Assembly: GCF_007748175.1 (NCBI RefSeq)
Contig: NZ_CP037422.1
Coordinates: forward strand, 4,542,334 to 4,606,333
Reading direction: 5' to 3'
Source of the DNA: Gimesia aquarii
Lineage (GTDB): Bacteria; Planctomycetota; Planctomycetia; Planctomycetales; Planctomycetaceae
Length of the DNA: 64,000 nt
Notes under the pieces: generated by a model
What the model saw: only the letters and a program-made list of their open reading frames with translations
What the model was told of the DNA's origin: nothing
The model's database searches: none
Made by a program: the position numbers and the translations under genes
In this document: positions 1 through 64,000 of the stretch, in pieces
How positions within the stretch are numbered: position 1 is the first letter of the stretch
How the letters are laid out: each line of letters begins with the position of its first letter

Positions 1-96
1 ATTAAATATTATGCGACTTTGGAATTGATTATTAGTGAGGTTCGCTGAATAATTAAGTTTACTAATAATCTTATGTTCCCTGTAAAGAGGATAATC

Positions 97-1146
97 ATGA
101 AGGATATGTTCAAGATTAAATCGTATGTTTTTTTGGCATCCGCTTTTTTGATCACTGTGACAGTTCAAGTGATAGCATTTGAAGAGAAGGGTGTAGAAAA
201 GACGGAGACCTCTCCCTCTAATCTGGATATCATGCGTCATTTAATGAATTCCTGGTCCATTCGGACGAAAGAGAAACGAAGTGAGCCGCTGGCTTTCGTA
301 CAAGATCCCGTGCTGCGATATACAGACCCAAAGTACAAAATGACTGACTGTGCTATCTGGCGTCTTGGCAAGAAAGGGCGCCCACGTGCTTATGTTACCG
401 TCGAAATGGGTAACCCGAGAGGAAACACAGGTCTTGCCACTTTTGAGTTCCTTGCTGTCTCAGAAGGACCTTTTCGGATTAACGGCCGTGGAGTCAGTTG
501 GCAACCTTGGGAATTGGGTGTCGATTTCAAACCACTTCCGGGAGCTCCCCAACCTGCTGCAACCGCACCAGAAAGATTAGAGCAGATGAAGCAACTCGCA
601 ATTCGTTTTTCAGCTGAGGAGATGCTTGGCAGAGAAAAAATCTATTTAAATCTACATCCCGAACCGTTCGACCGATATCAGCCAACTGATGCAAAAAACT
701 CGGATGCTGCTGTATTCTTGTTTGAGAGAAATTCTAATCCAGAAGTGATTCTATTTCTCGAAACCGATGGTAAAAAATGGTCTTATGGGTGTGGAAAGTT
801 ATCAGCGACGGCAGTTTTGGTAAAGCTGGATAAGAAAGAAGTCTGGTCCAATCCCAAAACGAGTTCAAGACCCAAACCAGATCAGGTGGGGTATCATTGG
901 ACTAACGGGTATACTGCAGGCCGTGTTGTGTTCCAGGTTCCACACAAATTAAGAACAACGCCAGTTAAGGCCATCCCGGTTCAACCAATACCTGCTCGAG
1001 CGAACTTACTCAAATTGAAGACGAAACAGCTACCCGTAATTCAACCTAAAAAAGTGCAACCTAAGGCAGTACAACCCAAGGTAAAGCCGCAGCCACCTCA
1101 ACCAGTTTCGAAGCCGGCGAGTAACAGTAGCTCTCATTGTTGTTGA
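97..1146 (+). CDS. Secreted hypothetical protein with Pro/Lys/Gln-rich tail
   Basis: I do not recognise a named family. The protein (about 349 aa from the ATG at 97) has an N-terminal hydrophobic stretch (roughly residues 6-25) ending before FEEK, which looks like a signal peptide, so it is probably periplasmic or surface-exposed. The central 200 residues are globular and contain few cysteines. The last 60 residues are a low-complexity tail built on QPK/QPKV units and end in SSSHCC. The ATG at 97 is preferred over the upstream ATG at 73 because AAGAGG lies 6 bases before it, while 73 has no ribosome site. The gene stands alone, converging with the PQQ gene downstream. The tail may bind wall or envelope material; this is inference. 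Confidence 0.75.
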   Translation: MKDMFKIKSYVFLASAFLITVTVQVIAFEEKGVEKTETSPSNLDIMRHLMNSWSIRTKEKRSEPLAFVQDPVLRYTDPKYKMTDCAIWRLGKKGRPRAYVTVEMGNPRGNTGLATFEFLAVSEGPFRINGRGVSWQPWELGVDFKPLPGAPQPAATAPERLEQMKQLAIRFSAEEMLGREKIYLNLHPEPFDRYQPTDAKNSDAAVFLFERNSNPEVILFLETDGKKWSYGCGKLSATAVLVKLDKKEVWSNPKTSSRPKPDQVGYHWTNGYTAGRVVFQVPHKLRTTPVKAIPVQPIPARANLLKLKTKQLPVIQPKKVQPKAVQPKVKPQPPQPVSKPASNSSSHCC

Positions 1147-1235
1147 TGCAGTCAGAGATGCGGGTTCATCAGATTTACTACTTGTTGAATGAGTTTTGTT
1201 AGTACTTGAGCTTTTGCTCTAATGGCGTTGAAGAA

Positions 1236-2492
1236 TCACTTCCCAATACAATAAAGCGTTTCCTTGCGCGTTCCTGAAGCGCGGCTGGCAGCGCGGTGGA
1301 AAATTTGATTGCCACATAGCGCGGGGCTTGCAAAACATTCATCGCCGAGCTGATTTTCTGCGACCAATTCGAATTTATTTGGATTGGCGCGGAACACGAA
1401 CGTTTTACCTTGTTCATTGGAAAGGTACAGGTTGCCGTTAGCCAGCACGAGCGAGGAAGAAACTTTTCCACCGAGTCGGCTTTTCCACTGCTCTTTTCCT
1501 GTCTGTGCATTCCAGCAATAGGCGATTCCATTATCGTCGACCGCGTAGAGGTAGCCGTTGTGAGCCAGCATCGATTGTTCATAACATTTGACTCGGTTCG
1601 TCCAGACGACTTTTCCAGAACCGTCGGCTTTGACTGCCAATGTCCCCTTTGTGGGAAAGCCGCCACTGGCGAAGACAAGATCCTTGTCCCAGACCATTGT
1701 ACCACAGGAGACAACCCAGAGGCTGGGGCTGGACCAGAGTTCGCGTCCCGTTTGGGGATCAAAACTGGCGACTTTCGAATTACCACTTAGGAGTAACTGG
1801 TCGCGTCCAGCGATTCGTGCCACGATGGGCGTCGAAAAATTGAGTTTATTCGGTCGTTTGATTCGCCAGACTTCTCGTCCAGTTTGTTGATCAAAGGCGG
1901 CGATGTAACCATTCACTTCAAACTCTGCCGCAACGATGACTTTATCCTCATAAAGGATGGGAGAAGGAGCATAGCCAAACTGATACGCACGGGGCAGAAA
2001 ACCACCAGCGGTGATCTGCCACAGTTGTTTTCCATCAAGATTTAAGGCAGTGACTTGAATACTTTTATGGTGAGGGAATGCAGCGAAAACGGTTTCTCCA
2101 TTCGATGCTAAGGTAGGAGAAGCATGCGTATTTTTTTGATGAATCTTGGCAGCAAAGCCTCCCTGGCTCACATCGGTTTTCCAAAGTTGCCGTCCCGAAG
2201 TGCGATCAAAGCAGACAACGGATTGGATTTGTTGTTTTTCATCAGCTGTGGCAATCAGTACACGGTCATCAACGACAATGGGAGAGGCATGACCCCGTCC
2301 GGGCAGAGGCGCTTTCCAGAGAATGTTTTTGGATTCCGACCAAATCACAGGCGGTGTCTGGTCTGAGGCAGCGATTCCATTGGAGTTGGGGCCGCGCCAG
2401 ACCCTCCAGTCATCTGCTGCCCAGGTATCAATTGTAGTCAAGCATGTTATGAGCATGCAGCAAAATAATCCGCTTCGAGTGTGAGTGCGCAT
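1236..2492 (-). CDS. Secreted PQQ-binding-like beta-propeller protein
   Basis: About 418 aa. A signal peptide (MRTHTRSGLFCC... to AWA-A) is followed by the DDWRVWRGPNSNG opening typical of the secreted BamB/quinoprotein-like propellers that are abundant in planctomycetes. Repeated blades with the W-x-T/K and FDxxTGRxxW patterns (for example FDRTSGRQLW, FDQQTGREVW, WNAQTGKEQW) run through the whole protein. The start is the ATG at 2492 because AAAGG lies 7 bases upstream; the longer frame to 2537 lacks a site. These proteins are usually annotated as PQQ-like without proof of cofactor binding. I see no dehydrogenase motif, so a scaffold or binding role is as likely as an enzyme. A paralogue lies at 50244-51452. 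Confidence 0.9.
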   Translation of the reverse strand: MRTHTRSGLFCCMLITCLTTIDTWAADDWRVWRGPNSNGIAASDQTPPVIWSESKNILWKAPLPGRGHASPIVVDDRVLIATADEKQQIQSVVCFDRTSGRQLWKTDVSQGGFAAKIHQKNTHASPTLASNGETVFAAFPHHKSIQVTALNLDGKQLWQITAGGFLPRAYQFGYAPSPILYEDKVIVAAEFEVNGYIAAFDQQTGREVWRIKRPNKLNFSTPIVARIAGRDQLLLSGNSKVASFDPQTGRELWSSPSLWVVSCGTMVWDKDLVFASGGFPTKGTLAVKADGSGKVVWTNRVKCYEQSMLAHNGYLYAVDDNGIAYCWNAQTGKEQWKSRLGGKVSSSLVLANGNLYLSNEQGKTFVFRANPNKFELVAENQLGDECFASPALCGNQIFHRAASRASGTRKETLYCIGK

Positions 2493-2962
2493 TGTATGAC
2501 CTTTAATTTCGTAAATGGACCAGAGCAATGGAGGCAATTTCTGGCAGGGTTCGAATTGGTATGATTCGTATCGAACCTATTTATTTTGATCAAGCATGCA
2601 ACCTCATGCAAGGTGCATCCGAAATCTTCTTCATTCATTCATCAATCTGTTGTGAACGCCAAGCTTATATTCAACCGTTTACTGAAACAATGGATAATCT
2701 TTGCCTGGTTCCTTCTATAGAACGTGACAGATTCACTTTCAGTTTGCTACAATGACGAAGTTCCAAAATGCGTTGAGTACGTGCCAGCATTTCAATATCA
2801 CGGTTCCCGTGACATCAACGCTTTTTAAGCATGGCAATCCATTCAAAACTAATTTTAACATGTTGAGACACATCTGGATTCAAAAGTGCCTCACTGACTG
2901 GTGTTTTAGGCAGGTTGCATTGCGCTCTATGAGTCATATTAGAGTAGGGGAGGGTTGCCCAA
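2493..2962. other. Divergent intergenic region, no gene seen
   Basis: This 470-base gap separates the minus-strand PQQ gene from the plus-strand ABC ATPase gene and must carry promoters for both. I found no convincing -35/-10 pair, RNA gene or repeat. Open frames of 60-85 codons here have unbiased composition and no ribosome site. Confidence 0.5.
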
Positions 2963-3739
2963 ATGATAATCGTAAAAGACCTTACGCGAGTATTCGAAGC
3001 GAGTAACCAGGATGTCCTGGCGGTCGACCAAATCTCGTTTCAAGTACAACAGGGTGAGGTTTATGGTTTATTGGGACCCAATGGAGCCGGTAAAACAACC
3101 ACGCTCAGAATGATTCTGGGATTATTGAAACCTACCAGCGGCGATGCAGAAGTGGAAGGGTTTCTGGTATCAAGCCATCCCGATGAAATCAAACGGAGGG
3201 TGGGCTTGGTATCGACCAGTGCGGGTTTGTATCAATGGTTGACCCCTCGTGAAATTCTATTTTTCTTTGCTGACGTTTATGGTGTTTCCAAGCAGCAAGC
3301 TACGGAACGCATTAGAGCACTCTCTCGTCTCTTTGATATTACCACGTTTCTGGATCGCCGATCTGCCACTTTGAGTACGGGGCAAAAGCAACGTGTGAAT
3401 CTGGCAAGATCGCTCATTCATAATCCTCCTGTCATGCTCATGGATGAACCGACCCGTGGCCTGGATGTGGTTGGCAGTAAAGTCATTTTTGATTACATTG
3501 ACCACCTGCGCGATGAAGGGAAAGCGGTCATAGTCTGTACGCATCGGCTGGACGAAGCAGAACAACTCTGTGATCGCTTCGGCTTGATGCATCAGGGGAA
3601 AAAACGATACGAAGGTACTCTGACAGAATTGCAAGAAGTGACATCGTGCCAGACATTGACGCAGATTTTCTTGCAGTTACTGGACACCCCTTTTGAACAG
3701 GATGAAACCATACCTGCTACTCAAGAGAAAGTGATTTAA
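2963..3739 (+). CDS. ABC transporter ATP-binding protein (NatA-like)
   Basis: This is the cytoplasmic ATPase of an ABC-2 exporter, 258 aa. All motifs are present: Walker [10 protein letters not shown] near residue 40, signature LSTGQKQRV, Walker [13 protein letters not shown] and the H-loop histidine in [10 protein letters not shown]. This places it with the NatA/CcmA-type ATPases for ABC-2 permeases. The ATG at 2963 follows a strong GGGGAGGG site. Its TAA stop shares a base with the ATG of the next gene (TAATG at 3737-3741), so the two are translationally coupled and form one exporter. NatA/NatB is a sodium exporter in Bacillus; the substrate here is unknown. Confidence 0.92.
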
Positions 3740-5958
3740 TGTCGTCGCCTTCTAGTTCAGATTCGCAGGATCACATGCCTGGCTCAACGATCACGTTTCG
3801 GTTTTCAGGTCTCTTAAAAAAAGAACTGCGCGAAATTCTGCGCGATCGTCGTACTATTATTACTTTGATTTTAATGCCGGTGCTGGTTTATCCCTTGTTG
3901 GGGTTAATGCTGCAAAAGTTCTTTATCAGCCAGATGACGAATCTGGGAAAAGTGGAATATCAGATTGTGCTGCCCAATGAACCTGAAGCGAAGCTATTCC
4001 GTGACGTGTTTGCTCATGGAGAACAACTCCTGACGTTAAAAGAATATCAAGAGTTTTCGGATTCAGAAAAGACAAAGTCAGGCGAAACACTCGAAAAATT
4101 CCAGCAGGAAGATCCAGAAATCAAGATATTGATGGCGGATCACGAAGAGCATGTCCAAAGCCTGGAAACTTTAGTGCGCGAAGGATCTGTTGATATTGGA
4201 GTTCGCTATATTCCCAGTGATGAGCTGGATCAAAATCCTGATATCAACAAGCTGAGAGGGCGATTTGAAATCATCTACGGAGCTCAATCGAGACACAGTC
4301 GTCGTGTTGCTGACTATGTGGAGCAACGCTTGCAGGCGGTCAGGTGGAATTACCGGAACCGGCTTCTGAGAGATTTTGGTGAAAGCGATGCCGTCCCTTT
4401 CGTGACATCGGTTTCTGCGGTCAACTCAGATTCGGCACAGGCATTCTCGCTGGTCACAATTGTGCCTCTGATTTTAATTCTGATGACGGTTACAGGTGCC
4501 GTTTATCCCGCCATTGACTTAACTGCAGGGGAACGTGAACGAGGCACGCTCGAAACCTTAATGGCAGCTCCCCTTCCACGGATGTGGATTTTAAGTGCTA
4601 AATTCATCGCGGTCTTATTTGTGGCGATCCTGACAGCGCTGGTCAATATGACGGCCATGCTGGCGACCGCTTATGCCAACGGATTGGAAACGGTCTTGTT
4701 TGGTGCAGGTATGACTCCTTTTGTTTTGCTTGAGATCTTGCTGTTGCTTGTGATTTTTGCAGCTTTCTTTTCTGCTGTATTATTGTGCCTGACCAGTTTT
4801 GCGCGCAGTTTTAAAGAAGCGCAGGCGTACTTGATTCCACTGATGCTGATTTCAATGGCACCCGGGATTTTGGGAATGGTACCCGATTTAAAGATGACTC
4901 CGATGTGGGCCGTCATTCCCTTAGCAAATATTGTGTTATTAAGCCGCGACTTTCTTCTCCAGGAAGCACAGCAGGGCTTAGTGTTTCTCTCCGTGATTTC
5001 AACTTTGTTTTATGGCGTCATTGCGCTCGGAATCGCGGCTCGTATTTTTGGAGCCGATACGATTTTGTACCAGAGTCATACTACCTGGACTGATTTACTG
5101 AAGCGATCACAAAAGAAGCACTTAGTCCCCGCTCTCAATAACGCCATGATTTGTCTGGCGGTCTTATTTCCCGTTTTTATTCTTTCTTCGTCACTTGTCG
5201 GGCGTCTGGGTGAGATTTCGATGTCCCAGCGTTTGTTAGTTTCAGGAACGTTGACCTTCAGCCTGTTTCTTTTGATTCCGTTGTTATTCGCACGCATGGG
5301 AGGTGTGAAATTAAAAACGGGATTCCGCTGGTTTCCCCCTAAAGTCCTGGCATGTCTGGGGGCAATCCTGCTGGGCTTCACCTTGTGGCCCTTCGCGTAT
5401 GAAATTGAGATTCTCTCACTCAACAATGACCGGATTGAATCACTTTCCAAGATGTTTGAATCATTAAAACTGGAGCTGGGAAGTGTACCTTTGTGGGTGA
5501 AATTGATCTCATTGGCAGTCTTACCTGCAGTGTGTGAAGAATTATTTTTTCGCGGATATTTGTTAAGTGCCTTATTAAATCGATTTTCAAGTACACCTGC
5601 GATTCTAATTTCTTCATTCCTGTTTGCTTTGTTTCATGTGATTGTCAGAGATTCCCTGTTCATTGAACGTTTTTTTCCCAGTTTTTTAATGGGACTCAGT
5701 CTGGGATACGTGAATGTTCTCGCCCGCAGTGTGATTCCGGGTATCATGTTGCATATGATACACAATGGGCTGTTGATAACGATTGCCAATTATCAGGATG
5801 CGTTTTCCGAATGGGAAGTCAATCTGGAGAATCAGAAACATTTACCGATGCTCTGGTTGGGAACTTCTCTGATTCTGGTGATTGTTGGATTCACACTGAT
5901 TTACCTTAGCAATCGTAATCAGCTGGCTGCTGCAAAGAGCCTGACTGAGAAAAACTAA
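3739..5958 (+). CDS. ABC-2 permease fused to CPBP intramembrane protease (NatB-like)
   Basis: A 739-aa two-part membrane protein. The first part (about residues 20-450) is an ABC-2 permease: one membrane segment after the KELREILRDRRT motif, a large extracytoplasmic loop, then several segments beginning near SLVTIVPLILILM. The second part (about 490-720) is a CPBP/ABI-type protease with its full active site: E600-E601 and R605 in EELFFR, H633 in FALFHV, and H672/N676 in the HxxxN helix. CPBP proteases include Rce1, the CAAX prenyl endopeptidase, and bacterial bacteriocin self-immunity proteins. The ABC-2/CPBP fusion is known from other bacteria. It overlaps the ATPase gene by one base. The protease may process the exported substrate; this is inference. 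Confidence 0.92.
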   Translation: MSSPSSSDSQDHMPGSTITFRFSGLLKKELREILRDRRTIITLILMPVLVYPLLGLMLQKFFISQMTNLGKVEYQIVLPNEPEAKLFRDVFAHGEQLLTLKEYQEFSDSEKTKSGETLEKFQQEDPEIKILMADHEEHVQSLETLVREGSVDIGVRYIPSDELDQNPDINKLRGRFEIIYGAQSRHSRRVADYVEQRLQAVRWNYRNRLLRDFGESDAVPFVTSVSAVNSDSAQAFSLVTIVPLILILMTVTGAVYPAIDLTAGERERGTLETLMAAPLPRMWILSAKFIAVLFVAILTALVNMTAMLATAYANGLETVLFGAGMTPFVLLEILLLLVIFAAFFSAVLLCLTSFARSFKEAQAYLIPLMLISMAPGILGMVPDLKMTPMWAVIPLANIVLLSRDFLLQEAQQGLVFLSVISTLFYGVIALGIAARIFGADTILYQSHTTWTDLLKRSQKKHLVPALNNAMICLAVLFPVFILSSSLVGRLGEISMSQRLLVSGTLTFSLFLLIPLLFARMGGVKLKTGFRWFPPKVLACLGAILLGFTLWPFAYEIEILSLNNDRIESLSKMFESLKLELGSVPLWVKLISLAVLPAVCEELFFRGYLLSALLNRFSSTPAILISSFLFALFHVIVRDSLFIERFFPSFLMGLSLGYVNVLARSVIPGIMLHMIHNGLLITIANYQDAFSEWEVNLENQKHLPMLWLGTSLILVIVGFTLIYLSNRNQLAAAKSLTEKN

Positions 5959-5970
5959 TGGGAGATATCA

Positions 5971-7524
5971 ATGGCTGTGAAATGGATCGTGTTCATTCTG
6001 GTTAGTATCAGCGTCTCTTCGCTACCCGCTGCCGATCAACAACGACCAAACATTGTTGTGATTCTGGCTGATGATTTTGGCGTGGGAGATATCCAAGCAC
6101 ACTATCCCCAAAATAAGATTCCCACACCTTATCTGGATCGTCTTGTTCAGCAGGGAATCAGTTACACCGACGCGCATAGTGGATCCGCGGTTTGCACGCC
6201 GACTCGCTATGGTTTATTAACGGGGCGCTATAGTTGGCGAACACGCATGCAGGAATGGGTGGTTGCCGCCTATGAGCCACCTTTGATTACTGAGGATCGT
6301 CCGACACTTCCTGGATTTCTAAAGGAGCAAGGCTATCGCACCGCCTGTATCGGCAAATGGCACCTGGGTTGGAATTGGCCTGGGGCGCAGCCGAGTCGGA
6401 TGACAGAAAAAAGAAACGGGCTGTGGAAACTTCAGTGGGATTTTACAAAACCGATCAAGGGAGGACCGACTGCGCGCGGCTTTGATTATTATTTTGGAGT
6501 CGATCTTCCCAACCTTCCTCCATTTGCATTTATTGAAAATGATCGTCTTACGACTCAGCCAACTGCAGGCTTTCAATTAGACCACAGTGAAGGGATTGTT
6601 TTACCGAGAGGTTTCGTCGGTGCACCCACGGCACCCGGTTGGCGCATGCAAAAGATTCTTCCGGAAATTACGAAACGCGCGGTTCAATATGTGCATGACC
6701 AGGCGCAGCAAGCCTCGCCGTTCTTCCTTTATTTTTCTATGACTTCGCCCCACGAACCGGTTGTACCGTCGGCAAAGTTTCGTGGAAAAAGCGGAATTGC
6801 TCCGATAGCAGATTTTGTGATGGAGACAGATTGGTCTGCCGGTCAGGTGATAAAAGCCATTGATCAAGCGGGCATCGCCGAAAATACCATTGTGATTTTC
6901 ACGGCAGATAACGGCCATTCACACTACACCGGTTGGGATGATTTGATTAATGCAGGCCATTTTCCCAGTGGTCCCTATCGAGGACATAAAGGAGATATTT
7001 GGGAAGGTGGGCATCGTGTTCCGCTTGTCGTGCGCTGGCCGAACCGTATCAAACCTGGTTCTGAGAGTCACCAAATGGTGTGCCTCACTGACCTGTTTGC
7101 CACGAATGCAGAAATTGTGGGAGCAGAATTACCTTCAAACGGGGCAGAGGACAGTATGAGTTTTCTACCCTCTTTACTCGGTAAGAAATCAGACCAACAT
7201 CGCACATCACTTGTTAACCACTCCAATCATGGGGAATTTGCCTATCGTGATGGTCCCTGGAAGCTTGTCTTTAAAATGAGTGGCCGCAACCTTCAACAAT
7301 CTCGCGGGAAACCAACCATTACCGAACTTTATCATTTGGATGCTGATATTGGTGAGCAGAAAAATTTAGTGAAACAACGTCCGAAAATTGTTGCGCAAAT
7401 GACCGCCGATTTTCAAAAACTAATCGATCAAGGCAGTAGTCGTGCCAGTCAGATCAGTGCCAACGACACGCAGGTTCGTTTTGACACGATTCAGGAGCGA
7501 CGTTGGGCCCCCGCTCAAAAATAA
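5971..7524 (+). CDS. Secreted sulfatase (formylglycine-dependent)
   Basis: A 517-aa exported sulfatase that hydrolyses sulfate esters, probably on a glycan. It has a signal peptide (residues 1-20, ending LPA-AD) and the alkaline-phosphatase-fold opening RPNIVVILADDFG, in which DD binds calcium. The C75-T-P-T-R79 signature, whose cysteine is converted to formylglycine, is followed by LLTGRY. The second signature IGKWHLGW and the metal-site ADNGH are also present, so the active site looks intact. A GGGAG site lies just before the ATG, and the gene begins 12 bases after the ABC/CPBP gene, so it is probably cotranscribed. The natural substrate cannot be read from sequence; arylsulfatase A-type labels would be an over-call. 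Confidence 0.93.
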   Translation: MAVKWIVFILVSISVSSLPAADQQRPNIVVILADDFGVGDIQAHYPQNKIPTPYLDRLVQQGISYTDAHSGSAVCTPTRYGLLTGRYSWRTRMQEWVVAAYEPPLITEDRPTLPGFLKEQGYRTACIGKWHLGWNWPGAQPSRMTEKRNGLWKLQWDFTKPIKGGPTARGFDYYFGVDLPNLPPFAFIENDRLTTQPTAGFQLDHSEGIVLPRGFVGAPTAPGWRMQKILPEITKRAVQYVHDQAQQASPFFLYFSMTSPHEPVVPSAKFRGKSGIAPIADFVMETDWSAGQVIKAIDQAGIAENTIVIFTADNGHSHYTGWDDLINAGHFPSGPYRGHKGDIWEGGHRVPLVVRWPNRIKPGSESHQMVCLTDLFATNAEIVGAELPSNGAEDSMSFLPSLLGKKSDQHRTSLVNHSNHGEFAYRDGPWKLVFKMSGRNLQQSRGKPTITELYHLDADIGEQKNLVKQRPKIVAQMTADFQKLIDQGSSRASQISANDTQVRFDTIQERRWAPAQK

Positions 7525-7570
7525 TAACTCAGCCAGGTATGAACAGAGAACACAAAAGGGAAGGTCTTCT

Positions 7571-8761
7571 TTAAGTCGTCGGCTCATCTTCGGAATCGTC
7601 CTTAGAAATTCGGGTCCCTCGTTTTAATGACTCTGTCCCAAATCGTTGGGCGATTTGATCTTTGACATGATCCAGACGAGAGTTTTTTTGCTGATCTGCT
7701 TCATCAAATAATGACCGCTGCTGTAATGGTCCGATATCAAAGCCCGTAATACCGATTCCAATTAGTCTGATTGATAAAGTCCGCTGTGGAAGTCGATTTT
7801 CCAGTAAGAGTAATGCCGCCTCTTCAATTTCCCTTGTAATATCTGTTGGTTGGTTGATTGTCGCGGCGCGCGTAAATGTGGAAAAATCATCGTAACGTAT
7901 TTTGAGTTGAATCGTTCTGCCGCGTAATCCATTTTTGCGCAATCTTCGGGCAACATCTTCAACCAGTTGAATCAAAACGGTCTTCAGAATGTCTCGATCA
8001 GTGACATCTTGAGAAAAAGTCGTCTCGCGTGAAATCGATTTTGCGCGTCGCTCAGAAACAACAGGCCGCTCATCAATTCCCCGCGACAGTTCCCAGAGGT
8101 GTTGACCTTGTTCGCCAAATAGCTCACCTAATAATTGCGAGTCAATGGCTCGCAATTGTGCAACGGTTTGAACGCCTAGCTTGTCAAACCGTTTGCTGGC
8201 TACTTTACCAATGCCCCACACACGAGAAATGGGTAAGGGGTCGAGAAAGTCTTGTATGGCGTCCGGTTGCACAATGACGAGTCCATCTGGTTTATCAATA
8301 TCACTGGCGATTTTTGCTAAAAATTTATTCGGCGCGACTCCTACCGAGGCAATCAGATTCAATTGCTGCTTTATTTCCTGTTTAATCGTGACCGCGATTT
8401 CTTGTCCGGTACCAAACAATAATTTGCTGCCGGTGACATCCAGAAACGCTTCATCAAGAGAAAGGGGTTCAACAAGCGGGGTGTATTTTCGAAAAATCTG
8501 TTGAATGGATTGTGAAATATCAGCGTAAGCATTCATTCGGACCGGAAAATAGTGACCATGGGGGCAAAGCCTGCGGGCGGTTTTCATCGGCTGCGCACTG
8601 TGAACTCCGAATTCCCGCGCTGTATAATTGGCTGCCGAAACAACACCACGGTGATCGGAACGACCACCGACAATAATCGGTTGTCCTTTTAATTCCGGGT
8701 GATCCCGTTCTTCAATTGACGCATAAAACGCGTCCATATCAACGTGCAAGATTGTGCGCAT
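7571..8761 (-). CDS. dinB: DNA polymerase IV (Y-family translesion polymerase)
   Basis: A 396-aa error-prone Y-family DNA polymerase that bypasses lesions. The catalytic carboxylates are present: D8 in LHVDMDAFYAS, and D103-E104 in SLDEAFLDV. The helix-hairpin-helix thumb part (ISRVWGIGKV) and the little-finger domain follow. Near the C-terminus QRSLF (about 348-352) matches the Q-x-x-L-F beta-clamp binding motif, so it should work with the sliding clamp. Length is a little above the usual 350-ish residues because of an acidic tail after the clamp motif. It converges with the sulfatase gene and is divergent from the oxidoreductase at 9078. No clear LexA box was seen upstream. Confidence 0.95.
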   Translation of the reverse strand: MRTILHVDMDAFYASIEERDHPELKGQPIIVGGRSDHRGVVSAANYTAREFGVHSAQPMKTARRLCPHGHYFPVRMNAYADISQSIQQIFRKYTPLVEPLSLDEAFLDVTGSKLLFGTGQEIAVTIKQEIKQQLNLIASVGVAPNKFLAKIASDIDKPDGLVIVQPDAIQDFLDPLPISRVWGIGKVASKRFDKLGVQTVAQLRAIDSQLLGELFGEQGQHLWELSRGIDERPVVSERRAKSISRETTFSQDVTDRDILKTVLIQLVEDVARRLRKNGLRGRTIQLKIRYDDFSTFTRAATINQPTDITREIEEAALLLLENRLPQRTLSIRLIGIGITGFDIGPLQQRSLFDEADQQKNSRLDHVKDQIAQRFGTESLKRGTRISKDDSEDEPTT

Positions 8762-9077
8762 CGTATTATTCGGACGTCAGTAAATTTAATTAACTTCACT
8801 TATAAAGAGTTCGCTTTGCAGGCTTTGTCAGTCTAACATTGATTTCTTATTACTCTTTTGAGGTGATTGCTATTTTCTGAAGTTTCATTTTAGCAAGGAT
8901 CTCAGTAGAAACGTACTTAAAAGAATAGAACACAAAACAGATATAAAAACTGCTTGATCTTTGCAAAGCGCATTCTCTGTTCATTATAATGAGCAGGTCA
9001 CGCTATATCTTCCTGCATTAAAATGATTCATTCACTTGGATCAACGTGCACAAATCTTCGTAGATAAGGAGTCTTCA
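8762..9077. other. Divergent promoter region of dinB and oxidoreductase
   Basis: This 316-base AT-rich gap lies between the dinB start and the GTG start at 9078. It holds the promoter/palindrome element at 8961-8996 described separately. No RNA gene or open frame with coding character was seen. Confidence 0.5.
8961..8996 (+). promoter_or_regulatory. Candidate sigma70-type promoter with overlapping palindrome
   Basis: TTGCAA (8961-8966) and a perfect TATAAT (8985-8990) are separated by 18 bases, 88 bases upstream of the GTG start at 9078. A 20-base imperfect palindrome, CTGTTCATTA/TAATGAGCAG (8977-8996, one mismatched pair), is centred on the -10 box. A repressor dimer bound there would block the promoter. 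The promoter call rests on consensus fit only. Confidence 0.4.
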
Positions 9078-10460
9078 GTGAGTAACCAAAAGCAGAATCG
9101 TCGTGATTTTATGAAAACAACCGCTGCTGCCGTCGCGGGTAGCAGTGTTCCATTCTGGTTTGATATCGACCCTGCGAGTGCATACAAATTTAAAGCAGCC
9201 AATGATCGCCCCGTTGTGGGATGCATTGGAACGGGTAGTCGCTGGAATGGCGTTGGTCCCAATGCGATGAAATATGGCGATGTGATTGCTGTTTGCGATG
9301 TCGATGCTGCTCACGCGAATAAAGCCCGTGACCGAGTGAAAGACATACAGGGCAAAAAAGGGAATAATAAAGAAGTCGCTGTCTTTGAAGACTATCAGAA
9401 GGTGCTTGAAAATCCGGAAATTGACATCGTGACGATTGTCACAACCGATCATTGGCATACGAAAATTGCCATTGAAGCCATGAAAGCCGGTAAAGACGTT
9501 TATTGTGAAAAGCCGCTAACATTGACGATTGATGAAGGCAAGCAGATCATCAAAGCTTTGAAAGAAACCGGGCGCGTCTTCCAAGTTGGTACCCAACAGC
9601 GTAGTGAAATGGGACAGCGTTTTCTAAATGCATTGGCTATTATCAAAGAAGGTCGGTTGGGTAAGATCACCGATGTGGAATGTGTGATTGGTGGTATTGG
9701 CCCTAGTGGTTCGATTCCCGTGGCCGAAGTTCCTAAAACATTGAATTGGGAAAAATGGCTTGGACAAGCCCCGATGACGGATTATCGTTGGAAACCTAAA
9801 GAAGGAGACAAAGGTAATCCCAAAACGCGTGCTCATTATGAATTCCGTTGGTGGTATGAATATTCCGGTGGAAAAATGACTGACTGGGGAGCACATCATG
9901 TTGATATTGCCCAGTGGGGGATTGGCATGGATGAATCTGGACCTACACAGGTAGTGCCGATTTCCGCAGTACATCCTGTTCCTCTGAAAGACGGGATGCC
10001 AACGAAGGATGACGCTTACAACGTGGCTTCAAAATTTGAAGTACAGTGCACATTCCCGAACGAAGTCAAAATGACGATCAAAAGTGATGGTCGTAATGGA
10101 ATTCTCTTTACCGGTACGGAAGGCCGAATCTTCGTCAGTCGTGGTGATTTGACCGGTAAGCCAGTCGAAGAACTTAAGAACAAGCCGCTTTCCAGTGATA
10201 CGATCACCAAACTCTATAAAGGGCGGAAACCTGGTGACCATATGCGTAACTTCTATGAATGTGTTGATGCACGGGAGCAACCCATTTCCGATGTAATGAC
10301 ACATCATCGTGCGATTACAACCTGCCATCTGGCTAACATCGCAATTCGCTTGAATCGTTCTCTGGAATGGGATCCTAAAACCGAGCAGATAATCGGCGAT
10401 GATGAAGCTAACCAGTGGCAATCTCGCGAACAACGCAAAGGTTACGAGACCAACGCGTAA
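9078..10460 (+). CDS. Tat-exported Gfo/Idh/MocA family oxidoreductase
   Basis: About 460 aa. The N-terminus [17 protein letters not shown] is a twin-arginine signal (RRDFMK), so the folded, cofactor-loaded enzyme is exported to the periplasm. The Rossmann part follows with a GCIGTGSR dinucleotide loop, VAVCDVD, and the family EKPLT motif; the C-terminal alpha/beta domain contains the [19 protein letters not shown] stretch common in planctomycete members. These enzymes act on sugars or polyols with NAD(P). The GTG at 9078 is chosen because AAGGAG lies 6 bases upstream; the frame opens at a TTG at 9036 without a site. Upstream is a promoter candidate, downstream a strong terminator, so it is monocistronic. 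Substrate unknown. Confidence 0.93.
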
Positions 10461-10492
10461 CTGCTGCCTTTTAGATGTAGAAAAGCGCTCAG

Positions 10493-10526
10493 CCTGAAGG
10501 GAAACATTTCCCTTCAGGTTTTTTTT
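10493..10526 (+). terminator. Intrinsic terminator of the Tat oxidoreductase
   Basis: A perfect inverted repeat, CCTGAAGGGAAA / TTTCCCTTCAGG (10493-10504 and 10507-10518), is followed directly by eight T residues. It begins 33 bases after the stop at 10460. The T tract is only on the plus side, so it terminates the plus-strand gene. Confidence 0.9.
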
Positions 10527-10600
10527 CTGATAAAAGTTTCCGTTTTCGACCATACATGAGATATACCTGTGCTAGTGTCGTCAACTACAGGTGACGGCAC

Positions 10601-11023
10601 TCACTTGCTTTTTAAGTCAAATGTGAATGAATTTTCATTGTTTGAACCGACTTCAATTTCAAGGATACTTTTTTCATTGTATTTGCTTGGGAGATACTGT
10701 TCCATTGCTGGTTCCTTTCCAGTCCCTTCTGCGTTGTCGACCATCTTATTCTTGGACTGGCGGTTTGCAGTGATGAGTACTCTTCTTTTTCCAGCTTCCA
10801 TTTCCGAATTGAAGGAACCGTTCTTTACATTTGCAAAGTATGATTTGTTTTTACTGGCTGGATCTTTAAAAAGAATACTTGCGTCAGGTATTGGCTGGCC
10901 ATCAAGTGTTACAGTTCCTGAGACAGTATACAATTTCGGGCCACTCTCCCCACTTCCGCATCCAATTACGACTATGACCAGCGTGATGATGAAACTTATA
11001 GAAAAAAACTGTGTACGTAGCAT
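10601..11023 (-). CDS. Small lipoprotein with carboxypeptidase-regulatory-like domain
   Basis: A 140-aa lipoprotein. The signal peptide ends in a lipobox-like VIVVIGC, so the mature protein should start at Cys 22 and be lipid-anchored. The rest is one small beta-sandwich domain opening with YTVSGTVTLDGQPIPDASI, the pattern of carboxypeptidase regulatory-like/transthyretin-type domains. Small lipoproteins of this kind commonly sit next to DUF1559 genes in planctomycetes, as here, where it lies 92 bases downstream of the DUF1559 gene on the same strand. The role is unknown; a part in assembling or anchoring the pilin-like partner is inference. Confidence 0.85.
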   Translation of the reverse strand: MLRTQFFSISFIITLVIVVIGCGSGESGPKLYTVSGTVTLDGQPIPDASILFKDPASKNKSYFANVKNGSFNSEMEAGKRRVLITANRQSKNKMVDNAEGTGKEPAMEQYLPSKYNEKSILEIEVGSNNENSFTFDLKSK

Positions 11024-11115
11024 GATTGATTTCCAATTGATTTTGAGAGATTAACAGCTTAACCCCGGAGAGAATCTACGAGAGATCGCTTGTTTTATTA
11101 GATTAGGTTGTGTGA

Positions 11116-12051
11116 TTAAAATTCACCAATCACTTCTTCTCCGCTACGAGTAGCTAACGCTTGCCAAGTGCTGAGATCAATATTTTCTGAAGCGAAACGG
11201 ACTGCTCCATCAGCCAATAAGATGTGCACGCCTCCTATGTGATAACTGCGAGCATAGGTTCGTGCAGACCCCGTGCAGGAAACAGTAGGAGATGATCCCG
11301 AGTTGTAACCAGCACACGGATAATTTGACAAATCATAATTCGCACAAGTGTAGTTACAATCAGGAACTGGACTATTGGGTGGTTCTGCATTGTTGAATGC
11401 TGTACCGTGGTGGGATGAGCCACCACCCCAATAATTACCCACCTCACCCCAAGGGGTATGGGCAACAGTAAGTCCATTTAAACGTGCGACTCCTTCGCCT
11501 CCCATGATCGTGTTAGAGGTCCCATCAGTCACATCTCTTAATTTTGTTTTCGAGCGTAGGTAAAACATTCCATTTCCCGTTGCACTGCGCCAACTTGAAT
11601 CTGTTGATCCAGAACACATCCCGTAATTTCCTCTGAAGGCAAAATTGCTAATCACAGTGGGGTTGGAGGGACAGACTAAGGCTGGAATTACTGTAAACCG
11701 GTGTGAAGATCCATGTACGTAAGCAAAATTTTCCTCAATGTAAGCGTTGTATAAGGCACCTTGTTCTATATAGGGGAGAAGTTGTTGCATCCAGGTCTCA
11801 CGACTTCTGGCTAATGGTCCTGCACCATCATCCCAGCCCCAACCGTAGGGAAGTACTGAATGTGCATCATGGTAATTGTGCATGGCCAAGCCAACTTGTT
11901 TCAAGTTGTTTTTGCAAGAGCTGCGCCGTGCTGCTTCGCGTGCTTGTTGTACTGCAGGTAATAATAAGGCAATCAAAATGGCGATAATGGCAATCACTAC
12001 CAGTAGTTCAATCAGTGTAAAACCGCGCTTCAATGAATGATTCAACTTCAC
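11116..12051 (-). CDS. DUF1559 protein with type IV prepilin N-terminus
   Basis: About 311 aa. The N-terminus [19 protein letters not shown] is a textbook prepilin cleavage/methylation site: G before FTLIE, Glu at +5, then a hydrophobic helix, followed by [17 protein letters not shown]. The body is the DUF1559 domain, with the C-terminal [12 protein letters not shown] (H-x-G/L-x-x-x-DGSVRF) motif. It should be processed by prepilin peptidase and assembled into a pseudopilus or held at the membrane. The start is the GTG at 12051, 7 bases after AAGGAG; the longer frame to 12108 would put 19 extra residues before the signal. DUF1559 is heavily expanded in planctomycetes and its function is not known. 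Confidence 0.93.
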
Positions 12052-12422
12052 GTCTTTGCTCCTTCGAATAAAGAAATAAGTGGAAAAACGTACCAAGAAT
12101 AATGACATATGATTTTTTAAAATTTGAAGTAGTAATTGGTAGAAATTTGTTTCTAATAAGCTGATTTATCGACTACGACTTGTTAGTTCATTAATATACA
12201 AGTGTATTAATATAAGTATATAATTAGCCATGTCTTTCTGTCAATAAGATTTAAAATATAAATTAAATTTATTGAACAGGTGTTTTTTAGGCGTGAGGAT
12301 TTGTATCGATATTTCCCCAATATAGAATCGATGGGGGGATTATGGGGGGATGTATTAATCGCCCAGCAGTTGGGCTTTATGCTTACGAAGTCTCATCAGA
12401 TTCTTTCAGATTTCTGATGACC
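12052..12422. other. AT-rich gap between RNase Z-like and DUF1559 genes
   Basis: A 371-base, very AT-rich gap containing the DUF1559 promoter and the end of the RNase Z-like transcript. Two small hairpins lie near the latter's stop: GCCCA/TGGGC (12361-12375) and TCATCAGA/TCTGATGA (12393-12420). Neither has a good T tract on the minus strand, so I do not call a terminator. Confidence 0.4.
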
Positions 12423-13262
12423 CTACATCCAAAGGTGCACGCGCTCCCGTAATTCAGCGGGCAGATGTTTTTTAATGGCGCTCATCACCTGATTATCGTG
12501 ATAGCGAGTACTGAAATGCGCGAGAATGAGCAATTCATTCTGAAATCGATCCGCACGTTCGATGAGATCATCAAGGTGCATGTGACCGAATTTATGAATC
12601 TTTTCACGGCGGTGTTCAGGACGATAAAAAGTCATCTCGGTGATCAAAACTTTTGACTGAAAGGATGTCTCGAAATGATCCAGGCCTGCAGGAGCTGTAT
12701 CTCCAGTATAACACACTAAAGGTACACGAACCTCTTCGCTGACATCAATTCCTGACATACGGGCATCGCGGATTTCCGTTTCCGGTTTACCGATGAACTC
12801 TGATTTTAGTTTTTTGCGACAATCCCAAACCTGGAATCCAAGCGAAGGTACTGTATGCTTTGTTCGAAAGGCTGTTACAACGTGTTCTCTGGAAAGCTGA
12901 ACCTCTTGCCCATCCTTAAGACCAACCAGTTCGCATTCCATACGCCCGCGATCCAATTGCTGCCAGCTTTTTAGCATATTCCAAACCGGATCCACTACTT
13001 CTTCGGGCAGATAAATAGTGGGAGGACTCATTTTCATCATACGTCGGCGCGCCACATAAGCGGGCAAGGCTGCCATGTGATCCAAATGTGCGTGCGAGAT
13101 AAAAAAGGTCGAAGTCCCCATAAATGACCAGGGGCTTCCCCCCATGTCAAACCCCAGCTTGAGTTCGGGGACTCTCCAGTAACTCTGTACTGCAGCGCGC
13201 GAATACCCCTCGATTGTGAGTCCTTTATATTTCACGGATTGCAGAGGTAAGTTTTCAAGCAT
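12423..13262 (-). CDS. RNase Z-like metallo-beta-lactamase-fold hydrolase
   Basis: A 279-aa cytoplasmic metal-dependent hydrolase. Zinc ligands are visible: HAHLDH (H-x-H-x-D-H), HTVPSLGF, the Asp of CYTGDT, and the late histidine in LAHFSTRY. The HFSxRY element and the HxxDL of HMHLDDL are typical of ribonuclease Z, the tRNA 3'-end endonuclease. The protein lacks a long flexible arm of the ElaC type and resembles the short plant-like TRZ enzymes in length. I therefore favour a tRNA 3' processing or related phosphodiesterase role, but an unrelated small-molecule hydrolase is possible. The gene is on the same strand as the oxidoreductase upstream, 159 bases away. Confidence 0.8.
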
Positions 13263-13344
13263 AGGAGCTACATAGCCGAATCATCAAGGAATTTAATATG
13301 GAGGAAGTCAGACTAACTCAATTTCGCTGACGAACCAAGAAATA

Positions 13345-13383
13345 CACCGCCGTATTTCGAAAACCTTTCGATGTTCAGCGGTG
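13345..13383 (-). terminator. Hairpin downstream of the oxidoreductase gene
   Basis: Outer arms CACCGC / GCGGTG (13345-13350, 13378-13383) enclose an inner stem TCGAAA / TTTCGA (13357-13362, 13366-13371). On the minus strand it lies 38 bases after the oxidoreductase stop and is followed by TATTTCTT, a weak T tract. It may be a terminator or a processing element. Confidence 0.35.
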
Positions 13384-13421
13384 AAAGCGTGCAAAAGAAT
13401 GCATGACAGACCGAAGGACAC

Positions 13422-14483
13422 TTATTTCACCGGTATGGATCGGCCTGTCTGGATACTTTTAGCTTCGGCATAGCAAATTTTCAGCGCATCTCTTGCGAGT
13501 GCTCCCGATAATGCCTCTGGTTCTTCCCCAGACTCAAGGGCATTTACGGCCGCCTGTAATTCCAGCGTGAAGGCTGCGCACCAGGCATCTCCTCCTTTTA
13601 GTTTCGGGTGTTGCAAACGGCCTTTTTGAGTAATCAGTGTCAGAGGCTGGCTGACAACCCATTCTTTCTTTTTACCGACGCCCATTGTGCCAGCACCAAA
13701 CAATACTGTGGCATCTTCGAAATAAAGTTCATAGCCATGAGCAAATTCAAGACCACGTGCCGCAATACCTCCGCTCACACAACTAATTGCCAGGTTGGGT
13801 TCATCGTAATCATAGACAGTGTGAACATGATTGACATAACCCTGGTTTTCAATTCCACGCGAAGTGACTTTTCGAGGGACACCACACATTAGGCTGATCA
13901 GATGATTGTCATGAATATGCAGATCGATTCCCCAACCTCCCAGTTTCTGGAAGTCTTCTATATTTTCCGACCATTTCGGAGGCGCCATGACTCGACGAAA
14001 ATGAGCGGCTAAAAGTTTTCCGTATTTATTACTACGAACACATTCGACAGCGAACTGGAATTCGGGGAAAAAGGGGAGTACCTGGGCCACCATGAACTGT
14101 ACACCCGCTTTCTTGGCTGCGTTTACCATTTTATTGGCTGCTTTAAGGTCGATGGCGATTGGTTTCTCGACGAGTGTATGTTTTCCAGCCCGAATTGAAT
14201 CAAGGGCAACTTTCTCATGCATTTCTGTTGGCAGACAGATATCAACCAGGTCAATCTCAGGGTCGGCTAACAAATCGTGATAGTCTTTGTACTGTTTGAC
14301 TTTGGATAAATCTTCCTGTCCACCGCGTGGTCCGAAATTCCCTTCGATGCTGCTCCAGTCCCCCGCCAGTTTTTTGGAATCACGAGTCGCGATTGCCGTA
14401 ACTTTGGCTCCTTTGAGTTTTTTTGCTCCCTCATAATGAGCCATTCCCATAAAACCAATACCGATAATCCCGATCCGAATCAT
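13422..14483 (-). CDS. Gfo/Idh/MocA family oxidoreductase (cytoplasmic)
   Basis: About 353 aa, NAD(P)-dependent sugar/polyol oxidoreductase of the Gfo/Idh/MocA family. It has a Rossmann fingerprint IGIIGIGFMG at the very N-terminus, the DICLPTEMH strand and the EKPIAID motif carrying the catalytic Lys. The C-terminal substrate domain contains GGWGIDLHIHDNHL, with the HxxD/H residues expected near the active site. There is no Tat or Sec signal, so unlike the protein at 9078 it stays in the cytoplasm. The ATG at 14483 is preferred because AGGGGAAAG lies just upstream; the frame extends to a GTG/TTG-type codon at 14516. The substrate is not predictable. Confidence 0.92.
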   Translation of the reverse strand: MIRIGIIGIGFMGMAHYEGAKKLKGAKVTAIATRDSKKLAGDWSSIEGNFGPRGGQEDLSKVKQYKDYHDLLADPEIDLVDICLPTEMHEKVALDSIRAGKHTLVEKPIAIDLKAANKMVNAAKKAGVQFMVAQVLPFFPEFQFAVECVRSNKYGKLLAAHFRRVMAPPKWSENIEDFQKLGGWGIDLHIHDNHLISLMCGVPRKVTSRGIENQGYVNHVHTVYDYDEPNLAISCVSGGIAARGLEFAHGYELYFEDATVLFGAGTMGVGKKKEWVVSQPLTLITQKGRLQHPKLKGGDAWCAAFTLELQAAVNALESGEEPEALSGALARDALKICYAEAKSIQTGRSIPVK

Positions 14484-15125
14484 AGCTTTCCCCTGCAGTT
14501 GCGGCAGACTTCTCAAGTAAATTTACACAATTGCTAAAGACTGACGATCAGTAATGAAATCGTCAAGCGGTCGCCAGCCCGTTTTCTTGCTTCTTTTTTT
14601 ATCTTCTTAAATTTTAAAACCTGATCTTCTGGTCGCTTTATCTCCATCATTCAAACTGAGTTGTCATGAAGACCTTCCTTCAGGCGGTAGTCACCGGTTT
14701 CCAGTATAGTGGAACTCGATATTTGGAGCTGTGACTCGATGAGTTTTGGTGATCAAAAACAGGTGTCTTTGGGTCTCATTTAGTAGCAAAAAGAGCTGTG
14801 TCGATGCCCGTTTATTAGGCAGTCGCTGTGGTGCGCGATTTTTAGGCACATGTTGGGTTAATTTAGGTGGAATAGGCGTGCTTTGTCCTGTGTTTTGAGG
14901 ACTCTTTGTTATTTTTCAGTCTGGGCTAGACACATTAAATCAAAAGGTGTTATCATACTGATGTCGACATCGTAGTGATGGCAGTTTTGGTGTAGATATA
15001 ATTGTTTTCAGCAAGCTGTCGAGATGAGTACTCTTGAACTACCCTCATCCTTAATGTGGCTTCAACCTTTCTGGAAAGGTTACAAGGAAGTTTGAGGGAA
15101 CAGATAACGAAGGATTCGAAAAGAA
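14484..15125. other. Long leader/intergenic region upstream of csrA
   Basis: A 642-base region between the oxidoreductase (minus) and csrA (plus). The 3' part carries the csrA leader elements described separately. A 23-codon frame at 15024-15095 opens with ATG and ends 30 bases before csrA; it could be a leader peptide. The remaining 500 bases are AT-rich and I see no RNA gene, repeat or protein-like frame in them. Confidence 0.45.
15064..15114 (+). promoter_or_regulatory. Candidate CsrA autoregulatory sites in the csrA leader
   Basis: TTACAAGGAAGT (15080-15091) matches the CsrA RNA consensus RUACARGGAUGU at 10 of 12 positions. It lies next to a perfect 8-bp inverted repeat, AACCTTTC/GAAAGGTT (15064-15081). 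A second GGA sits in the likely ribosome site AAGGA (15110-15114), 11 bases before the csrA ATG. One site upstream and one over the ribosome site is the arrangement through which CsrA represses its own translation in other bacteria. Confidence 0.4.
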
Positions 15126-15329
15126 ATGCTTGTATTATCACGTAAGCCCGGCGAACGAATTCGAATTGGCGATGATGTAACTTTAACGATTGTTCGAATC
15201 GGCCCTAATTCAGTTAGATTAGGGATCGATGCTCCTCGAAGTATGAGTATCGTGCGCGAAGAACTCTGTATTGACTTTTCTGATTTACCAGAAGCCAGCC
15301 AATTGACAGAGAAAACTCCTTCGCCTTAA
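15126..15329 (+). CDS. csrA: Carbon storage regulator CsrA (RsmA)
   Basis: A 67-aa RNA-binding global post-transcriptional regulator. The sequence begins MLVLSRKPGERIRIGDDV, the conserved first beta strands and loop including the Arg that contacts GGA in RNA, and continues with VRLGIDAPRSMSIVREEL, which contains the V/I-x-R-E element of the RNA-binding face. CsrA dimers block or stabilise mRNAs by binding GGA in hairpin loops. Length is normal. The leader contains a consensus-like CsrA site, suggesting negative autoregulation. It is followed 125 bases later by acylphosphatase. No fliW or flagellar gene is in the window. Confidence 0.97.
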   Translation: MLVLSRKPGERIRIGDDVTLTIVRIGPNSVRLGIDAPRSMSIVREELCIDFSDLPEASQLTEKTPSP

Positions 15330-15453
15330 TTTGAATTGCTGTCTTAACTCCCCATCTCACAAGGCCTCAAGTCTTTCTTGATCGCTTAATCATTCGATTA
15401 GAGTTTTGCTGATCGATTTGTCATTACTGCACTCGATAAGAAAAGCATTGGTA

Positions 15454-15765
15454 ATGTCCACCGATTCGCACTCACCAGGTTCCTCACCGACTTTAGTCTG
15501 CCTGCATGCTGTTTTTCAGGGGCGTGTGCAGGGAGTTGGCTTTCGTTATCGAACTTCAAAATTGGCAAAGCAGCATCCCATTACTGGATTTGTCAAAAAT
15601 TTGTCTGATGGAACTGTGGAATTAGTGGCTCAAGCGAATAGGAAAGCAGAGCTGGACCATTTTTTCGATGAAATGATGTTGATGTTTGCAACGAATGTCA
15701 CCGATGTGGCGATTCAGGAAATCGATCCAGATTCGACCCTGCAGGACTTCAGGATCGCACGCTGA
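15454..15765 (+). CDS. Acylphosphatase
   Basis: About 103 aa, a small cytoplasmic enzyme hydrolysing acyl phosphates such as acetyl- or carbamoyl-phosphate. The family signature GRVQGVGFRYRT gives the phosphate-binding loop with catalytic Arg31, and GFVKNLSDG gives catalytic Asn49. The C-terminal strand (LQDFRIAR) closes the ferredoxin-like fold. The frame is open from a TTG at 15406, but I prefer the ATG at 15454, which leaves a typical short N-terminus; neither start has a strong ribosome site. It follows csrA on the same strand and may be cotranscribed. Confidence 0.93.
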   Translation: MSTDSHSPGSSPTLVCLHAVFQGRVQGVGFRYRTSKLAKQHPITGFVKNLSDGTVELVAQANRKAELDHFFDEMMLMFATNVTDVAIQEIDPDSTLQDFRIAR

Positions 15766-15784
15766 TTGATATACCGTTGAGCAG

Positions 15785-15904
15785 ATGGTGGTTAGAGTGA
15801 AGCCAATTTGGCAAATTTTAGCGGATGTATGCGACAGATTAGGGAAAACGTCTCCCGAATTACCTTGGATTCTTTACTTTGACCACCTTTTCTCGGTAAA
15901 GTAG
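15785..15904 (+). CDS. Possible small protein (39 aa)
   Basis: An ATG frame of 39 codons, 19 bases after the acylphosphatase stop. The predicted peptide (MVVRVKPIWQILADVCD... ending HLFSVK) has protein-like composition with a plausible amphipathic helix, but the upstream sequence GTTGAGCAG is a poor ribosome site. I do not recognise it. It could be a chance frame; conservation in relatives would decide. Confidence 0.2.
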   Translation: MVVRVKPIWQILADVCDRLGKTSPELPWILYFDHLFSVK

Positions 15905-16208
15905 GAATTGCTTGAAATGCTTTGCAGCATTTCCTTTGATAGTTGAAATCTTCATCGGTTTCTGAAGGCAGTTCTCACTCTTTCAGGGTTCTGTTTCTCA
16001 GCTGGAACATTTTTTCAGATGAGACCTGTCAAAAGCTTGTTTGTGGAGACTGAAATTGATTTGTTTTCAGAACTTCAAAAATAAATCCAACATCTGAAGC
16101 GGTCAGATTCGTACAATTCGTGAGTGATTCTGTGCCTGTTTTGGCTTTGAAATGACGTCGCGTCTTACTTTATCAGTTCATATTATTTAGTTGAGTGGTG
16201 GATAAACG
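15905..16208. other. Intergenic region upstream of the ABC-2 permease
   Basis: About 300 bases, AT-rich. A 7-bp hairpin GAAATGC/GCATTTC (15914-15933) lies at its start and has only a weak T tract (CTTTGAT), so it is not called as a terminator. Nothing else was recognised; the promoter for 16209 is presumably here. Confidence 0.4.
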
Positions 16209-17135
16209 ATGGAAAACCTTTTGGTTTTTTCTGCTGAAAATGCTGACCTGACTGTGCAATGGTGGATCACCGGAGCAGGGGTATTGCTCTATTTCATGGT
16301 GTTATTTGGAGTGACGGCATATACCCAGGCAGGAGTCATTGCCAGAGCTACGACGAAAGAAGCGATTCGCCAGCCAGTGTTTTTGCTTTTGCTCTCCTTG
16401 GGGTTGGTTTTGCTTTTGTTGAATACGTTTCTGCCATTCTTTTCGATGGGTGATGATGTCAAAATGTTAATGGACTGCGGCCTGGCTACAATTTTGATTT
16501 GTAGTTTGCTACTTGCAATCTGGTCTGCCAGTACAAGTATTGCGGATGAGATTGAAGGTAAAACCGCAATGACGTTATTATCCAAGCCGATTAATCGTCG
16601 TCAATTTATCGTCGGGAAATATCTGGGAATTCTGAAAGCCGTTGTTTGGCTAATGCTTCCTTTAGTGATTACCTTTCTGTTACTTGTTTATTTTAAGGTT
16701 GGGTATGACGCGAGAGAAGCTTCCAAAGACGTTCCGACTCACGCAGAAAAAATGGCTGCTGTCTGGCTGATTCTGCCAGGGATTCTTTTGATTTATATGG
16801 AAGTTGCAATCTTGACCGCAATCAGTGTTGCGATTTCTACTCGATTACCGATGATGGTGAACATGATAGTTTGTTTTGGTGTCTACATCATTGGGCACCT
16901 GACACCAAACCTGGTCCAGGCCAAAGCAGAAGGACTGGAATTCGTAAAATTTACAGGTCAGTTGATCGCTACGATTCTGCCGAACCTGGATAACTTTAAT
17001 GTCTCACCAGCGGTAGCAACTGGGACAATCGTTCCGCCAGTCTATATTGGTCATTCCGCTTTAAGCTGTCTGCTTTATTCCGGAATTGCGATTTTGGTTG
17101 CATTTATCCTTTTTGAAGATCGTGACCTTGCCTGA
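16209..17135 (+). CDS. ABC-2 type transporter permease
   Basis: A 308-aa inner-membrane protein with about seven hydrophobic segments (near residues 18-40, 57-78, 88-108, 145-165, 190-210, 213-233 and 280-300). The cytoplasmic motif between segments three and four, EIEGKTAMTLLSKPINRRQFIVGKY, is typical of ABC-2 permeases (DExExGTLxxLLSxPxSRxxFxxGK). Such permeases need a separate ATPase, but neither neighbour encodes an intact one: the next gene is an ABC protein whose ATPase site has decayed. The partner must be elsewhere in the genome, or the complex is unusual. It begins 443 bases after the acylphosphatase gene and ends 46 bases before the next. Confidence 0.87.
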   Translation: MENLLVFSAENADLTVQWWITGAGVLLYFMVLFGVTAYTQAGVIARATTKEAIRQPVFLLLLSLGLVLLLLNTFLPFFSMGDDVKMLMDCGLATILICSLLLAIWSASTSIADEIEGKTAMTLLSKPINRRQFIVGKYLGILKAVVWLMLPLVITFLLLVYFKVGYDAREASKDVPTHAEKMAAVWLILPGILLIYMEVAILTAISVAISTRLPMMVNMIVCFGVYIIGHLTPNLVQAKAEGLEFVKFTGQLIATILPNLDNFNVSPAVATGTIVPPVYIGHSALSCLLYSGIAILVAFILFEDRDLA

Positions 17136-17181
17136 ACAACGGGGAACGAGCTTCGTTTATCAGTAATTTCAAACAGATTCG

Positions 17182-19290
17182 GTGGGTCCCGTGTCAAATC
17201 GTCAGCCCAACGCATTCCATCGTGCATTTCCTGCGCGGGAATTCTTTCGCGGGTCGGCTAGATCAGTATTGTTTTGGTCACTTTTTAACGGCTTGTTGCT
17301 AACTCTGATACTGGTCGATTTATTTCTCATTATCGACTTACTCAACCATCGAGGCAAAATTACGGTTCGTGGAGAACAAAATGTCCTGGCGCTTCAGGAT
17401 ATCAGATCCGTTGAAGCTCCTGTTATTGTTCCCGAGCAGGAAGCCAAACCAGAGAATGAGCTAGATGAAGCAGGACCAGATGAAGCCAAATCTGAAGAAG
17501 GGCCTGGAAAATCAGCAGAAATAGAAAAAGGCAATACAGAGACACCTGCTCCCGAAAATCCGAACTACCTTATTTTGACTGATACGGGGATTTTGCCATC
17601 GGTGTGGTGGGTCCAAGTCAAATATCAGAATGGAATACTGAAGCAACTCTACCAGCGTTTCCCTTTACTTCAGGAAAATCAGTCTGCCCTGTTTACCCTG
17701 ATCCTTGTGGCATTAGTTCTGGCAAGTTTACGAGTTTTAATTCGATGGAGATCCAGGCAGCTGAGCCTGAAAATTTCTCGTCATGTTTCAATGACGCTCC
17801 GAAGTATGATTCATCGACAAGCGCTTCGATTGGGACCGGGAGATTTATCAGGCAAAGAAACCGATCAGGCTTTCAATTTGTTTATTAAAGATGTCGAGGT
17901 TGTGGAGAATGGCGTTTTCCAATGGGTCTATCGCATGTCTCAACATCCCGTCACACTATTAATACTGTTTTTATTCGCGGTATCAATTGATTGGAGGCTG
18001 ACCTTTCAATGTGTCATACCATTAGCGGCCGCCTGGTACTTTTTACTGCAGTACCGCAAAAATTATGAACTTCAACATGCCAAAACACTCGTCTCAATTG
18101 AATCTGAATTGTCATTGTTAGCTGAAAACTTGCGAAGTACACGTTTGGTTCGTGGGTATGGAATGGAAATAGTAGAGCATGATCGTTTCCAGAAACATCT
18201 CGAAAAATATTCGGAGAATACAACCAATTTAAAACGAGTTGAAGGTTGGGTTCACCGCATTGCCCGCGGACTGGCGGTATTCTGCTCGTGTCTGGTGATA
18301 TTTTTGGTAGGCTATAAAGTGCTGCTGAATCCAGAGAGTTTGCCGTTCTCTGCGGCGATTTTAATTGTGGGCATCTTTTCCTTTTTCTATTTGCCAGTCA
18401 ACGGGCTCTACGAACTGATTGGAGTACGTTCTGGTGCTAATATCGCTGCAAGCTCTGTGTATCGATATCTCAACAAGATTCCCGAAGTGAGTCAGGCGGT
18501 AGGCGCCAAATTTCTGGAGCCGTTATCGCAGGCACTTCAATTTGAGAATGTGAGTTATCGTCTATCCTCACAAGAGCCTGAAATTCTCAGTGGCTTTGAT
18601 TTAAAAATTCCTGCGGGAACGAGTACCGCTTTTGTCTCTCTCGAAGCGCTTGCACCGCGTGCGGCGAGTTACCTGATTCCACGATTTATAGAACCGAAGT
18701 CAGGACGGGTACTAATGGATGGTGAAGACAGCGCCTGGGTGACTTTAGAATCTCTAAGAGCCGAAGCCATTTATGTTGGCGGAAATGACCTTTGTCTGAC
18801 AGGAACGGTAAAAGAAAATATTCGATGTGGTGATGAACGTTATTCATTACAGGAAGTAATTGCTGCTTCAAAAGAGGTACGCGCGCATCAATTTGTCCAA
18901 AACTTACCACAAGGGTATGAGACTGCTTTAGGGCAAAATGGCGAGGAATTAACGATCGGCGAGTGCTTCCGTTTGGGTTTAGCAAGGGCTTTGCTAAGAA
19001 AGCCCGCTTTATTAATTATCGAAGAACCAGAGGGACCACTCGACGAGGATACAAAAACACTCTTGGAAGATACGTACTCACGAATTTTTCAGAATCGTAC
19101 CATTTTTATCATTCCTTCTCGGATTACGACGCTCCGCAATGCAGATCAAGTGGTACTGATTCATGAAGGAAAAGTGGAAGCAGTGGATACTCAGGCAAAC
19201 TTATTAAAGAAATCAGCTTTGTATCGACATTGGGAATATACTCGATTTAATCAGTTCAGGCACCTGCAAGAACCTTCGAACGGACGTTGA
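17182..19290 (+). CDS. ABC exporter-like protein with degenerate nucleotide-binding domain
   Basis: About 700 aa, laid out like a half-size ABC exporter: membrane segments at about 30-52, then an acidic Glu/Pro/Lys-rich insert (about 85-125), an ABC transmembrane domain (about 160-430) and an ABC ATPase-like domain (about 450-690). The fold-defining parts of the ATPase domain remain (PRFIEPKSGRVLMDG, GLARALLRKPALLII, RNADQVVLIHEGKV), but every catalytic motif is changed. Walker A aligns to SLEALAPRAA (486-495), with Lys replaced by Pro492; the Q-loop Gln is lost; LSGGQ is LTIGE (590-594); Walker B Asp is Glu614; and the H-loop His is Ser646. It should not hydrolyse ATP. The start may be the GTG at 17182 or at 17191. 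It follows the permease by 46 bases and precedes the HD gene by 15. Confidence 0.85.
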   Translation: MGPVSNRQPNAFHRAFPAREFFRGSARSVLFWSLFNGLLLTLILVDLFLIIDLLNHRGKITVRGEQNVLALQDIRSVEAPVIVPEQEAKPENELDEAGPDEAKSEEGPGKSAEIEKGNTETPAPENPNYLILTDTGILPSVWWVQVKYQNGILKQLYQRFPLLQENQSALFTLILVALVLASLRVLIRWRSRQLSLKISRHVSMTLRSMIHRQALRLGPGDLSGKETDQAFNLFIKDVEVVENGVFQWVYRMSQHPVTLLILFLFAVSIDWRLTFQCVIPLAAAWYFLLQYRKNYELQHAKTLVSIESELSLLAENLRSTRLVRGYGMEIVEHDRFQKHLEKYSENTTNLKRVEGWVHRIARGLAVFCSCLVIFLVGYKVLLNPESLPFSAAILIVGIFSFFYLPVNGLYELIGVRSGANIAASSVYRYLNKIPEVSQAVGAKFLEPLSQALQFENVSYRLSSQEPEILSGFDLKIPAGTSTAFVSLEALAPRAASYLIPRFIEPKSGRVLMDGEDSAWVTLESLRAEAIYVGGNDLCLTGTVKENIRCGDERYSLQEVIAASKEVRAHQFVQNLPQGYETALGQNGEELTIGECFRLGLARALLRKPALLIIEEPEGPLDEDTKTLLEDTYSRIFQNRTIFIIPSRITTLRNADQVVLIHEGKVEAVDTQANLLKKSALYRHWEYTRFNQFRHLQEPSNGR

Positions 19291-19305
19291 ACCTAAGCAT
19301 TAGTT

Positions 19306-19893
19306 ATGGACATTCTTCATTCTCCTGTGGTCGAACAGGCGATTCGATTGGCTGCGATGGCCCACAAATCTCAAAAGCGAAAAGCATCAGGAATTCCATA
19401 TATTTCGCATCCCATGAGTGTGTGCCTGATCTTAACAAAGGCTGGTTTTCACGATGAGGATATTCTTGCCGCCGCAGTCCTTCATGACGTTGTTGAAGAT
19501 ACAAACTTGACGATTGAGCAACTCACAGAGCATTTTTCTGAAGAAGTGATTCAGTATGTCAGTGAAATGACAGAGCAAAAAGAAACAACCGAGGGGGAAA
19601 AGCGGAATTGGCGTGAGCGTAAACAGGACCATATTGAAGTCATGCAACAGGCAACACTGGGAGCGCGCGCAATTGAATTAGCGGATAAGCTTCATAATCT
19701 GGAAGCGATGCTGTTCGATTTACGATCAGAAGATATTAATGAATTTTGGAAACACTTTGGTGCCAGTCCGACTGAAATTTTTCAATATTATCGTTCTATG
19801 ATTGATGCGGCTGGGCAGTCGGACCAACAATTAGAGACCCTGGTACACAACTGTAATGCACGACTCGACGAATTGAAAAAATATCTTCCGTGA
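19306..19893 (+). CDS. HD-domain (p)ppGpp hydrolase-like protein
   Basis: A 195-aa HD-superfamily metal-dependent phosphohydrolase. The order of motifs matches the hydrolase half of RelA/SpoT and the stand-alone MESH1/SAH enzymes: H20 in AAMAHKSQ, KRKASGIPYISHP for substrate binding, the H60-D61 pair in AAVLHDVVEDT with E64-D65, and the later Asp in IELADKLHNL. The synthetase and TGS/ACT domains of full-length RelA/SpoT are absent. It probably removes the 3' pyrophosphate from (p)ppGpp or a similar nucleotide. It lies 15 bases after the degenerate ABC gene, so the two are likely one transcript. Confidence 0.85.
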   Translation: MDILHSPVVEQAIRLAAMAHKSQKRKASGIPYISHPMSVCLILTKAGFHDEDILAAAVLHDVVEDTNLTIEQLTEHFSEEVIQYVSEMTEQKETTEGEKRNWRERKQDHIEVMQQATLGARAIELADKLHNLEAMLFDLRSEDINEFWKHFGASPTEIFQYYRSMIDAAGQSDQQLETLVHNCNARLDELKKYLP

Positions 19894-20090
19894 GCACTGC
19901 ATTTGCGATACAACACTTTATGATAGTTTGGTAGAGTTTTGGGGTAACCTGTATTGCATATGGTAAGTCCGAACATCCAGAACTCTCGTGGGAAAATGCC
20001 CTTGATTTAGAGCAGATTGTCAATCGTAACGGGATGGTAGCGTGAATAGTGGTTCGTCAATGCCGTTCAAAACGGAAGGTAAAGTGAACG

Positions 20091-20729
20091 ATGAGGCAGC
20101 AGAAAAGAGAATATTCAAACAGTTTTCTCTGGTTTTGGAATAATTGGATTGGTCTGTTTTTTTTCGTCTTCTTCGCATTTGGTGTTATTGTCGGAGGCGC
20201 TCTTTATCTTGATTCTCGACTTGCAGAAATTGAAGATCATCTTCAATATGTTCCACCACGGAGCTATGAGCCACCCAATCTGGATGACTATCAAGCAGGA
20301 AATATCTCATTAGAGAAATTACCAATACGGCAATTGGTTTATGTCCCCTCTTATTCGCACATTTACTATCACGGTGGATCACCGTTGCTGCTTGAAACAA
20401 CACTCAGTATTCGTAATATCGATCTTGAGCAGCCGATTTATCTGAACTCGATTGAGTATTTCAATACTCAAGGCAAACTGGTTAAGAAGTATCTTGAGCA
20501 AAAGATAAAATTAGCTCCTCTGCAAACGATTGAGTTCTTAGTCGAGGATCGCGATAGTTCTGGTGGATCTGGAGCCAATTTCCTTGTCGAATGGTTTTCG
20601 GAGAGCGAAGTTAACAAACCAATGATAGAAACGGTAATGATTGGGACATCTGGATCGCAGGCGATCAGTTTTACAAGAACGGGAGCCGATATTTCATCCT
20701 CAAATGGTGGAAGCACCCGGTCAAAATAG
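20091..20729 (+). CDS. DUF3124 family membrane-anchored protein
   Basis: A 212-aa protein with one N-terminal membrane segment (about residues 15-38, WIGLFFFVFFAFGVIVGGAL) followed by a periplasmic domain. The domain matches DUF3124: QLVYVPSYSHIYYHGGS, LLLETTLSIRNID and the VEWFSESEVNKPMIETVMIG stretch, typical of this family's single beta-rich domain. Function unknown. It sits 198 bases after the HD gene on the same strand and converges with the glycosyltransferase gene. A GGAAGG sequence lies about 12 bases before the ATG, a little distant. Confidence 0.85.
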   Translation: MRQQKREYSNSFLWFWNNWIGLFFFVFFAFGVIVGGALYLDSRLAEIEDHLQYVPPRSYEPPNLDDYQAGNISLEKLPIRQLVYVPSYSHIYYHGGSPLLLETTLSIRNIDLEQPIYLNSIEYFNTQGKLVKKYLEQKIKLAPLQTIEFLVEDRDSSGGSGANFLVEWFSESEVNKPMIETVMIGTSGSQAISFTRTGADISSSNGGSTRSK

Positions 20730-20812
20730 TATTTTAGATCATAGTGACTTACCACTTGAATACTGATAAGTGCTGCTAGAATCGGCTTTCATAAATCAAT
20801 GGCGCAATTGCT

Positions 20813-22552
20813 TCATCTCTGATTAGGCGTAGTCTCAAAAGTCGACGATCCTGAATCTTTTGGCCGTGTCTCATTGGGTTTTGTATCGAGGGAGTTTTGC
20901 AAAAACGCTTTTAGTTTAACCTGCTTGTCGTCCGCATTGATGATCCAAACCTGTCGATCTGAGAAATACTCTCTGAGTTTCTTGTTTGATTCCTCGTCTA
21001 AAACATGTGCCCAAACAACTTCAGCATCATCAATATTTGCACGATTATAAATCCATTCGAAATGGGGATCATGATCGTCCGAGTATTTGACAAAGACAAG
21101 GTCTTTCTTCTGATTCTGTTTCAATTGTTCAATCAGTTCTGATCGCTGTAATGCTATTGGATATTGAGCAGGGAGCTCTGGTGTCGACGTGAAAAGCCAA
21201 ATCTTGGTAAAGCTCATAGCAACAAAGATTAAACCCAGGCCAAATACTAATACCGGTCCCTGATTACGATCTTGCCACCAGGCAACACGCCATTGGCGTG
21301 CACCTTGAATCAAAATGAAAAAAACAAGAGGAATCACTGGAGCCAGATAATGAGGTTGAAAAAAAGTCGCTCCAAACAGATCAATGAAACTGATCAACAA
21401 CACGATTGTCACTGCAATGCATCCCCAACGCTCTTTGATAATCCAGGGGATTATGAGTAAGAAAACACCCAAAGGGAAAACGATTAAGTTGCCGAGAAGT
21501 CTCGATATTTTTATTGAAACAGTATCCCAATACCCGCTCAGTTCTTGTTGTCTCTGGTACATTTCATATGACCATTCGGATTGGAATTTTCTCAAATGCG
21601 GGTTGGCGACATTTGCATCACGTGGTGTTCCCCAAAGAAAAAGTGGGGTTTGAGAATAGGTTTCTTCATGCACTTGATAAGGAAAGCGAAAGCTGCTTCC
21701 TGTGACTTGATCGTTATAAAACGCAATGATTCCTACGATACATAAAGATGTAAATCCCAGGGGAAAGAGGATAGAGCGAACCAATACCATTTTGGAAAAT
21801 TCTGTTTGTTTTATCATCCAGATCATTAAGATCACCGCTGCTGAAACAGCGGTCAGAAACCCTTCAAAAGGACGACTCACAGAAAGAATCAATAATCCTG
21901 TTCCCAATATTAATGCGGTCCCTGAATAAGGGTGTTTTATTAGACGGCGTAAAGCGCCAAACAACAAAGCCCCACCCAGCATCGCAACTGCCCCACCCCA
22001 ATAATTTTGTCCCCAAAGTAGTATGATAGGGTGGAGGGCTGACAATAGACCACCGGCGAATGCCCATCGAGGGGGAACCCAGGCATGGAGCATCCAGCAA
22101 ATGGCAGCGCACGCGAGTGCGACACTCAACCAGGCTCCAACAATAGGGTGTCCCGTCAGTACTTGACCGAGAGCAAGAAACAGACCCTGGCCGACAGGAT
22201 ATTTGGAAGCATACGTTGGTTGATGAATTATGTGAAATGACTCAAAGTGCTTCCAGAAGGGGTGTGTGGGATTTGTCAATCTCCCCTGTGAAATCGTATC
22301 GGCAGCGAGCAAGTAACTAAACTCATCATGAATTCGGGGGATTGGTTTTTTGAAGCTTGAAATACCCGCCGAAAGTAAAAAGCTGAGCAGGAAGACCGTT
22401 ATAACTGATGTTACAGGGGAACTAAATGTTTGAAATACCTTACGAAAGCGATTTAAAATCTTGAATCGAACAAACTGATTGGGGACCACTCTCGTGAGAA
22501 GTAACAATGCGGCTAGAACATAGCAGGTTAATAAAATCAAAGTTGTTTTCAT
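20813..22552 (-). CDS. GT39/ArnT-like membrane glycosyltransferase
   Basis: About 579 aa, polytopic with roughly ten hydrophobic segments. After the first segments comes IHDEFSYLLAADT, where the Asp-Glu pair matches the catalytic acidic site of GT-C enzymes (PMT/ArnT/GT39), and the YASKYPVGQG stretch fits the periplasmic loop. Such enzymes move a sugar from a polyprenyl-phosphate carrier to lipid or protein on the outer face of the membrane. The C-terminal 150 residues form a soluble domain. The ATG at 22552 is preferred over the TTG at 22603. Its divergent neighbour is a polyprenyl-phosphate-type GT2 that could supply its donor. Acceptor unknown. Confidence 0.8.
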   Translation of the reverse strand: MKTTLILLTCYVLAALLLLTRVVPNQFVRFKILNRFRKVFQTFSSPVTSVITVFLLSFLLSAGISSFKKPIPRIHDEFSYLLAADTISQGRLTNPTHPFWKHFESFHIIHQPTYASKYPVGQGLFLALGQVLTGHPIVGAWLSVALACAAICWMLHAWVPPRWAFAGGLLSALHPIILLWGQNYWGGAVAMLGGALLFGALRRLIKHPYSGTALILGTGLLILSVSRPFEGFLTAVSAAVILMIWMIKQTEFSKMVLVRSILFPLGFTSLCIVGIIAFYNDQVTGSSFRFPYQVHEETYSQTPLFLWGTPRDANVANPHLRKFQSEWSYEMYQRQQELSGYWDTVSIKISRLLGNLIVFPLGVFLLIIPWIIKERWGCIAVTIVLLISFIDLFGATFFQPHYLAPVIPLVFFILIQGARQWRVAWWQDRNQGPVLVFGLGLIFVAMSFTKIWLFTSTPELPAQYPIALQRSELIEQLKQNQKKDLVFVKYSDDHDPHFEWIYNRANIDDAEVVWAHVLDEESNKKLREYFSDRQVWIINADDKQVKLKAFLQNSLDTKPNETRPKDSGSSTFETTPNQR

Positions 22553-22832
22553 GGAGCATAACCTGATCAGACATGCAAGGTAGTGCTTGAGTCTGTTACT
22601 CAATATCGACAGCTCAGTCTAATCAAGATATTTTTACCTTAGATCTTAGACTTCTTTCCACTTCGAGATTTTCAGAATTCGAGCATTTTCTTTGACCACA
22701 CCCCTTAATGGTCCTATTATGAAATAGGCGGTATATGAAGCACAAGCAGATTATCTAAGCGAACAGAGCCTTCTTTTTTAAGACTAATGGGTATTTAGAA
22801 GAGCCGATTCTAACGAGAATGAGTTGTAAACT

Positions 22833-24119
22833 ATGAATGAGAAATGGCTTACAATCGTCATTCCTGCATTAAATGAAGAAGATGCGATTGGATCAACAAT
22901 CTCTCGAAGCCTCGAAGCTAGAGAGGAGATTCGTCAGGCAGCTGACTTAGATGGTGTAGAATTTATTGTTGTCAGTGACGGATCAACAGACAAGACGGCT
23001 GAAATTGCTCAAAGCTTCGATGATGTGCAAGTTATCGTTTTTGACGATAATCAGGGATATGGGGCCGCCATCAAAGAAGGTTGGAGACGCGGGCGTGGAG
23101 ATCTGGTCGGATTCCTCGATGCAGATGGAACCTGTGATCCACGCTTTTTTGCTAACTTATGCAAGACCGCGCAAGACGAAAATGCTGATATCACACTTGG
23201 CTCGCGGTTGGGAGCAGATTCACAAATGCCGGCAATTCGTAAAGCGGGTAACCGGATGTTTGCATTCCTGCTAGGCTTATTATGTGGCAGAAAAGTGACG
23301 GATACAGCCAGTGGTATGCGGGTTGTACGTCGCTCGGCACTGAAACACCTTTATCCGCTCCCTGATGGATTACATTTCACTCCGGCGATGAGTGCGCGCG
23401 CCTTAATGAACGATTTACGGATTATAGAACTCCCGATGAAATATGAAGAACGGATCGGGGAAAGTAAACTGAGCGCGCTTTGGGACGGATTTCGATTTCT
23501 CAGAGCAATCGGTGAAGGGGTTCTGTGCTATCGGCCCGAAAAGATTTTCTTGACAGGCTTTTCTATTTGTATGTTATTCATACTGGTCCTGGCGGCCTAT
23601 CCAACAGAGTTTTACTTTCAAAACCAGAGACTGGAAGAATGGATGATCTATCGGTTTGTGGTTTGTCAGTTCATTGGTTCATTGGGAATTACGTTATTAC
23701 TTGCTTCAGCACTTGCAAATCGGATGGCTTTGCTCAGTTCACGTCGTGATGAATCTATCGGCTTCTGGTCATCAGTTGTCGCCAGTCTGTTTACCGGGAA
23801 ATCTCTTTTTGTAATGGTGACTCTCTTTAGCGGATTGAGCATCGGATTTTTATGGCCAGGAATCATTGAGTTTGCAACTTCGGGCAAGATTACTTTGCAT
23901 TGGTCACGTTTAATTGCAGGAGCATTTACTCTTTTCACTGTGATGCAAGCACTGATCTTTTTTGTACTCATGAAGGTAGTTGCGATTTGGAGCATTGAAC
24001 AAGTTTCCATAGAAAAAAACGCTTTTGATCCAACTCAGAAAGAATCTCTTGAAATTTTGAATAAGAAACATCAAAAACTCACTTCCATGACTGAGACTTC
24101 ACAACAGCTAATGAAGTGA
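22833..24119 (+). CDS. GT2 family polyprenyl-phosphate glycosyltransferase
   Basis: A 428-aa membrane-bound glycosyltransferase of family GT2, dolichol-phosphate mannose synthase-like. The N-terminal GT-A domain shows VIPALNEEDAIGSTI, the VVSDGSTDKT nucleotide-binding motif and FLDADGT with the metal-binding DxD. The motif TASGMRVVRR lies further on. The C-terminal part (from about 240) has four or five hydrophobic segments, ending in a soluble tail. These enzymes transfer a sugar from a nucleotide donor to a polyprenyl phosphate. The divergently oriented GT39-like gene may use that product, an inference from position. Confidence 0.9.
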   Translation: MNEKWLTIVIPALNEEDAIGSTISRSLEAREEIRQAADLDGVEFIVVSDGSTDKTAEIAQSFDDVQVIVFDDNQGYGAAIKEGWRRGRGDLVGFLDADGTCDPRFFANLCKTAQDENADITLGSRLGADSQMPAIRKAGNRMFAFLLGLLCGRKVTDTASGMRVVRRSALKHLYPLPDGLHFTPAMSARALMNDLRIIELPMKYEERIGESKLSALWDGFRFLRAIGEGVLCYRPEKIFLTGFSICMLFILVLAAYPTEFYFQNQRLEEWMIYRFVVCQFIGSLGITLLLASALANRMALLSSRRDESIGFWSSVVASLFTGKSLFVMVTLFSGLSIGFLWPGIIEFATSGKITLHWSRLIAGAFTLFTVMQALIFFVLMKVVAIWSIEQVSIEKNAFDPTQKESLEILNKKHQKLTSMTETSQQLMK

Positions 24120-24292
24120 AATTGCTCTACAAATCCATTTCTAAACGTTACCGGTTTGATGTCATAAGATCCGTTCAAAATAAATCCTGTCATTGCGAAT
24201 AAGAAGTACTAATATAAGTCAGTCGTTGAGTCAGATTCTTCGTTACTTTTCTAATCGATCTCCACTGATAATGATTTTAAATCGAGGTAATC

Positions 24293-24997
24293 ATGCAAAA
24301 TCGAATTAGTGAGTCTTCTTCGGACGTCATTTTTTGGCATCCAGGAATGGAATGCTGCGATGAAATCTGGGAAGCCGCGTATTGTCGTTTTGAGACGCCA
24401 AAACAAGAAATGAAAAAGTTTATCAAAAGGCTTTGTCAGTTGGGCGTTGATCGGTGGGAGAAGCATCAACAAGTTGTTGAGTTATTTTGTGGACAAGGCA
24501 TGGGACTACATGCCCTGAAAAAATTAGGGTTTTCTTCAATTGAAGGAGTTGATCTATCACCACATCTACTCAATCAATATCAGGGAACGGCACAATTATA
24601 TGTTGGTGATTGCCGGGATCTAAAATTTGAAGAAAATAGCCGGGATGTTTTAATAGTTCAAGGTGGATTGCATCATTTACCGGAATTACCTTCGGATCTT
24701 GAGCAGATTTTAGAAGAAATGAGTCGAGTCCTTCGTCCAGGGGGACACGTCATTATAGTTGAGCCGTGGCTGACTCCTTTTCTTCGTTTTGTACTATGGG
24801 TCAGTAAAAATAAACCATTAAGAAAGCTGTGGCCCAAGTTAGATGCATTTGCTGTCATGACTGAGCAGGAGCTGACAACCTACGAACAATGGTTGGGCCA
24901 GCCTGAGGAAATCTTGACGCTCTTAAACCGGTACTTCGATGTTGAACAGCAAAGAATTACGTTTGGGAAGTTGATGTATGTCGGTCGAAAGTCCTGA
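24293..24997 (+). CDS. Class I SAM-dependent methyltransferase
   Basis: A 234-aa cytoplasmic methyltransferase of the UbiE/type-11 kind. Motif I is VVELFCGQGMG (about residues 60-70), a variant of the usual D-x-G-C-G-x-G; the acidic loop GVDLSPHLL and motif post-I follow, then DVLIVQGGLHHLP and LRPGGHVIIVEPW. The last is typical of methyltransferases acting on small molecules or lipids. A GAGG site lies before the ATG. It is flanked by the GT2 gene upstream (174 bases) and nfo downstream. Substrate unknown; envelope lipid or glycan methylation is inferred from the neighbours only. Confidence 0.88.
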   Translation: MQNRISESSSDVIFWHPGMECCDEIWEAAYCRFETPKQEMKKFIKRLCQLGVDRWEKHQQVVELFCGQGMGLHALKKLGFSSIEGVDLSPHLLNQYQGTAQLYVGDCRDLKFEENSRDVLIVQGGLHHLPELPSDLEQILEEMSRVLRPGGHVIIVEPWLTPFLRFVLWVSKNKPLRKLWPKLDAFAVMTEQELTTYEQWLGQPEEILTLLNRYFDVEQQRITFGKLMYVGRKS

Positions 24998-25110
24998 TCT
25001 TAAAACAGACTGGCTTTCTGTAGATCTCAGGTCAACTCGAATTGTTCCAATGCGTGGTAATACATCTCAGAACCACTATAATAATCTTTTTTAGATGTGA
25101 GGAGATGCTG

Positions 25111-25968
25111 ATGCCATTGCTGGGAGCACACCAGTCTATTGCTGGTGGATATTATAAAGCCGTTGATGCCGCAGCCGAATTTGGAATGGATTGTGTGCAG
25201 ATCTTTACCAAAAACAATAATCAATGGCGGGCTAAGCCATTGACTGATAAAGACGTCAGTCTCTTTCAAGAACGATTGAAGACGACCGGAGTAGGGCATC
25301 CTTGCTCACACATGAGTTATTTGATTAATCTGGCAAGCCCCAAAGATGAGTTATGGAATAAATCGATTGATGCCGTCGTCGTTGAGTTAGAACGTGCAGA
25401 AGCATTAGGGTTGGAGGGGGCAGTCATGCATCCTGGCAGCTTTGTAACTTCCAGTGAACAGGAAGGGTTAGACCGGATTGCTGCTGCCATTGATCAGATA
25501 CATCAGCAAACGGAGAATTTTAAAACACAGATCTGGTTAGAAACAACAGCAGGTCAGGGGTCAAATCTGGGGTTTCGATTTGAACAATTAGCTTATCTAC
25601 TCGATCAGGTGCAAGAAGGTGAGCGATTGGGAATTTGTGTTGACACTTGTCATATCTTTGCCGCTGGTTATCCATTAATTAAAAAAAAGGAATACCAGTC
25701 TACGATGGCAGAGTTTGATAATGTGATTGGCTTAGATCGTATCCGCGCATTCCACCTGAATGATAGTAAATGTGAATTTGGAAGTCGCAAGGACCGACAT
25801 GAAAATATCGGACAGGGCTTTCTAGGATTGGAACCATTCCGTCACTTACTGAATGATCCGGTTTTTCAGGACCGTCCTATGTACCTTGAGACTCCCAAGG
25901 CCGAAGAAGACGGCATCCCGCTGGACCAAATCAATATGGAAACGTTACGCAAGCTTTGTAAAGCCTGA
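25111..25968 (+). CDS. nfo: Endonuclease IV (AP endonuclease)
   Basis: A 285-aa zinc-dependent apurinic/apyrimidinic endonuclease of base-excision repair. The TIM-barrel signatures are complete: LLGAHQSIAGG at the N-terminus, CVQIFTKNNNQW, the HPGSF metal site, IWLETTAGQGS with the metal Glu, CVDTCHIFAAGY, the HLNDSK motif, DRHENIGQG and the final LETPK. The start is the ATG at 25111 (MPLLGAHQS) because GAGGAG lies 6 bases upstream; the ATG at 25105 has no spacing and the frame open to 25042 adds residues foreign to the family. The length then fits the family norm. It follows the methyltransferase by about 110 bases. Confidence 0.96.
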   Translation: MPLLGAHQSIAGGYYKAVDAAAEFGMDCVQIFTKNNNQWRAKPLTDKDVSLFQERLKTTGVGHPCSHMSYLINLASPKDELWNKSIDAVVVELERAEALGLEGAVMHPGSFVTSSEQEGLDRIAAAIDQIHQQTENFKTQIWLETTAGQGSNLGFRFEQLAYLLDQVQEGERLGICVDTCHIFAAGYPLIKKKEYQSTMAEFDNVIGLDRIRAFHLNDSKCEFGSRKDRHENIGQGFLGLEPFRHLLNDPVFQDRPMYLETPKAEEDGIPLDQINMETLRKLCKA

Positions 25969-26162
25969 GCTATTTTCAGAAAGACCGCTAAAATCACTAA
26001 TACCCTCTCATGTTATCAAATCATTAGGGTCGATAAATGATACCAGGCGTTTGTCTGGTGCGGTTGCGCGCTTGATGAAATAGCCTCCCAATTCCTCAAC
26101 TCCCCATTGAGGAAACTTCCCGCGACCCAGGCAGAGAATCGGGCTCAAGTCTCGAACTTTGC

Positions 26163-28034
26163 ATGCAGAGAACAGGATTTGTCGTTGTGAAGATCGGTCT
26201 ATTAACACGAAGCCTTACAACGGTTTATGCGTTGGTGATTGCCCTCTGTTGTCTCATGGTGGGCTGCCTTCGAACACCAACAGAAGTCGTTTCTCAATCT
26301 GAGAAGAGCCCCCATGATCCTGTTATAAGTTCAAAAAGCAGCTCTAGCTTTAATTATTTTCAGTCGAAAAAGAAATCTTCTGACGATGAGGCAGTGGCCA
26401 GGGTTAAAGTCAATGAACCTTCCTCAGTCGATCATCGGACTCATACGAAGCCAGTAGATGACACGGGGCGTGTAGAGATCATTGCTGACACTTCAACGAG
26501 ACCTCACTATTCAACAGAGAAAATAAGGAAAACGGTAAGGCATCCGTCTGAAAGCTGGCGATCGAAATCATTGATTGAATCCGCCAAAAAGTATCCTTCA
26601 AAGGTTTCTGGTTCATATTATCATCGTAATTCAGATCGCATTAAACTGGCAACTCGATACGGTTCTGTTGCTCAAAGCGGCTCGTCAGGCATACGTCGCG
26701 TATCGAATCTCAAATTTGATTCTTTGGATCATGATGAGTCCACAAAGAAAAAAGTGGAAGCAAAGATTTCGACAGACCAGTTGAGGTCTCGCGAAATGAA
26801 TCGCTATTTTAATCAGTTAGCTCAGGGAAAAGTTAGTTCTTCACAGATTAGTCAATTGGAGAATGAATTACATCAGGATCTGGAACATGCAAAGCCGGCG
26901 TTCGAAGGAATCAGTGACGAAATGCGACGAATGCAGGTTTCGTCCATCCTGGAGCGCGCGAAGCGTGAACTCAAACGAGAGAATTACGAATATGCCGCAT
27001 TTTTAGCAGAGCAAGCATTAGAGTCCAGCTATCAGGGACATATTGCCTTTGGCCCTGAAGAAGAATCGCCGCAGATGTTACTCCAGCGTATCAAAAAAAA
27101 CATGCCAGCCAATTTTGATTCTGAAGTACAAAAAATTGAACATACCAATCCACAGATTCAAACAAATGGCGGTCAAAGAGTACAAAATTTTCAATTCTCG
27201 CCTTCCCCCGTTCATCCATTGAAAAGACGTTCTGTAATCAATCCAAAACAGATGCGTCCTCAAACTCGACCTTCAACTGATTCCATACAGGAATTACCAA
27301 TGATCGTTCCCCGTAATATGGGGACAGATCGTCCGCAGACAGCGAAACCTAACAATCGTCAACAAGTTCCAGTTTCCCCCGGAATTTCTTTGGACTCACC
27401 TGCGTTTGAACCATATCCAGCTTTTGAACAAAAACCGGCAGATCAATTGGAAATCCCTTTTCCTGAAAAGACGACACGACAAGAGATGCCCTCCAGATCG
27501 CAGCCTGCTCTAGGACTTGAGCTTGAAGAAGTTCCAGATGAGCCACCAGCCAAAGTTTGCCTAAGCGGACCAGAGCCTGTGCATCGAGATCCAGTAGAAG
27601 ATGCTGCTGATTTATCGAAGCCAGGACCTCAATTGATGCTTCCTAAGCTGCCTGTGATACCTCAGGATCTTACATCCCAATCTTTCGGTCATAATCAATC
27701 TCATCAGGCAACAGTTCTCAACCGCTCAGAACAAAACCGGACGAGTCAATCCGTACCTGTTAAATTTCAATCAAAGAAACCGAAGACTGTTCAAGGCGTT
27801 CAGTCACCAGGCATGGAAAATAGTTCGATTGCAGGGGAGAGCAAGTCAGGTCTGAACGAATCAGGACTGACGTTGGATGAAATTGAGTGGGAGCTTGATG
27901 AGGAAAAAAGACCAGAACGAGAAAGTCAGTGGTCGGGAATGTCGACGTTGTTGCTCATTGTAGGGGGAATGATCATTCTCTTATTGTCATCAATTATCGT
28001 CATCCTGTTACGACGCAGTAATCCTTCAATCTGA
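26163..28034 (+). CDS. Large Pro/Ser-rich lipoprotein with C-terminal membrane anchor
   Basis: A 623-aa protein I do not recognise. The N-terminal hydrophobic segment ends in LCCLMVGC, a lipobox-like sequence, suggesting a lipoprotein. The middle consists of a Ser/Lys-rich region, a helical region at about 200-290 (RREMNRYFNQLAQGK... to a TPR-like LERAKRELKRENYEYAAFLAEQAL), and a long Pro/Gln-rich stretch. The extreme C-terminus holds a second hydrophobic helix, STLLLIVGGMIILLLSSIIVILL, followed by RRS. Both ends may thus be in membranes, with an extended linker between them. The start is either the ATG at 26163 or the GTG at 26187, which has AGGA 9 bases upstream. Confidence 0.8.
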   Translation: MQRTGFVVVKIGLLTRSLTTVYALVIALCCLMVGCLRTPTEVVSQSEKSPHDPVISSKSSSSFNYFQSKKKSSDDEAVARVKVNEPSSVDHRTHTKPVDDTGRVEIIADTSTRPHYSTEKIRKTVRHPSESWRSKSLIESAKKYPSKVSGSYYHRNSDRIKLATRYGSVAQSGSSGIRRVSNLKFDSLDHDESTKKKVEAKISTDQLRSREMNRYFNQLAQGKVSSSQISQLENELHQDLEHAKPAFEGISDEMRRMQVSSILERAKRELKRENYEYAAFLAEQALESSYQGHIAFGPEEESPQMLLQRIKKNMPANFDSEVQKIEHTNPQIQTNGGQRVQNFQFSPSPVHPLKRRSVINPKQMRPQTRPSTDSIQELPMIVPRNMGTDRPQTAKPNNRQQVPVSPGISLDSPAFEPYPAFEQKPADQLEIPFPEKTTRQEMPSRSQPALGLELEEVPDEPPAKVCLSGPEPVHRDPVEDAADLSKPGPQLMLPKLPVIPQDLTSQSFGHNQSHQATVLNRSEQNRTSQSVPVKFQSKKPKTVQGVQSPGMENSSIAGESKSGLNESGLTLDEIEWELDEEKRPERESQWSGMSTLLLIVGGMIILLLSSIIVILLRRSNPSI

Positions 28035-28051
28035 TTTTTCTCTTGATCAAA

Positions 28052-28402
28052 TCAATCTTCTGGTTTGGTAATGAATTCTCCGCCACTGATGAACATGCCG
28101 TTCTCACAGGGGGTACACCACATAATTTTGACGCGGTATTCAAATTCCCGAGTTTCACTTGCCAGCTTCACGGTAACTTCTCCGGGGTTGATCATCCCTT
28201 TGTGCAGTAGACCTAGTCCTTGACGACTGATTTCTCGGGTCATCGCAGAAATCGTATTTCCACGTAATGTCTTCACTTCAGCAGGCACAGAGAGTTCAAG
28301 GCGGTCTACGTCTCTGACATTGACGGCTTCACTGTTTCCGAAGCTTTCCAAGACTTGTTTAAGGTCATCCATCGTAGGACGGCTCCATGGGGTCTGTTCC
28401 AT
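28052..28402 (-). CDS. PilZ domain protein
   Basis: About 116 aa. The core matches a PilZ domain: DRLELSVPAEV, then TREISRQGLGLLHKG (the S-x-x-G-hydrophobic core of the domain), a P-G-E-V-x-V-x-L strand, and the closing VKIMWCTPCENGMFISGGEFI. PilZ domains bind cyclic di-GMP, but the usual N-terminal RxxxR motif is not clear here (R at DVDRLEL only), so ligand binding is uncertain. The start is the ATG at 28402, 8 bases after CAGGAG; the frame extending to 28528 includes a low-quality hydrophobic N-terminus and is probably not translated. It converges with the lipoprotein gene. Confidence 0.75.
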   Translation of the reverse strand: MEQTPWSRPTMDDLKQVLESFGNSEAVNVRDVDRLELSVPAEVKTLRGNTISAMTREISRQGLGLLHKGMINPGEVTVKLASETREFEYRVKIMWCTPCENGMFISGGEFITKPED

Positions 28403-28649
28403 CGAATGTACTCCTGGTCTTGCAGTTGTTTCTGAAAGGCTAATAGATTTGTAATAAAAATCTGCTACTAAAATATAGGATACAAAATAATCAAGGTTTC
28501 TAATTACTTTCAAAATGCGACTTTGCATGTTTTCTATCCAGAGTCTCTCTTAACTACAAGCAATTAGTACACTTAAGTTTGTTAAAGGCTAACAGTTATA
28601 ACACCAGGCGAAGCAGTAGAAAATTACAAAGCCATGCGCCTTGTGACGA

Positions 28650-28979
28650 TTATTCATCCCGCGATGGTGCGCGTTGTATCAATCGTTCCAAATGCTCCTG
28701 CAAAATCTGCTATAACGTTTCCGGTTTATAAAATCTGGATGACGCTTTGAGCAAAGCCTGTTCGATATGAGTGTGGGATGATCTCGGTAATAAATAGTTC
28801 AAGTTTATTTCAATAGATGGTTCTCGCCTGTATTCATGTTTATTGTGGCATCTCCAGGGGTAATTGATCGAGGATCACCTCTTGAAACTGCTACGATCAA
28901 ATGGAACATGTCCTAGTAAAATTGCAACCTGATATAGAATTTCTCCATTGATTAATTCGATGAGAGAACTTGAGCTGGC
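28650..28979 (-). pseudogene. Decayed gene relic, partly protein-kinase-like
   Basis: In the 613-base gap between the PilZ gene and the MMPL gene, minus-strand translation gives protein-like segments broken by stops. From 28979 the frame reads ELINGEILYQVAILLGHVPFD, which resembles kinase subdomains IX-X (LGxxLYxxLxGxxPF). Restoring one T near 28884-28888 continues it as SSFQEVILDQLPLEMP. The original frame meets TGA at 28875-28877, runs through EQALLKASSRFYKPETL, meets TAG at 28710-28712 and continues as QILQEHLERLIQRAPSRDE to TAA at 28650. No start or ribosome site remains. The rest of the gap (28403-28649, 28980-29015) shows nothing. The kinase resemblance is by eye and could be fortuitous. 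Confidence 0.35.
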
Positions 28980-29015
28980 TCAAGCAAGAGAAAGCAGATA
29001 GATCTACCAATACTT

Positions 29016-31244
29016 ATGATGATCTCTTCTTTTTATAAAAAGTATAGTAAGCAATTAATCTGGGGAGTGTTTTGCACACTTCCCATTTTGACCTTTCTTG
29101 CAGAGTTACTACCCTCCAACAATGACATCGAAACCTGGTTGCCCAAAGATTCCGATGTTCGCGTGGTCTATGATCGGTTCAAAGCTGAATTTGGAGCGGA
29201 AGAAATTATTCTTGTCGCGGTACAAGATGGCTTAAGCAAAAAACCACTCATCGAAGCGACCGCCAGTCGTATTGAAACACTACCAACAGTTAGACAATGT
29301 TGGACACCAGAACGACTCAAAAAAATCTTAAATGAGTTCAAAGTAGAGCCTGAGGAAATCGATCGACGCTTGAATGGGCTTTTGATTAACTCTGAAAAGA
29401 ATATTGCCGGTATATGTGTTCTCCTTTCTGATAGAGGAATTAAAAACCGTGCTGCGACGGTGGAAGGAATTCGCGAAAAGCTCGAATATAACCAGTTGAC
29501 AGGGAAAGAAGTTCAACTCGCGGGGGCCCCTGTTGTAATTGCTGAGCTTGATCGTCTGGGTAGTCAGAAGAATAATAAAAAATTCTTCATAATCACATTA
29601 CTGATCAGCCTGGGATTACTATACTATTCATTCCGAGAATGGAAGAAAACGCTCGCCACACTCGGGTTGACCATTTGGGCCATCAATCTGACCACGGCTT
29701 TAATTTATCTGGGAGGGGGTGAAATGAACTTCATCCTGGGGGCTCTCTCAGTCATGGTCATGGTCTTTACGCTCGCGATTTCCATCCACGTACATCATTA
29801 TGTAGCCAGTTGTATTCACGAAGATGATCCCTTGGCCTCTGCATTACGTATTGCGTGGAAGCCTTGTTTCTTGGCGACACTCACTACTACGATTGGTCTT
29901 TTTTCTCTAACAGTTAGTGAAATTGGTCCCGTAGTCCAATTTGGATATGCTGCTTCGATTGGGACATTTGTTTCTTTGATTACAGGTCTTGGACTTACTC
30001 CGGCTGTGTTGACCATTTGGCCCATTGATCCTGAAACAATTCATGTCGGTGAGAAAAACTGGAATTTTCAAAGGTGTGCCAACTGGGTGATTGATCATTC
30101 CGGACGAGTTTCAATTGCAGCAATTTTCCTTGTTTTGATTTCTGGTGCTGGACTATTCAACCTGAGAACGAAAATTGACCCTCTCGACTTTTTACCCGCA
30201 GAGGGAAGAGTCATCCAGGATGTACGTTCGATACAGAATGACCTTACCGAATTAGATTCAGTTGAAGCGATCGTCGATTTTGGAGATAAAGAGATTCCGT
30301 TCATTCAGAAAATTGAGCGGGTTCGTGAACTGGAAAAAACAATTAAACAACATTCTGCGGTCAGACATACGATGTCGCTGGCGAGTTTTTTTCCGAAAAA
30401 GTTTCCGGAAAGTCCATTTGAAACAGCACGGTTGTTATCGCACGCGAAATCTTCGCATGGCGAGAATGATTTCGTTTCAGATGGCGAACGTTTGTGGAGA
30501 ATTTCAGCGAGAGTCAGTAGTGGTGCTGATTTACCACAGGACCAAATTTATGACGAGCTGGCAGTCATGATTGATGATCCTGATGTGATCCTGACGGGGG
30601 TTGCTCCATTATTGAGGCGGGCACAAAAACAAATTTTCGTTGGATTTTGGGAAAGCTTTTCAATGGCGTTTCTCATCATTACTGTAGTCATGATTATTTC
30701 ACTTCGCTCAATTAAAGCCGGTTTAGTTGCGATGGTCCCCAACTTGACCCCCATTTGTATTGTATTCGGAATTCTGGGTTGGTATCAAATTCCCATCGAT
30801 ATTGGAATCATGATGACTGCCAGTATCGCATTGGGGATTGCCGTCGATGGAACATTTCATTTCCTGGTGCGTTATCAAAGCCAGTATCGACTGACTAAAA
30901 ATTCAGCACAGTCTTCGAGAGACTCGCTACTGATGACGGGAGAGCCGATTTTCACAGCGGCAGTAATTACAGGTGCAGGTATGATGGCTCTCACACTGAG
31001 CAATTTTGTCCCCACGGCACGCTTTGGATACATGATGACTTCGTTACTGATCGCTGCTTTGGTCGGTGATCTCATTTTACTTCCAAGTTTATTGGCACTT
31101 CGTCCTCAGAAACCAACAGATGATGGAAGTACTGATCGCAATGACAGCAGTGATCTGCTTGAGCGACAACATCCCAGTGCCCCTCATTTCCTCAAGGACA
31201 ATCGACAGGGAACGAAAGATCAATCAAAGAAAGCAGTTGCATAA
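29016..31244 (+). CDS. MMPL/RND-family transporter
   Basis: A 742-aa inner-membrane protein of the RND superfamily (MMPL/HpnN branch). Two repeats each carry one N-terminal helix, a large periplasmic domain and a group of membrane helices with sterol-sensing-type sequence. The first periplasmic domain begins DIETWLPKDSDVRVVYDRF, the second at about 385 with RTKIDPLDFLPAEG. Helix 4-like regions have GALSVMVMVFTLAISIHVHHY and GIMMTASIALGIAVDGTFHF, the polar residues used in proton coupling. Relatives export lipids or hopanoids. It is followed 260 bases later by an acyl-reductase-like SDR, so a shared lipid pathway is possible. The C-terminus is a hydrophilic Ser/Asp-rich tail. Confidence 0.9.
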   Translation: MMISSFYKKYSKQLIWGVFCTLPILTFLAELLPSNNDIETWLPKDSDVRVVYDRFKAEFGAEEIILVAVQDGLSKKPLIEATASRIETLPTVRQCWTPERLKKILNEFKVEPEEIDRRLNGLLINSEKNIAGICVLLSDRGIKNRAATVEGIREKLEYNQLTGKEVQLAGAPVVIAELDRLGSQKNNKKFFIITLLISLGLLYYSFREWKKTLATLGLTIWAINLTTALIYLGGGEMNFILGALSVMVMVFTLAISIHVHHYVASCIHEDDPLASALRIAWKPCFLATLTTTIGLFSLTVSEIGPVVQFGYAASIGTFVSLITGLGLTPAVLTIWPIDPETIHVGEKNWNFQRCANWVIDHSGRVSIAAIFLVLISGAGLFNLRTKIDPLDFLPAEGRVIQDVRSIQNDLTELDSVEAIVDFGDKEIPFIQKIERVRELEKTIKQHSAVRHTMSLASFFPKKFPESPFETARLLSHAKSSHGENDFVSDGERLWRISARVSSGADLPQDQIYDELAVMIDDPDVILTGVAPLLRRAQKQIFVGFWESFSMAFLIITVVMIISLRSIKAGLVAMVPNLTPICIVFGILGWYQIPIDIGIMMTASIALGIAVDGTFHFLVRYQSQYRLTKNSAQSSRDSLLMTGEPIFTAAVITGAGMMALTLSNFVPTARFGYMMTSLLIAALVGDLILLPSLLALRPQKPTDDGSTDRNDSSDLLERQHPSAPHFLKDNRQGTKDQSKKAVA

Positions 31245-31503
31245 ATTCATTTCCTGAACGACTAACAAATGCTCTGCGAAAGTATCTGCTTTTCAGTACC
31301 CTTTGATTGATATATGAAGCCAGTTCATTATTATTGATTTCTCCCAAGCTCGAAAGTTTCTCCCCTCTGTTCTACCACAGTCACAATCTGTTGCAGGTTC
31401 TGAGCAGTAGGCAGGAGCTCGAAATGGACCTCTTTGAACAGAGTTTTTTCAGGCAATTATCAACCTCGATTTTTACATCAACGGAAATATAGCGGATAAC
31501 AAA

Positions 31504-32637
31504 ATGGGATATCATCTGATAACAGGTGCTACAGGATTACTGGGAAGATACTTGATCCGGGACTTAGCGTCTGCTGGTGTGCCTTTAGCTGTGTTGGTTC
31601 GTCCAACGAGACGCATGACTGCTGATCAGCGAATCGACATGATCATGGGGTTCTGGGACGATCAAATGGGACGGGAATTACCGCGGCCTGTCGTTCTGGA
31701 AGGTAACATTAACGAGGAGAACTTGGGGCTGAGTGAGGAACAACTTGAATGGGTAACTCAAAATGTTGAGCGAGTCCTCCATTCTGCTGCCAGTCTTTCA
31801 TTTTACAGTACAAGTCAAGAAAGTGAGCCTTGGCGATCAAATGTCGGCGGAGTCAAAAAAGTTCTCGACTTTTGTAAAATTGCTGGAATCAAAAAATTCG
31901 ACCATGTTTCCACTGCTTATGTTTGTGGGTTGCGTACAGGCAGAATTATGGAGTCAGACGTTGACGTCGGGCAGGAACCGGGAAACGATTATGAGCGCAG
32001 TAAACTTCAAGCTGAATTACTGGTGAGAAGTGCAGAGCATCTCGAATCGTTAACCGTTTTTAGACCTGCAATCATTATTGGAGATTCAAAAACAGGATTT
32101 ACGAATACATTCCATGGCTTTTATGCTGCTTTACAGCTAGGCCATACTTTAACTCAAATGCAAACTCCGGATGAAACAGGACGACTCTATGCAAAGTCTC
32201 GCTTCACTCTCGACGGTGATGAATCAAAGAATCTGATTCCTGTAGATTGGGTTTCAGCTGTGATGGCATATATTATCACTCATCCCAAGCATCATAATAA
32301 AACCTATCACTTGACACCTTTGAACCCGGTACAATCACGACTAGTGCACGACGTGCTTCAAGGGACGTGCAATTTTTATGGATCAGAATTTGCCGGAGCA
32401 GGGGTAGAACTTGAAGATCCTACAGAAGTCGAACGACTGTTCTATGACCATATTCGTGTCTACAATTCGTATTGGCGTGATGATCCCGTCTTTGACAGTA
32501 CCAATACACAAACAGCGGCGCCACACTTGCCTTGTCCACATATCGATAGAGAGCTGTTGACCCGACTGTCTCAAGTGGCGATCGATATGAACTTCAGTTG
32601 GAATGATCGCACACCGCATCGATTTGGTGTCAAGTAG
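31504..32637 (+). CDS. SDR-family NAD(P)-dependent reductase (thioester-reductase/FAR-like)
   Basis: A 377-aa extended short-chain dehydrogenase. The N-terminus has the TGATGLLGRYL dinucleotide loop. HSAASLSF and HVSTAYVCG (Ser/Thr before the active site) and YERSK (Tyr-x-x-x-Lys, near 165-169) follow. The VERVLHSAA region and RPAIIIGDSKTGFT match the 'male sterility' NAD-binding group, which includes fatty-acyl-CoA reductases and the thioester-reductase domains of synthetases. It probably reduces an acyl thioester or epimerises a sugar; the former is favoured. The last eight bases overlap the end of nusB on the opposite strand. Confidence 0.85.
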   Translation: MGYHLITGATGLLGRYLIRDLASAGVPLAVLVRPTRRMTADQRIDMIMGFWDDQMGRELPRPVVLEGNINEENLGLSEEQLEWVTQNVERVLHSAASLSFYSTSQESEPWRSNVGGVKKVLDFCKIAGIKKFDHVSTAYVCGLRTGRIMESDVDVGQEPGNDYERSKLQAELLVRSAEHLESLTVFRPAIIIGDSKTGFTNTFHGFYAALQLGHTLTQMQTPDETGRLYAKSRFTLDGDESKNLIPVDWVSAVMAYIITHPKHHNKTYHLTPLNPVQSRLVHDVLQGTCNFYGSEFAGAGVELEDPTEVERLFYDHIRVYNSYWRDDPVFDSTNTQTAAPHLPCPHIDRELLTRLSQVAIDMNFSWNDRTPHRFGVK

Positions 32638-33079
32638 CCCAGGGGTTATCCAGTTTGCGATCAGTCTTCTGATCGGGTTGGGTTTTACCGGGAATGAGCT
32701 TGTCGAGAATTCCATTAACGAATTGCGAAGACTGCGCACTACCAAACTCACGTGCCAATTCGATTGCTTCATCTAAAACGACTGAAGAGGGGGTTTCGGT
32801 GTGTAGTAATTCGTAAGCACCAAGCCTCAGAATATTTCGATCTGTGACAGCCATTCGTTCAAGGCTCCAGTTTTCAGCAACTTTCACAATTTCCTCATCA
32901 AGTTGCTTTTTATACTCTGTCACACCCGTAAACAATTTCCAGGCAAAGGTACGAACAGTTTGATTGCGGCCATGCTCTTCGATCATACGACGAACCTCAC
33001 CTGCAGTAATATCAGGGTTGAGATCGACTTGATATAACATCTGCACAACTAGATGTCGAGCCTGTTTTCGGAGAGACAT
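32630..33079 (-). CDS. nusB: Transcription antitermination factor NusB
   Basis: A 149-aa all-helical RNA-binding factor that with NusE (S10) binds boxA in rRNA leaders and suppresses premature termination. It starts SLRKQARHLVVQMLYQVDL, the family's conserved first helix (R-x-x-A-x-x-x-L-Y), and has NILRLGAYELL and the SSVVLDEAIELAREFGSAQSSQFVNGILD signature. It lies 77 bases after ribH; the ribH-nusB pair is conserved in many bacteria. Its 3' end overlaps the convergent SDR gene by eight bases. Confidence 0.96.
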   Translation of the reverse strand: MSLRKQARHLVVQMLYQVDLNPDITAGEVRRMIEEHGRNQTVRTFAWKLFTGVTEYKKQLDEEIVKVAENWSLERMAVTDRNILRLGAYELLHTETPSSVVLDEAIELAREFGSAQSSQFVNGILDKLIPGKTQPDQKTDRKLDNPWAT

Positions 33080-33156
33080 AGAAATATCACTAACACTATT
33101 TGGGGTAAATTAACTCAGAGACTCAAAATTCTCTGACTTTTGCCAGTAAAGCAAAC

Positions 33157-33639
33157 TTACTGCGAATCTTGATCAATGGTTTTCAGAAGGTTTACCATCT
33201 CAATTGCTGCCAGAGCGGCTTCACAGCCTTTATTTCCTACTTTTCCTCCGGCGCGATCGAGCGCCTGCTCCATCGTTTCGCACGTGAGCACTCCGAATAG
33301 GACAGGCACACCACTTTCCTGACCGCTCCGCATAATCCCTGCTGCCACTTGATGATTGATATAGTCATGGTGCATCGTACTACCCTGGATGACAGCTCCC
33401 AGACAACACACCGCCTGATAACGACCGCTTTTCGCCAGACGATCGGCAACAAGAGGTAATTCGAATGATCCAGGTACCCACACAACAGAAACATTTTCTT
33501 CCGAGCCACCATGGCGGCGGATTGTTTCTAAGGCCCCTTCCAGCAACTTACGAGTAATTAAATCATTCCAGCGTGAAACGACGATCGCAAATGTTGCTTC
33601 GCGGGCCAGTAAATCGCCTTCAATCAGTTTATGGTTCAT
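33157..33639 (-). CDS. ribH: 6,7-dimethyl-8-ribityllumazine synthase
   Basis: A 160-aa enzyme of riboflavin synthesis that joins 5-amino-6-ribitylamino-uracil to dihydroxybutanone phosphate; it usually forms an icosahedral 60-mer. Motifs: [13 protein letters not shown] for the N-terminal substrate loop, [31 protein letters not shown] (with the catalytic His in the H-x-D-Y/F region), [27 protein letters not shown]. All are intact. It lies upstream of nusB and downstream of rho on the same strand. No other rib gene is in the window. Confidence 0.97.
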
Positions 33640-33802
33640 CGAAGTAGTAACTTAAAAATATTTTATTGAAAACTGGAAAAACCGGACTGTTGGTTCATCA
33701 ACGATTAATTATCATGTGAAAAGAGTGACAATTGATGTTTCTTTTCTGCTGCTTCAAATGATTGAAACAAGCTCCCCACCGATACACAGTAGCGGTCTAG
33801 CA

Positions 33803-35236
33803 CTAACCTAAATTCATACTCAGCAAAAACTCTTCATTTGTTTTGGTACGACGCATTCTGTTTGTCAGAAGCTCCATCGCGTCAACAGGGTTCATGTCGT
33901 TCAGCACGCGTCTGAGAATCCAGACTCGACGGAGTTCCTCTTCATCCATCAACAATTCTTCGCGTCGTGTTCCCGATTTATTCACATCAATCGCCGGCCA
34001 AATTCGCTTTTCGACCATTCTACGATCTAAATGCAATTCAGTGTTACCGGTTCCTTTAAATTCTTCAAAAATGACTTCATCCATGCGGCTCCCCGTATCG
34101 ACGAGCGCGGTCGCAACAATCGTGAGACTGCCACCTTCTTCTACATTACGGGCGGCACCGAAAAATCGTTTGGGGTGTTGTAATGCATTCGCATCGACAC
34201 CACCGGAAAGAATCTTGCCTGAATGAGGAACTTCCGTATTCCAGGCACGTGCCAGTCGAGTAATCGAATCCAGAAAAATGACAACATCTTCACCATACTC
34301 CACCATGCGTTTGGCTTTTTCAATCACCATTTCAGAGACTTGAATATGCCTGCTGGGTGGTTCATCAAACGTACTGCTGACAACTTCGCAACGGTCTCCA
34401 CCAACCTGGCGTTCCATGTCAGTCACTTCTTCCGGACGCTCATCAATTAATAGAATAAATACATAGGCACTTGGATGACTGCCGAGTACACATTTTGCCA
34501 TTTCCTGTAGCATGACAGTCTTACCAGCACGAGGAGGAGAGACGATCAGGCCACGTTGTCCCATTCCCACGGGCGCCACGAGATCGACAATGCGAGTGCT
34601 CAAGTTGCCTGCAGGAGAAGACAGTTTTAAGCGTTCCTTGGGATGGAGTGGTGTCAGGTCGTCAAAAAAGACTTTTGTTGTCAATAACTCGGGATCACAG
34701 CCATTGACTGCTTCCACTCTGAGTAGAGCGAAATAGCGTTCGTTTTCTTTCGGTGGCCGAATTTGACCTGCGACAATGGCTCCTGTTCGTAGCCCAAAAC
34801 GCCGAATTTGACTGGGGGAGACATAAATATCATCAGGGCAGGGAAGATAGTGGTAATCAGGGCTGCGTAAAAATCCAAATCCATCTGGGAGTATTTCCAG
34901 AGTTCCTTCCCCAAACATTAACCCGTTAACTTTGGTTCGTTCTTTCAGAATCTTGAAGATCAGATCCTGCTTTTTCAAGCCGGTGTATTCCGTGAGTTTT
35001 TCCTCTTTGGCCAGTTTCATGAGTTCTTGCATCGTCATTCGTTGCAAGTCGGCGATATGAATTTCGCTTTGCTTAATCTTTTCATAGCGTTCATCAGCCG
35101 ATTTGGTGATCGTCGCTGCTCTTTGCTCAGATGAATTTGCTTTCATCCGCTTTGCTTTCTGGTCAAGCTCTTCTTTTTCTTTTGATGCCACAAGCCCGTC
35201 ATTTTCAGATGTCTGAAGTTTTATGGATTTGGCCAT
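33803..35236 (-). CDS. rho: Transcription termination factor Rho
   Basis: A 477-aa hexameric RNA helicase that ends transcription. The first 60 residues are a Lys/Glu-rich, charged extension ahead of the usual N-terminal Rho domain ([15 protein letters not shown]). The RNA-binding CSD has [10 protein letters not shown] and [12 protein letters not shown]. The ATPase core has Walker [13 protein letters not shown], the [13 protein letters not shown] stretch with Walker B character, the Q-loop VVSSTFDEP and [11 protein letters not shown], plus the R-loop [19 protein letters not shown]. The ATG at 35236 follows GGAAAG by 8 bases. Extended N-termini occur in high-GC Gram-positive and planctomycete Rho proteins. 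It sits in a minus-strand block with coaE upstream and ribH/nusB downstream. Confidence 0.97.
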
Positions 35237-35455
35237 GCTGATAACTTTCCGAATTACTAAAAATTTGAGATGAAATGGAGTGGAGTTCTTGAACCAAAAC
35301 AGATGTGTTTACTGTGAAGATCAATGGACTTTTGGAAAGGTTCCAGTTTTTTTAAATAGAGTGAAAAGTATTTTAGATAATTATGATACGATCAGGGACG
35401 AGACTGGTTAATAACCAAAGATGCTCAGAATGCTGATTAGACATCGGGAACTGGG

Positions 35456-36103
35456 TTAATTGTTTGTTTTTTGTCTTTTATGTAATACTTCGATGAATTG
35501 AGATAAATCTTGACCTGCTGCTTCCAGATTGTCGTCATGATTATGAATAATGTAGTTTGCCAGTTTTCGTTTTTCTGAGAGAGGCAACTGCTGATTCTCT
35601 CGTTTTTCCAACTCTGCTGGAGACCACCCTCGATTTTGAGTGACTCTTTTCAATCGTTGTTCAAACGGGCATTCAATGAAAACAATCTGATCGCACAATT
35701 CTTTCCAGCCTGCTTCCAAAATCACCGCTGCGTCAATCAGGATTGCATCGACGTTTTTGGTTGTTTTCGCCGACAAAATCTCCTGCTCAAGGACTCGATG
35801 AATTTCGGGATGGACTATTTTCTCTAGTTTTTTTAATGATTCTTGATGTTGAGTTTCTTCTCCAAAAACAATTTTGGCAAGGACTGAACGATTTACCTTC
35901 CCATGTTCATCAAACACCGCAGTTCCAAACTGCTCTCGAATATTTTGTTGAACCTCAGGAAAATCAAGTATTCTATGTCCGATTTGATCGGCATCAATCA
36001 CTTCAACAGATCGCAAAGTCTTGAGTTTATTGGCTACCGCACTTTTGCCTGATCCAATGCCTCCAATCAGAGCTATTGTGGGAATGAATGTATGAGAAGA
36101 CAC
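35456..36103 (-). CDS. coaE: Dephospho-CoA kinase
   Basis: A 215-aa P-loop kinase that makes coenzyme A from dephospho-CoA and ATP. The P-loop IALIGGIGSGKSAVA lies at the N-terminus, followed by DADQIGHRI (CoA-binding and catalytic Asp), the HPEIHRVLEQ stretch, and DAAVILEAGWKELCDQIVFIECPFEQRLKR (lid and nucleoside site). Length is normal. The start is a GTG at 36103; no ATG lies between it and the P-loop, and the ribosome site is weak. It lies 219 bases upstream of rho and 296 downstream of polA on the same strand. Confidence 0.95.
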   Translation of the reverse strand: MSSHTFIPTIALIGGIGSGKSAVANKLKTLRSVEVIDADQIGHRILDFPEVQQNIREQFGTAVFDEHGKVNRSVLAKIVFGEETQHQESLKKLEKIVHPEIHRVLEQEILSAKTTKNVDAILIDAAVILEAGWKELCDQIVFIECPFEQRLKRVTQNRGWSPAELEKRENQQLPLSEKRKLANYIIHNHDDNLEAAGQDLSQFIEVLHKRQKTNN

Positions 36104-36399
36104 AAGATGATTGTGACAACTTGCATTGGTGGAAAATGGTTTTCTTACACATTCCTTCGCAACAGAAACTTACCACACAGGAGGTTTTTGATTGCTGAAT
36201 CCATTAGCAACATTTAGATGAGACACATTGGTATGTAATAGTATGGTTACCGATACCCAACTGATTGTCAACAAAAAAAAACAAACTTCCTACTTTTCTA
36301 CTTAAATTTTGTGGTTTTGGCTCCGATTCTAATCTTTGGAGATCAAGGTATCTTGATATGATTGCTGGCCGATTCTAGTACCTAAATGAGACTTAGGAT

Positions 36400-39102
36400 T
36401 TAGAGGCTGGGGATTTCTAGATTGGTTTGTTCAAGCCAGTTAGATCCGAACGACATATCCACAATCAGCGGGACATCCAGTCTCATTGCGGATTCCATTT
36501 CTTCCCGAACAATCTGGCTCAGCGATTCGATTTCCAATATCGGAGATTCGAAGACTAATTCATCATGAATTTGCATTAGCATTCTTCCTGGATGTTGCTC
36601 CTGCTTCAGTCGCTCACTCACGTTGATCATGGCTTGTTTAATCAAGTCGGCAGCCGAACCTTGGATTACTGTATTGATCGCCGTTCGTTCGGGCATGTTC
36701 AGTTGTTTTTGTAAACCAGGTCGTACACCTTGTATGGTCCGTTTTCGACCGCAGATCGTTTGCACAAATTGATTTTTTGCGCAATCTTCTAAAATCTGGT
36801 CCAGGAATTCCCTGACACCTTGATAGCGCTGAAAATAGTCTTCAATGAATTGAGCTGCTTCAGATTGCGGAATACCAATCGATTCTGACAACCCGAAAGG
36901 GCTCTGGCCGTAGATGACACCAAAGTTGACTGCTTTCGCTGTTCGCCGCATTTCGCTATCGACATTCTCAGGTGAAACGCGAAAGGTCTCTGCTGCTACA
37001 GCGGTATGAATATCCGCACCTTCACGAAAAGCCTGGCTGAGTGCTGTATCCTGACTAAGATGGGCAAGAACCCGTAGTTCAATTTGAGAATAGTCAGCGC
37101 AAAGCAATTTCCAATCTGCGTTCTCCGGGACAAATGCCTTTCGAATTTGCCGCCCCTCTTCAGTTCGGATCGGAATGTTTTGTAGGTTAGGATCACTGGA
37201 ACTTAATCGGCCTGTAGCGGCGACAACCTGATTAAAACTGGCGTGAATGCGACCTGTTTCAGGGTTCACAAGATCGGGTAAAGCATCCAGATAAGTACTT
37301 TTTAACTTGGAAAGATGCCGGTGCTCAGTGATTTTTGCCGGTAACTCATGCAGGGGAGCTAACTTTTCCAGGACACTTTGGTCGGTACTGGGACCGGTTT
37401 TCGTTTTTTTTATGACAGGCAGCTTTAACTCCTCAAACAACACCTTCCGCAATTGTAGCGGTGAAGCGATATTAAACTCGTGACCGGCAATTTCATGAAT
37501 CTCTCGAATTAAATCCGTCAAGCGAAGGTCAAGCTGTTGACTCTGGTGTTTTAATTCCTCTGGATCGACTCTGATTCCATTGAATTCCATTTCTGCGAGA
37601 ATGGGAATCAAGGGGCGTTCCAAGTCCCAGTATAGATCCCACAAACTATTTTGTTTCAGTTCTTCTTGCAGGATCCGAGATAATTGCCAAGCGATCTCGG
37701 CATCCTCGACCGCGTATTCGGCGACTTTCTCAACATCGATTTCAAACATCTTTTTCTGTTGTTTCCCGGATCCAATCAGGTTGGAAATGGGGATCATCGT
37801 GTGTTGTAGATATCGTTCAGATAATTTATCCAGACTATGCCCACGCTCACCTGCACTAAGCAAATAACTGGCAACCATGGGGTCGATACTCACTCCCTGC
37901 AGATAAACACCGGCCCGCATCAACACTACCATATCGTACTTAATATTCTGATTCGAAATCAGAATTTCGGGGTCTTCCAGGATTGGTTTGAGTTGTTCCA
38001 AAACGATTTGCGGGTCAAGAGCTTTTTGACCTGTTGGCCCTTCAACGGGAATATAATAGCCATGATTTTTCTGCCAGCTGATGGCCCAACCTACAATTTC
38101 TGCTTCGGCTGGTTTTAAACCGGTTGTTTCCAGGTCAACACAAAATTCGTCTTGTTTCTTCAACAAAGTCACGAATTTTTGAAATGCCTTTAAGTTATCG
38201 ACGGTCTCCCAAATCCGTTTTGAAGGTCGTGGCTCTTCCTGTTTTGTGAAATCTTCCTTCATTTCTTCGGCAAAACGGCGAAAACCAAAATCGGTGAATA
38301 GTTGGCGTAAGCGCTCACGATCCGGGTGAGTTAAACGCGAATCATCCCAGTTCACATTCAGATCGAGATTTTTATTTAAGGTCACCAATTCCCGTGACAT
38401 ACGCGCTTGATCCGCGAATTCTTTAAGATTTTGTTGTAGTTTTGGGCCTTTGGCCTGATCTGCATTCTCAAGAACTCCTTCCAGGGTACCAAATTGCTCG
38501 ATCAGAGTTTGTGCTTTTTTAGGACCTACCAGGGGAACTCCAGGAATATTATCAACGGCATCGCCTACTAATGATTGAAAATCAATCACTTGCTCTGGAC
38601 GAACTCCCCAATCCTTAACAACACCTTCTGCATCCATAAACGTATTTTTGCGAATATTATAAAGCTGGACAGACTCATTGATCAGTTGGCGCGCATCTTT
38701 ATCATTCGTGACGATGACGGTTTGAATCCCTTTTTCCTTGGCTAATTGCGCGATTGTGGCAAAGACGTCATCGGCTTCCCAGCCAGGCGATTCAATGATG
38801 GGAACCTGAAACCCTTTGACCACATCCATTATCGAGGAAATTTGTGCCGCCAGATCTTCGGGCATTTCGGAGCGGTTCGCTTTGTATTCCGGGAAGATTT
38901 CATTTCTGGTTCCCGGCCCACTCGAATCCATGGCAAAGATTAAATAATCCGGGGAATGAGTTTTAATAATGTTGAGGATATCGCGTGTGATTCCAAAAAT
39001 GGCATTGGTTGGTTGACCGGCTGGACCAGTCATTGCCGGTACAGCATGAAAAACCTGAAATACCAGAGAAAACGTATCAATGATGTAAAGTGTTTCTTTC
39101 AT
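36400..39102 (-). CDS. polA: DNA polymerase I with 5' nuclease, proofreading and polymerase domains
   Basis: A 900-aa repair and lagging-strand polymerase. All three domains look active. The 5'-3' exonuclease (1-290) has IFAMDSSGPG, EYKANRSEMPEDL and the H3TH region SLVGDAVDNIPGVPLVGPKKA. The 3'-5' proofreading domain (about 310-500) keeps ExoI D-x-E (CVDLETTGL), ExoII N-x3-D (NIKYDMVVL) and ExoIII Y-x3-D (YAVEDAEIAW). The polymerase domain has motif A DYSQIELRVLAHLS, motif B RRTAKAVNFGVIYG and motif C QIHDELVFE. Proofreading is thus retained, unlike in Taq-type enzymes. It opens the minus-strand housekeeping block. Confidence 0.97.
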   Translation of the reverse strand: MKETLYIIDTFSLVFQVFHAVPAMTGPAGQPTNAIFGITRDILNIIKTHSPDYLIFAMDSSGPGTRNEIFPEYKANRSEMPEDLAAQISSIMDVVKGFQVPIIESPGWEADDVFATIAQLAKEKGIQTVIVTNDKDARQLINESVQLYNIRKNTFMDAEGVVKDWGVRPEQVIDFQSLVGDAVDNIPGVPLVGPKKAQTLIEQFGTLEGVLENADQAKGPKLQQNLKEFADQARMSRELVTLNKNLDLNVNWDDSRLTHPDRERLRQLFTDFGFRRFAEEMKEDFTKQEEPRPSKRIWETVDNLKAFQKFVTLLKKQDEFCVDLETTGLKPAEAEIVGWAISWQKNHGYYIPVEGPTGQKALDPQIVLEQLKPILEDPEILISNQNIKYDMVVLMRAGVYLQGVSIDPMVASYLLSAGERGHSLDKLSERYLQHTMIPISNLIGSGKQQKKMFEIDVEKVAEYAVEDAEIAWQLSRILQEELKQNSLWDLYWDLERPLIPILAEMEFNGIRVDPEELKHQSQQLDLRLTDLIREIHEIAGHEFNIASPLQLRKVLFEELKLPVIKKTKTGPSTDQSVLEKLAPLHELPAKITEHRHLSKLKSTYLDALPDLVNPETGRIHASFNQVVAATGRLSSSDPNLQNIPIRTEEGRQIRKAFVPENADWKLLCADYSQIELRVLAHLSQDTALSQAFREGADIHTAVAAETFRVSPENVDSEMRRTAKAVNFGVIYGQSPFGLSESIGIPQSEAAQFIEDYFQRYQGVREFLDQILEDCAKNQFVQTICGRKRTIQGVRPGLQKQLNMPERTAINTVIQGSAADLIKQAMINVSERLKQEQHPGRMLMQIHDELVFESPILEIESLSQIVREEMESAMRLDVPLIVDMSFGSNWLEQTNLEIPSL

Positions 39103-39616
39103 AAAGATTTAGCTTTACCTGTAATTTTGAAAAGAGATTGCCGAAAGTGAAAACATAGAGGACGTTATCATCACAACATTATTTTTTACAGTATTGAAAT
39201 GTGGAGAGAGAAGCATTCCATTTTTATTATTGGTGAGATGCTATCTATTCGCCATGAACAGGCGAGCCGAACTCCAAACTCAATGAAATCTTTTAACAAT
39301 ATCTTGGCTCATTACTTCTGTGTATGTGTATGTTTGTATGCTTCTTGTGGGGGCAACCTATCCAGCGAAGTTGGAACTAATTGCGAACACAATACATAGA
39401 ATCAGAAACCTGCTTGACACTGCTTTTACTCCACTTAAAATGTTGTATAGGGCTTGTTCTTTCAGAGTTTTCTGATTCACTTCATCTAGTTTTCCTGATA
39501 TTTGTGCGGGTCGCTGCACTGATCTATTGTGAGATGGATAGACATCTCAGGCTCATTAACTGCGAAGGTGCTACTTTGCATCTGATAGTCACTTAAAAAC
39601 TTTAAGGTTCAATCAC
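39103..39616. other. Divergent intergenic region polA / coiled-coil gene
   Basis: A 514-base gap. TTGACA occurs at 39414-39419, but no good -10 box is correctly spaced after it. Two open frames of about 66-71 codons on the plus strand have a Cys/His-rich, unbiased composition and no ribosome site, so I do not call them. No RNA gene or repeat was seen. Confidence 0.4.
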
Positions 39617-41107
39617 ATGGCCGCCAGTAAACCAACCGCCGTTCACTTTTCGTTGATCTTCTTTGTCATGGCTGCTCTTATTGGTGCAGTGATGGCATAC
39701 TTAAATCATAAAGATCTAGGCGAGGCAAACGCCAAGCTGGAGCAAGCTCAGAAAGATTCACAGCGAGACGGTGCAGCAGTTCGTAATCTGGATGAAGAGC
39801 TCCAGGAATTAAAAAAGCTGATCGGGAATGAGCAGGAAGAGGTAGGGCTTGGCAGCAAGACTCCTAATACTGTGCTTGGTGCCACCGAGCAGGATATCAA
39901 AACTCACGCGGGAGTACTGGCAGAGGGGACAATCAAAAACACGTTGATCAAGCTTTCGGGGCAGTTAAATCAGACTAAAAGCCAATTAGCTGAGGAGCAA
40001 GCTGCCAAAAACGCACTGGAAGCACAATTCCTGGCATTGAAGGGTGAGTTAGACAAAGTCGTCGATACCCATAAAACCGCTCGAGATAACGCAGAAAAAG
40101 ATTTGGCAGATAATCAGAAAATCAAAGAAGAAGAAGTCTCTGCCAAGGACCAGCAAATTTCTGCACTGCAAAAGGAGAATGAAGAGATTTTGATCGAATT
40201 GGACCAGTTGCGTGAAACAGATGCCAAAAAGATTAAAGATCTCGAAAACAAAAATAATCGGCTAGCCAGCCTGGTTGATACGCTTCGCAGTCGTCTTGAT
40301 CAAATACAAAAAGTTAGTTTTGAGAAGCCAGATGGTGTGGTCAGAACCGTAGACAACAGTACTGGAGTTGTGTGGATCAATCTGGGACAAGCAGATCGTC
40401 TTCCTAAACGAATGACGTTCAGTGTGTACCGAAAATCTCATCAGGGAATTGGCCGAGGTGAAGAAGACATTATTGGAGCCATCGAAGTCACTAAAATCCT
40501 GGGACCACATCTTGCTGAAGCACGTATTGTGGGTGATGATATTTTTCAGCCAATCAGTCCCGGCGATCCAATCTATACACCGCTCTGGGGTGTCGGTCGT
40601 CCAGAAACATTTGCCATCTCTGGAATCATTGATCTGGATGGTGATGGAAAGTCTGATATGGACCAGCTGCGTCAAATTATCGAAAACGCGAATGCTAAAA
40701 TCGATAACGAAGTCACCGAAGATGGTGAACGACTCGGAAATGGGTTAACTGTGCACACGAAGTTCCTCGTCATTGGTGAATCCCCCAATTTAGATAATGC
40801 GAAAACAGATGAGCAACGCGACAAAATGCAGGAAATTCTTTCTAAGATGAAAGAAATTAGTGACGAAGCGCGTTTGAAAGCAGTTCGTGTGATCGGGATT
40901 AACGATTTTTTGAGCTACATTGGCTATAAACCACAACGTCGCCTCTATACGCCCGGTTCTGGAGTTCCCTCTAAAATCAGAGCAGGTGCCAAAAAGACGG
41001 GGACCACTGCTGGTTTAGCAAACAAATCATTGACAGGCTCTGGTACTGTTTCAGATGTGTTCAAAGGTAACAAAGGTCGTAAAAAACCAGCAAATCGACC
41101 TTATTGA
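39617..41107 (+). CDS. Membrane-anchored coiled-coil protein with FlgT-like and BRCT-like C-terminal regions
   Basis: A 496-aa protein with one N-terminal membrane helix (about 12-32) followed by a long coiled coil (about 40-235, Glu/Lys/Ala/Gln-rich). Next comes a beta-rich region (about 240-325) starting PDGVVRTVDNSTGVVWINLG and containing PGDPIYTPLW, which recalls the C-terminal FlgT-type domain. Then a segment at about 330-445 reads ETFAISGIIDLDGDGKSD, with a DxDxDG loop (339-347), LRQIIENANAKI, TKFLVIGE, and the closing KAVRVIGINDFLSYIG, a pattern like BRCT domains. The tail is basic (GNKGRKKPANRPY). I recognise no named family. The domain hints are by eye. A strong terminator lies 34 bases downstream. 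Confidence 0.75.
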   Translation: MAASKPTAVHFSLIFFVMAALIGAVMAYLNHKDLGEANAKLEQAQKDSQRDGAAVRNLDEELQELKKLIGNEQEEVGLGSKTPNTVLGATEQDIKTHAGVLAEGTIKNTLIKLSGQLNQTKSQLAEEQAAKNALEAQFLALKGELDKVVDTHKTARDNAEKDLADNQKIKEEEVSAKDQQISALQKENEEILIELDQLRETDAKKIKDLENKNNRLASLVDTLRSRLDQIQKVSFEKPDGVVRTVDNSTGVVWINLGQADRLPKRMTFSVYRKSHQGIGRGEEDIIGAIEVTKILGPHLAEARIVGDDIFQPISPGDPIYTPLWGVGRPETFAISGIIDLDGDGKSDMDQLRQIIENANAKIDNEVTEDGERLGNGLTVHTKFLVIGESPNLDNAKTDEQRDKMQEILSKMKEISDEARLKAVRVIGINDFLSYIGYKPQRRLYTPGSGVPSKIRAGAKKTGTTAGLANKSLTGSGTVSDVFKGNKGRKKPANRPY

Positions 41108-41140
41108 AACTGATAATTAAACAGAAGTATTTATGCTTGA

Positions 41141-41184
41141 CAATAAGAAAACCGTGCTGTGTTCACAGTACGGTTTTCTTATTG
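41141..41184 (+). terminator. Bidirectional intrinsic terminator between convergent genes
   Basis: A 21-bp inverted repeat with a single G-U wobble and a 2-base centre: CAATAAGAAAACCGTGCTGT... (41141-41161) against its complement (41164-41184). Each flank carries an A-rich left arm or T-rich right arm (TTTTCTTATTG), so it can act on both strands. It lies between the coiled-coil gene (ends 41107) and the convergent helicase gene (ends 41213). Confidence 0.85.
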
Positions 41185-41212
41185 CTTATGTCTTTACAGA
41201 AAGTGGTAAGAA

Positions 41213-42976
41213 TCAAACCTTCTGTTGTTTATGCTTATGCTTACCTTTGAATCGCTTGCGTTTGACAGGCGAAGATGAATCAAATTGTTCATATCGAGAA
41301 ATGTTCAACTGCTGACCAGCCACCCAGACACTTTTCAGAGCTCGGAAAATATCGCGAGGCATCCCTTCAGGCAGGTCAACCGTACTGTATTCATCAAAGA
41401 TGTTGATTCGACCGATATATTTGCTGTCCAGTTCTGCTTCGTTAGCTATTGCACCCACAATGTTGCCCGGTTTCACACCATGGCTATGCCCGACTTGTAG
41501 TCGGAATCGTTCCATGCCTTCTTCAGGTGCTTCGTTGGTAACACGTTTTCGAGGGGTGCGCTCTTTTTCTTTTTGAAACGGACGCTCGGTTCGAGGTTGC
41601 CTGTTCCCCATTGGCTCGCGTTGTTTTTTAAGTTTCTCTTTACGTGGAGTCTCTTTCAATAATAATGGTCGCTTACCCTGAGCCATGCAAGCTAACGCTG
41701 CGGCAATCTGAATCTCGGAATGATTCGATTCCGATTGATATTCCGTCAGCAAGGTCTGATAGAATTCAAAGTCTCGTGAATCCATCGCTTTGGTTACCGA
41801 TTCTTTGAAACGCTCCTTGCGTCGTTCATTAATCTTATCAATCGGAGGTAACTCCATACGCTCAATTTTGTGTTTGATGGCCCGTTCAATACCTTGGAGC
41901 GATCGTGTCTCACGAGGAGAAACAAAGGTAATTGCTTCACCTGTTCGACCCGCACGACCGGTACGACCGATGCGATGCACATAGGATTCGGAATCACCAG
42001 GTAGATCGTAATTGATGACGTGGCTGATCCGGTCCACGTCCAATCCTCGCGCGGCGACATCAGTGGCAATCACGATATTAACGTGTCCTGCTTTGAGACG
42101 GCCCACCGTGCGTTCGCGTTGTTTCTGGGGAATGTCACCGTTTAGCGGTGCAGCCAGAAAGCCACGGGCTTCCAGTTTTTCGGAGAGTTCGGTGGTAATC
42201 GTCTTAGTACGTACAAAGATCAGCACACCATCGATTTCTTCTGCTTCCAGGATGCGTGTGAGTGCATCCAGTTTATGGAGGCCTCTTGCTACCCAATGTC
42301 GCTGGCGAATGGTATCAGCCGTCCGAGTCTTTACTTTAACAGTCACTTCTGCCGGTGATTGAAGATAGTTTCCTGCTATGCGTCTGATGGCTGCTGGCAT
42401 AGTAGCGGAAAACAAGGTCGTTTGATGTTGATCTGGTGTTTGTTCCAGAATCCATTCCACATCGTCGATAAAGCCCATTCGCAACATTTCATCGGCTTCG
42501 TCTAGCACCAGACAGCGTAAGGCGTCCAGCTTTAATGTTCCCCGACGCATGTGATCCATGACGCGACCAGGAGTTCCCACAACCACCTGTACTCCACGTT
42601 TAAGGGGTTGTAATTGAGTTTTAAAGTCTGCACCCCCATAGATGGGTAAGACTTGCAGGCCTTGTAGTTTGGCACCATATTTTTTAAACGATTCTGCAAC
42701 CTGAATTGCCAACTCTCTCGTAGGAGCTAAGACCAGGACCTGTGGTGCCTTTAAATTTAAATCGATTTTCGAGAGCAATGGCAGGGCAAACGCAGCTGTT
42801 TTTCCCGTTCCTGTTTGCGCCTGTCCTACCAGATCTCGTCCATCCAGTAACATCGGAATCGTTTGTGCCTGGATGGGGGTAGGGGTATCGTATCCAAGAT
42901 CCTCCAACGAATCTAATACGGGTTGGCAGAGCGCTAAATCTTTGAATTTCGCCTGCAATGAGACTTCTGTCGACAT
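41213..42976 (-). CDS. DEAD-box RNA helicase with DbpA-type RNA-binding domain
   Basis: About 587 aa, ATP-dependent RNA helicase used in ribosome assembly or RNA decay. All motifs are present: Q motif TPTPIQAQTIP, I AQTGTGKTAAF, Ia PTRELAIQV, Ib TPGRVMDH, II LDEADEM, III SATMP, V ATDVAARGLDVD, VI HRIGRTGRAG. After a basic linker (about 440-510) comes a DbpA-like RNA-binding domain (FRLQVGHSHGVKPGNIVGAI... to SVWVAGQQLNISRY), found in DbpA/CsdA relatives. The very C-terminus is Lys/His-rich (KHKHKQQKV). The ATG at 42976 follows AAAGG by 7 bases; the frame open to 43027 adds no conserved sequence. Confidence 0.95.
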   Translation of the reverse strand: MSTEVSLQAKFKDLALCQPVLDSLEDLGYDTPTPIQAQTIPMLLDGRDLVGQAQTGTGKTAAFALPLLSKIDLNLKAPQVLVLAPTRELAIQVAESFKKYGAKLQGLQVLPIYGGADFKTQLQPLKRGVQVVVGTPGRVMDHMRRGTLKLDALRCLVLDEADEMLRMGFIDDVEWILEQTPDQHQTTLFSATMPAAIRRIAGNYLQSPAEVTVKVKTRTADTIRQRHWVARGLHKLDALTRILEAEEIDGVLIFVRTKTITTELSEKLEARGFLAAPLNGDIPQKQRERTVGRLKAGHVNIVIATDVAARGLDVDRISHVINYDLPGDSESYVHRIGRTGRAGRTGEAITFVSPRETRSLQGIERAIKHKIERMELPPIDKINERRKERFKESVTKAMDSRDFEFYQTLLTEYQSESNHSEIQIAAALACMAQGKRPLLLKETPRKEKLKKQREPMGNRQPRTERPFQKEKERTPRKRVTNEAPEEGMERFRLQVGHSHGVKPGNIVGAIANEAELDSKYIGRINIFDEYSTVDLPEGMPRDIFRALKSVWVAGQQLNISRYEQFDSSSPVKRKRFKGKHKHKQQKV

Positions 42977-43509
42977 GTGTGTACCTTTTGACGAACCCTC
43001 AGCCTGTAGACTAAGCGTAGGCGTCACGTAAAAAGAAAATGGGTTGTGTTATGAAAGAAATAGGTGAGAGTCTGTGGTTCCGGACTCAGGATCCATTTTC
43101 AGGCAACGTCCTGAAAACAATTCTCCTCGAAGCTCTGCCTCGTATCACCCCATTGCTACAGTTAAATGCGGGACTCCGGTCAGGGAGTTCAAAAAAGTAG
43201 CAAAAACAACACGAAAAGATAGCAAACAGCTAATTCTTTTATCCTAGAGATTAAGGAGATCAATCAAAATTTGATCGAGCATTCTTTCTTGAACTCGACA
43301 TTTTGACTATTCAACAGGCGGAGATTGTATCACCGGTACGATTTCATTGCACGCCCTGATTCATTAATTCCTGAGATTTTCTGGTTTCCAGGTTGGTTCG
43401 CTTGAAAAATATAACATGACCTTTCAACTCACATAAGACTCATCTAAGATTTAGCCTATAATTGCAGCTGTTTACATATTGATTCCATTTATAAAATCAT
43501 TGGAGATTA
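42977..43509. other. Divergent region upstream of helicase and peptidase genes
   Basis: A 533-base gap. It includes a perfect hairpin, TTTTCAGG / CCTGAAAA (43096-43117), on the helicase leader side, which might regulate the helicase mRNA. A plus-strand frame of 53 codons (43039-43200) has protein-like composition but no ribosome site. A TATAAT lies at 43457-43462, 48 bases before the peptidase start, without a clear -35 box. Confidence 0.4.
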
Positions 43510-45585
43510 ATGATGGGTTCTTCTGATATTCCTTCTGACAAAAGCTCAAAACCTGAGAATAACACTGAAGAGTCACTGCTCTGGTTGGAAGAAATCGAAG
43601 GGGAGCAGGCACTTTCGTGGGTCAGGCAGCAAAACGCCAGTACCTTGAACGCTCTGACCAGTGATCCCCGGTTTGAACAATATCAGCAAGAAGCCCTGAA
43701 AATTCTTACTGCTTCAGATCGAATTACCTATGGAACCTTACGCGGTGATTTCGTTTATAACTTTTGGAGAGATAAGGATCATGTCCGCGGCATCTGGCGT
43801 CGCGCCACATTGCAGCACTTCAGAAAGCATCAACCTGAGTGGCAAACACTGCTGGATGTAGACAAACTTGCAAAAAAGGAAGATGAAAACTGGATCTATA
43901 AAGGTGTCGATTGTCTGGGCCCCGACTATCAGCGTTGTATTGTCGAACTGGCACCGGGAGGTACTGATTCTGCTGTTTATCGCGAGTATGACATTCAATC
44001 CAAAACATTTGTCAAAGATGGTTTTCAAGTACCACTCGCCAAAACAAATCTTTGCTGGGAAAATCAAAACCAGTTGTTAATTGCAACGGATTGGGGCGAG
44101 GGCAGTCTGAATACTTCTGGATATGCTCGTATTCTGAAACGTTGGAAACGGGGGACACCACTCACGGCCGCAGAAACGCTTTTAGAAACGGATGTGGAGG
44201 AGACCTTCATTTATCCCATCAATGTAGAGCATGACAAAGGTCAAACCTGTTTTGTGTTACGAGGACATGACTTTTATCATTTCAGCTTTTATCTTGTTCC
44301 AGAAACAGGCGACTTGAAACAAATCCCGTTGCCTCAGAAGTGCAGCTTGTCCGGTCTGTTTCAGGATCAATTGCTGGTCGAACTGAAACAGGACTGGCAG
44401 GGTTTCACGGCAGGATGTTTAATCAGTTTTTCATTGACTGATTTTCAACAAGCCGGAAAACTCAAAGACATTCACCTGGTTTTTGATCCAGGGCAAACAG
44501 GTACGATCTCTCAGGTGCGACGTGCTAAAGATGCAGTTTATATCACTGGGATCGAACATGTCTCCAGTCAGATTCACGAGTTGACATTTCAGGATCACAA
44601 GTGGAAGCAACGGCTCATTCCTTTTGGGAAAAATGATGTGATTTCAATCAGTTCTTCTGATAGTCACAATAATCATCTGTTGATTTCCCGAGATGGATTC
44701 CTTCAACCGAGCAGTCTGTATTACGTGAATTTTCAAGCAGGAACTGAAGAACTCATTCAAGAGACTCCTGCGCGCTTTGATACAAGTGGTTTGAAAGTCG
44801 AGAAAAATTTTGCCATTAGTAAAGATGGTACTGATATTCCCTACTTCATTGTTTATCCAGAAGAAATCAAGCTCGATCATTCTACGCCGGTCCTGCAATA
44901 CGGTTATGGTGGATTTGAAATCTCGATTTTGCCTCATTATAGCGCTTTGATGGGCAAACTCTGGCTGGAAAAAGGAGGCGCATATGTGCTTGCCAATATT
45001 CGTGGTGGAGGTGAGTATGGGCCACGTTGGCATGATGCCGCCTTATTAGAAAATCGCCAGCGAGCTTATGACGATTTCTTTGCGGTTGCCGAAGCGGTTC
45101 AAAGTCGCGGTTTTAGTTCACCACAACATTATGGGGCGATGGGCCGCAGCAATGGTGGATTGCTAATGGGAGTGGCATTCACACAACGCCCTGAGCTATT
45201 CAATGCCATTGTATGTGGAGTTCCCTTACTCGATATGAAACGCTTCAATAAACTGCTTGCCGGAGCGAGTTGGATGGCAGAATACGGTAACCCCGATATC
45301 CCTGAGCAATGGGAGTATATTAAACAGTATTCTCCATTACAGAATTTGAAAAAAGAGCAAGCCTATCCCAAAGTCTATTTCTTTACTTCGACTAAGGATG
45401 ATCGTGTTCATCCAGGACACGCCCGAAAGATGGCCGCCAGAATGGAACAAATGGGACATGATTTTTATTATTATGAAAACATTGAAGGCGGACACAAGGG
45501 AACGGCCAACCAGAAGCAGGAAGCAATGCTGAGCGCACTGGAGTATTTGTATTTGATGCAACAACTCTCAAAAAAAATGTCGTGA
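43510..45585 (+). CDS. Prolyl oligopeptidase family serine peptidase (S9)
   Basis: A 691-aa peptidase without a signal peptide, so cytoplasmic. The N-terminal half is the beta-propeller that filters substrates; it opens with SLLWLEEIEGEQALSWVRQQN, the typical S9A entry. The C-terminal alpha/beta-hydrolase domain carries the triad: Ser547 in GRSNGGLL, Asp631 in KDDRVHP and His662 in EGGHKG. TPVLQYGYGGFE and ANIRGGGEYGPRWH, forming the oxyanion region, are also standard. It cleaves short peptides, classically after proline. GGAG lies 4-7 bases before two adjacent ATGs (43510, 43513); either could be used. The sulfatase gene follows. Confidence 0.94.
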   Translation: MMGSSDIPSDKSSKPENNTEESLLWLEEIEGEQALSWVRQQNASTLNALTSDPRFEQYQQEALKILTASDRITYGTLRGDFVYNFWRDKDHVRGIWRRATLQHFRKHQPEWQTLLDVDKLAKKEDENWIYKGVDCLGPDYQRCIVELAPGGTDSAVYREYDIQSKTFVKDGFQVPLAKTNLCWENQNQLLIATDWGEGSLNTSGYARILKRWKRGTPLTAAETLLETDVEETFIYPINVEHDKGQTCFVLRGHDFYHFSFYLVPETGDLKQIPLPQKCSLSGLFQDQLLVELKQDWQGFTAGCLISFSLTDFQQAGKLKDIHLVFDPGQTGTISQVRRAKDAVYITGIEHVSSQIHELTFQDHKWKQRLIPFGKNDVISISSSDSHNNHLLISRDGFLQPSSLYYVNFQAGTEELIQETPARFDTSGLKVEKNFAISKDGTDIPYFIVYPEEIKLDHSTPVLQYGYGGFEISILPHYSALMGKLWLEKGGAYVLANIRGGGEYGPRWHDAALLENRQRAYDDFFAVAEAVQSRGFSSPQHYGAMGRSNGGLLMGVAFTQRPELFNAIVCGVPLLDMKRFNKLLAGASWMAEYGNPDIPEQWEYIKQYSPLQNLKKEQAYPKVYFFTSTKDDRVHPGHARKMAARMEQMGHDFYYYENIEGGHKGTANQKQEAMLSALEYLYLMQQLSKKMS

Positions 45586-45657
45586 ATGGCATAGTTGCCC
45601 ATACCATTGATCCCACTGAGTTTTTCTTCTTTGTTTAAAATCTTGAGAGAATCTTCT

Positions 45658-47022
45658 ATGAATCATCGACCAGTTTTATATTTCATTTTAGTATGTTTGC
45701 TTTGCCTTAGCTCCATCAGGCAGGCTTCAGCAACCGAGAAGCAAACGCGACAGCGTCCGAACATTTTGCTGATGACGGCAGACAATCTGGGTTACGGTGA
45801 TCTGGGCTGCTATGGCAATCAGATTATGAAAACTCCTCAACTTGATCGACTAGCCCAACAGGGAGCTCGACTGACCGATTTTTACACTGCGTCCCCGACC
45901 TGTACTGTTTCAAGAGCGACACTGTTAACAGGTCGCTATCCACAAAGGATCGGTTTGAATCATCAGTTAAGTAAGGACGAAAATTACGGGGATGGCTTAC
46001 GGAAAAGTGAGTTACTGATTCCTCAGTATCTTAAACAACAGGGGTATCGCACTGCCTGTTTCGGAAAATGGAATGTGGGATTTTCACCTGGAAGCCGTCC
46101 GACAGAACGCGGCTTTGACGAGTTTTTCGGATTTGCAGCAGGAAACATTGACTATTATCATCATTTTTATGCCGGGAGGCACGACTTATGGCGCGGATTG
46201 AAAGAAGTGTTTGTTGAAGGCTATTCCACAGACCTGTTTGCCGACGAAGCCTGCAAATTCATAGCCGTGAACAAGCAACAACCGTTTTTTATCTATTTAC
46301 CATTCAATGCACCTCATTTTCCTGGAAAACGTAATAAACAACCGGGACAACCTAATGAGTGGCAAGCTCCAGCTACTGCTTTTAAAGCCCATGGCTATTC
46401 TCCTCAAACCAAAAAACCTCAAGAACGATATCGTGCCGTTGTGACGGCGCTAGACAGTGCCATTGGTCGTGTTTTGCAGCAATTGGAAGAGAGTGGACTC
46501 AGTAAGAATACAATTGTCATCTGGTATTCGGATAACGGTGCGTTCATGCTGAAGGAACGAGGATTGGAAGTGGCCAGCAACAAACCGTTGCGCGATGGTG
46601 GTGTTACATTATGGGAAGGGGGAATTCGAGTTCCGGCAATAGTACGATATCCCGGACACATCAAAGCAGGAACAGTGAACTCCAGTCAAATCATCAGCCT
46701 TGATATTCTTCCAACATTAATTTCATTGGCAGGAGGAAAAGTTCCAGAGGATCGGACACTGGATGGCGAGAACATTCTGCCAGTTCTCGAATCACCGGAA
46801 TCAGCAGAACCACGAAGGTTCTTTTTTGAATATCGGAACTTTAGCGCGGTCCGAGATGGTAAATATAAACTGCTACGCACGAAGCCTGGCCGGAATTTTA
46901 TGTTGTTTGATCTGGAACAAGATTTGGGGGAAACAAAAGATCTGTCTGCGAAACACCCGGAGATTGTTGCGAAATTAAAGAGTGCTTATCAAACCTGGAA
47001 GAGTGATGTCACATCAAGGTAA
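45658..47022 (+). CDS. Secreted sulfatase with atypical CTVSR active-site motif
   Basis: About 454 aa with a signal peptide (NHRPVLYFILVCLLCLSS to ASA-TE). It has RPNILLMTADNLGYGDLGCYG with the metal residues, the active-site element C82-T-V-S-R86 followed by ATLLTGRY, ACFGKWNVG as the second signature, YSDNGAF as a metal site and RDGGVTLWEGGIRVP. The fold is that of arylsulfatases. The canonical formylglycine signal is C-x-P/A-x-R; here the third position is Val, which may affect maturation by the formylglycine-generating enzyme. The AD of ADN replaces the usual DD. The ATG at 45658 is preferred over the upstream in-frame start at 45595. Substrate unknown. Confidence 0.9.
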   Translation: MNHRPVLYFILVCLLCLSSIRQASATEKQTRQRPNILLMTADNLGYGDLGCYGNQIMKTPQLDRLAQQGARLTDFYTASPTCTVSRATLLTGRYPQRIGLNHQLSKDENYGDGLRKSELLIPQYLKQQGYRTACFGKWNVGFSPGSRPTERGFDEFFGFAAGNIDYYHHFYAGRHDLWRGLKEVFVEGYSTDLFADEACKFIAVNKQQPFFIYLPFNAPHFPGKRNKQPGQPNEWQAPATAFKAHGYSPQTKKPQERYRAVVTALDSAIGRVLQQLEESGLSKNTIVIWYSDNGAFMLKERGLEVASNKPLRDGGVTLWEGGIRVPAIVRYPGHIKAGTVNSSQIISLDILPTLISLAGGKVPEDRTLDGENILPVLESPESAEPRRFFFEYRNFSAVRDGKYKLLRTKPGRNFMLFDLEQDLGETKDLSAKHPEIVAKLKSAYQTWKSDVTSR

Positions 47023-47062
47023 GAAGAAACGGATTTCATACCATGTGGAAAAGAGCTATCGA

Positions 47063-47539
47063 TCAAACGATAGGATCATCATTGTTCTCTTCGGAATCGC
47101 GTTTTAAAGATTCTTCAAACAGCAATTGCCGATCAGAAAATCCTTCGTCCAAATGATGCCAGTAGGCGATCTCTTCTTCACCATATTTCCAGCAGAGGCT
47201 GATTTCTTTACCTTCACGTAAAGCCGGAAAATTGACGACACCCATTCCAGGATCTTCTAACTCTACTCCCAAATCGACGAGTTCGGAAACGTATCCTTTG
47301 AGTTGTTCCAAATCATTTTCGATGTCCAATTCAGCCTGGATGAGTTCCTCACTATAGGCTGATTCTTCATCGCGAGCGGAAGCACCCGGTAGCCGCTTGA
47401 TTTCTGCGATTCGTTCTTGTCTATCATTCAGATTTTGAAAGAGCTCAACGATGTCTTTGACAATCGCTTGCACGAGTGGTAACCGAAGACTGGCCTCTTC
47501 TGGTGTGAAAATCAGCTTTCTTTGTGCTTCAGCATTCAT
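47063..47539 (-). CDS. DUF2203 domain protein
   Basis: About 158 aa, predicted cytoplasmic. It begins KLIFTPEEASLRLPLVQAIV and contains ELVDLGVELEDPGMGVVNFPALREGK and VCW/LCWKYGEEEIAYWHHLDEGFSDR, the full set of conserved blocks of DUF2203. The middle is a helical, Glu-rich segment. Its role is unknown; the conserved W-H-H and D-P-G-x-G-x-x-x-F elements suggest binding of a ligand or metal. The ATG at 47539 follows AAAGG by 7 bases. It converges with the sulfatase gene and follows trpD on the same strand at a distance of about 180 bases. Confidence 0.88.
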   Translation of the reverse strand: MNAEAQRKLIFTPEEASLRLPLVQAIVKDIVELFQNLNDRQERIAEIKRLPGASARDEESAYSEELIQAELDIENDLEQLKGYVSELVDLGVELEDPGMGVVNFPALREGKEISLCWKYGEEEIAYWHHLDEGFSDRQLLFEESLKRDSEENNDDPIV

Positions 47540-47716
47540 GACAAGACCTTTATTTCTTAAAGAAAGCAATCAACCCAAAAGTGTTGTTACTTGCTACTGA
47601 TAATTACTCTTTGCTAATGATTCGAGCTTTGAAGAATTATAAGAGGATCACCAGATTCGGCAAGTCAACACGATTCAAGACAGTCGCATTTTTGTTTCTC
47701 TGTTACTTTTGACGTT

Positions 47717-48748
47717 TTAATCCCTATTAATATTACTGGTAAATTCGATGAGATGTTTGAGTTTTTTCAATACTTGTCCTTCATCGATCAGTCTTGAGAC
47801 ATTTTGAACAGCGTCATGCAGATTTGAGGTCTTTTCCGCTGCCATTAAGGCAGCTGAGGCATTTGCCACAACCATATCTCGCGCTGGCCCCTGTTCACCA
47901 TTAAAGATGTCAAGAATCACTTGCGCGCTTTGTTCTGAGGATTCGACAAACAACTGACTTACGTCACATTCTGGTAGTCCAAAATCAGCTGCAGACCATT
48001 CATAGGATCGCAAGTCGGAACCAGTTACTTCATGAATCAATGTTTTTCCCCAGAGACTAATCTCATCAAGTTCTCCATTACCACAGACAACCAGTGCATG
48101 TTTTCGGCCTAATTTCAGTAATGCTTGAGCAATTTTTTCTGAGGCCTGTACAGAATTTGCACCCAATAATTGATATTCTGCATTTGCTGGATTGGTTAAA
48201 GGACCTAGGTAATTAAAGATCGTACGAATTCCCAGTTCACGCCGAACAGGGGCTACGTATTTCATAGCAGAATGTAGAAGTGGTGCAAAACAGAATCCAA
48301 TCCCAGTCTCTTCCAGGCACTTTCCAATTTCTTCAGGTGTTAAGTCTAAGCGGACCCCTAATGCTTCAAGTACATCTGACGAACCGCTGGAACTGGAAAC
48401 ACTTCGGTTTCCATGTTTTGCGACAGGAATCCCCGCCGCCGCCGCAACCAGTGCAACGGCCGTACTAATATTGAATGTATGAAGCTGGTCTCCGCCAGTT
48501 CCACAGGTATCCAGGAGCCCGGAGCAGTGTGTTGGTATTGCAAATGCCCGTTCATGCATGGCTTGTGCTGCACCAACTAATTCTTCCGAAACTTCACCCT
48601 TCATGCGGAGCGCAGTCAAAAATGCAGCAATTTGTATTTCACTGCATTCGCCGCGCATAATGGAGGAGACTGCGTCGTAAGTAGCAGATTGTCCTAGGTT
48701 TTCTCCCTGAAGTAATTGATTAATCGTATTTTTCAGCGCTGTCGACAT
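47717..48748 (-). CDS. trpD: Anthranilate phosphoribosyltransferase
   Basis: A 343-aa enzyme of tryptophan synthesis that joins anthranilate to PRPP. Markers: the PRPP/Mg site LDTCGTGGDQLHTFNIST, KHGNRSVSSSSGSSDVLEALGV (anthranilate tunnel and phosphate loop), FLFAPLLHSA-type sequence as FCFAPLLHSAMKYVAPVRRELGIRTIFNYLGPLTNPA, and GELDEISLWG in the second metal site. Length is normal. No other trp gene lies in the window, so the pathway is dispersed here. It begins with ATG at 48748 and is divergent from the gene at 49039. Confidence 0.97.
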   Translation of the reverse strand: MSTALKNTINQLLQGENLGQSATYDAVSSIMRGECSEIQIAAFLTALRMKGEVSEELVGAAQAMHERAFAIPTHCSGLLDTCGTGGDQLHTFNISTAVALVAAAAGIPVAKHGNRSVSSSSGSSDVLEALGVRLDLTPEEIGKCLEETGIGFCFAPLLHSAMKYVAPVRRELGIRTIFNYLGPLTNPANAEYQLLGANSVQASEKIAQALLKLGRKHALVVCGNGELDEISLWGKTLIHEVTGSDLRSYEWSAADFGLPECDVSQLFVESSEQSAQVILDIFNGEQGPARDMVVANASAALMAAEKTSNLHDAVQNVSRLIDEGQVLKKLKHLIEFTSNINRD

Positions 48749-49038
48749 ATGCTAAATCCAAATACCCAAAAGCGGCAATTCCTGTCTTTGTCTCAAATTG
48801 TATCTAGCTATCATCATAGAAACTGCCAATGATGGAGTGAATGGTGAATGTTAATTTTAATTAAACAAAGTCCCATTCTTACCTTACTGACTTGAATCTA
48901 CCGAAACCAAACTGTCATACTTGTCGATGTGGGAATGAAGTTGATACAATATCATCTTACGCTCCTTCAATGAATTAAAAGATCCTCAAACAATTGGCGG
49001 GTCAGTACTATTACCGCGATCAATCTCAGGAGACTCCG

Positions 49039-50184
49039 ATGAAGCGAAGCAGTTTTTTATTCTGCCTCATATTCCTTTTCAGTTCTCTGATGACAGTCTG
49101 GGCTGATGACGTTGAACAACAAATTGTGCAAATCAAGCAGGTTCAAAAAGAAGGCCAAGGAAATCTCACTGCCTCACAAGCGGTTCAAAAGCTTTCAAAA
49201 TCAAATGCGTCGGCCCTGATACCTATACTTTCCAGTTTTAAAGATGCAAATCCCATCGCAGTCAATTGGTTGCGTGGTGCTTTCGAGGCGATTGCTGCAA
49301 ATGCCATCAAACAGAAAACACTTCCCACGCAAAAATTGGAAAAATTTATTCAGGATAAATCACAGAACCCTCGTGCCAGACGTTTGGCATACGAAACTCT
49401 CATCAAAGTTGATCCACAGGCTGCGGACCGAATCATTCCTGGTATGTTAAATGATGCCAGTGTCACTCTACGACGCGATGCCGTGCAGCGATTGATTGAT
49501 GAAGCAAAAAGTCTAGAAAAGGCCGGTAAAAAAGACCAGGCAAAGAAAGTGTATCAACAGGCTCTCTCCGGCGCAACTGATTCCGATCAGGTCAAAGTGA
49601 TTGTCAAACCCTTAAGAGGTCTGGGTGACAAAATCGATCTACAAAAGCATTTTGGATTTCTAACTGACTGGATGATTGTAGGACCTTTCGATAATCGTGA
49701 TAAAAAAGGCTATGACACAGTCTATTCTCCAGAAGATAAAATTGATTTCTCTTCAACTTTGGAAGGAAAAGAAGGAAAAGTAAAATGGAAATCGGTGAAC
49801 ACTAAAGATGATTATGGGATTTTTGACATCGCAAAGTCGATTTCTCCCTATAAAGGAGCCGTCATGTACTGTGTGGCTGACTTCTATAGCCCACAGGAAC
49901 AATCTTTGGAAATTCGGTTGGGAACTCCCAATGCCTGGAAAATCTGGGTGAATGGAAAACTGCTGTTTGCACGGAACGAATATCATCGCGGGATGGTTGT
50001 AGACCAGTACAGTGTACCTGTGAAATTCAAACCTGGTAAAAATGTGATTTTGCTCAAACTCTGTCAGAACGAGCAAACTGATAGCTGGGCTCAACGCTAT
50101 CAGTTTCAACTTCGCATCGCGCATCCTTCTGGAATAGGGGTGCTTTCACAAAAAGCAGAAACAACGACGCAACTGAGTCCCTGA
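49039..50184 (+). CDS. Secreted HEAT-like plus carbohydrate-binding-like protein
   Basis: About 381 aa. A signal peptide (MKRSSFLFCLIFLFSSLMTVWA) is followed by an alpha-helical region of about 150 residues with HEAT-like repeats (ASALIPILSSFKDANPIAVNWLRGAFEAI; ARRLAYETLIKVDPQAADRIIP). The C-terminal half is beta-rich and starts WMIVGPFDN, then LGTPNAWKIWVNGKLLF and VILLKLCQNE, the pattern of secreted sugar-binding/PA14-like beta-sandwich domains. The ATG at 49039 lies 6 bases after AGGAG. The next gene, a PQQ-like propeller, begins 59 bases downstream on the same strand, so the two probably form an operon of exported proteins. I do not recognise a named function. Confidence 0.82.
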   Translation: MKRSSFLFCLIFLFSSLMTVWADDVEQQIVQIKQVQKEGQGNLTASQAVQKLSKSNASALIPILSSFKDANPIAVNWLRGAFEAIAANAIKQKTLPTQKLEKFIQDKSQNPRARRLAYETLIKVDPQAADRIIPGMLNDASVTLRRDAVQRLIDEAKSLEKAGKKDQAKKVYQQALSGATDSDQVKVIVKPLRGLGDKIDLQKHFGFLTDWMIVGPFDNRDKKGYDTVYSPEDKIDFSSTLEGKEGKVKWKSVNTKDDYGIFDIAKSISPYKGAVMYCVADFYSPQEQSLEIRLGTPNAWKIWVNGKLLFARNEYHRGMVVDQYSVPVKFKPGKNVILLKLCQNEQTDSWAQRYQFQLRIAHPSGIGVLSQKAETTTQLSP

Positions 50185-50243
50185 CATTCGATATGCCATT
50201 ATAATTATGATTTATACGCTTCTTTCCTGAAGAGGATGAACTG

Positions 50244-51452
50244 ATGAAATACGAATCCACCAAATTTCTGATACCCTTGATTGCAGTTTGTTTGAGTTGC
50301 GGGGCTGATTGGCCTCAGTTCCGGGGGCCTTTAACAAATAATGTCGCTATCTCAGAAACGCCTCCTGCTAAAGTAGATCAGGAAAACATTGCCTGGACTG
50401 CTGAACTGGAAGGGCGGGGAGCCTCTGGCCCTATCGTGGTGGGTGATAAAGTTTTTATTACCAGCACAACGGGTTTCAAACAGGATCAACTGCATGTTCT
50501 TTGTTTTGATGCCAATTCAGGAAAACGCCTTTGGGAACGTCAGTTTTGGGCAACCGGTCGCACGCAGTGTCATAAGAAAATGTCCGTGGCCACTCCAACT
50601 CCCGCCAGCGATGGAAAACGCGTCTTTGCTACCTTTTCCAGTAACGATGTGGTGTGCCTCGACTTGGATGGGAATTTACTCTGGATACGTGGACTGTCAC
50701 ATGATTATCCCAATGCCAGTAATAGTCTCGGCATGGCTTCTTCTCCCATTGTTGTCGGCGAAACCTTGATTGTACCTGTTGAAAATGATGATGATTCATT
50801 TACCACTGGACTCGACGTGAAGACGGGAATAGCGCGTTGGAAAATCAATCGTCCGCGTGTTGCGAATTGGACTTCACCGGCGATTCTGCAATCATCTCCA
50901 GATGCTGAGCCTGTTGTATTACTCCAGTCAAGTGAGGGTGTCGATGCGATTTATCCTGAAACAGGCGAAACTGCCTGGCAGTATGAACAAGGTGCTGGTC
51001 GGATTCCTTCTACCACTGTGGGGGATAACATTCTGTATGTTCCCTCTAATGGTTTGACAGCATTAAGCCCCGGTTCCAGTAGTGATCCCCCTAAAGTGCT
51101 TTGGAAGGAACAAAAACTCTCTCCCGGCACTGCCAGTCCTCTTGTTTATCAAAATAATGTATTTACTGTGAATCGGGCAGGTGTATTAAACTGTGCCAAT
51201 CCAAAAACAGGCGATTTGGTTTGGCGATTGCGTTTGAAAGGCCCCTTTAGTGCAACACCGATTGCCGCTGCAAACCATCTTTATCTGGTCAATGAGAAAG
51301 GATTGTTGCAAGTGGTACAATTGGGTACAGACAAAGGAGAAGTCACGGGAGACATTGATTTGAAAGAAACGATTTTGGCTACACCAGCAATTGCCAATAA
51401 CTCGCTATTTATCCGCAGTGATAAACACCTTTGGAAAATTTCTTCTAAATAA
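50244..51452 (+). CDS. Secreted PQQ-binding-like beta-propeller protein
   Basis: A 402-aa exported propeller. The signal region (KFLIPLIAVCLSCGADWPQFRG) contains a Cys in SCG that could act as a lipobox, so a lipoprotein is possible. Blades carry the quinoprotein-like pattern FDANSGKRLWERQF, VKTGIARWKINRP, YPETGETAWQYE and NPKTGDLVWRL. It is a paralogue of the protein at 1236-2492 and has the same WPQFRGP/WRGP opening. AGAGGA lies before the ATG. It follows the secreted HEAT/beta protein by 59 bases and precedes crcB. No catalytic residues are evident, so binding or scaffold roles are likely. Confidence 0.9.
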   Translation: MKYESTKFLIPLIAVCLSCGADWPQFRGPLTNNVAISETPPAKVDQENIAWTAELEGRGASGPIVVGDKVFITSTTGFKQDQLHVLCFDANSGKRLWERQFWATGRTQCHKKMSVATPTPASDGKRVFATFSSNDVVCLDLDGNLLWIRGLSHDYPNASNSLGMASSPIVVGETLIVPVENDDDSFTTGLDVKTGIARWKINRPRVANWTSPAILQSSPDAEPVVLLQSSEGVDAIYPETGETAWQYEQGAGRIPSTTVGDNILYVPSNGLTALSPGSSSDPPKVLWKEQKLSPGTASPLVYQNNVFTVNRAGVLNCANPKTGDLVWRLRLKGPFSATPIAAANHLYLVNEKGLLQVVQLGTDKGEVTGDIDLKETILATPAIANNSLFIRSDKHLWKISSK

Positions 51453-51497
51453 CTAGTGTCTTCTCTCCAGAGGGTTGACTGAGAAAAGGAACGATTT

Positions 51498-51899
51498 GTG
51501 TCACAATTGCTGGCTGTCGGATTAGGTGGATTCGTCGGAGCCGTCGCGCGATATAGCATTACGGAATTTATGGCAAAGAAATTTCCCGGTAGTTTTCCTG
51601 TAGGAACACTCGTTGTCAATTTAGCAGGCTGTTTTGTGATTGGAATTTTGATGGCTCTCATCCTTCATAAACAGCAGGTTCCCCCCTCGATTCGTATGCA
51701 AGAACATGTCAGTTTATTCTTGATTTCAGGATTCCTGGGTTCATTGACCACATTCTCAACCTTTGGTTATCACACAGTGAGCCTGTTAAGAAATTCCGAA
51801 GTAAATCTTGCCTTTCTCAATATCTTCGGAAATGTAGTCGTTGGACTCTTTGCCGTCTGGCTCGGTTGGACTTCGGTCATCTTCTGGTTGGAAAAGTAA
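51498..51899 (+). CDS. crcB: Fluoride efflux channel CrcB (Fluc)
   Basis: A 133-aa four-helix membrane protein that lets fluoride leave the cell as an antiparallel dimer. Motifs: GGFVGAVARYSI in helix 1, GTLVVNLAGCFVIG with the Asn that faces the pore, and GFLGSLTTFSTFGYHT in helix 3 with the Phe and Thr/Ser polar track. The start is the GTG at 51498, 7 bases after AAAAGGA. The upstream gap is only 45 bases and shows no fluoride riboswitch. The gene is close behind the PQQ gene and may share its transcript. Confidence 0.95.
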   Translation: MSQLLAVGLGGFVGAVARYSITEFMAKKFPGSFPVGTLVVNLAGCFVIGILMALILHKQQVPPSIRMQEHVSLFLISGFLGSLTTFSTFGYHTVSLLRNSEVNLAFLNIFGNVVVGLFAVWLGWTSVIFWLEK

Positions 51900-52066
51900 T
51901 ACCGACTGTGACTCAATTGGATCTTTTAATACTTCGATTTCTTAATTATGTCTCAGTTAGCTGTGTCCCCTAATTTCTCACAAGCTCTTTTTAAATGTTA
52001 AGATTTTCTGATTATAACGATTAAGACGTGAGTTATTCTGACCGATAACAAAACTATTCGGGGGGA

Positions 52067-52103
52067 GTTCTGCCTGACTTTCTAGTCAGGTAGAACTATT
52101 TTT
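52067..52103 (+). terminator. Intrinsic terminator after crcB
   Basis: Stem GTTCTGCCTGAC / GTCAGGTAGAAC (52067-52078, 52085-52096; one G-U pair) with a TTTCTA loop is followed by TATTTTT. It lies about 170 bases after the crcB stop and 42 bases before the next gene, so it might instead act as an attenuator of the TIGR03546 operon. Confidence 0.65.
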
Positions 52104-52144
52104 AGATTCCCTAACTCCATCAATAGTACGGAGTATCCCCCAAA

Positions 52145-52657
52145 ATGTCCTATTGGCTTCGACCTTTGCGTTTTCTCGCTAGTGCGCTCAGCGGTGCGTC
52201 TTCTCCCCGTCAATTGGCACTCGGTTTCAGTATGGGGATGGTGATTGGACTTGTCCCCAAAGAGAATTTGACTGCAGTTATTTTGCTCTTCATCCTGGCT
52301 GGATCAAAAGTCAATCTCTGCTCTGCGTCATTATCAACAGTTCTTTTTTCCTGGCTGGCATTAGTACTCGATCCACTGAGTCATCTGATTGGACGCAGTG
52401 TTCTCCTGGCTGCACCATTACAGGATTTTTGGTACTCAATTTATGAAGTCCCTCTGATGCCTTGGACAGACTTCAATAATACCATCGTAATGGGCAGTCT
52501 GCTTCTGGGACTTTTCTTGTTCTATCCCACTTATCGGATTTCGAAGCCACAGTTTGAAAAGTATACCCCCTTGGTTTCTCAGAAATTAAAGAAATATCGA
52601 ATCGTTCAAATTCTCTGGGGCACTGAAATCAGTGCGATTACGGGGGAAGTCGCATGA
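52145..52657 (+). CDS. TIGR03546 family membrane protein
   Basis: A 170-aa inner-membrane protein with about four hydrophobic helices (around residues 28-48, 52-80, 85-100 and 115-135). Sequence blocks such as ASPRQLALGFSMGMVIGLVPKENLTAVI and DPLSHLIGRSVL match the TIGR03546 family, related to DUF2062 proteins. It overlaps the next gene by four bases (ATGA at 52654-52657) and so is translationally coupled to the TIGR03545 protein. The two families are found as a pair. Function unknown; an envelope role is likely from the membrane position. Confidence 0.88.
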   Translation: MSYWLRPLRFLASALSGASSPRQLALGFSMGMVIGLVPKENLTAVILLFILAGSKVNLCSASLSTVLFSWLALVLDPLSHLIGRSVLLAAPLQDFWYSIYEVPLMPWTDFNNTIVMGSLLLGLFLFYPTYRISKPQFEKYTPLVSQKLKKYRIVQILWGTEISAITGEVA

Positions 52658-54393
52658 GATGGAATTACTTACTACCTCGTTTCACAATTGCTGCCATAAT
52701 CTGGTTCTTTTTTGCTTTTGCATTCGATCCTCTTATACGAAGTAGTCTGGTCAGTTTGGGGCAAAAGGTAACTGGTACGAAAGTGGATGTTTCCAGTTTA
52801 CAAACAGGTTTCTTTCCTCCTTCCATCAAAACCGGGCCTGTTTTGATCGCCAGTCATTCTAACGAACAACGCAACCTTGTTCGATTCGGTCGGGTCGAAA
52901 TGAAACTTGCCAGCAAACCACTTATGCATCGAAATCTGATTGTCGAAGAGGTGACAGTTTCCGGTATGGAGTTTGATACTCCTCGAACCACATCAGGAAA
53001 ACTCTCAGAGACGACATCAGACCAGTCGGGAACCAGATTCCATTTTGACACTAATCCGTTTCGTAAAACGTCAAAAGAACTAGGGGAATCCTGGTTGAGT
53101 AGTCTGATGAGTTCAGTCACCGAACAATTGGATCCCAATCGCCTGGAAACAGTATGTGTTTCCAGAATCGTTCAACAAGAGTGGAAACAACGTTTTGCCC
53201 AATACGAAACCCGGCTTCAACAGATTAAGCTGGAAGCGGATTCGGTACAAAATAAAGTAAAAACGGCAAGTGGCAAGACGTTGAATAAAATCAAGACCTA
53301 TGCCCAATCAGCCGAGCGTGTGGATCGACTTATCAAGGAAGGCAAACAAATTCGCAACGAGTTGAAATTGCTTCCTCAAATTGCACAGCAGGATTACAAA
53401 CGCATTGAAGATGCGAAAGAGCAAGATCTGACAAACCTTGATCAGATGTTGGAATCTATTTCACCCGATCCACACAAGATCTTACATGCATTGCTCGGTG
53501 AAGAATTATCCCGACAACTAAATCAAGTATCGGGTTGGTCAAATATGATTCTCCAAACTGTCAGAACTCTACAGGATGAACAGGAACCAGATCGCTCTCA
53601 GGGAGAATGGATTGATTTTCGTCGTGATACCAGTTTACCGCAAGTTCTGTTTAAAAAAATTCGACTAACAGGTGCCGCGCGAGTGAATCAACAGAAATAT
53701 CCATTTGTTGGAATGGTCAAAGGTCTTTCCTGCTCTCCCAAACTGTATCAAGAACCAATCACAATCCAGGCACAGGTCGAGGCCGAAGCCTATATCAAAA
53801 TGGCAGGAGACCTTAATTTTTATCAAGAATCACCCACGCACGAATTTGTTGTGTTATTCAAACTTCCACATCAGAAAAAAATCACTCTCGAAAATTCAGA
53901 AATGCTTTCACTTTTTTTGATTGCGGATCAGACAGAATGTAAAACCCACATTTCATTTAGAGAAGAGGATTTCCAATGTCGTTTGGAATTTAAACAGACG
54001 CCGGTTCGTTTTCAGCTTTCCAGCCCGAAAAACGATCATCACGCAATGGGGAACATCCTGGAACATTCTTTAGATTCCATCGATTCTATTTCCGCTACGT
54101 TGAATTATTCTGGTTCTTATGAAAGTCCAGAATTGAAAATTGAATCTGAGTTAGGGCAGAAAATCGCCGAAGGTTTGAATATGGCGTTAGAAGTCGAATT
54201 CAATCGGCAAAAGCAAGAAAAGGCATTGAGAATTGAGCACTTAGCAAGTCAGGAACGAGAGAAACTGATCCAAAAACTCAATGGACAATATTCTGAAATC
54301 ATCGCTCATTTGGAAGAGCAGGAATCGAAAGTGCAAGCCGTCATTCAAAAAGTATCAAATCGTCCTTTGGATATCCGCCGGCTGCTGCGTTAA
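52654..54393 (+). CDS. TIGR03545 family protein
   Basis: A 579-aa protein with an N-terminal membrane helix (about 8-26: FTIAAIIWFFFAFAF) and a large, probably periplasmic part. The N-terminal region VTGTKVDVSSLQTGFFPPSI recalls AsmA-type proteins, followed by a coiled-coil middle (about 165-260) and a beta-rich C-terminal half ending in another coiled coil. It matches the TIGR03545 family, always next to TIGR03546, and overlaps it by four bases. AsmA-like proteins carry lipids across the periplasm; a similar role here is a guess from fold hints. Confidence 0.86.
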   Translation: MRWNYLLPRFTIAAIIWFFFAFAFDPLIRSSLVSLGQKVTGTKVDVSSLQTGFFPPSIKTGPVLIASHSNEQRNLVRFGRVEMKLASKPLMHRNLIVEEVTVSGMEFDTPRTTSGKLSETTSDQSGTRFHFDTNPFRKTSKELGESWLSSLMSSVTEQLDPNRLETVCVSRIVQQEWKQRFAQYETRLQQIKLEADSVQNKVKTASGKTLNKIKTYAQSAERVDRLIKEGKQIRNELKLLPQIAQQDYKRIEDAKEQDLTNLDQMLESISPDPHKILHALLGEELSRQLNQVSGWSNMILQTVRTLQDEQEPDRSQGEWIDFRRDTSLPQVLFKKIRLTGAARVNQQKYPFVGMVKGLSCSPKLYQEPITIQAQVEAEAYIKMAGDLNFYQESPTHEFVVLFKLPHQKKITLENSEMLSLFLIADQTECKTHISFREEDFQCRLEFKQTPVRFQLSSPKNDHHAMGNILEHSLDSIDSISATLNYSGSYESPELKIESELGQKIAEGLNMALEVEFNRQKQEKALRIEHLASQEREKLIQKLNGQYSEIIAHLEEQESKVQAVIQKVSNRPLDIRRLLR

Positions 54394-54840
54394 GCGAACT
54401 GCTCATTTGCTCAAGCATTGTCAAATCGCTGTAAAAAAAGTGGCTATGCTTGCTTTGGTTCCCATAAATTCCCCTTGATTTCTCTCTGATTCTGATATTA
54501 TTAATGATATCAGGAATGGAGTGCGATGCAGGATGCTTTTTTTCGCCTTTTTTATTGCCTTATCTGGCTGCACCTCTCCAGTTCACTTTTCGTGATTGTT
54601 TGATTCATTTCTCGAATCGTCCGGTTCTTTTATCGATGAAATCTGGTTTACATTTGATTCATAACAATAATTGATGCGAAACTTAAGATTCTTGAGTTAT
54701 AAACTCGAGAAAGACTTGACTTAAACAATGTTCAATACAAAACTCATTTAAAGAGATCAACATTCAAACATACGTGTCTTAAAGGGTCTGTTGCGTGTAT
54801 TTGATAAATAGTCTGTAATTTATCCAGTCTGGAGTTTTTT
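54394..54840. other. Intergenic region upstream of the M24-like gene
   Basis: A 447-base AT-rich gap. A 20-codon frame at 54533-54595 reads MLFFAFFIALSGCTSPVHFS, which resembles a tiny lipoprotein signal with an LSGC lipobox; an overlapping frame from 54526 has the better GGAG spacing. Neither is called as a gene. Nothing else was recognised. Confidence 0.35.
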
Positions 54841-56004
54841 ATGACTATCGTGGCAGTAAATGCTCATGCCCCTATCTCTTCAGGAGAAATACCTACGACA
54901 GACCCTCGACGTGCACTCGACGTAGACCAGAAGCAGCAACAAGTTGTCGAACTTCTCGAGAAGAACCAGCTTGATGCGTTGCTTTTGCAAGCTCCTGATA
55001 ATATTGCCTGGTTTACAGGAGGGGCAGATCTCACGCGTCCCGGTTCAGTAGAAAGTATCGCAGCGGTATTTGTTACCACAGATGCAAGGCTAGTCGCCTG
55101 CAATAATGTGGATGCCGATCAAATTTTTGATCGCGCAATTCCCGGCTTGGGCTTCCAGGTAAAATCCAGACCATGGTATGAGCCATTATCGAAACTAATA
55201 AATGATCTTTGTAAGGGAAGAAAAGTAGCCAGCGATACGGGGGTTGATCAGACTCTGAATATTTCTGAGCAATTAAAATCCCTGCGGTTTCCATTTACTG
55301 AGCTGGAAGGCGAGCACATTCGGGAAGTAGGAAAACTGGTTGCACATGCAGTGGAGGCTACTGCGAGAAGTGTGGAACGCGGTGCTACAGAACAGGAAAT
55401 CGCCGGCTCGCTCTCTCATCGACTACTAAAACGTGGTGTCACTCCCAAACGCTTGCAGGTCATGGCTGATGGCCAATGCATTCGTTATCGTCATTGGGGC
55501 TTTGGTGAAGATCGATTGGAACGATATTGTATTATCTCTGCCGTAGGTTCGCTAAATGGCTTACATGCCGCCGCGACAAGAACTGTTGCATTGGGGAAAC
55601 CTCCATCCAGCTTTATTAAGTCGCATCATCTGGCGTTATTAATGCAAGCGACCGGCATGTATTTTTCCAAACCCGATTGGGCTTTATTTGATACTTGGAA
55701 ACGTGTAAAGCGAATCTATGAAAAATATGACTGTCCCGATGAATGGCAGCACGCCGATCAGGCAGATATTATTGGATATCTGCCTGCGGAAACATCAATT
55801 CTCCTTAATAGTGAGTTTAAATTGAAAACAGGCACGGCTGCGTTCTGGCACCCTTCAGTAGGCCCGGCGATGACCGGGGATACGATTCTTGTTGAAGAGG
55901 ATAATACCATCCTGATTACGCCGATGGAGCAATGGCCGACTGCAAAAATTATGGTGAAAGAACATCAAATTGCTTTACCTGATATTTTGATCCTGCCAGA
56001 CTAA
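54841..56004 (+). CDS. M24 (creatinase/aminopeptidase-fold) protein lacking metal ligands
   Basis: A 387-aa protein with the layout of an Xaa-Pro aminopeptidase: an N-terminal creatinase-type domain (about 35-170, DALLLQAPDNIAWFTGG) and a pita-bread M24 domain (about 175-385, GATEQEIAGSL). In active M24 enzymes five residues bind two metals. Here the I-D-x-G...S-D-x-T-R-T region is CIISAVG...AATRT, so both Asp are lost (Ser233, Ala244). The G-H-G-x-G region is ADIIG, without His. The Glu-Pro-Gly and final Glu positions are HPSVGP and TGDTILV. It cannot be a metallopeptidase of the standard kind. A non-metal creatinase-like reaction or a binding role are alternatives. Confidence 0.82.
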   Translation: MTIVAVNAHAPISSGEIPTTDPRRALDVDQKQQQVVELLEKNQLDALLLQAPDNIAWFTGGADLTRPGSVESIAAVFVTTDARLVACNNVDADQIFDRAIPGLGFQVKSRPWYEPLSKLINDLCKGRKVASDTGVDQTLNISEQLKSLRFPFTELEGEHIREVGKLVAHAVEATARSVERGATEQEIAGSLSHRLLKRGVTPKRLQVMADGQCIRYRHWGFGEDRLERYCIISAVGSLNGLHAAATRTVALGKPPSSFIKSHHLALLMQATGMYFSKPDWALFDTWKRVKRIYEKYDCPDEWQHADQADIIGYLPAETSILLNSEFKLKTGTAAFWHPSVGPAMTGDTILVEEDNTILITPMEQWPTAKIMVKEHQIALPDILILPD

Positions 56005-56191
56005 TTCAAAATGTAGAATCGGTTACAGGCTGAAACGAGAAAACATCAGAGTTTATTTCATACTCACCATTTCTCACTTGTCAATTCTTCTTGGTCGAAT
56101 CAAGATAGGTCAAGCCGGGCCAGCAAAGGAAATCATTTGACATGTTTTTTTCTGCATATACCAGAATTCACTTTGATGTGATACTATTTTA

Positions 56192-57187
56192 ATGGTTGCT
56201 TCTGATTCCCCAGATCATTCCAGCTCTACCACTCAAACCCCTATGTTGGACGTGTTCCCCGAACGCTTAGAACTATCACAAGATGTTTCTCGTCTCCGTC
56301 GAAGGAGAACAGCCCGACTCATCAAAGTTTCCTGGATGGGGATTTCTGTTCGTTTGTTTGTCATTATCATGGAGTTAATCGGGCTTTGGTTTCTGGGTCA
56401 TTCTGTTCTACTCGTAGATGCACTGGCGAGTAGTGCGGATGTTTTAACATCATTCGCCATTTTATTCGCAATTCGTTTAGCAGAACGCCCACCTGATGAT
56501 GATCATCCTTTTGGTCATGGTCGTTATGAACCCCTGGCAGGCTTTCAATTAGGCTTACTGATTCTTGTGGTGGGGGCAGGCACTTTTGCCTATCAACTGT
56601 TCGCTGCGATCAGTCATGCCCAATCAGAGATAATAGGCTGGGTCAGTTGGATGATTCCCTTGTTCGCTACGATTTTGCTGGAGATGACTTGCCGTATTGT
56701 CTTGAAAATGGCGAAACAGGAAAAAAGCTCAGCGATGATAGCGGAAGCCTATCACTATCGTGTCGATGCAATTACGAGTCTGGTGGCTGCCTTCGGTTTA
56801 CTCATTGCCAGCCAAATTTCTGAGTACGGCCACTTGATTGATCATATCACTGCAATGATTCTTGCAATCATTATGATTTATTTGGGATGGATTGCTGCCA
56901 GAGAAAATCTTAATGAACTGACAGATAAGATTCCTCATCAAAATTATTTCGATCAGGTAAAGTTATCTACATTAAAAGTGGAAGGTGTTCTGGATGTGGA
57001 AAAGGTGAGAATTCAGACAGCCGGCCCTGATGCGCACGTAGATATCGATATCGAAGTCAATCCTAACGAAACGGTTGCCCAGGCCCATTTAATAGCGCAA
57101 CGAGTTCGCCACCAGATTCAACTCGATTGGCCGAATGTGAGAGAAGTGGTTGTGCATGTAGAGCCTTATTACGAAGCGGATCATTAG
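56192..57187 (+). CDS. Cation diffusion facilitator (CDF) metal exporter
   Basis: A 331-aa inner-membrane protein that exports divalent metal (Zn, Co, Fe or Mn) in exchange for protons. Six membrane helices are followed by a cytoplasmic domain (from about 240). Metal-site helices include LVDALASSADVLTSF (helix 2, with D-x3-D) and YHYRVDAITSL (helix 5, H-x3-D). The cytoplasmic end HPFGHGRYEPLAG and DIDIEVNPNETVAQAH are family features. The H-D/D-D set does not fix the metal; Zn-type or Fe/Mn-type are both possible. Its 186-base upstream gap shows no known metal-regulator site that I could recognise. Confidence 0.93.
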   Translation: MVASDSPDHSSSTTQTPMLDVFPERLELSQDVSRLRRRRTARLIKVSWMGISVRLFVIIMELIGLWFLGHSVLLVDALASSADVLTSFAILFAIRLAERPPDDDHPFGHGRYEPLAGFQLGLLILVVGAGTFAYQLFAAISHAQSEIIGWVSWMIPLFATILLEMTCRIVLKMAKQEKSSAMIAEAYHYRVDAITSLVAAFGLLIASQISEYGHLIDHITAMILAIIMIYLGWIAARENLNELTDKIPHQNYFDQVKLSTLKVEGVLDVEKVRIQTAGPDAHVDIDIEVNPNETVAQAHLIAQRVRHQIQLDWPNVREVVVHVEPYYEADH

Positions 57188-57221
57188 CCCTGGTTTAAGA
57201 GGTTTCCAATTCACACCTCAA

Positions 57222-58658
57222 TTAGAACCGAATGATTACATCGCCACCAAGTAATACCTGATAGTCGGCCTGGAAGTTACGGTAGGGACCTTGGACGTTC
57301 AGTAAGGGAGAACTCGTATCAGACCAGTCAAATCGTAGTTCTGGTCGAACTGTGACACACGGATGAGGCTTCCAGTTGGCTCCTACTGTTAATTCAAAGT
57401 AGTTGCCACCTGAAGCAAACGGGGGAGATAACTGAACAACACGAGAGAAATCCTGATCCCGGAACCATTCAAAGCGGGCTCCCCATGCCAAAGTATCAGA
57501 TACATCATAGTACAGATATTGATTGATTGAATACCATTTCGCAGGGACCACTTGAAATTGATTATTGATCGCTCCGTTGTCCTGGATTCCGAAGTCACTC
57601 TGAAACACATAGGTCAGGCAGTCATTGAATTGATGAGACAAAACAAAGCTAATGATAGTGCGGTTCGCACTGGCGTCGACATTTGTGTCTTGGTCTCCAG
57701 AAGATAATGCAAGATTTACATTTGTTGCTTGATCACTGCTGACCCAGCCAATCCCCGCTAGTAATTCTGCATCATCATTGGGATCTTCCCAGGCATCCCA
57801 GCCTCGAGCAATACCAGCTAACAATTGGAGCTGATCGCTCACCTGGAATGTCGACAGAATACCTGTGTGGGTGAATGGCTCTCCATATTGCATGGAATAA
57901 GAGTGTGAATAAAAGAAGTTGTCTGGTGCGGTTACTTTTTCATATCCAATGGGAGTATAAAAGTGCCCTGCTTTGACGCTCACACCAGAAAGCCAGGGAA
58001 TATAAAGTTCTGCATACAATTGGGGTAATGCGACACCATACATGGCAAATGTGTTGCCACCGCTACGTCGTGGTCCATCCGAGCTGTTCCAGTGAGCCGA
58101 ACCATCAGTGTTTGTTTCAAGCCCAATTGCAGTGGTAAAGAAATAGTCGGTACCATAGAGTAAGTCGGCGCGGAAGCCCCAATCCAGTTCATCGCCTCCA
58201 AAATCAACTTCACGTTCCATGAACAGATAAAGCTGGTTCATCTGATATTCGTTAGAGCGATCATTGAAGGTGACTGGTAGATTGAAATTGTTTGATGGTT
58301 TCTGAAAGTTCCCGGTAAAGCCCTGGTCGAGCCAGCCACCGACTCTGATTCTCTGAGAATTCATCGAAGGGTATATTGGTGAACGACTCATAAGGAACTG
58401 TTCAAGGAAATTACAGCACTGGCATTCCGGCAAACATAATTCATCAACGCAACAGGTTCCAGCTTCATCAGTGGTGTCGCAGCTTGTGTTAACATAGTCT
58501 AATGACACAGGTTGGTATACGCTTTGATCTTCTTCGAACTCAAGTGCAGAGTCATAAGAGAACGCATTCTCTCGCTGATTTTGCTGTCCGAAAACAAGTC
58601 CAGGCATACATATAATGACGCCAAACACAATCCATTGTGAGTATTTTTTTATTCGCAT
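57222..58658 (-). CDS. Outer-membrane beta-barrel porin (OmpL/BBP2-like)
   Basis: A 478-aa outer-membrane protein. A signal peptide (MRIKKYSQWIVFGVIICMPGLVFG) precedes an acidic stretch and a cysteine cluster: seven Cys between residues 60 and 82 (C60, C69, C70, C75, C79, C81, C82). From about 100 on the sequence is beta-strand-like with many aromatic/Gly girdle residues and the BBP2-type start GGWLDQGFTGN, then NEYQMNQLYLFMEREVD and GFRADLLYGTDYFF. It ends DVIIRF with a terminal Phe, as outer-membrane barrels do. The Cys cluster could bind metal or form disulfides before the barrel. It converges with the CDF gene. Confidence 0.87.
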   Translation of the reverse strand: MRIKKYSQWIVFGVIICMPGLVFGQQNQRENAFSYDSALEFEEDQSVYQPVSLDYVNTSCDTTDEAGTCCVDELCLPECQCCNFLEQFLMSRSPIYPSMNSQRIRVGGWLDQGFTGNFQKPSNNFNLPVTFNDRSNEYQMNQLYLFMEREVDFGGDELDWGFRADLLYGTDYFFTTAIGLETNTDGSAHWNSSDGPRRSGGNTFAMYGVALPQLYAELYIPWLSGVSVKAGHFYTPIGYEKVTAPDNFFYSHSYSMQYGEPFTHTGILSTFQVSDQLQLLAGIARGWDAWEDPNDDAELLAGIGWVSSDQATNVNLALSSGDQDTNVDASANRTIISFVLSHQFNDCLTYVFQSDFGIQDNGAINNQFQVVPAKWYSINQYLYYDVSDTLAWGARFEWFRDQDFSRVVQLSPPFASGGNYFELTVGANWKPHPCVTVRPELRFDWSDTSSPLLNVQGPYRNFQADYQVLLGGDVIIRF

Positions 58659-59517
58659 CGTAATCCAAACTTGTGCGATAAAATGGCAAATGAACTGCGA
58701 ATCTTTATAATTCGCATATCGCTGGTAGTATTCCGTCCTTGGAAGCTGTTCTTTCAGCTCTCATTGAATGAGTCTATATAAATTCAATCGGCATTAAGTG
58801 TTTTGAAGGTATATAGTTATATGGTTTTGCTTTTTCCCTGACTTAGTGATGGTTTAAACAATGAGGATAAAGACTCTTCCTCTTTCTATTTCGGTTTGGA
58901 TGGTTAGGGAGACAGAAGCTATTTATTTGTAAAGTAATCTCTTAACACTCATTTTGTGGTTTAAACGTCAGGATCGCCTTTATTTTACCTATTTTATCAA
59001 ATCTTTATTGAAAGCACTTCTTCTGCGGCTAAACGATTTTGACCTAAATTGTTCAATAAGATTTGCTAAAGGTTTGATTCCCAGGTATGGAAGCTGAATA
59101 CTTCATGAAATGTACAGTATTCTTGACGAGCATGTTTCTTAAGTTAAACAATCACGTTGACTTAAAGTAACATTACGGTCTATTTCATTTACTGAACAAG
59201 ACTCTTCTCTTTGTGATGACCTTCACGATGTCACTATAATCTGAACAGCATTGTCTAAACAGCGCAAATTGCCTTTTTATTAATTGCAATTGGGTCGCCT
59301 ATGAGCAAAGATATTTCTCATGCTGGATTATTGTTGAAATCTTTAGCGAAATCTGCGTAAGCAAAAAAGAAAAACCTTTTAGACGAGGCATGGCTTACTG
59401 TTAGATTTAATTCGTTTAATCGTCAAACTAAGTGACTATTTCGACAGTAAATACCCTCACGAATCATACCATTCAAAATTTGACCACTATTCAATTCAGT
59501 TACGAGTAAAAATCATT
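58659..59517. other. Long regulatory gap before the giant surface-protein gene
   Basis: An 859-base AT-rich region between the porin start (minus) and the giant gene (plus). It holds the promoter candidate at 59211-59240 and an imperfect inverted repeat around TTAAGT...ACTTAA (about 59139-59167). The predicted 5' leader of about 270 bases has no riboswitch that I recognise. No gene was seen. Confidence 0.45.
59211..59240 (+). promoter_or_regulatory. Candidate sigma70-type promoter for the giant surface protein
   Basis: TTGTGA (59211-59216) and a perfect TATAAT (59235-59240) are separated by 18 bases. Transcription from here would give a leader of roughly 270 bases before the ATG at 59518. 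The call rests on consensus fit only. Confidence 0.35.
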
Positions 59518-62500
59518 ATGAAGAGCCTGAAAAGATTGTTTGGCCGTAAAACTGCTCGCAAAGTAAACCGTCGTTTGCCATTTCGGGTTTCTCGCCCGAT
59601 TGGCTATGCAAGCCATGTCGAGCGGCTTGAAGATCGAACTTTACTCGCCAGCAATATTTTAGCTTCGCTCGAAAGTTCAGTAAATCAGCCCAATGACACA
59701 ACGGAACTGACTCTGAATGTCGGGCCAGGTAGTTCACCCACATTGGGATTTGAAGTTAGAGCGGCTGCCAACTCTGTCTTTGATCCGGCAGCGATCCGCA
59801 TTTTCGATGCTAATACAAATGCGGTTATTCCGCTGGAACTTGCGGAAAATGATCATAATGGTTCGACGAACTCACTTGCCTTGGCAAATTTAGGTCCTGG
59901 TGAATACCGAATCGAAGTTACTGGTCAGACTTCAGACACCGGTGGTTTTGTTATTGATGTATTCTTGCCTGGTGATTCAGATGGTAGTGGTTCTGTCTCA
60001 GATACCGAATACCAGCACGCATTAGCGGCCATGCAACAGCATTTGTTTGGTTTCAATAGTGTCACTGCACACTTGATCGTGCAGCAAATGGGATTGGACC
60101 CCAGTACGAACTTCTATTCAGAAGAGTTGGATAGTGACAGAGATGGCGATGTCGACAACGATGACTTGTCTTTGATGACCGCGAATCGGAATATCCCTGC
60201 TGTTCAATTCGAACTGATTGGTGATCAGGATCCACCTCAGATCATTGCTGGTTTGCAAATCGATTCTGGTGTTTCCAATTCCGATGGGATCACCAACGAT
60301 TTAACCATCTTGGGGAATATCTCTGATGAGAGCTTGATTACACAATTTAAAGTAGGACTGGATGGGGCTCCCCTGGTCGATTTCGTTGATATCTTCTCAC
60401 TCATTTCTGGTGGTGCGAATGGTGGCTCGTTTACGCTAACTCGCAGTTGGATAGAGACCAATCTGAACAATGGGAATTCTCTGGAGGGCGGCACGCATAC
60501 TCTCAGCTTCTTTGCACAGGATGAGCATGACAACAATAACGTCGATTCCTTCTTCGATGTGACTTTCGAGTTGGATGTGACCGATCCCACTGCTACGGGA
60601 ACACCGATCACAAATCAGAATGAAGATGAAGACTTTGGTTCTTTGGATTTGGGACCTCTGACCGATTTCTTCAATCAGAATGGTGGTACTGCACTCAGCT
60701 TCCAGGTCGATAGTATCACGAATCCGATTGTCACCGTGGACTTCTCGTCTGGAAATTTAGTTTTGAACTCAATTCAGGATGCCTTTGGCTCTACTGACAT
60801 TGTGATTCTGGCAATGGATTTAGCTGGTAACTCTGTTCTCTCAAATTTATTTACCGTTGATGTAAATCCACAGAACGATGCGCCAGTCGCCATCGATGAT
60901 GCTTTTACGACAGACGAAGACACGGTATTGAACGGTGGCACCAATGTATTTGCCGCGAACCCCACAACGCCTGATTCGGATGTCGAAAATGATCCCTTCA
61001 CTGTTACGGAAGTCAACGGAAATGCTGCGAGTGTCGGTAATCAGATTACATTAACATCGGGAGCATTGTTGACTCTGAATTCAAATGGTACTTTCACCTA
61101 TAATCCTAACGGTGCGTTTGACAATTTGGCGGACGGCCAGAGTGATACAGACAGTTTCACGTATACGATTGATGATGGTACAGGTAGCCTGATTACGACC
61201 GATACGGCCACTGTGACAGTAACGATCAATGGTCTGAACGATGATGCCTCGATCGGTGGTGACAATGCGGGCGACATGACGGAAGACGAAGCGGGTGACA
61301 GCGGCACGCTGACAATAACGGACGTGGATGATGGGGAAGATGTGTTTGTGACACAGTCATCGACAGTGGGAACGCATGGTACCTTCTCGATCGACGCGGC
61401 CGGTAACTGGACCTATACCCGGACAGCGGATCTGAATGCGCTGAACGCCGGGGATCAAGTCACCGACACGTTCACCGTGACCTCCAGCGATGGTACGGCA
61501 ACCGAGGATGTGACGATCACGATCAATGGTCTGAACGATGATGCCTCGATCGGTGGTGACAATGCGGGCGACATGACGGAAGACGAAGCGGGTGACAGCG
61601 GCACGCTGACAATAACGGACGTGGATGATGGGGAAGATGTGTTTGTGACACAGTCATCGACAGTGGGAACGCATGGTACCTTCTCGATCGACGCGGCCGG
61701 CAACTGGACCTATACCCGGACAGCGGATCTGAATGCGTTGAACGCCGGGGATCAAGTCACCGACACGTTCACCGTGACCTCCAGCGATGGTACGGCAACC
61801 GAGGATGTGACGATCACGATCAATGGTCTGAACGATGACGCTTCGATCGGTGGTGACAATGCGGGCGACATGACGGAAGACGAAGCGGGTGACAGCGGCA
61901 CGCTGACAATAACGGACGTGGATGATGGGGAAGATGTGTTTGTGACACAGTCATCGACAGTGGGAACGCATGGTACCTTCTCGATCGACGCGGCCGGCAA
62001 CTGGACCTATACCCGGACAGCGGATCTGAATGCATTGAATGCCGGGGATCAAGTCACCGACACATTCACTGTGACTTCCAGCGATGGTACGGCAACCGAG
62101 GATGTGACGATCACGATCAATGGTCTGAACGATCCTCCGGTCGCGGAAGCGGATGCGTTTACAACGGACGAAGACACGAGTACCGGCGGTGATCTGTTTG
62201 CTGATAACGGGAGTGGTGTGGACAGCGATCCGGACAGTAGCGCGAGTTTCACGATCACGGAAGTGAATGGTGTTTCCGGTAATGTGAACAGCCCGATCAT
62301 CCTGGCATCGGGTGCGACGTTGACAGTGAATACTGATGGTACTTTCACTTACGATCCTTCGAGCTCGAGCCAGTTCAATGCTTTGGCAGCCGGTGCGCAG
62401 GACACGGACAGCTTCGCTTATACGATCGACGATGGGCTGAGTGGTACGGATACGGCCACGGTGACGATTACAATTAATGGTGTGAACGATCCTCCGGTCG

Positions 62501-64000
62501 CAGAAGCGGATGCGTTCACAACGGACGAAGATACGAGTACCGGTGGTGATCTGTTTGCTGATAACGGGAGTGGTGTGGACAGCGATCCGGATAATGGGGC
62601 AAGTTTCACGATCACGGAAGTGAATGGTGTTTCGGGTGATGTGAATAATCCGATCATCTTGGGATCGGGTGCGACGCTGACAGTGAATGCAAATGGTACG
62701 TTTACTTATGATCCTTCGAGCTCGAGCCAGTTTAATGCTCTGGCAGACGGTGAGCAGGACACGGACAGCTTCACTTATACGATCGACGATGGTTTGAGTG
62801 GTACGGACGTGGCAACGGTGACCATCACGATCAACGGTGTGAACGATCCCGTCACAGCACAAGATGACGCTGTCACGACTAGCAAAAACAACACGATTAA
62901 TATTGATGTAACAGCCGACAATGGGAATGGTCCTGATACGGATCCTGATACGAATGATATTCTTTCTGTGACTCACATTGCAGATTCATCCATAACCACT
63001 ACGCCGATAATTACTAATGTTCCGTTCCAGTTAACATCTGGAGCACTACTCACACTTAATGTAGATGGGACCCTAACGTATGATCCGAATGGCCAATTCA
63101 ATGGTTTAACCCTACCTACTGATACAGCTGAAGATACATTTACCTACACGATCGATGATGGAAATGGTTCAACCAACACGGCGATTGTAACAGTGACTGT
63201 TACAGGAAGTAATGAATTACTGATGGTGGTTGGTGCTGGCTTACCTGATATTGAGCGGGATGGTCTCACGTCAGAAGTCATTAACCTGGATAATTTCTTT
63301 AACGATGCTGATGCCGGTGATACTATCAGCTATCAGGTTGGAGCAACTCTGGTTGGCGGGGATCCTTTACCAGCAAATTTCTGGGCGAATAATATCTCAA
63401 TTGAGAATGGGAATGAATTACACATCGACTATAGCATTTTTAGTGATGCCCAGGTTCGGCTGCCTGTGGAGATCACCGTAACAGCTACTTCTAGTGATAC
63501 GGTATCACCTGACGTTAGTAGTACATTCACGTTAACACCAGATCCTCAAATAACGGCTGAAGTTCGGTTATTGACTCGATCTACAGCATCTTCAGGTCGT
63601 GACTTTGTCTTTTTCCGGGCAGAAGCGCCGCTCGGTCCCATACCGGGAGCAGCTCAATTACAGCTTACTAATAACCTGCAAGATCTAGATTTTACTATTT
63701 TTCTAAAGGATTATGTCGATCTGGGAACACTAGATTTTGACGGAACAGCGACTCCCAGTGATTCGACTGACGACTTGGGAGTTGTAACTATTGTTGATAC
63801 AACTACTTTTTCAACGGTGTTTACGATTTATAATTCTGCTTTATCCAATGATGGTATTGTCAAAGATGACGCTGCCTTCACTCTGTCTGGCACATGGGAA
63901 GGCTTAAGCAGTGAGATGGTAGACAAGTTGTATAATGGAGATTTGGCTGTTCGGCTTCAAACTCAAGGTGGTTCAACGAGTACTGTTGCAGGTGAAAACA
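59518..64000 (+). CDS. Giant cadherin/VCBS-like repeat surface protein (3' end beyond window)
   Basis: An open frame of at least 1,494 codons that runs off the window. The N-terminus is basic (KSLKRLFGRKTARKVNRRL) and carries VERLEDRTLLA, the LEPR-XLL-type element of large planctomycete exported proteins. Two 12-residue EF-hand-like loops follow (D153-E164 and D205-D216), as in dockerins. From about residue 440 come Ig/cadherin-like domains with the TDEDT...TFTYTIDDG...TVTITINGxND pattern of VCBS/bacterial cadherin repeats: a single copy, three identical 99-residue units, two 119-residue units and a divergent one. The last part (about 1,220 on) differs. It is probably a calcium-dependent adhesin or wall component. 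The start ATG at 59518 has no clear ribosome site. Confidence 0.9.
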   Translation, partial: MKSLKRLFGRKTARKVNRRLPFRVSRPIGYASHVERLEDRTLLASNILASLESSVNQPNDTTELTLNVGPGSSPTLGFEVRAAANSVFDPAAIRIFDANTNAVIPLELAENDHNGSTNSLALANLGPGEYRIEVTGQTSDTGGFVIDVFLPGDSDGSGSVSDTEYQHALAAMQQHLFGFNSVTAHLIVQQMGLDPSTNFYSEELDSDRDGDVDNDDLSLMTANRNIPAVQFELIGDQDPPQIIAGLQIDSGVSNSDGITNDLTILGNISDESLITQFKVGLDGAPLVDFVDIFSLISGGANGGSFTLTRSWIETNLNNGNSLEGGTHTLSFFAQDEHDNNNVDSFFDVTFELDVTDPTATGTPITNQNEDEDFGSLDLGPLTDFFNQNGGTALSFQVDSITNPIVTVDFSSGNLVLNSIQDAFGSTDIVILAMDLAGNSVLSNLFTVDVNPQNDAPVAIDDAFTTDEDTVLNGGTNVFAANPTTPDSDVENDPFTVTEVNGNAASVGNQITLTSGALLTLNSNGTFTYNPNGAFDNLADGQSDTDSFTYTIDDGTGSLITTDTATVTVTINGLNDDASIGGDNAGDMTEDEAGDSGTLTITDVDDGEDVFVTQSSTVGTHGTFSIDAAGNWTYTRTADLNALNAGDQVTDTFTVTSSDGTATEDVTITINGLNDDASIGGDNAGDMTEDEAGDSGTLTITDVDDGEDVFVTQSSTVGTHGTFSIDAAGNWTYTRTADLNALNAGDQVTDTFTVTSSDGTATEDVTITINGLNDDASIGGDNAGDMTEDEAGDSGTLTITDVDDGEDVFVTQSSTVGTHGTFSIDAAGNWTYTRTADLNALNAGDQVTDTFTVTSSDGTATEDVTITINGLNDPPVAEADAFTTDEDTSTGGDLFADNGSGVDSDPDSSASFTITEVNGVSGNVNSPIILASGATLTVNTDGTFTYDPSSSSQFNALAAGAQDTDSFAYTIDDGLSGTDTATVTITINGVNDPPVAEADAFTTDEDTSTGGDLFADNGSGVDSDPDNGASFTITEVNGVSGDVNNPIILGSGATLTVNANGTFTYDPSSSSQFNALADGEQDTDSFTYTIDDGLSGTDVATVTITINGVNDPVTAQDDAVTTSKNNTINIDVTADNGNGPDTDPDTNDILSVTHIADSSITTTPIITNVPFQLTSGALLTLNVDGTLTYDPNGQFNGLTLPTDTAEDTFTYTIDDGNGSTNTAIVTVTVTGSNELLMVVGAGLPDIERDGLTSEVINLDNFFNDADAGDTISYQVGATLVGGDPLPANFWANNISIENGNELHIDYSIFSDAQVRLPVEITVTATSSDTVSPDVSSTFTLTPDPQITAEVRLLTRSTASSGRDFVFFRAEAPLGPIPGAAQLQLTNNLQDLDFTIFLKDYVDLGTLDFDGTATPSDSTDDLGVVTIVDTTTFSTVFTIYNSALSNDGIVKDDAAFTLSGTWEGLSSEMVDKLYNGDLAVRLQTQGGSTSTVAGEN
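61231..62121 (+). repeat. Three tandem 297-bp coding repeats (99 aa each)
   Basis: Units start at 61231, 61528 and 61825. Units 1 and 2 differ by two bases by my reading, and units 2 and 3 by about seven; all changes are synonymous, so the three 99-residue domains (GLNDDASIGGDNAGDM... to EDVTITIN) are identical in protein sequence. This suggests recent duplication or gene conversion under strong protein-level selection. Confidence 0.93.
62122..62835 (+). repeat. Two tandem 357-bp coding repeats (119 aa each)
   Basis: Units start at 62122 and 62479. They share long identical blocks (TDEDTSTGGDLFADNGSGVD, ITEVNGVSG, YDPSSSSQFNAL) and differ at a few amino acids such as SSAS/NGAS and ILAS/ILGS. 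They are more diverged than the 99-aa units upstream. A related single domain precedes the 99-aa array at about 60868-61230 and another follows at 62836. Confidence 0.9.

What the first reader, a model, noticed from the sequence alone, without database searches (positions are those of the whole stretch)
17182..19290. ABC exporter whose ATPase site has been erased while its fold is kept
Seen in sequence: Walker A Gly/Lys/Ser replaced (aligned Lys is Pro492, Ser is Arg493), Q-loop Gln lost, LSGGQ changed to LTIGE, Walker B Asp to Glu, and H-loop His to Ser646. The structural flanks (RFIEPKSGRVLMDG, ARALLRKPALLII, RNADQVVLIHEGKV) and an open frame of 700 codons remain, so it is not simply a pseudogene. 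It also has a Glu/Pro/Lys-rich insert between its first membrane helix and the ABC core. Inference: a non-hydrolysing scaffold, sensor or channel in an ABC complex.
Basis: partly seen in the sequence, partly recalled or inferred. Interest (0 to 1): 0.72.

Follow-up and report, generated by a model that had tools for sequence, protein, structure and literature searches.

The report
Conserved dead ABC exporter beside ABC-2
A membrane pump protein in planctomycete bacteria has lost every part needed to use ATP, yet the same disabled version has been kept intact in dozens of genera, almost always next to one particular partner membrane gene, so it probably does another job such as controlling or supporting that partner.

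Summary
Window 17182-19290 encodes a full-length MsbA-like ABC exporter (AF2 pLDDT 89) whose Walker A, A-loop, Q-loop, signature, Walker B Asp and H-loop are all replaced. It is neither decay nor a quirk of one strain. Orthologues occur in 112 of 120 genomes of the family and in parts of four more families of the class. None of 95 aligned members has an intact Walker A. All sequenced full-length members keep an open frame; within the genus dN/dS is 0.05-0.08. They form one clade, sister to an intact exporter paralogue that the same genomes also keep. The 30 best exporters of 26 genomes without the clade all have intact motifs. It precedes the dead exporter, on the same strand, in 88 of 94 loci, and never precedes the intact paralogues. 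Best reading: a non-hydrolysing pseudo-exporter that partners or regulates this ABC-2 permease, which takes ATP power from an ATPase encoded elsewhere. Non-catalysis and conservation are well supported by sequence; the partnership is inferred from gene linkage. It is a new variant of a known kind.

The parts
17182..19290 (+). Pseudo-ABC exporter gene (TMD + degenerate NBD), 702 aa; the GTG start is not verified
16209..17135 (+). ABC-2 permease (PF12679), 308 aa, no ATPase gene beside it; directly upstream, gap about 50 nt; conserved partner gene
17254..17349 (+). TM1 (residues 25-56)
   Evidence: AF2 model
17350..17574 (+). extracytoplasmic loop 1 insert (57-131); 83-123 disordered, insert fast-evolving
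17677..18471 (+). remaining transmembrane helices (166-430)
18472..18531 (+). TMD-NBD linker (PEVSQAVGAKFLEPL) with clade-specific Q438, F444, P447
18637..18660 (+). former Walker A (SLEALAPR, 486-493)
18769..18789 (+). former Q-loop (530-536; Gln is G534)
18949..18963 (+). former signature LSGGQ, now LTIGE (590-594)
19009..19029 (+). Walker B region, LIIEEP; Asp is E614, Glu E615 kept, P616 clade-specific
19099..19131 (+). former H-loop, IIPSR; His is S646, R647 invariant
19219..19260 (+). clade-specific C-terminal motif LYRHWEYxRFNxFR

Best explanation
A vertically inherited pseudo-ABC exporter. A duplicate of an MsbA-like exporter lost ATP use in an ancestor within the class Planctomycetia and was kept for another role. 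It most likely forms an exporter-shaped dimer that does not hydrolyse ATP and acts as a partner, regulator or scaffold of the ABC-2 permease encoded just upstream, with power for the permease coming from an ATPase encoded elsewhere. SHOWN: motif loss, one clade, purifying selection, intact predicted fold, conserved two-gene arrangement without a neighbouring ATPase. INFERRED: dimer, physical contact with the permease, ATPase supplied in trans (one candidate is the NosF/GldA-type ATPase at genome 1400550-1401410), regulatory rather than transport role.
For: Orthologue at E <= 9e-82 in 112/120 family genomes (paralogues score 2e-51 or worse). GK[ST] in 0/95; Q-loop Gln 0/80, signature Ser 3/80 in the home family. 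Pseudo clade SH-aLRT 99-100, sister to an intact paralogue clade. dN/dS 0.052-0.084 within the genus; for window-L044 NBD 0.063, TMD 0.046. AF2 pLDDT 89.2, MsbA/TmrAB-like fold. ABC-2 permease upstream, same strand, in 88/94 loci (86 within 400 nt) and in 0/7 intact exporters. Clade-specific conserved positions in linker, NBD and C-terminus. Permease keeps its EIEGKTAxTLLSKPxxRRQF coupling segment. In genomes of other classes permease relatives lie about 7-10 kb from an ABC-2 permease of an ATPase operon (operon seen).
Against: Gene linkage is not proof of contact. The ABC-2 permease occurs without the pseudo-exporter in other families, so it does not need it. In five loci the permease is not adjacent; in G033, G074, G023, G350 and G459 it was found elsewhere in the genome. 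Retention of E615 in 95/95 and D621 in most members leaves residual or unusual nucleotide contact possible. The candidate trans ATPase has its own permease beside it.
Confidence: 0.5

Rival explanations
1. It is the degenerate half of a heterodimeric exporter, paired with the intact paralogue encoded at genome 1515118-1517193 (L218).
For: The intact paralogue is in 60/61 family genomes, as universal as the pseudo-exporter, and belongs to its sister group. Heterodimers with one degenerate site are common (PMC7756269).
Against: Not adjacent. The pseudo-exporter lost its signature as well as Walker A, so both composite sites would be crippled; known heterodimers keep one working site. The paralogue has all motifs for a homodimer and its family exists class-wide without the pseudo-exporter. 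The other paralogue, L219, is missing from 13/61 genomes.
Confidence: 0.2
2. A stand-alone homodimeric channel, lipid scramblase or passive flippase; the ABC-2 gene is merely co-transcribed.
For: Full transmembrane domain kept under strong constraint; CFTR shows an ABC exporter fold can be a channel (general knowledge).
Against: The linkage with one specific permease persists across families while other neighbours change. Does not explain why the dead NBD changes less in protein sequence than the TMD (dN 0.089 against 0.131, window-L073).
Confidence: 0.18
3. It still binds nucleotide or another ligand in an altered pocket and senses it.
For: E615 95/95, D-loop Asp and helical subdomain retained; relatives in other families keep Walker A Lys (9/15), Q (7/15) or His (5/15).
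Against: Glycine-rich loop, Lys, Ser/Thr, A-loop aromatic, Q and H all gone in the home family; AF2 places a helix from residue 490, inside the former P-loop.
Confidence: 0.1
4. A decaying pseudogene or assembly error.
For: Motif loss alone would fit decay.
Against: Open frames in all full-length orthologues, 58 genera sampled, dN/dS about 0.06.
Confidence: 0.01

Closest known systems
MsbA / Sav1866-type homodimeric ABC exporters (type IV fold)
   Same: Domain order, fold (best superposition MsbA 9fur, 3.2 A rmsd over 515 columns), about 20-24% identity; nearest NCBIfam MsbA_lipidA at 206 bits against a cut-off of 602
   Different: No Walker A, signature, Q-loop or H-loop; extended loop 1; linked to an ABC-2 permease
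Heterodimeric exporters with one degenerate site (TM287/288, TmrAB, TAP; reviewed in PMC7756269)
   Same: Replacement of catalytic residues in an exporter NBD; good fold matches
   Different: Those keep one working composite site and P-loops; here the subunit lost both its Walker motifs and its signature, and no intact partner is adjacent
Intact paralogue L218/L103-type of Planctomycetia
   Same: Sister clade, same genomes
   Different: All ATPase motifs intact; no ABC-2 neighbour
ABC-2 (type V) transporters such as NosFY or GldAF
   Same: Upstream permease belongs to PF12679 and keeps a coupling segment
   Different: No ATPase gene beside it; the next gene is a dead exporter instead

Membership tests
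Active type IV ABC exporter (MsbA/ABCB-like) | ABC_membrane TMD followed by ABC_tran NBD in one chain | tested here: met
Active type IV ABC exporter (MsbA/ABCB-like) | Walker A GxxGxGK[ST] | tested here: not met
   0/95 aligned members
Active type IV ABC exporter (MsbA/ABCB-like) | LSGGQ signature | tested here: not met
   LTIGE in the window; signature Ser in 3/80 of the home family
Active type IV ABC exporter (MsbA/ABCB-like) | Q-loop Gln and H-loop His | tested here: not met
   G534 and S646
Active type IV ABC exporter (MsbA/ABCB-like) | Walker B Asp plus catalytic Glu | tested here: inconclusive
   Asp replaced by Glu in most members, Glu kept in 95/95
Active type IV ABC exporter (MsbA/ABCB-like) | ATP hydrolysis | not testable with these tools
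   needs protein
Degenerate-site heterodimeric exporter (TM287/288, TAP) | Intact half-exporter encoded next to it | tested here: not met
   no intact exporter adjacent; the upstream gene is an ABC-2 permease
Degenerate-site heterodimeric exporter (TM287/288, TAP) | Degenerate subunit supplies a usable signature to the partner's active site | tested here: not met
Degenerate-site heterodimeric exporter (TM287/288, TAP) | Physical heterodimer | not testable with these tools
   needs pull-down or complex prediction
Complete ABC-2 transporter operon | ATPase gene adjacent to the permease | tested here: not met
   none adjacent in the window or in class relatives examined
Pseudogene | Broken frame or relaxed selection | tested here: not met

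The most novel reading that the evidence does not exclude
A two-gene membrane system of Planctomycetia in which a whole exporter fold, dead at both nucleotide sites, has become a permanent non-catalytic subunit of an ABC-2 permease, i.e. a complex joining type IV and type V ABC folds and powered by an ATPase in trans.
Probability: 0.3. Interest if true: 0.85.

Novelty: new variant of a known kind. Interest (0 to 1): 0.62.

Why it matters
ABC exporters are defined by ATP-driven NBD closure; known degenerate cases keep at least one working site per complex. A family that erased all nucleotide contacts yet kept the whole transporter under purifying selection across about 58 genera would be a natural test of what the exporter fold does without ATP. 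Relatives that lost motifs to different degrees (some keep Lys, Gln or His) allow the loss to be traced. The stable pairing with an ABC-2 permease gives a direct, testable hypothesis. It also warns that annotation pipelines may call these genes 'ABC transporter ATP-binding protein'.

Tried and rejected
Homology between the N-terminal extension of ABC-2 permeases in families lacking the pseudo-exporter and loop 1 of the pseudo-exporter: none. Presence of the Phycisphaerae-type membrane protein of the HflKC cluster in the home genome: none. AF2 control on the intact paralogue: alignment too shallow, pLDDT 65, not used. Paper searches for pseudo-ATPase ABC transporters or a planctomycete case: nothing relevant; subscription papers and preprints are not held. 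An early neighbour count used two wrong query genes (an NAD kinase among them); it was redone. One neighbouring MacB-type ATPase (L135) belongs to a separate tripartite cluster. Co-loss of permease and pseudo-exporter in G043 was considered but could be a single assembly gap, and its congener G078 has the permease at a contig edge.

Full report
CHECK. The frame 17182-19290 is open, 702 aa. Pfam still recognises both domains but skips the Walker A part of ABC_tran.

NOT A LOCAL ACCIDENT. The home genome is 7.2 Mb in one contig; named relatives at 74-79% identity include Gimesia and otherwise unnamed planctomycete MAGs, so the window is from Gimesia or close to it (inference). A search of 120 family genomes found an orthologue at E <= 9e-82 in 112; the next-best hits, ordinary exporters, start at 2e-51. 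The eight exceptions are mostly incomplete genomes; G043 (99% complete) seems a real absence. A phylum search added relatives in other families of the class. Of 95 aligned members, none has GK[ST]. In the home family Q-loop Gln is 0/80, signature Ser 3/80, Walker B Asp 1/80; Glu615 is 95/95, R647 95/95, the following P616 93/95. Members outside the home family keep some pieces (Lys 9/15, Gln 7/15, His 5/15), which reads as stepwise loss.

SHARP BOUNDARY AND ORIGIN. A profile of the clade was run on 26 genomes without it; the 30 best exporters all have intact Walker A, signature and Walker B. Trees put all pseudo-exporters in one clade (SH-aLRT 99-100), sister to an intact class-wide paralogue clade that includes L218 of the same genome. 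So the family most simply arose once, by duplication and loss of ATP use, and the intact copy was kept (60/61 family genomes). These are quick trees with SH-aLRT support only, and L102 and L109 are long branches.

SELECTION. Nei-Gojobori dN/dS for window against L044 is 0.056 (NBD 0.063, TMD 0.046, loop-1 insert 0.10); other pairs within the genus 0.05-0.08; the upstream permease is lower still, 0-0.04. Clade-specific conserved positions absent from intact exporters lie in the TMD-NBD linker (Q438, F444, P447), around T521/E523, F596, P616, D630/R634, P645 and the C-terminal YRHWEY..FN.FR, as expected for a repurposed surface.

STRUCTURE. AF2 with 91 sequences gives pLDDT 89.2, pTM 0.82; only 83-123 and the termini are poorly ordered. 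Foldseek's top 50 PDB matches are all type IV ABC exporters: TM287/288, MsbA, TmrAB and others. In the model the strand ends at 486 and a helix starts at 490, inside the former P-loop. A control model of the intact paralogue was too poor to compare.

SURROUNDINGS. The gene directly upstream (16209-17135) is a 308-aa ABC-2 permease. tblastn found it upstream on the same strand in 88 of 94 pseudo-exporter loci with upstream sequence (86 within 400 nt), including loci of f5, f6, f9 and f12, and beside none of the 7 intact exporters. Other neighbours change. No ATPase gene adjoins it. The permease is class-wide even where the pseudo-exporter is absent, again without an adjacent ATPase. In genomes of other classes more distant relatives lie about 7-10 kb from an ABC-2 permease of an ATPase operon, in a region with HflK/HflC-like genes; the home genome's closest match to that ATPase is at 1400550-1401410 with its own permease. 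Power in trans is therefore plausible but unproven.

MECHANISM. Shown: conserved, non-canonical, expected not to hydrolyse ATP. Inferred: a non-hydrolysing partner of the ABC-2 permease. A heterodimer with L218 is the main rival; it is weakened because the pseudo-exporter also lost its signature, so neither composite site would be complete, unlike the degenerate-site exporters reviewed in PMC7756269. L219 as obligatory partner is unlikely, being absent from 13/61 family genomes, among them the complete genomes G004, G018 and G033 that have the pseudo-exporter.

NOVELTY. Nearest curated families are far below cut-off (MsbA_lipidA 206 of 602 bits) and the library searched gave no paper on such a family. 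I rate it a new variant of a known kind: a pseudoenzyme version of the exporter fold with a fixed genomic partner.

Noticed in passing
home genome 994000-1000000 (L220:1824-4022, -): A second, unrelated degenerate exporter (733 aa): Walker A intact but signature LTTNQ, Walker B LLIDG, H-loop position TGRQ; next to a probable HlyD-like gene (by eye), like a type I secretion pair.
   Followed up: partly
window 19306-19893 (+): Small RelA/SpoT-like HD_4 protein (possible stand-alone (p)ppGpp hydrolase) 15 nt after the pseudo-exporter; same neighbour in about 10 of 70 loci compared.
   Followed up: partly
window 2963-5958 (+): An intact ABC ATPase followed by a 739-aa ABC permease that looks fused to a CPBP-type protease (by eye), a complete ABC-2 system separate from the finding.
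   Followed up: no
L184-L187, L190, L191, L193, L195, L198-L202: In several class families without the pseudo-exporter (f2, f7, f8, f10, f13) the ABC-2 permease carries an N-terminal extension of about 200-300 aa with transmembrane and probable periplasmic parts; not homologous to loop 1 of the pseudo-exporter.
   Followed up: partly
L203, L213, L214: In other Planctomycetota classes relatives of the permease sit divergently beside a conserved cluster of a large membrane protein, HflC/HflK-like proteins and a metal-ATPase-like protein, with an ABC-2 ATPase operon nearby in L214.
   Followed up: partly
window 20091-20729 (+): DUF3124 protein with an N-terminal transmembrane stretch, second gene downstream, seen in 5 of 70 loci compared.
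   Followed up: no
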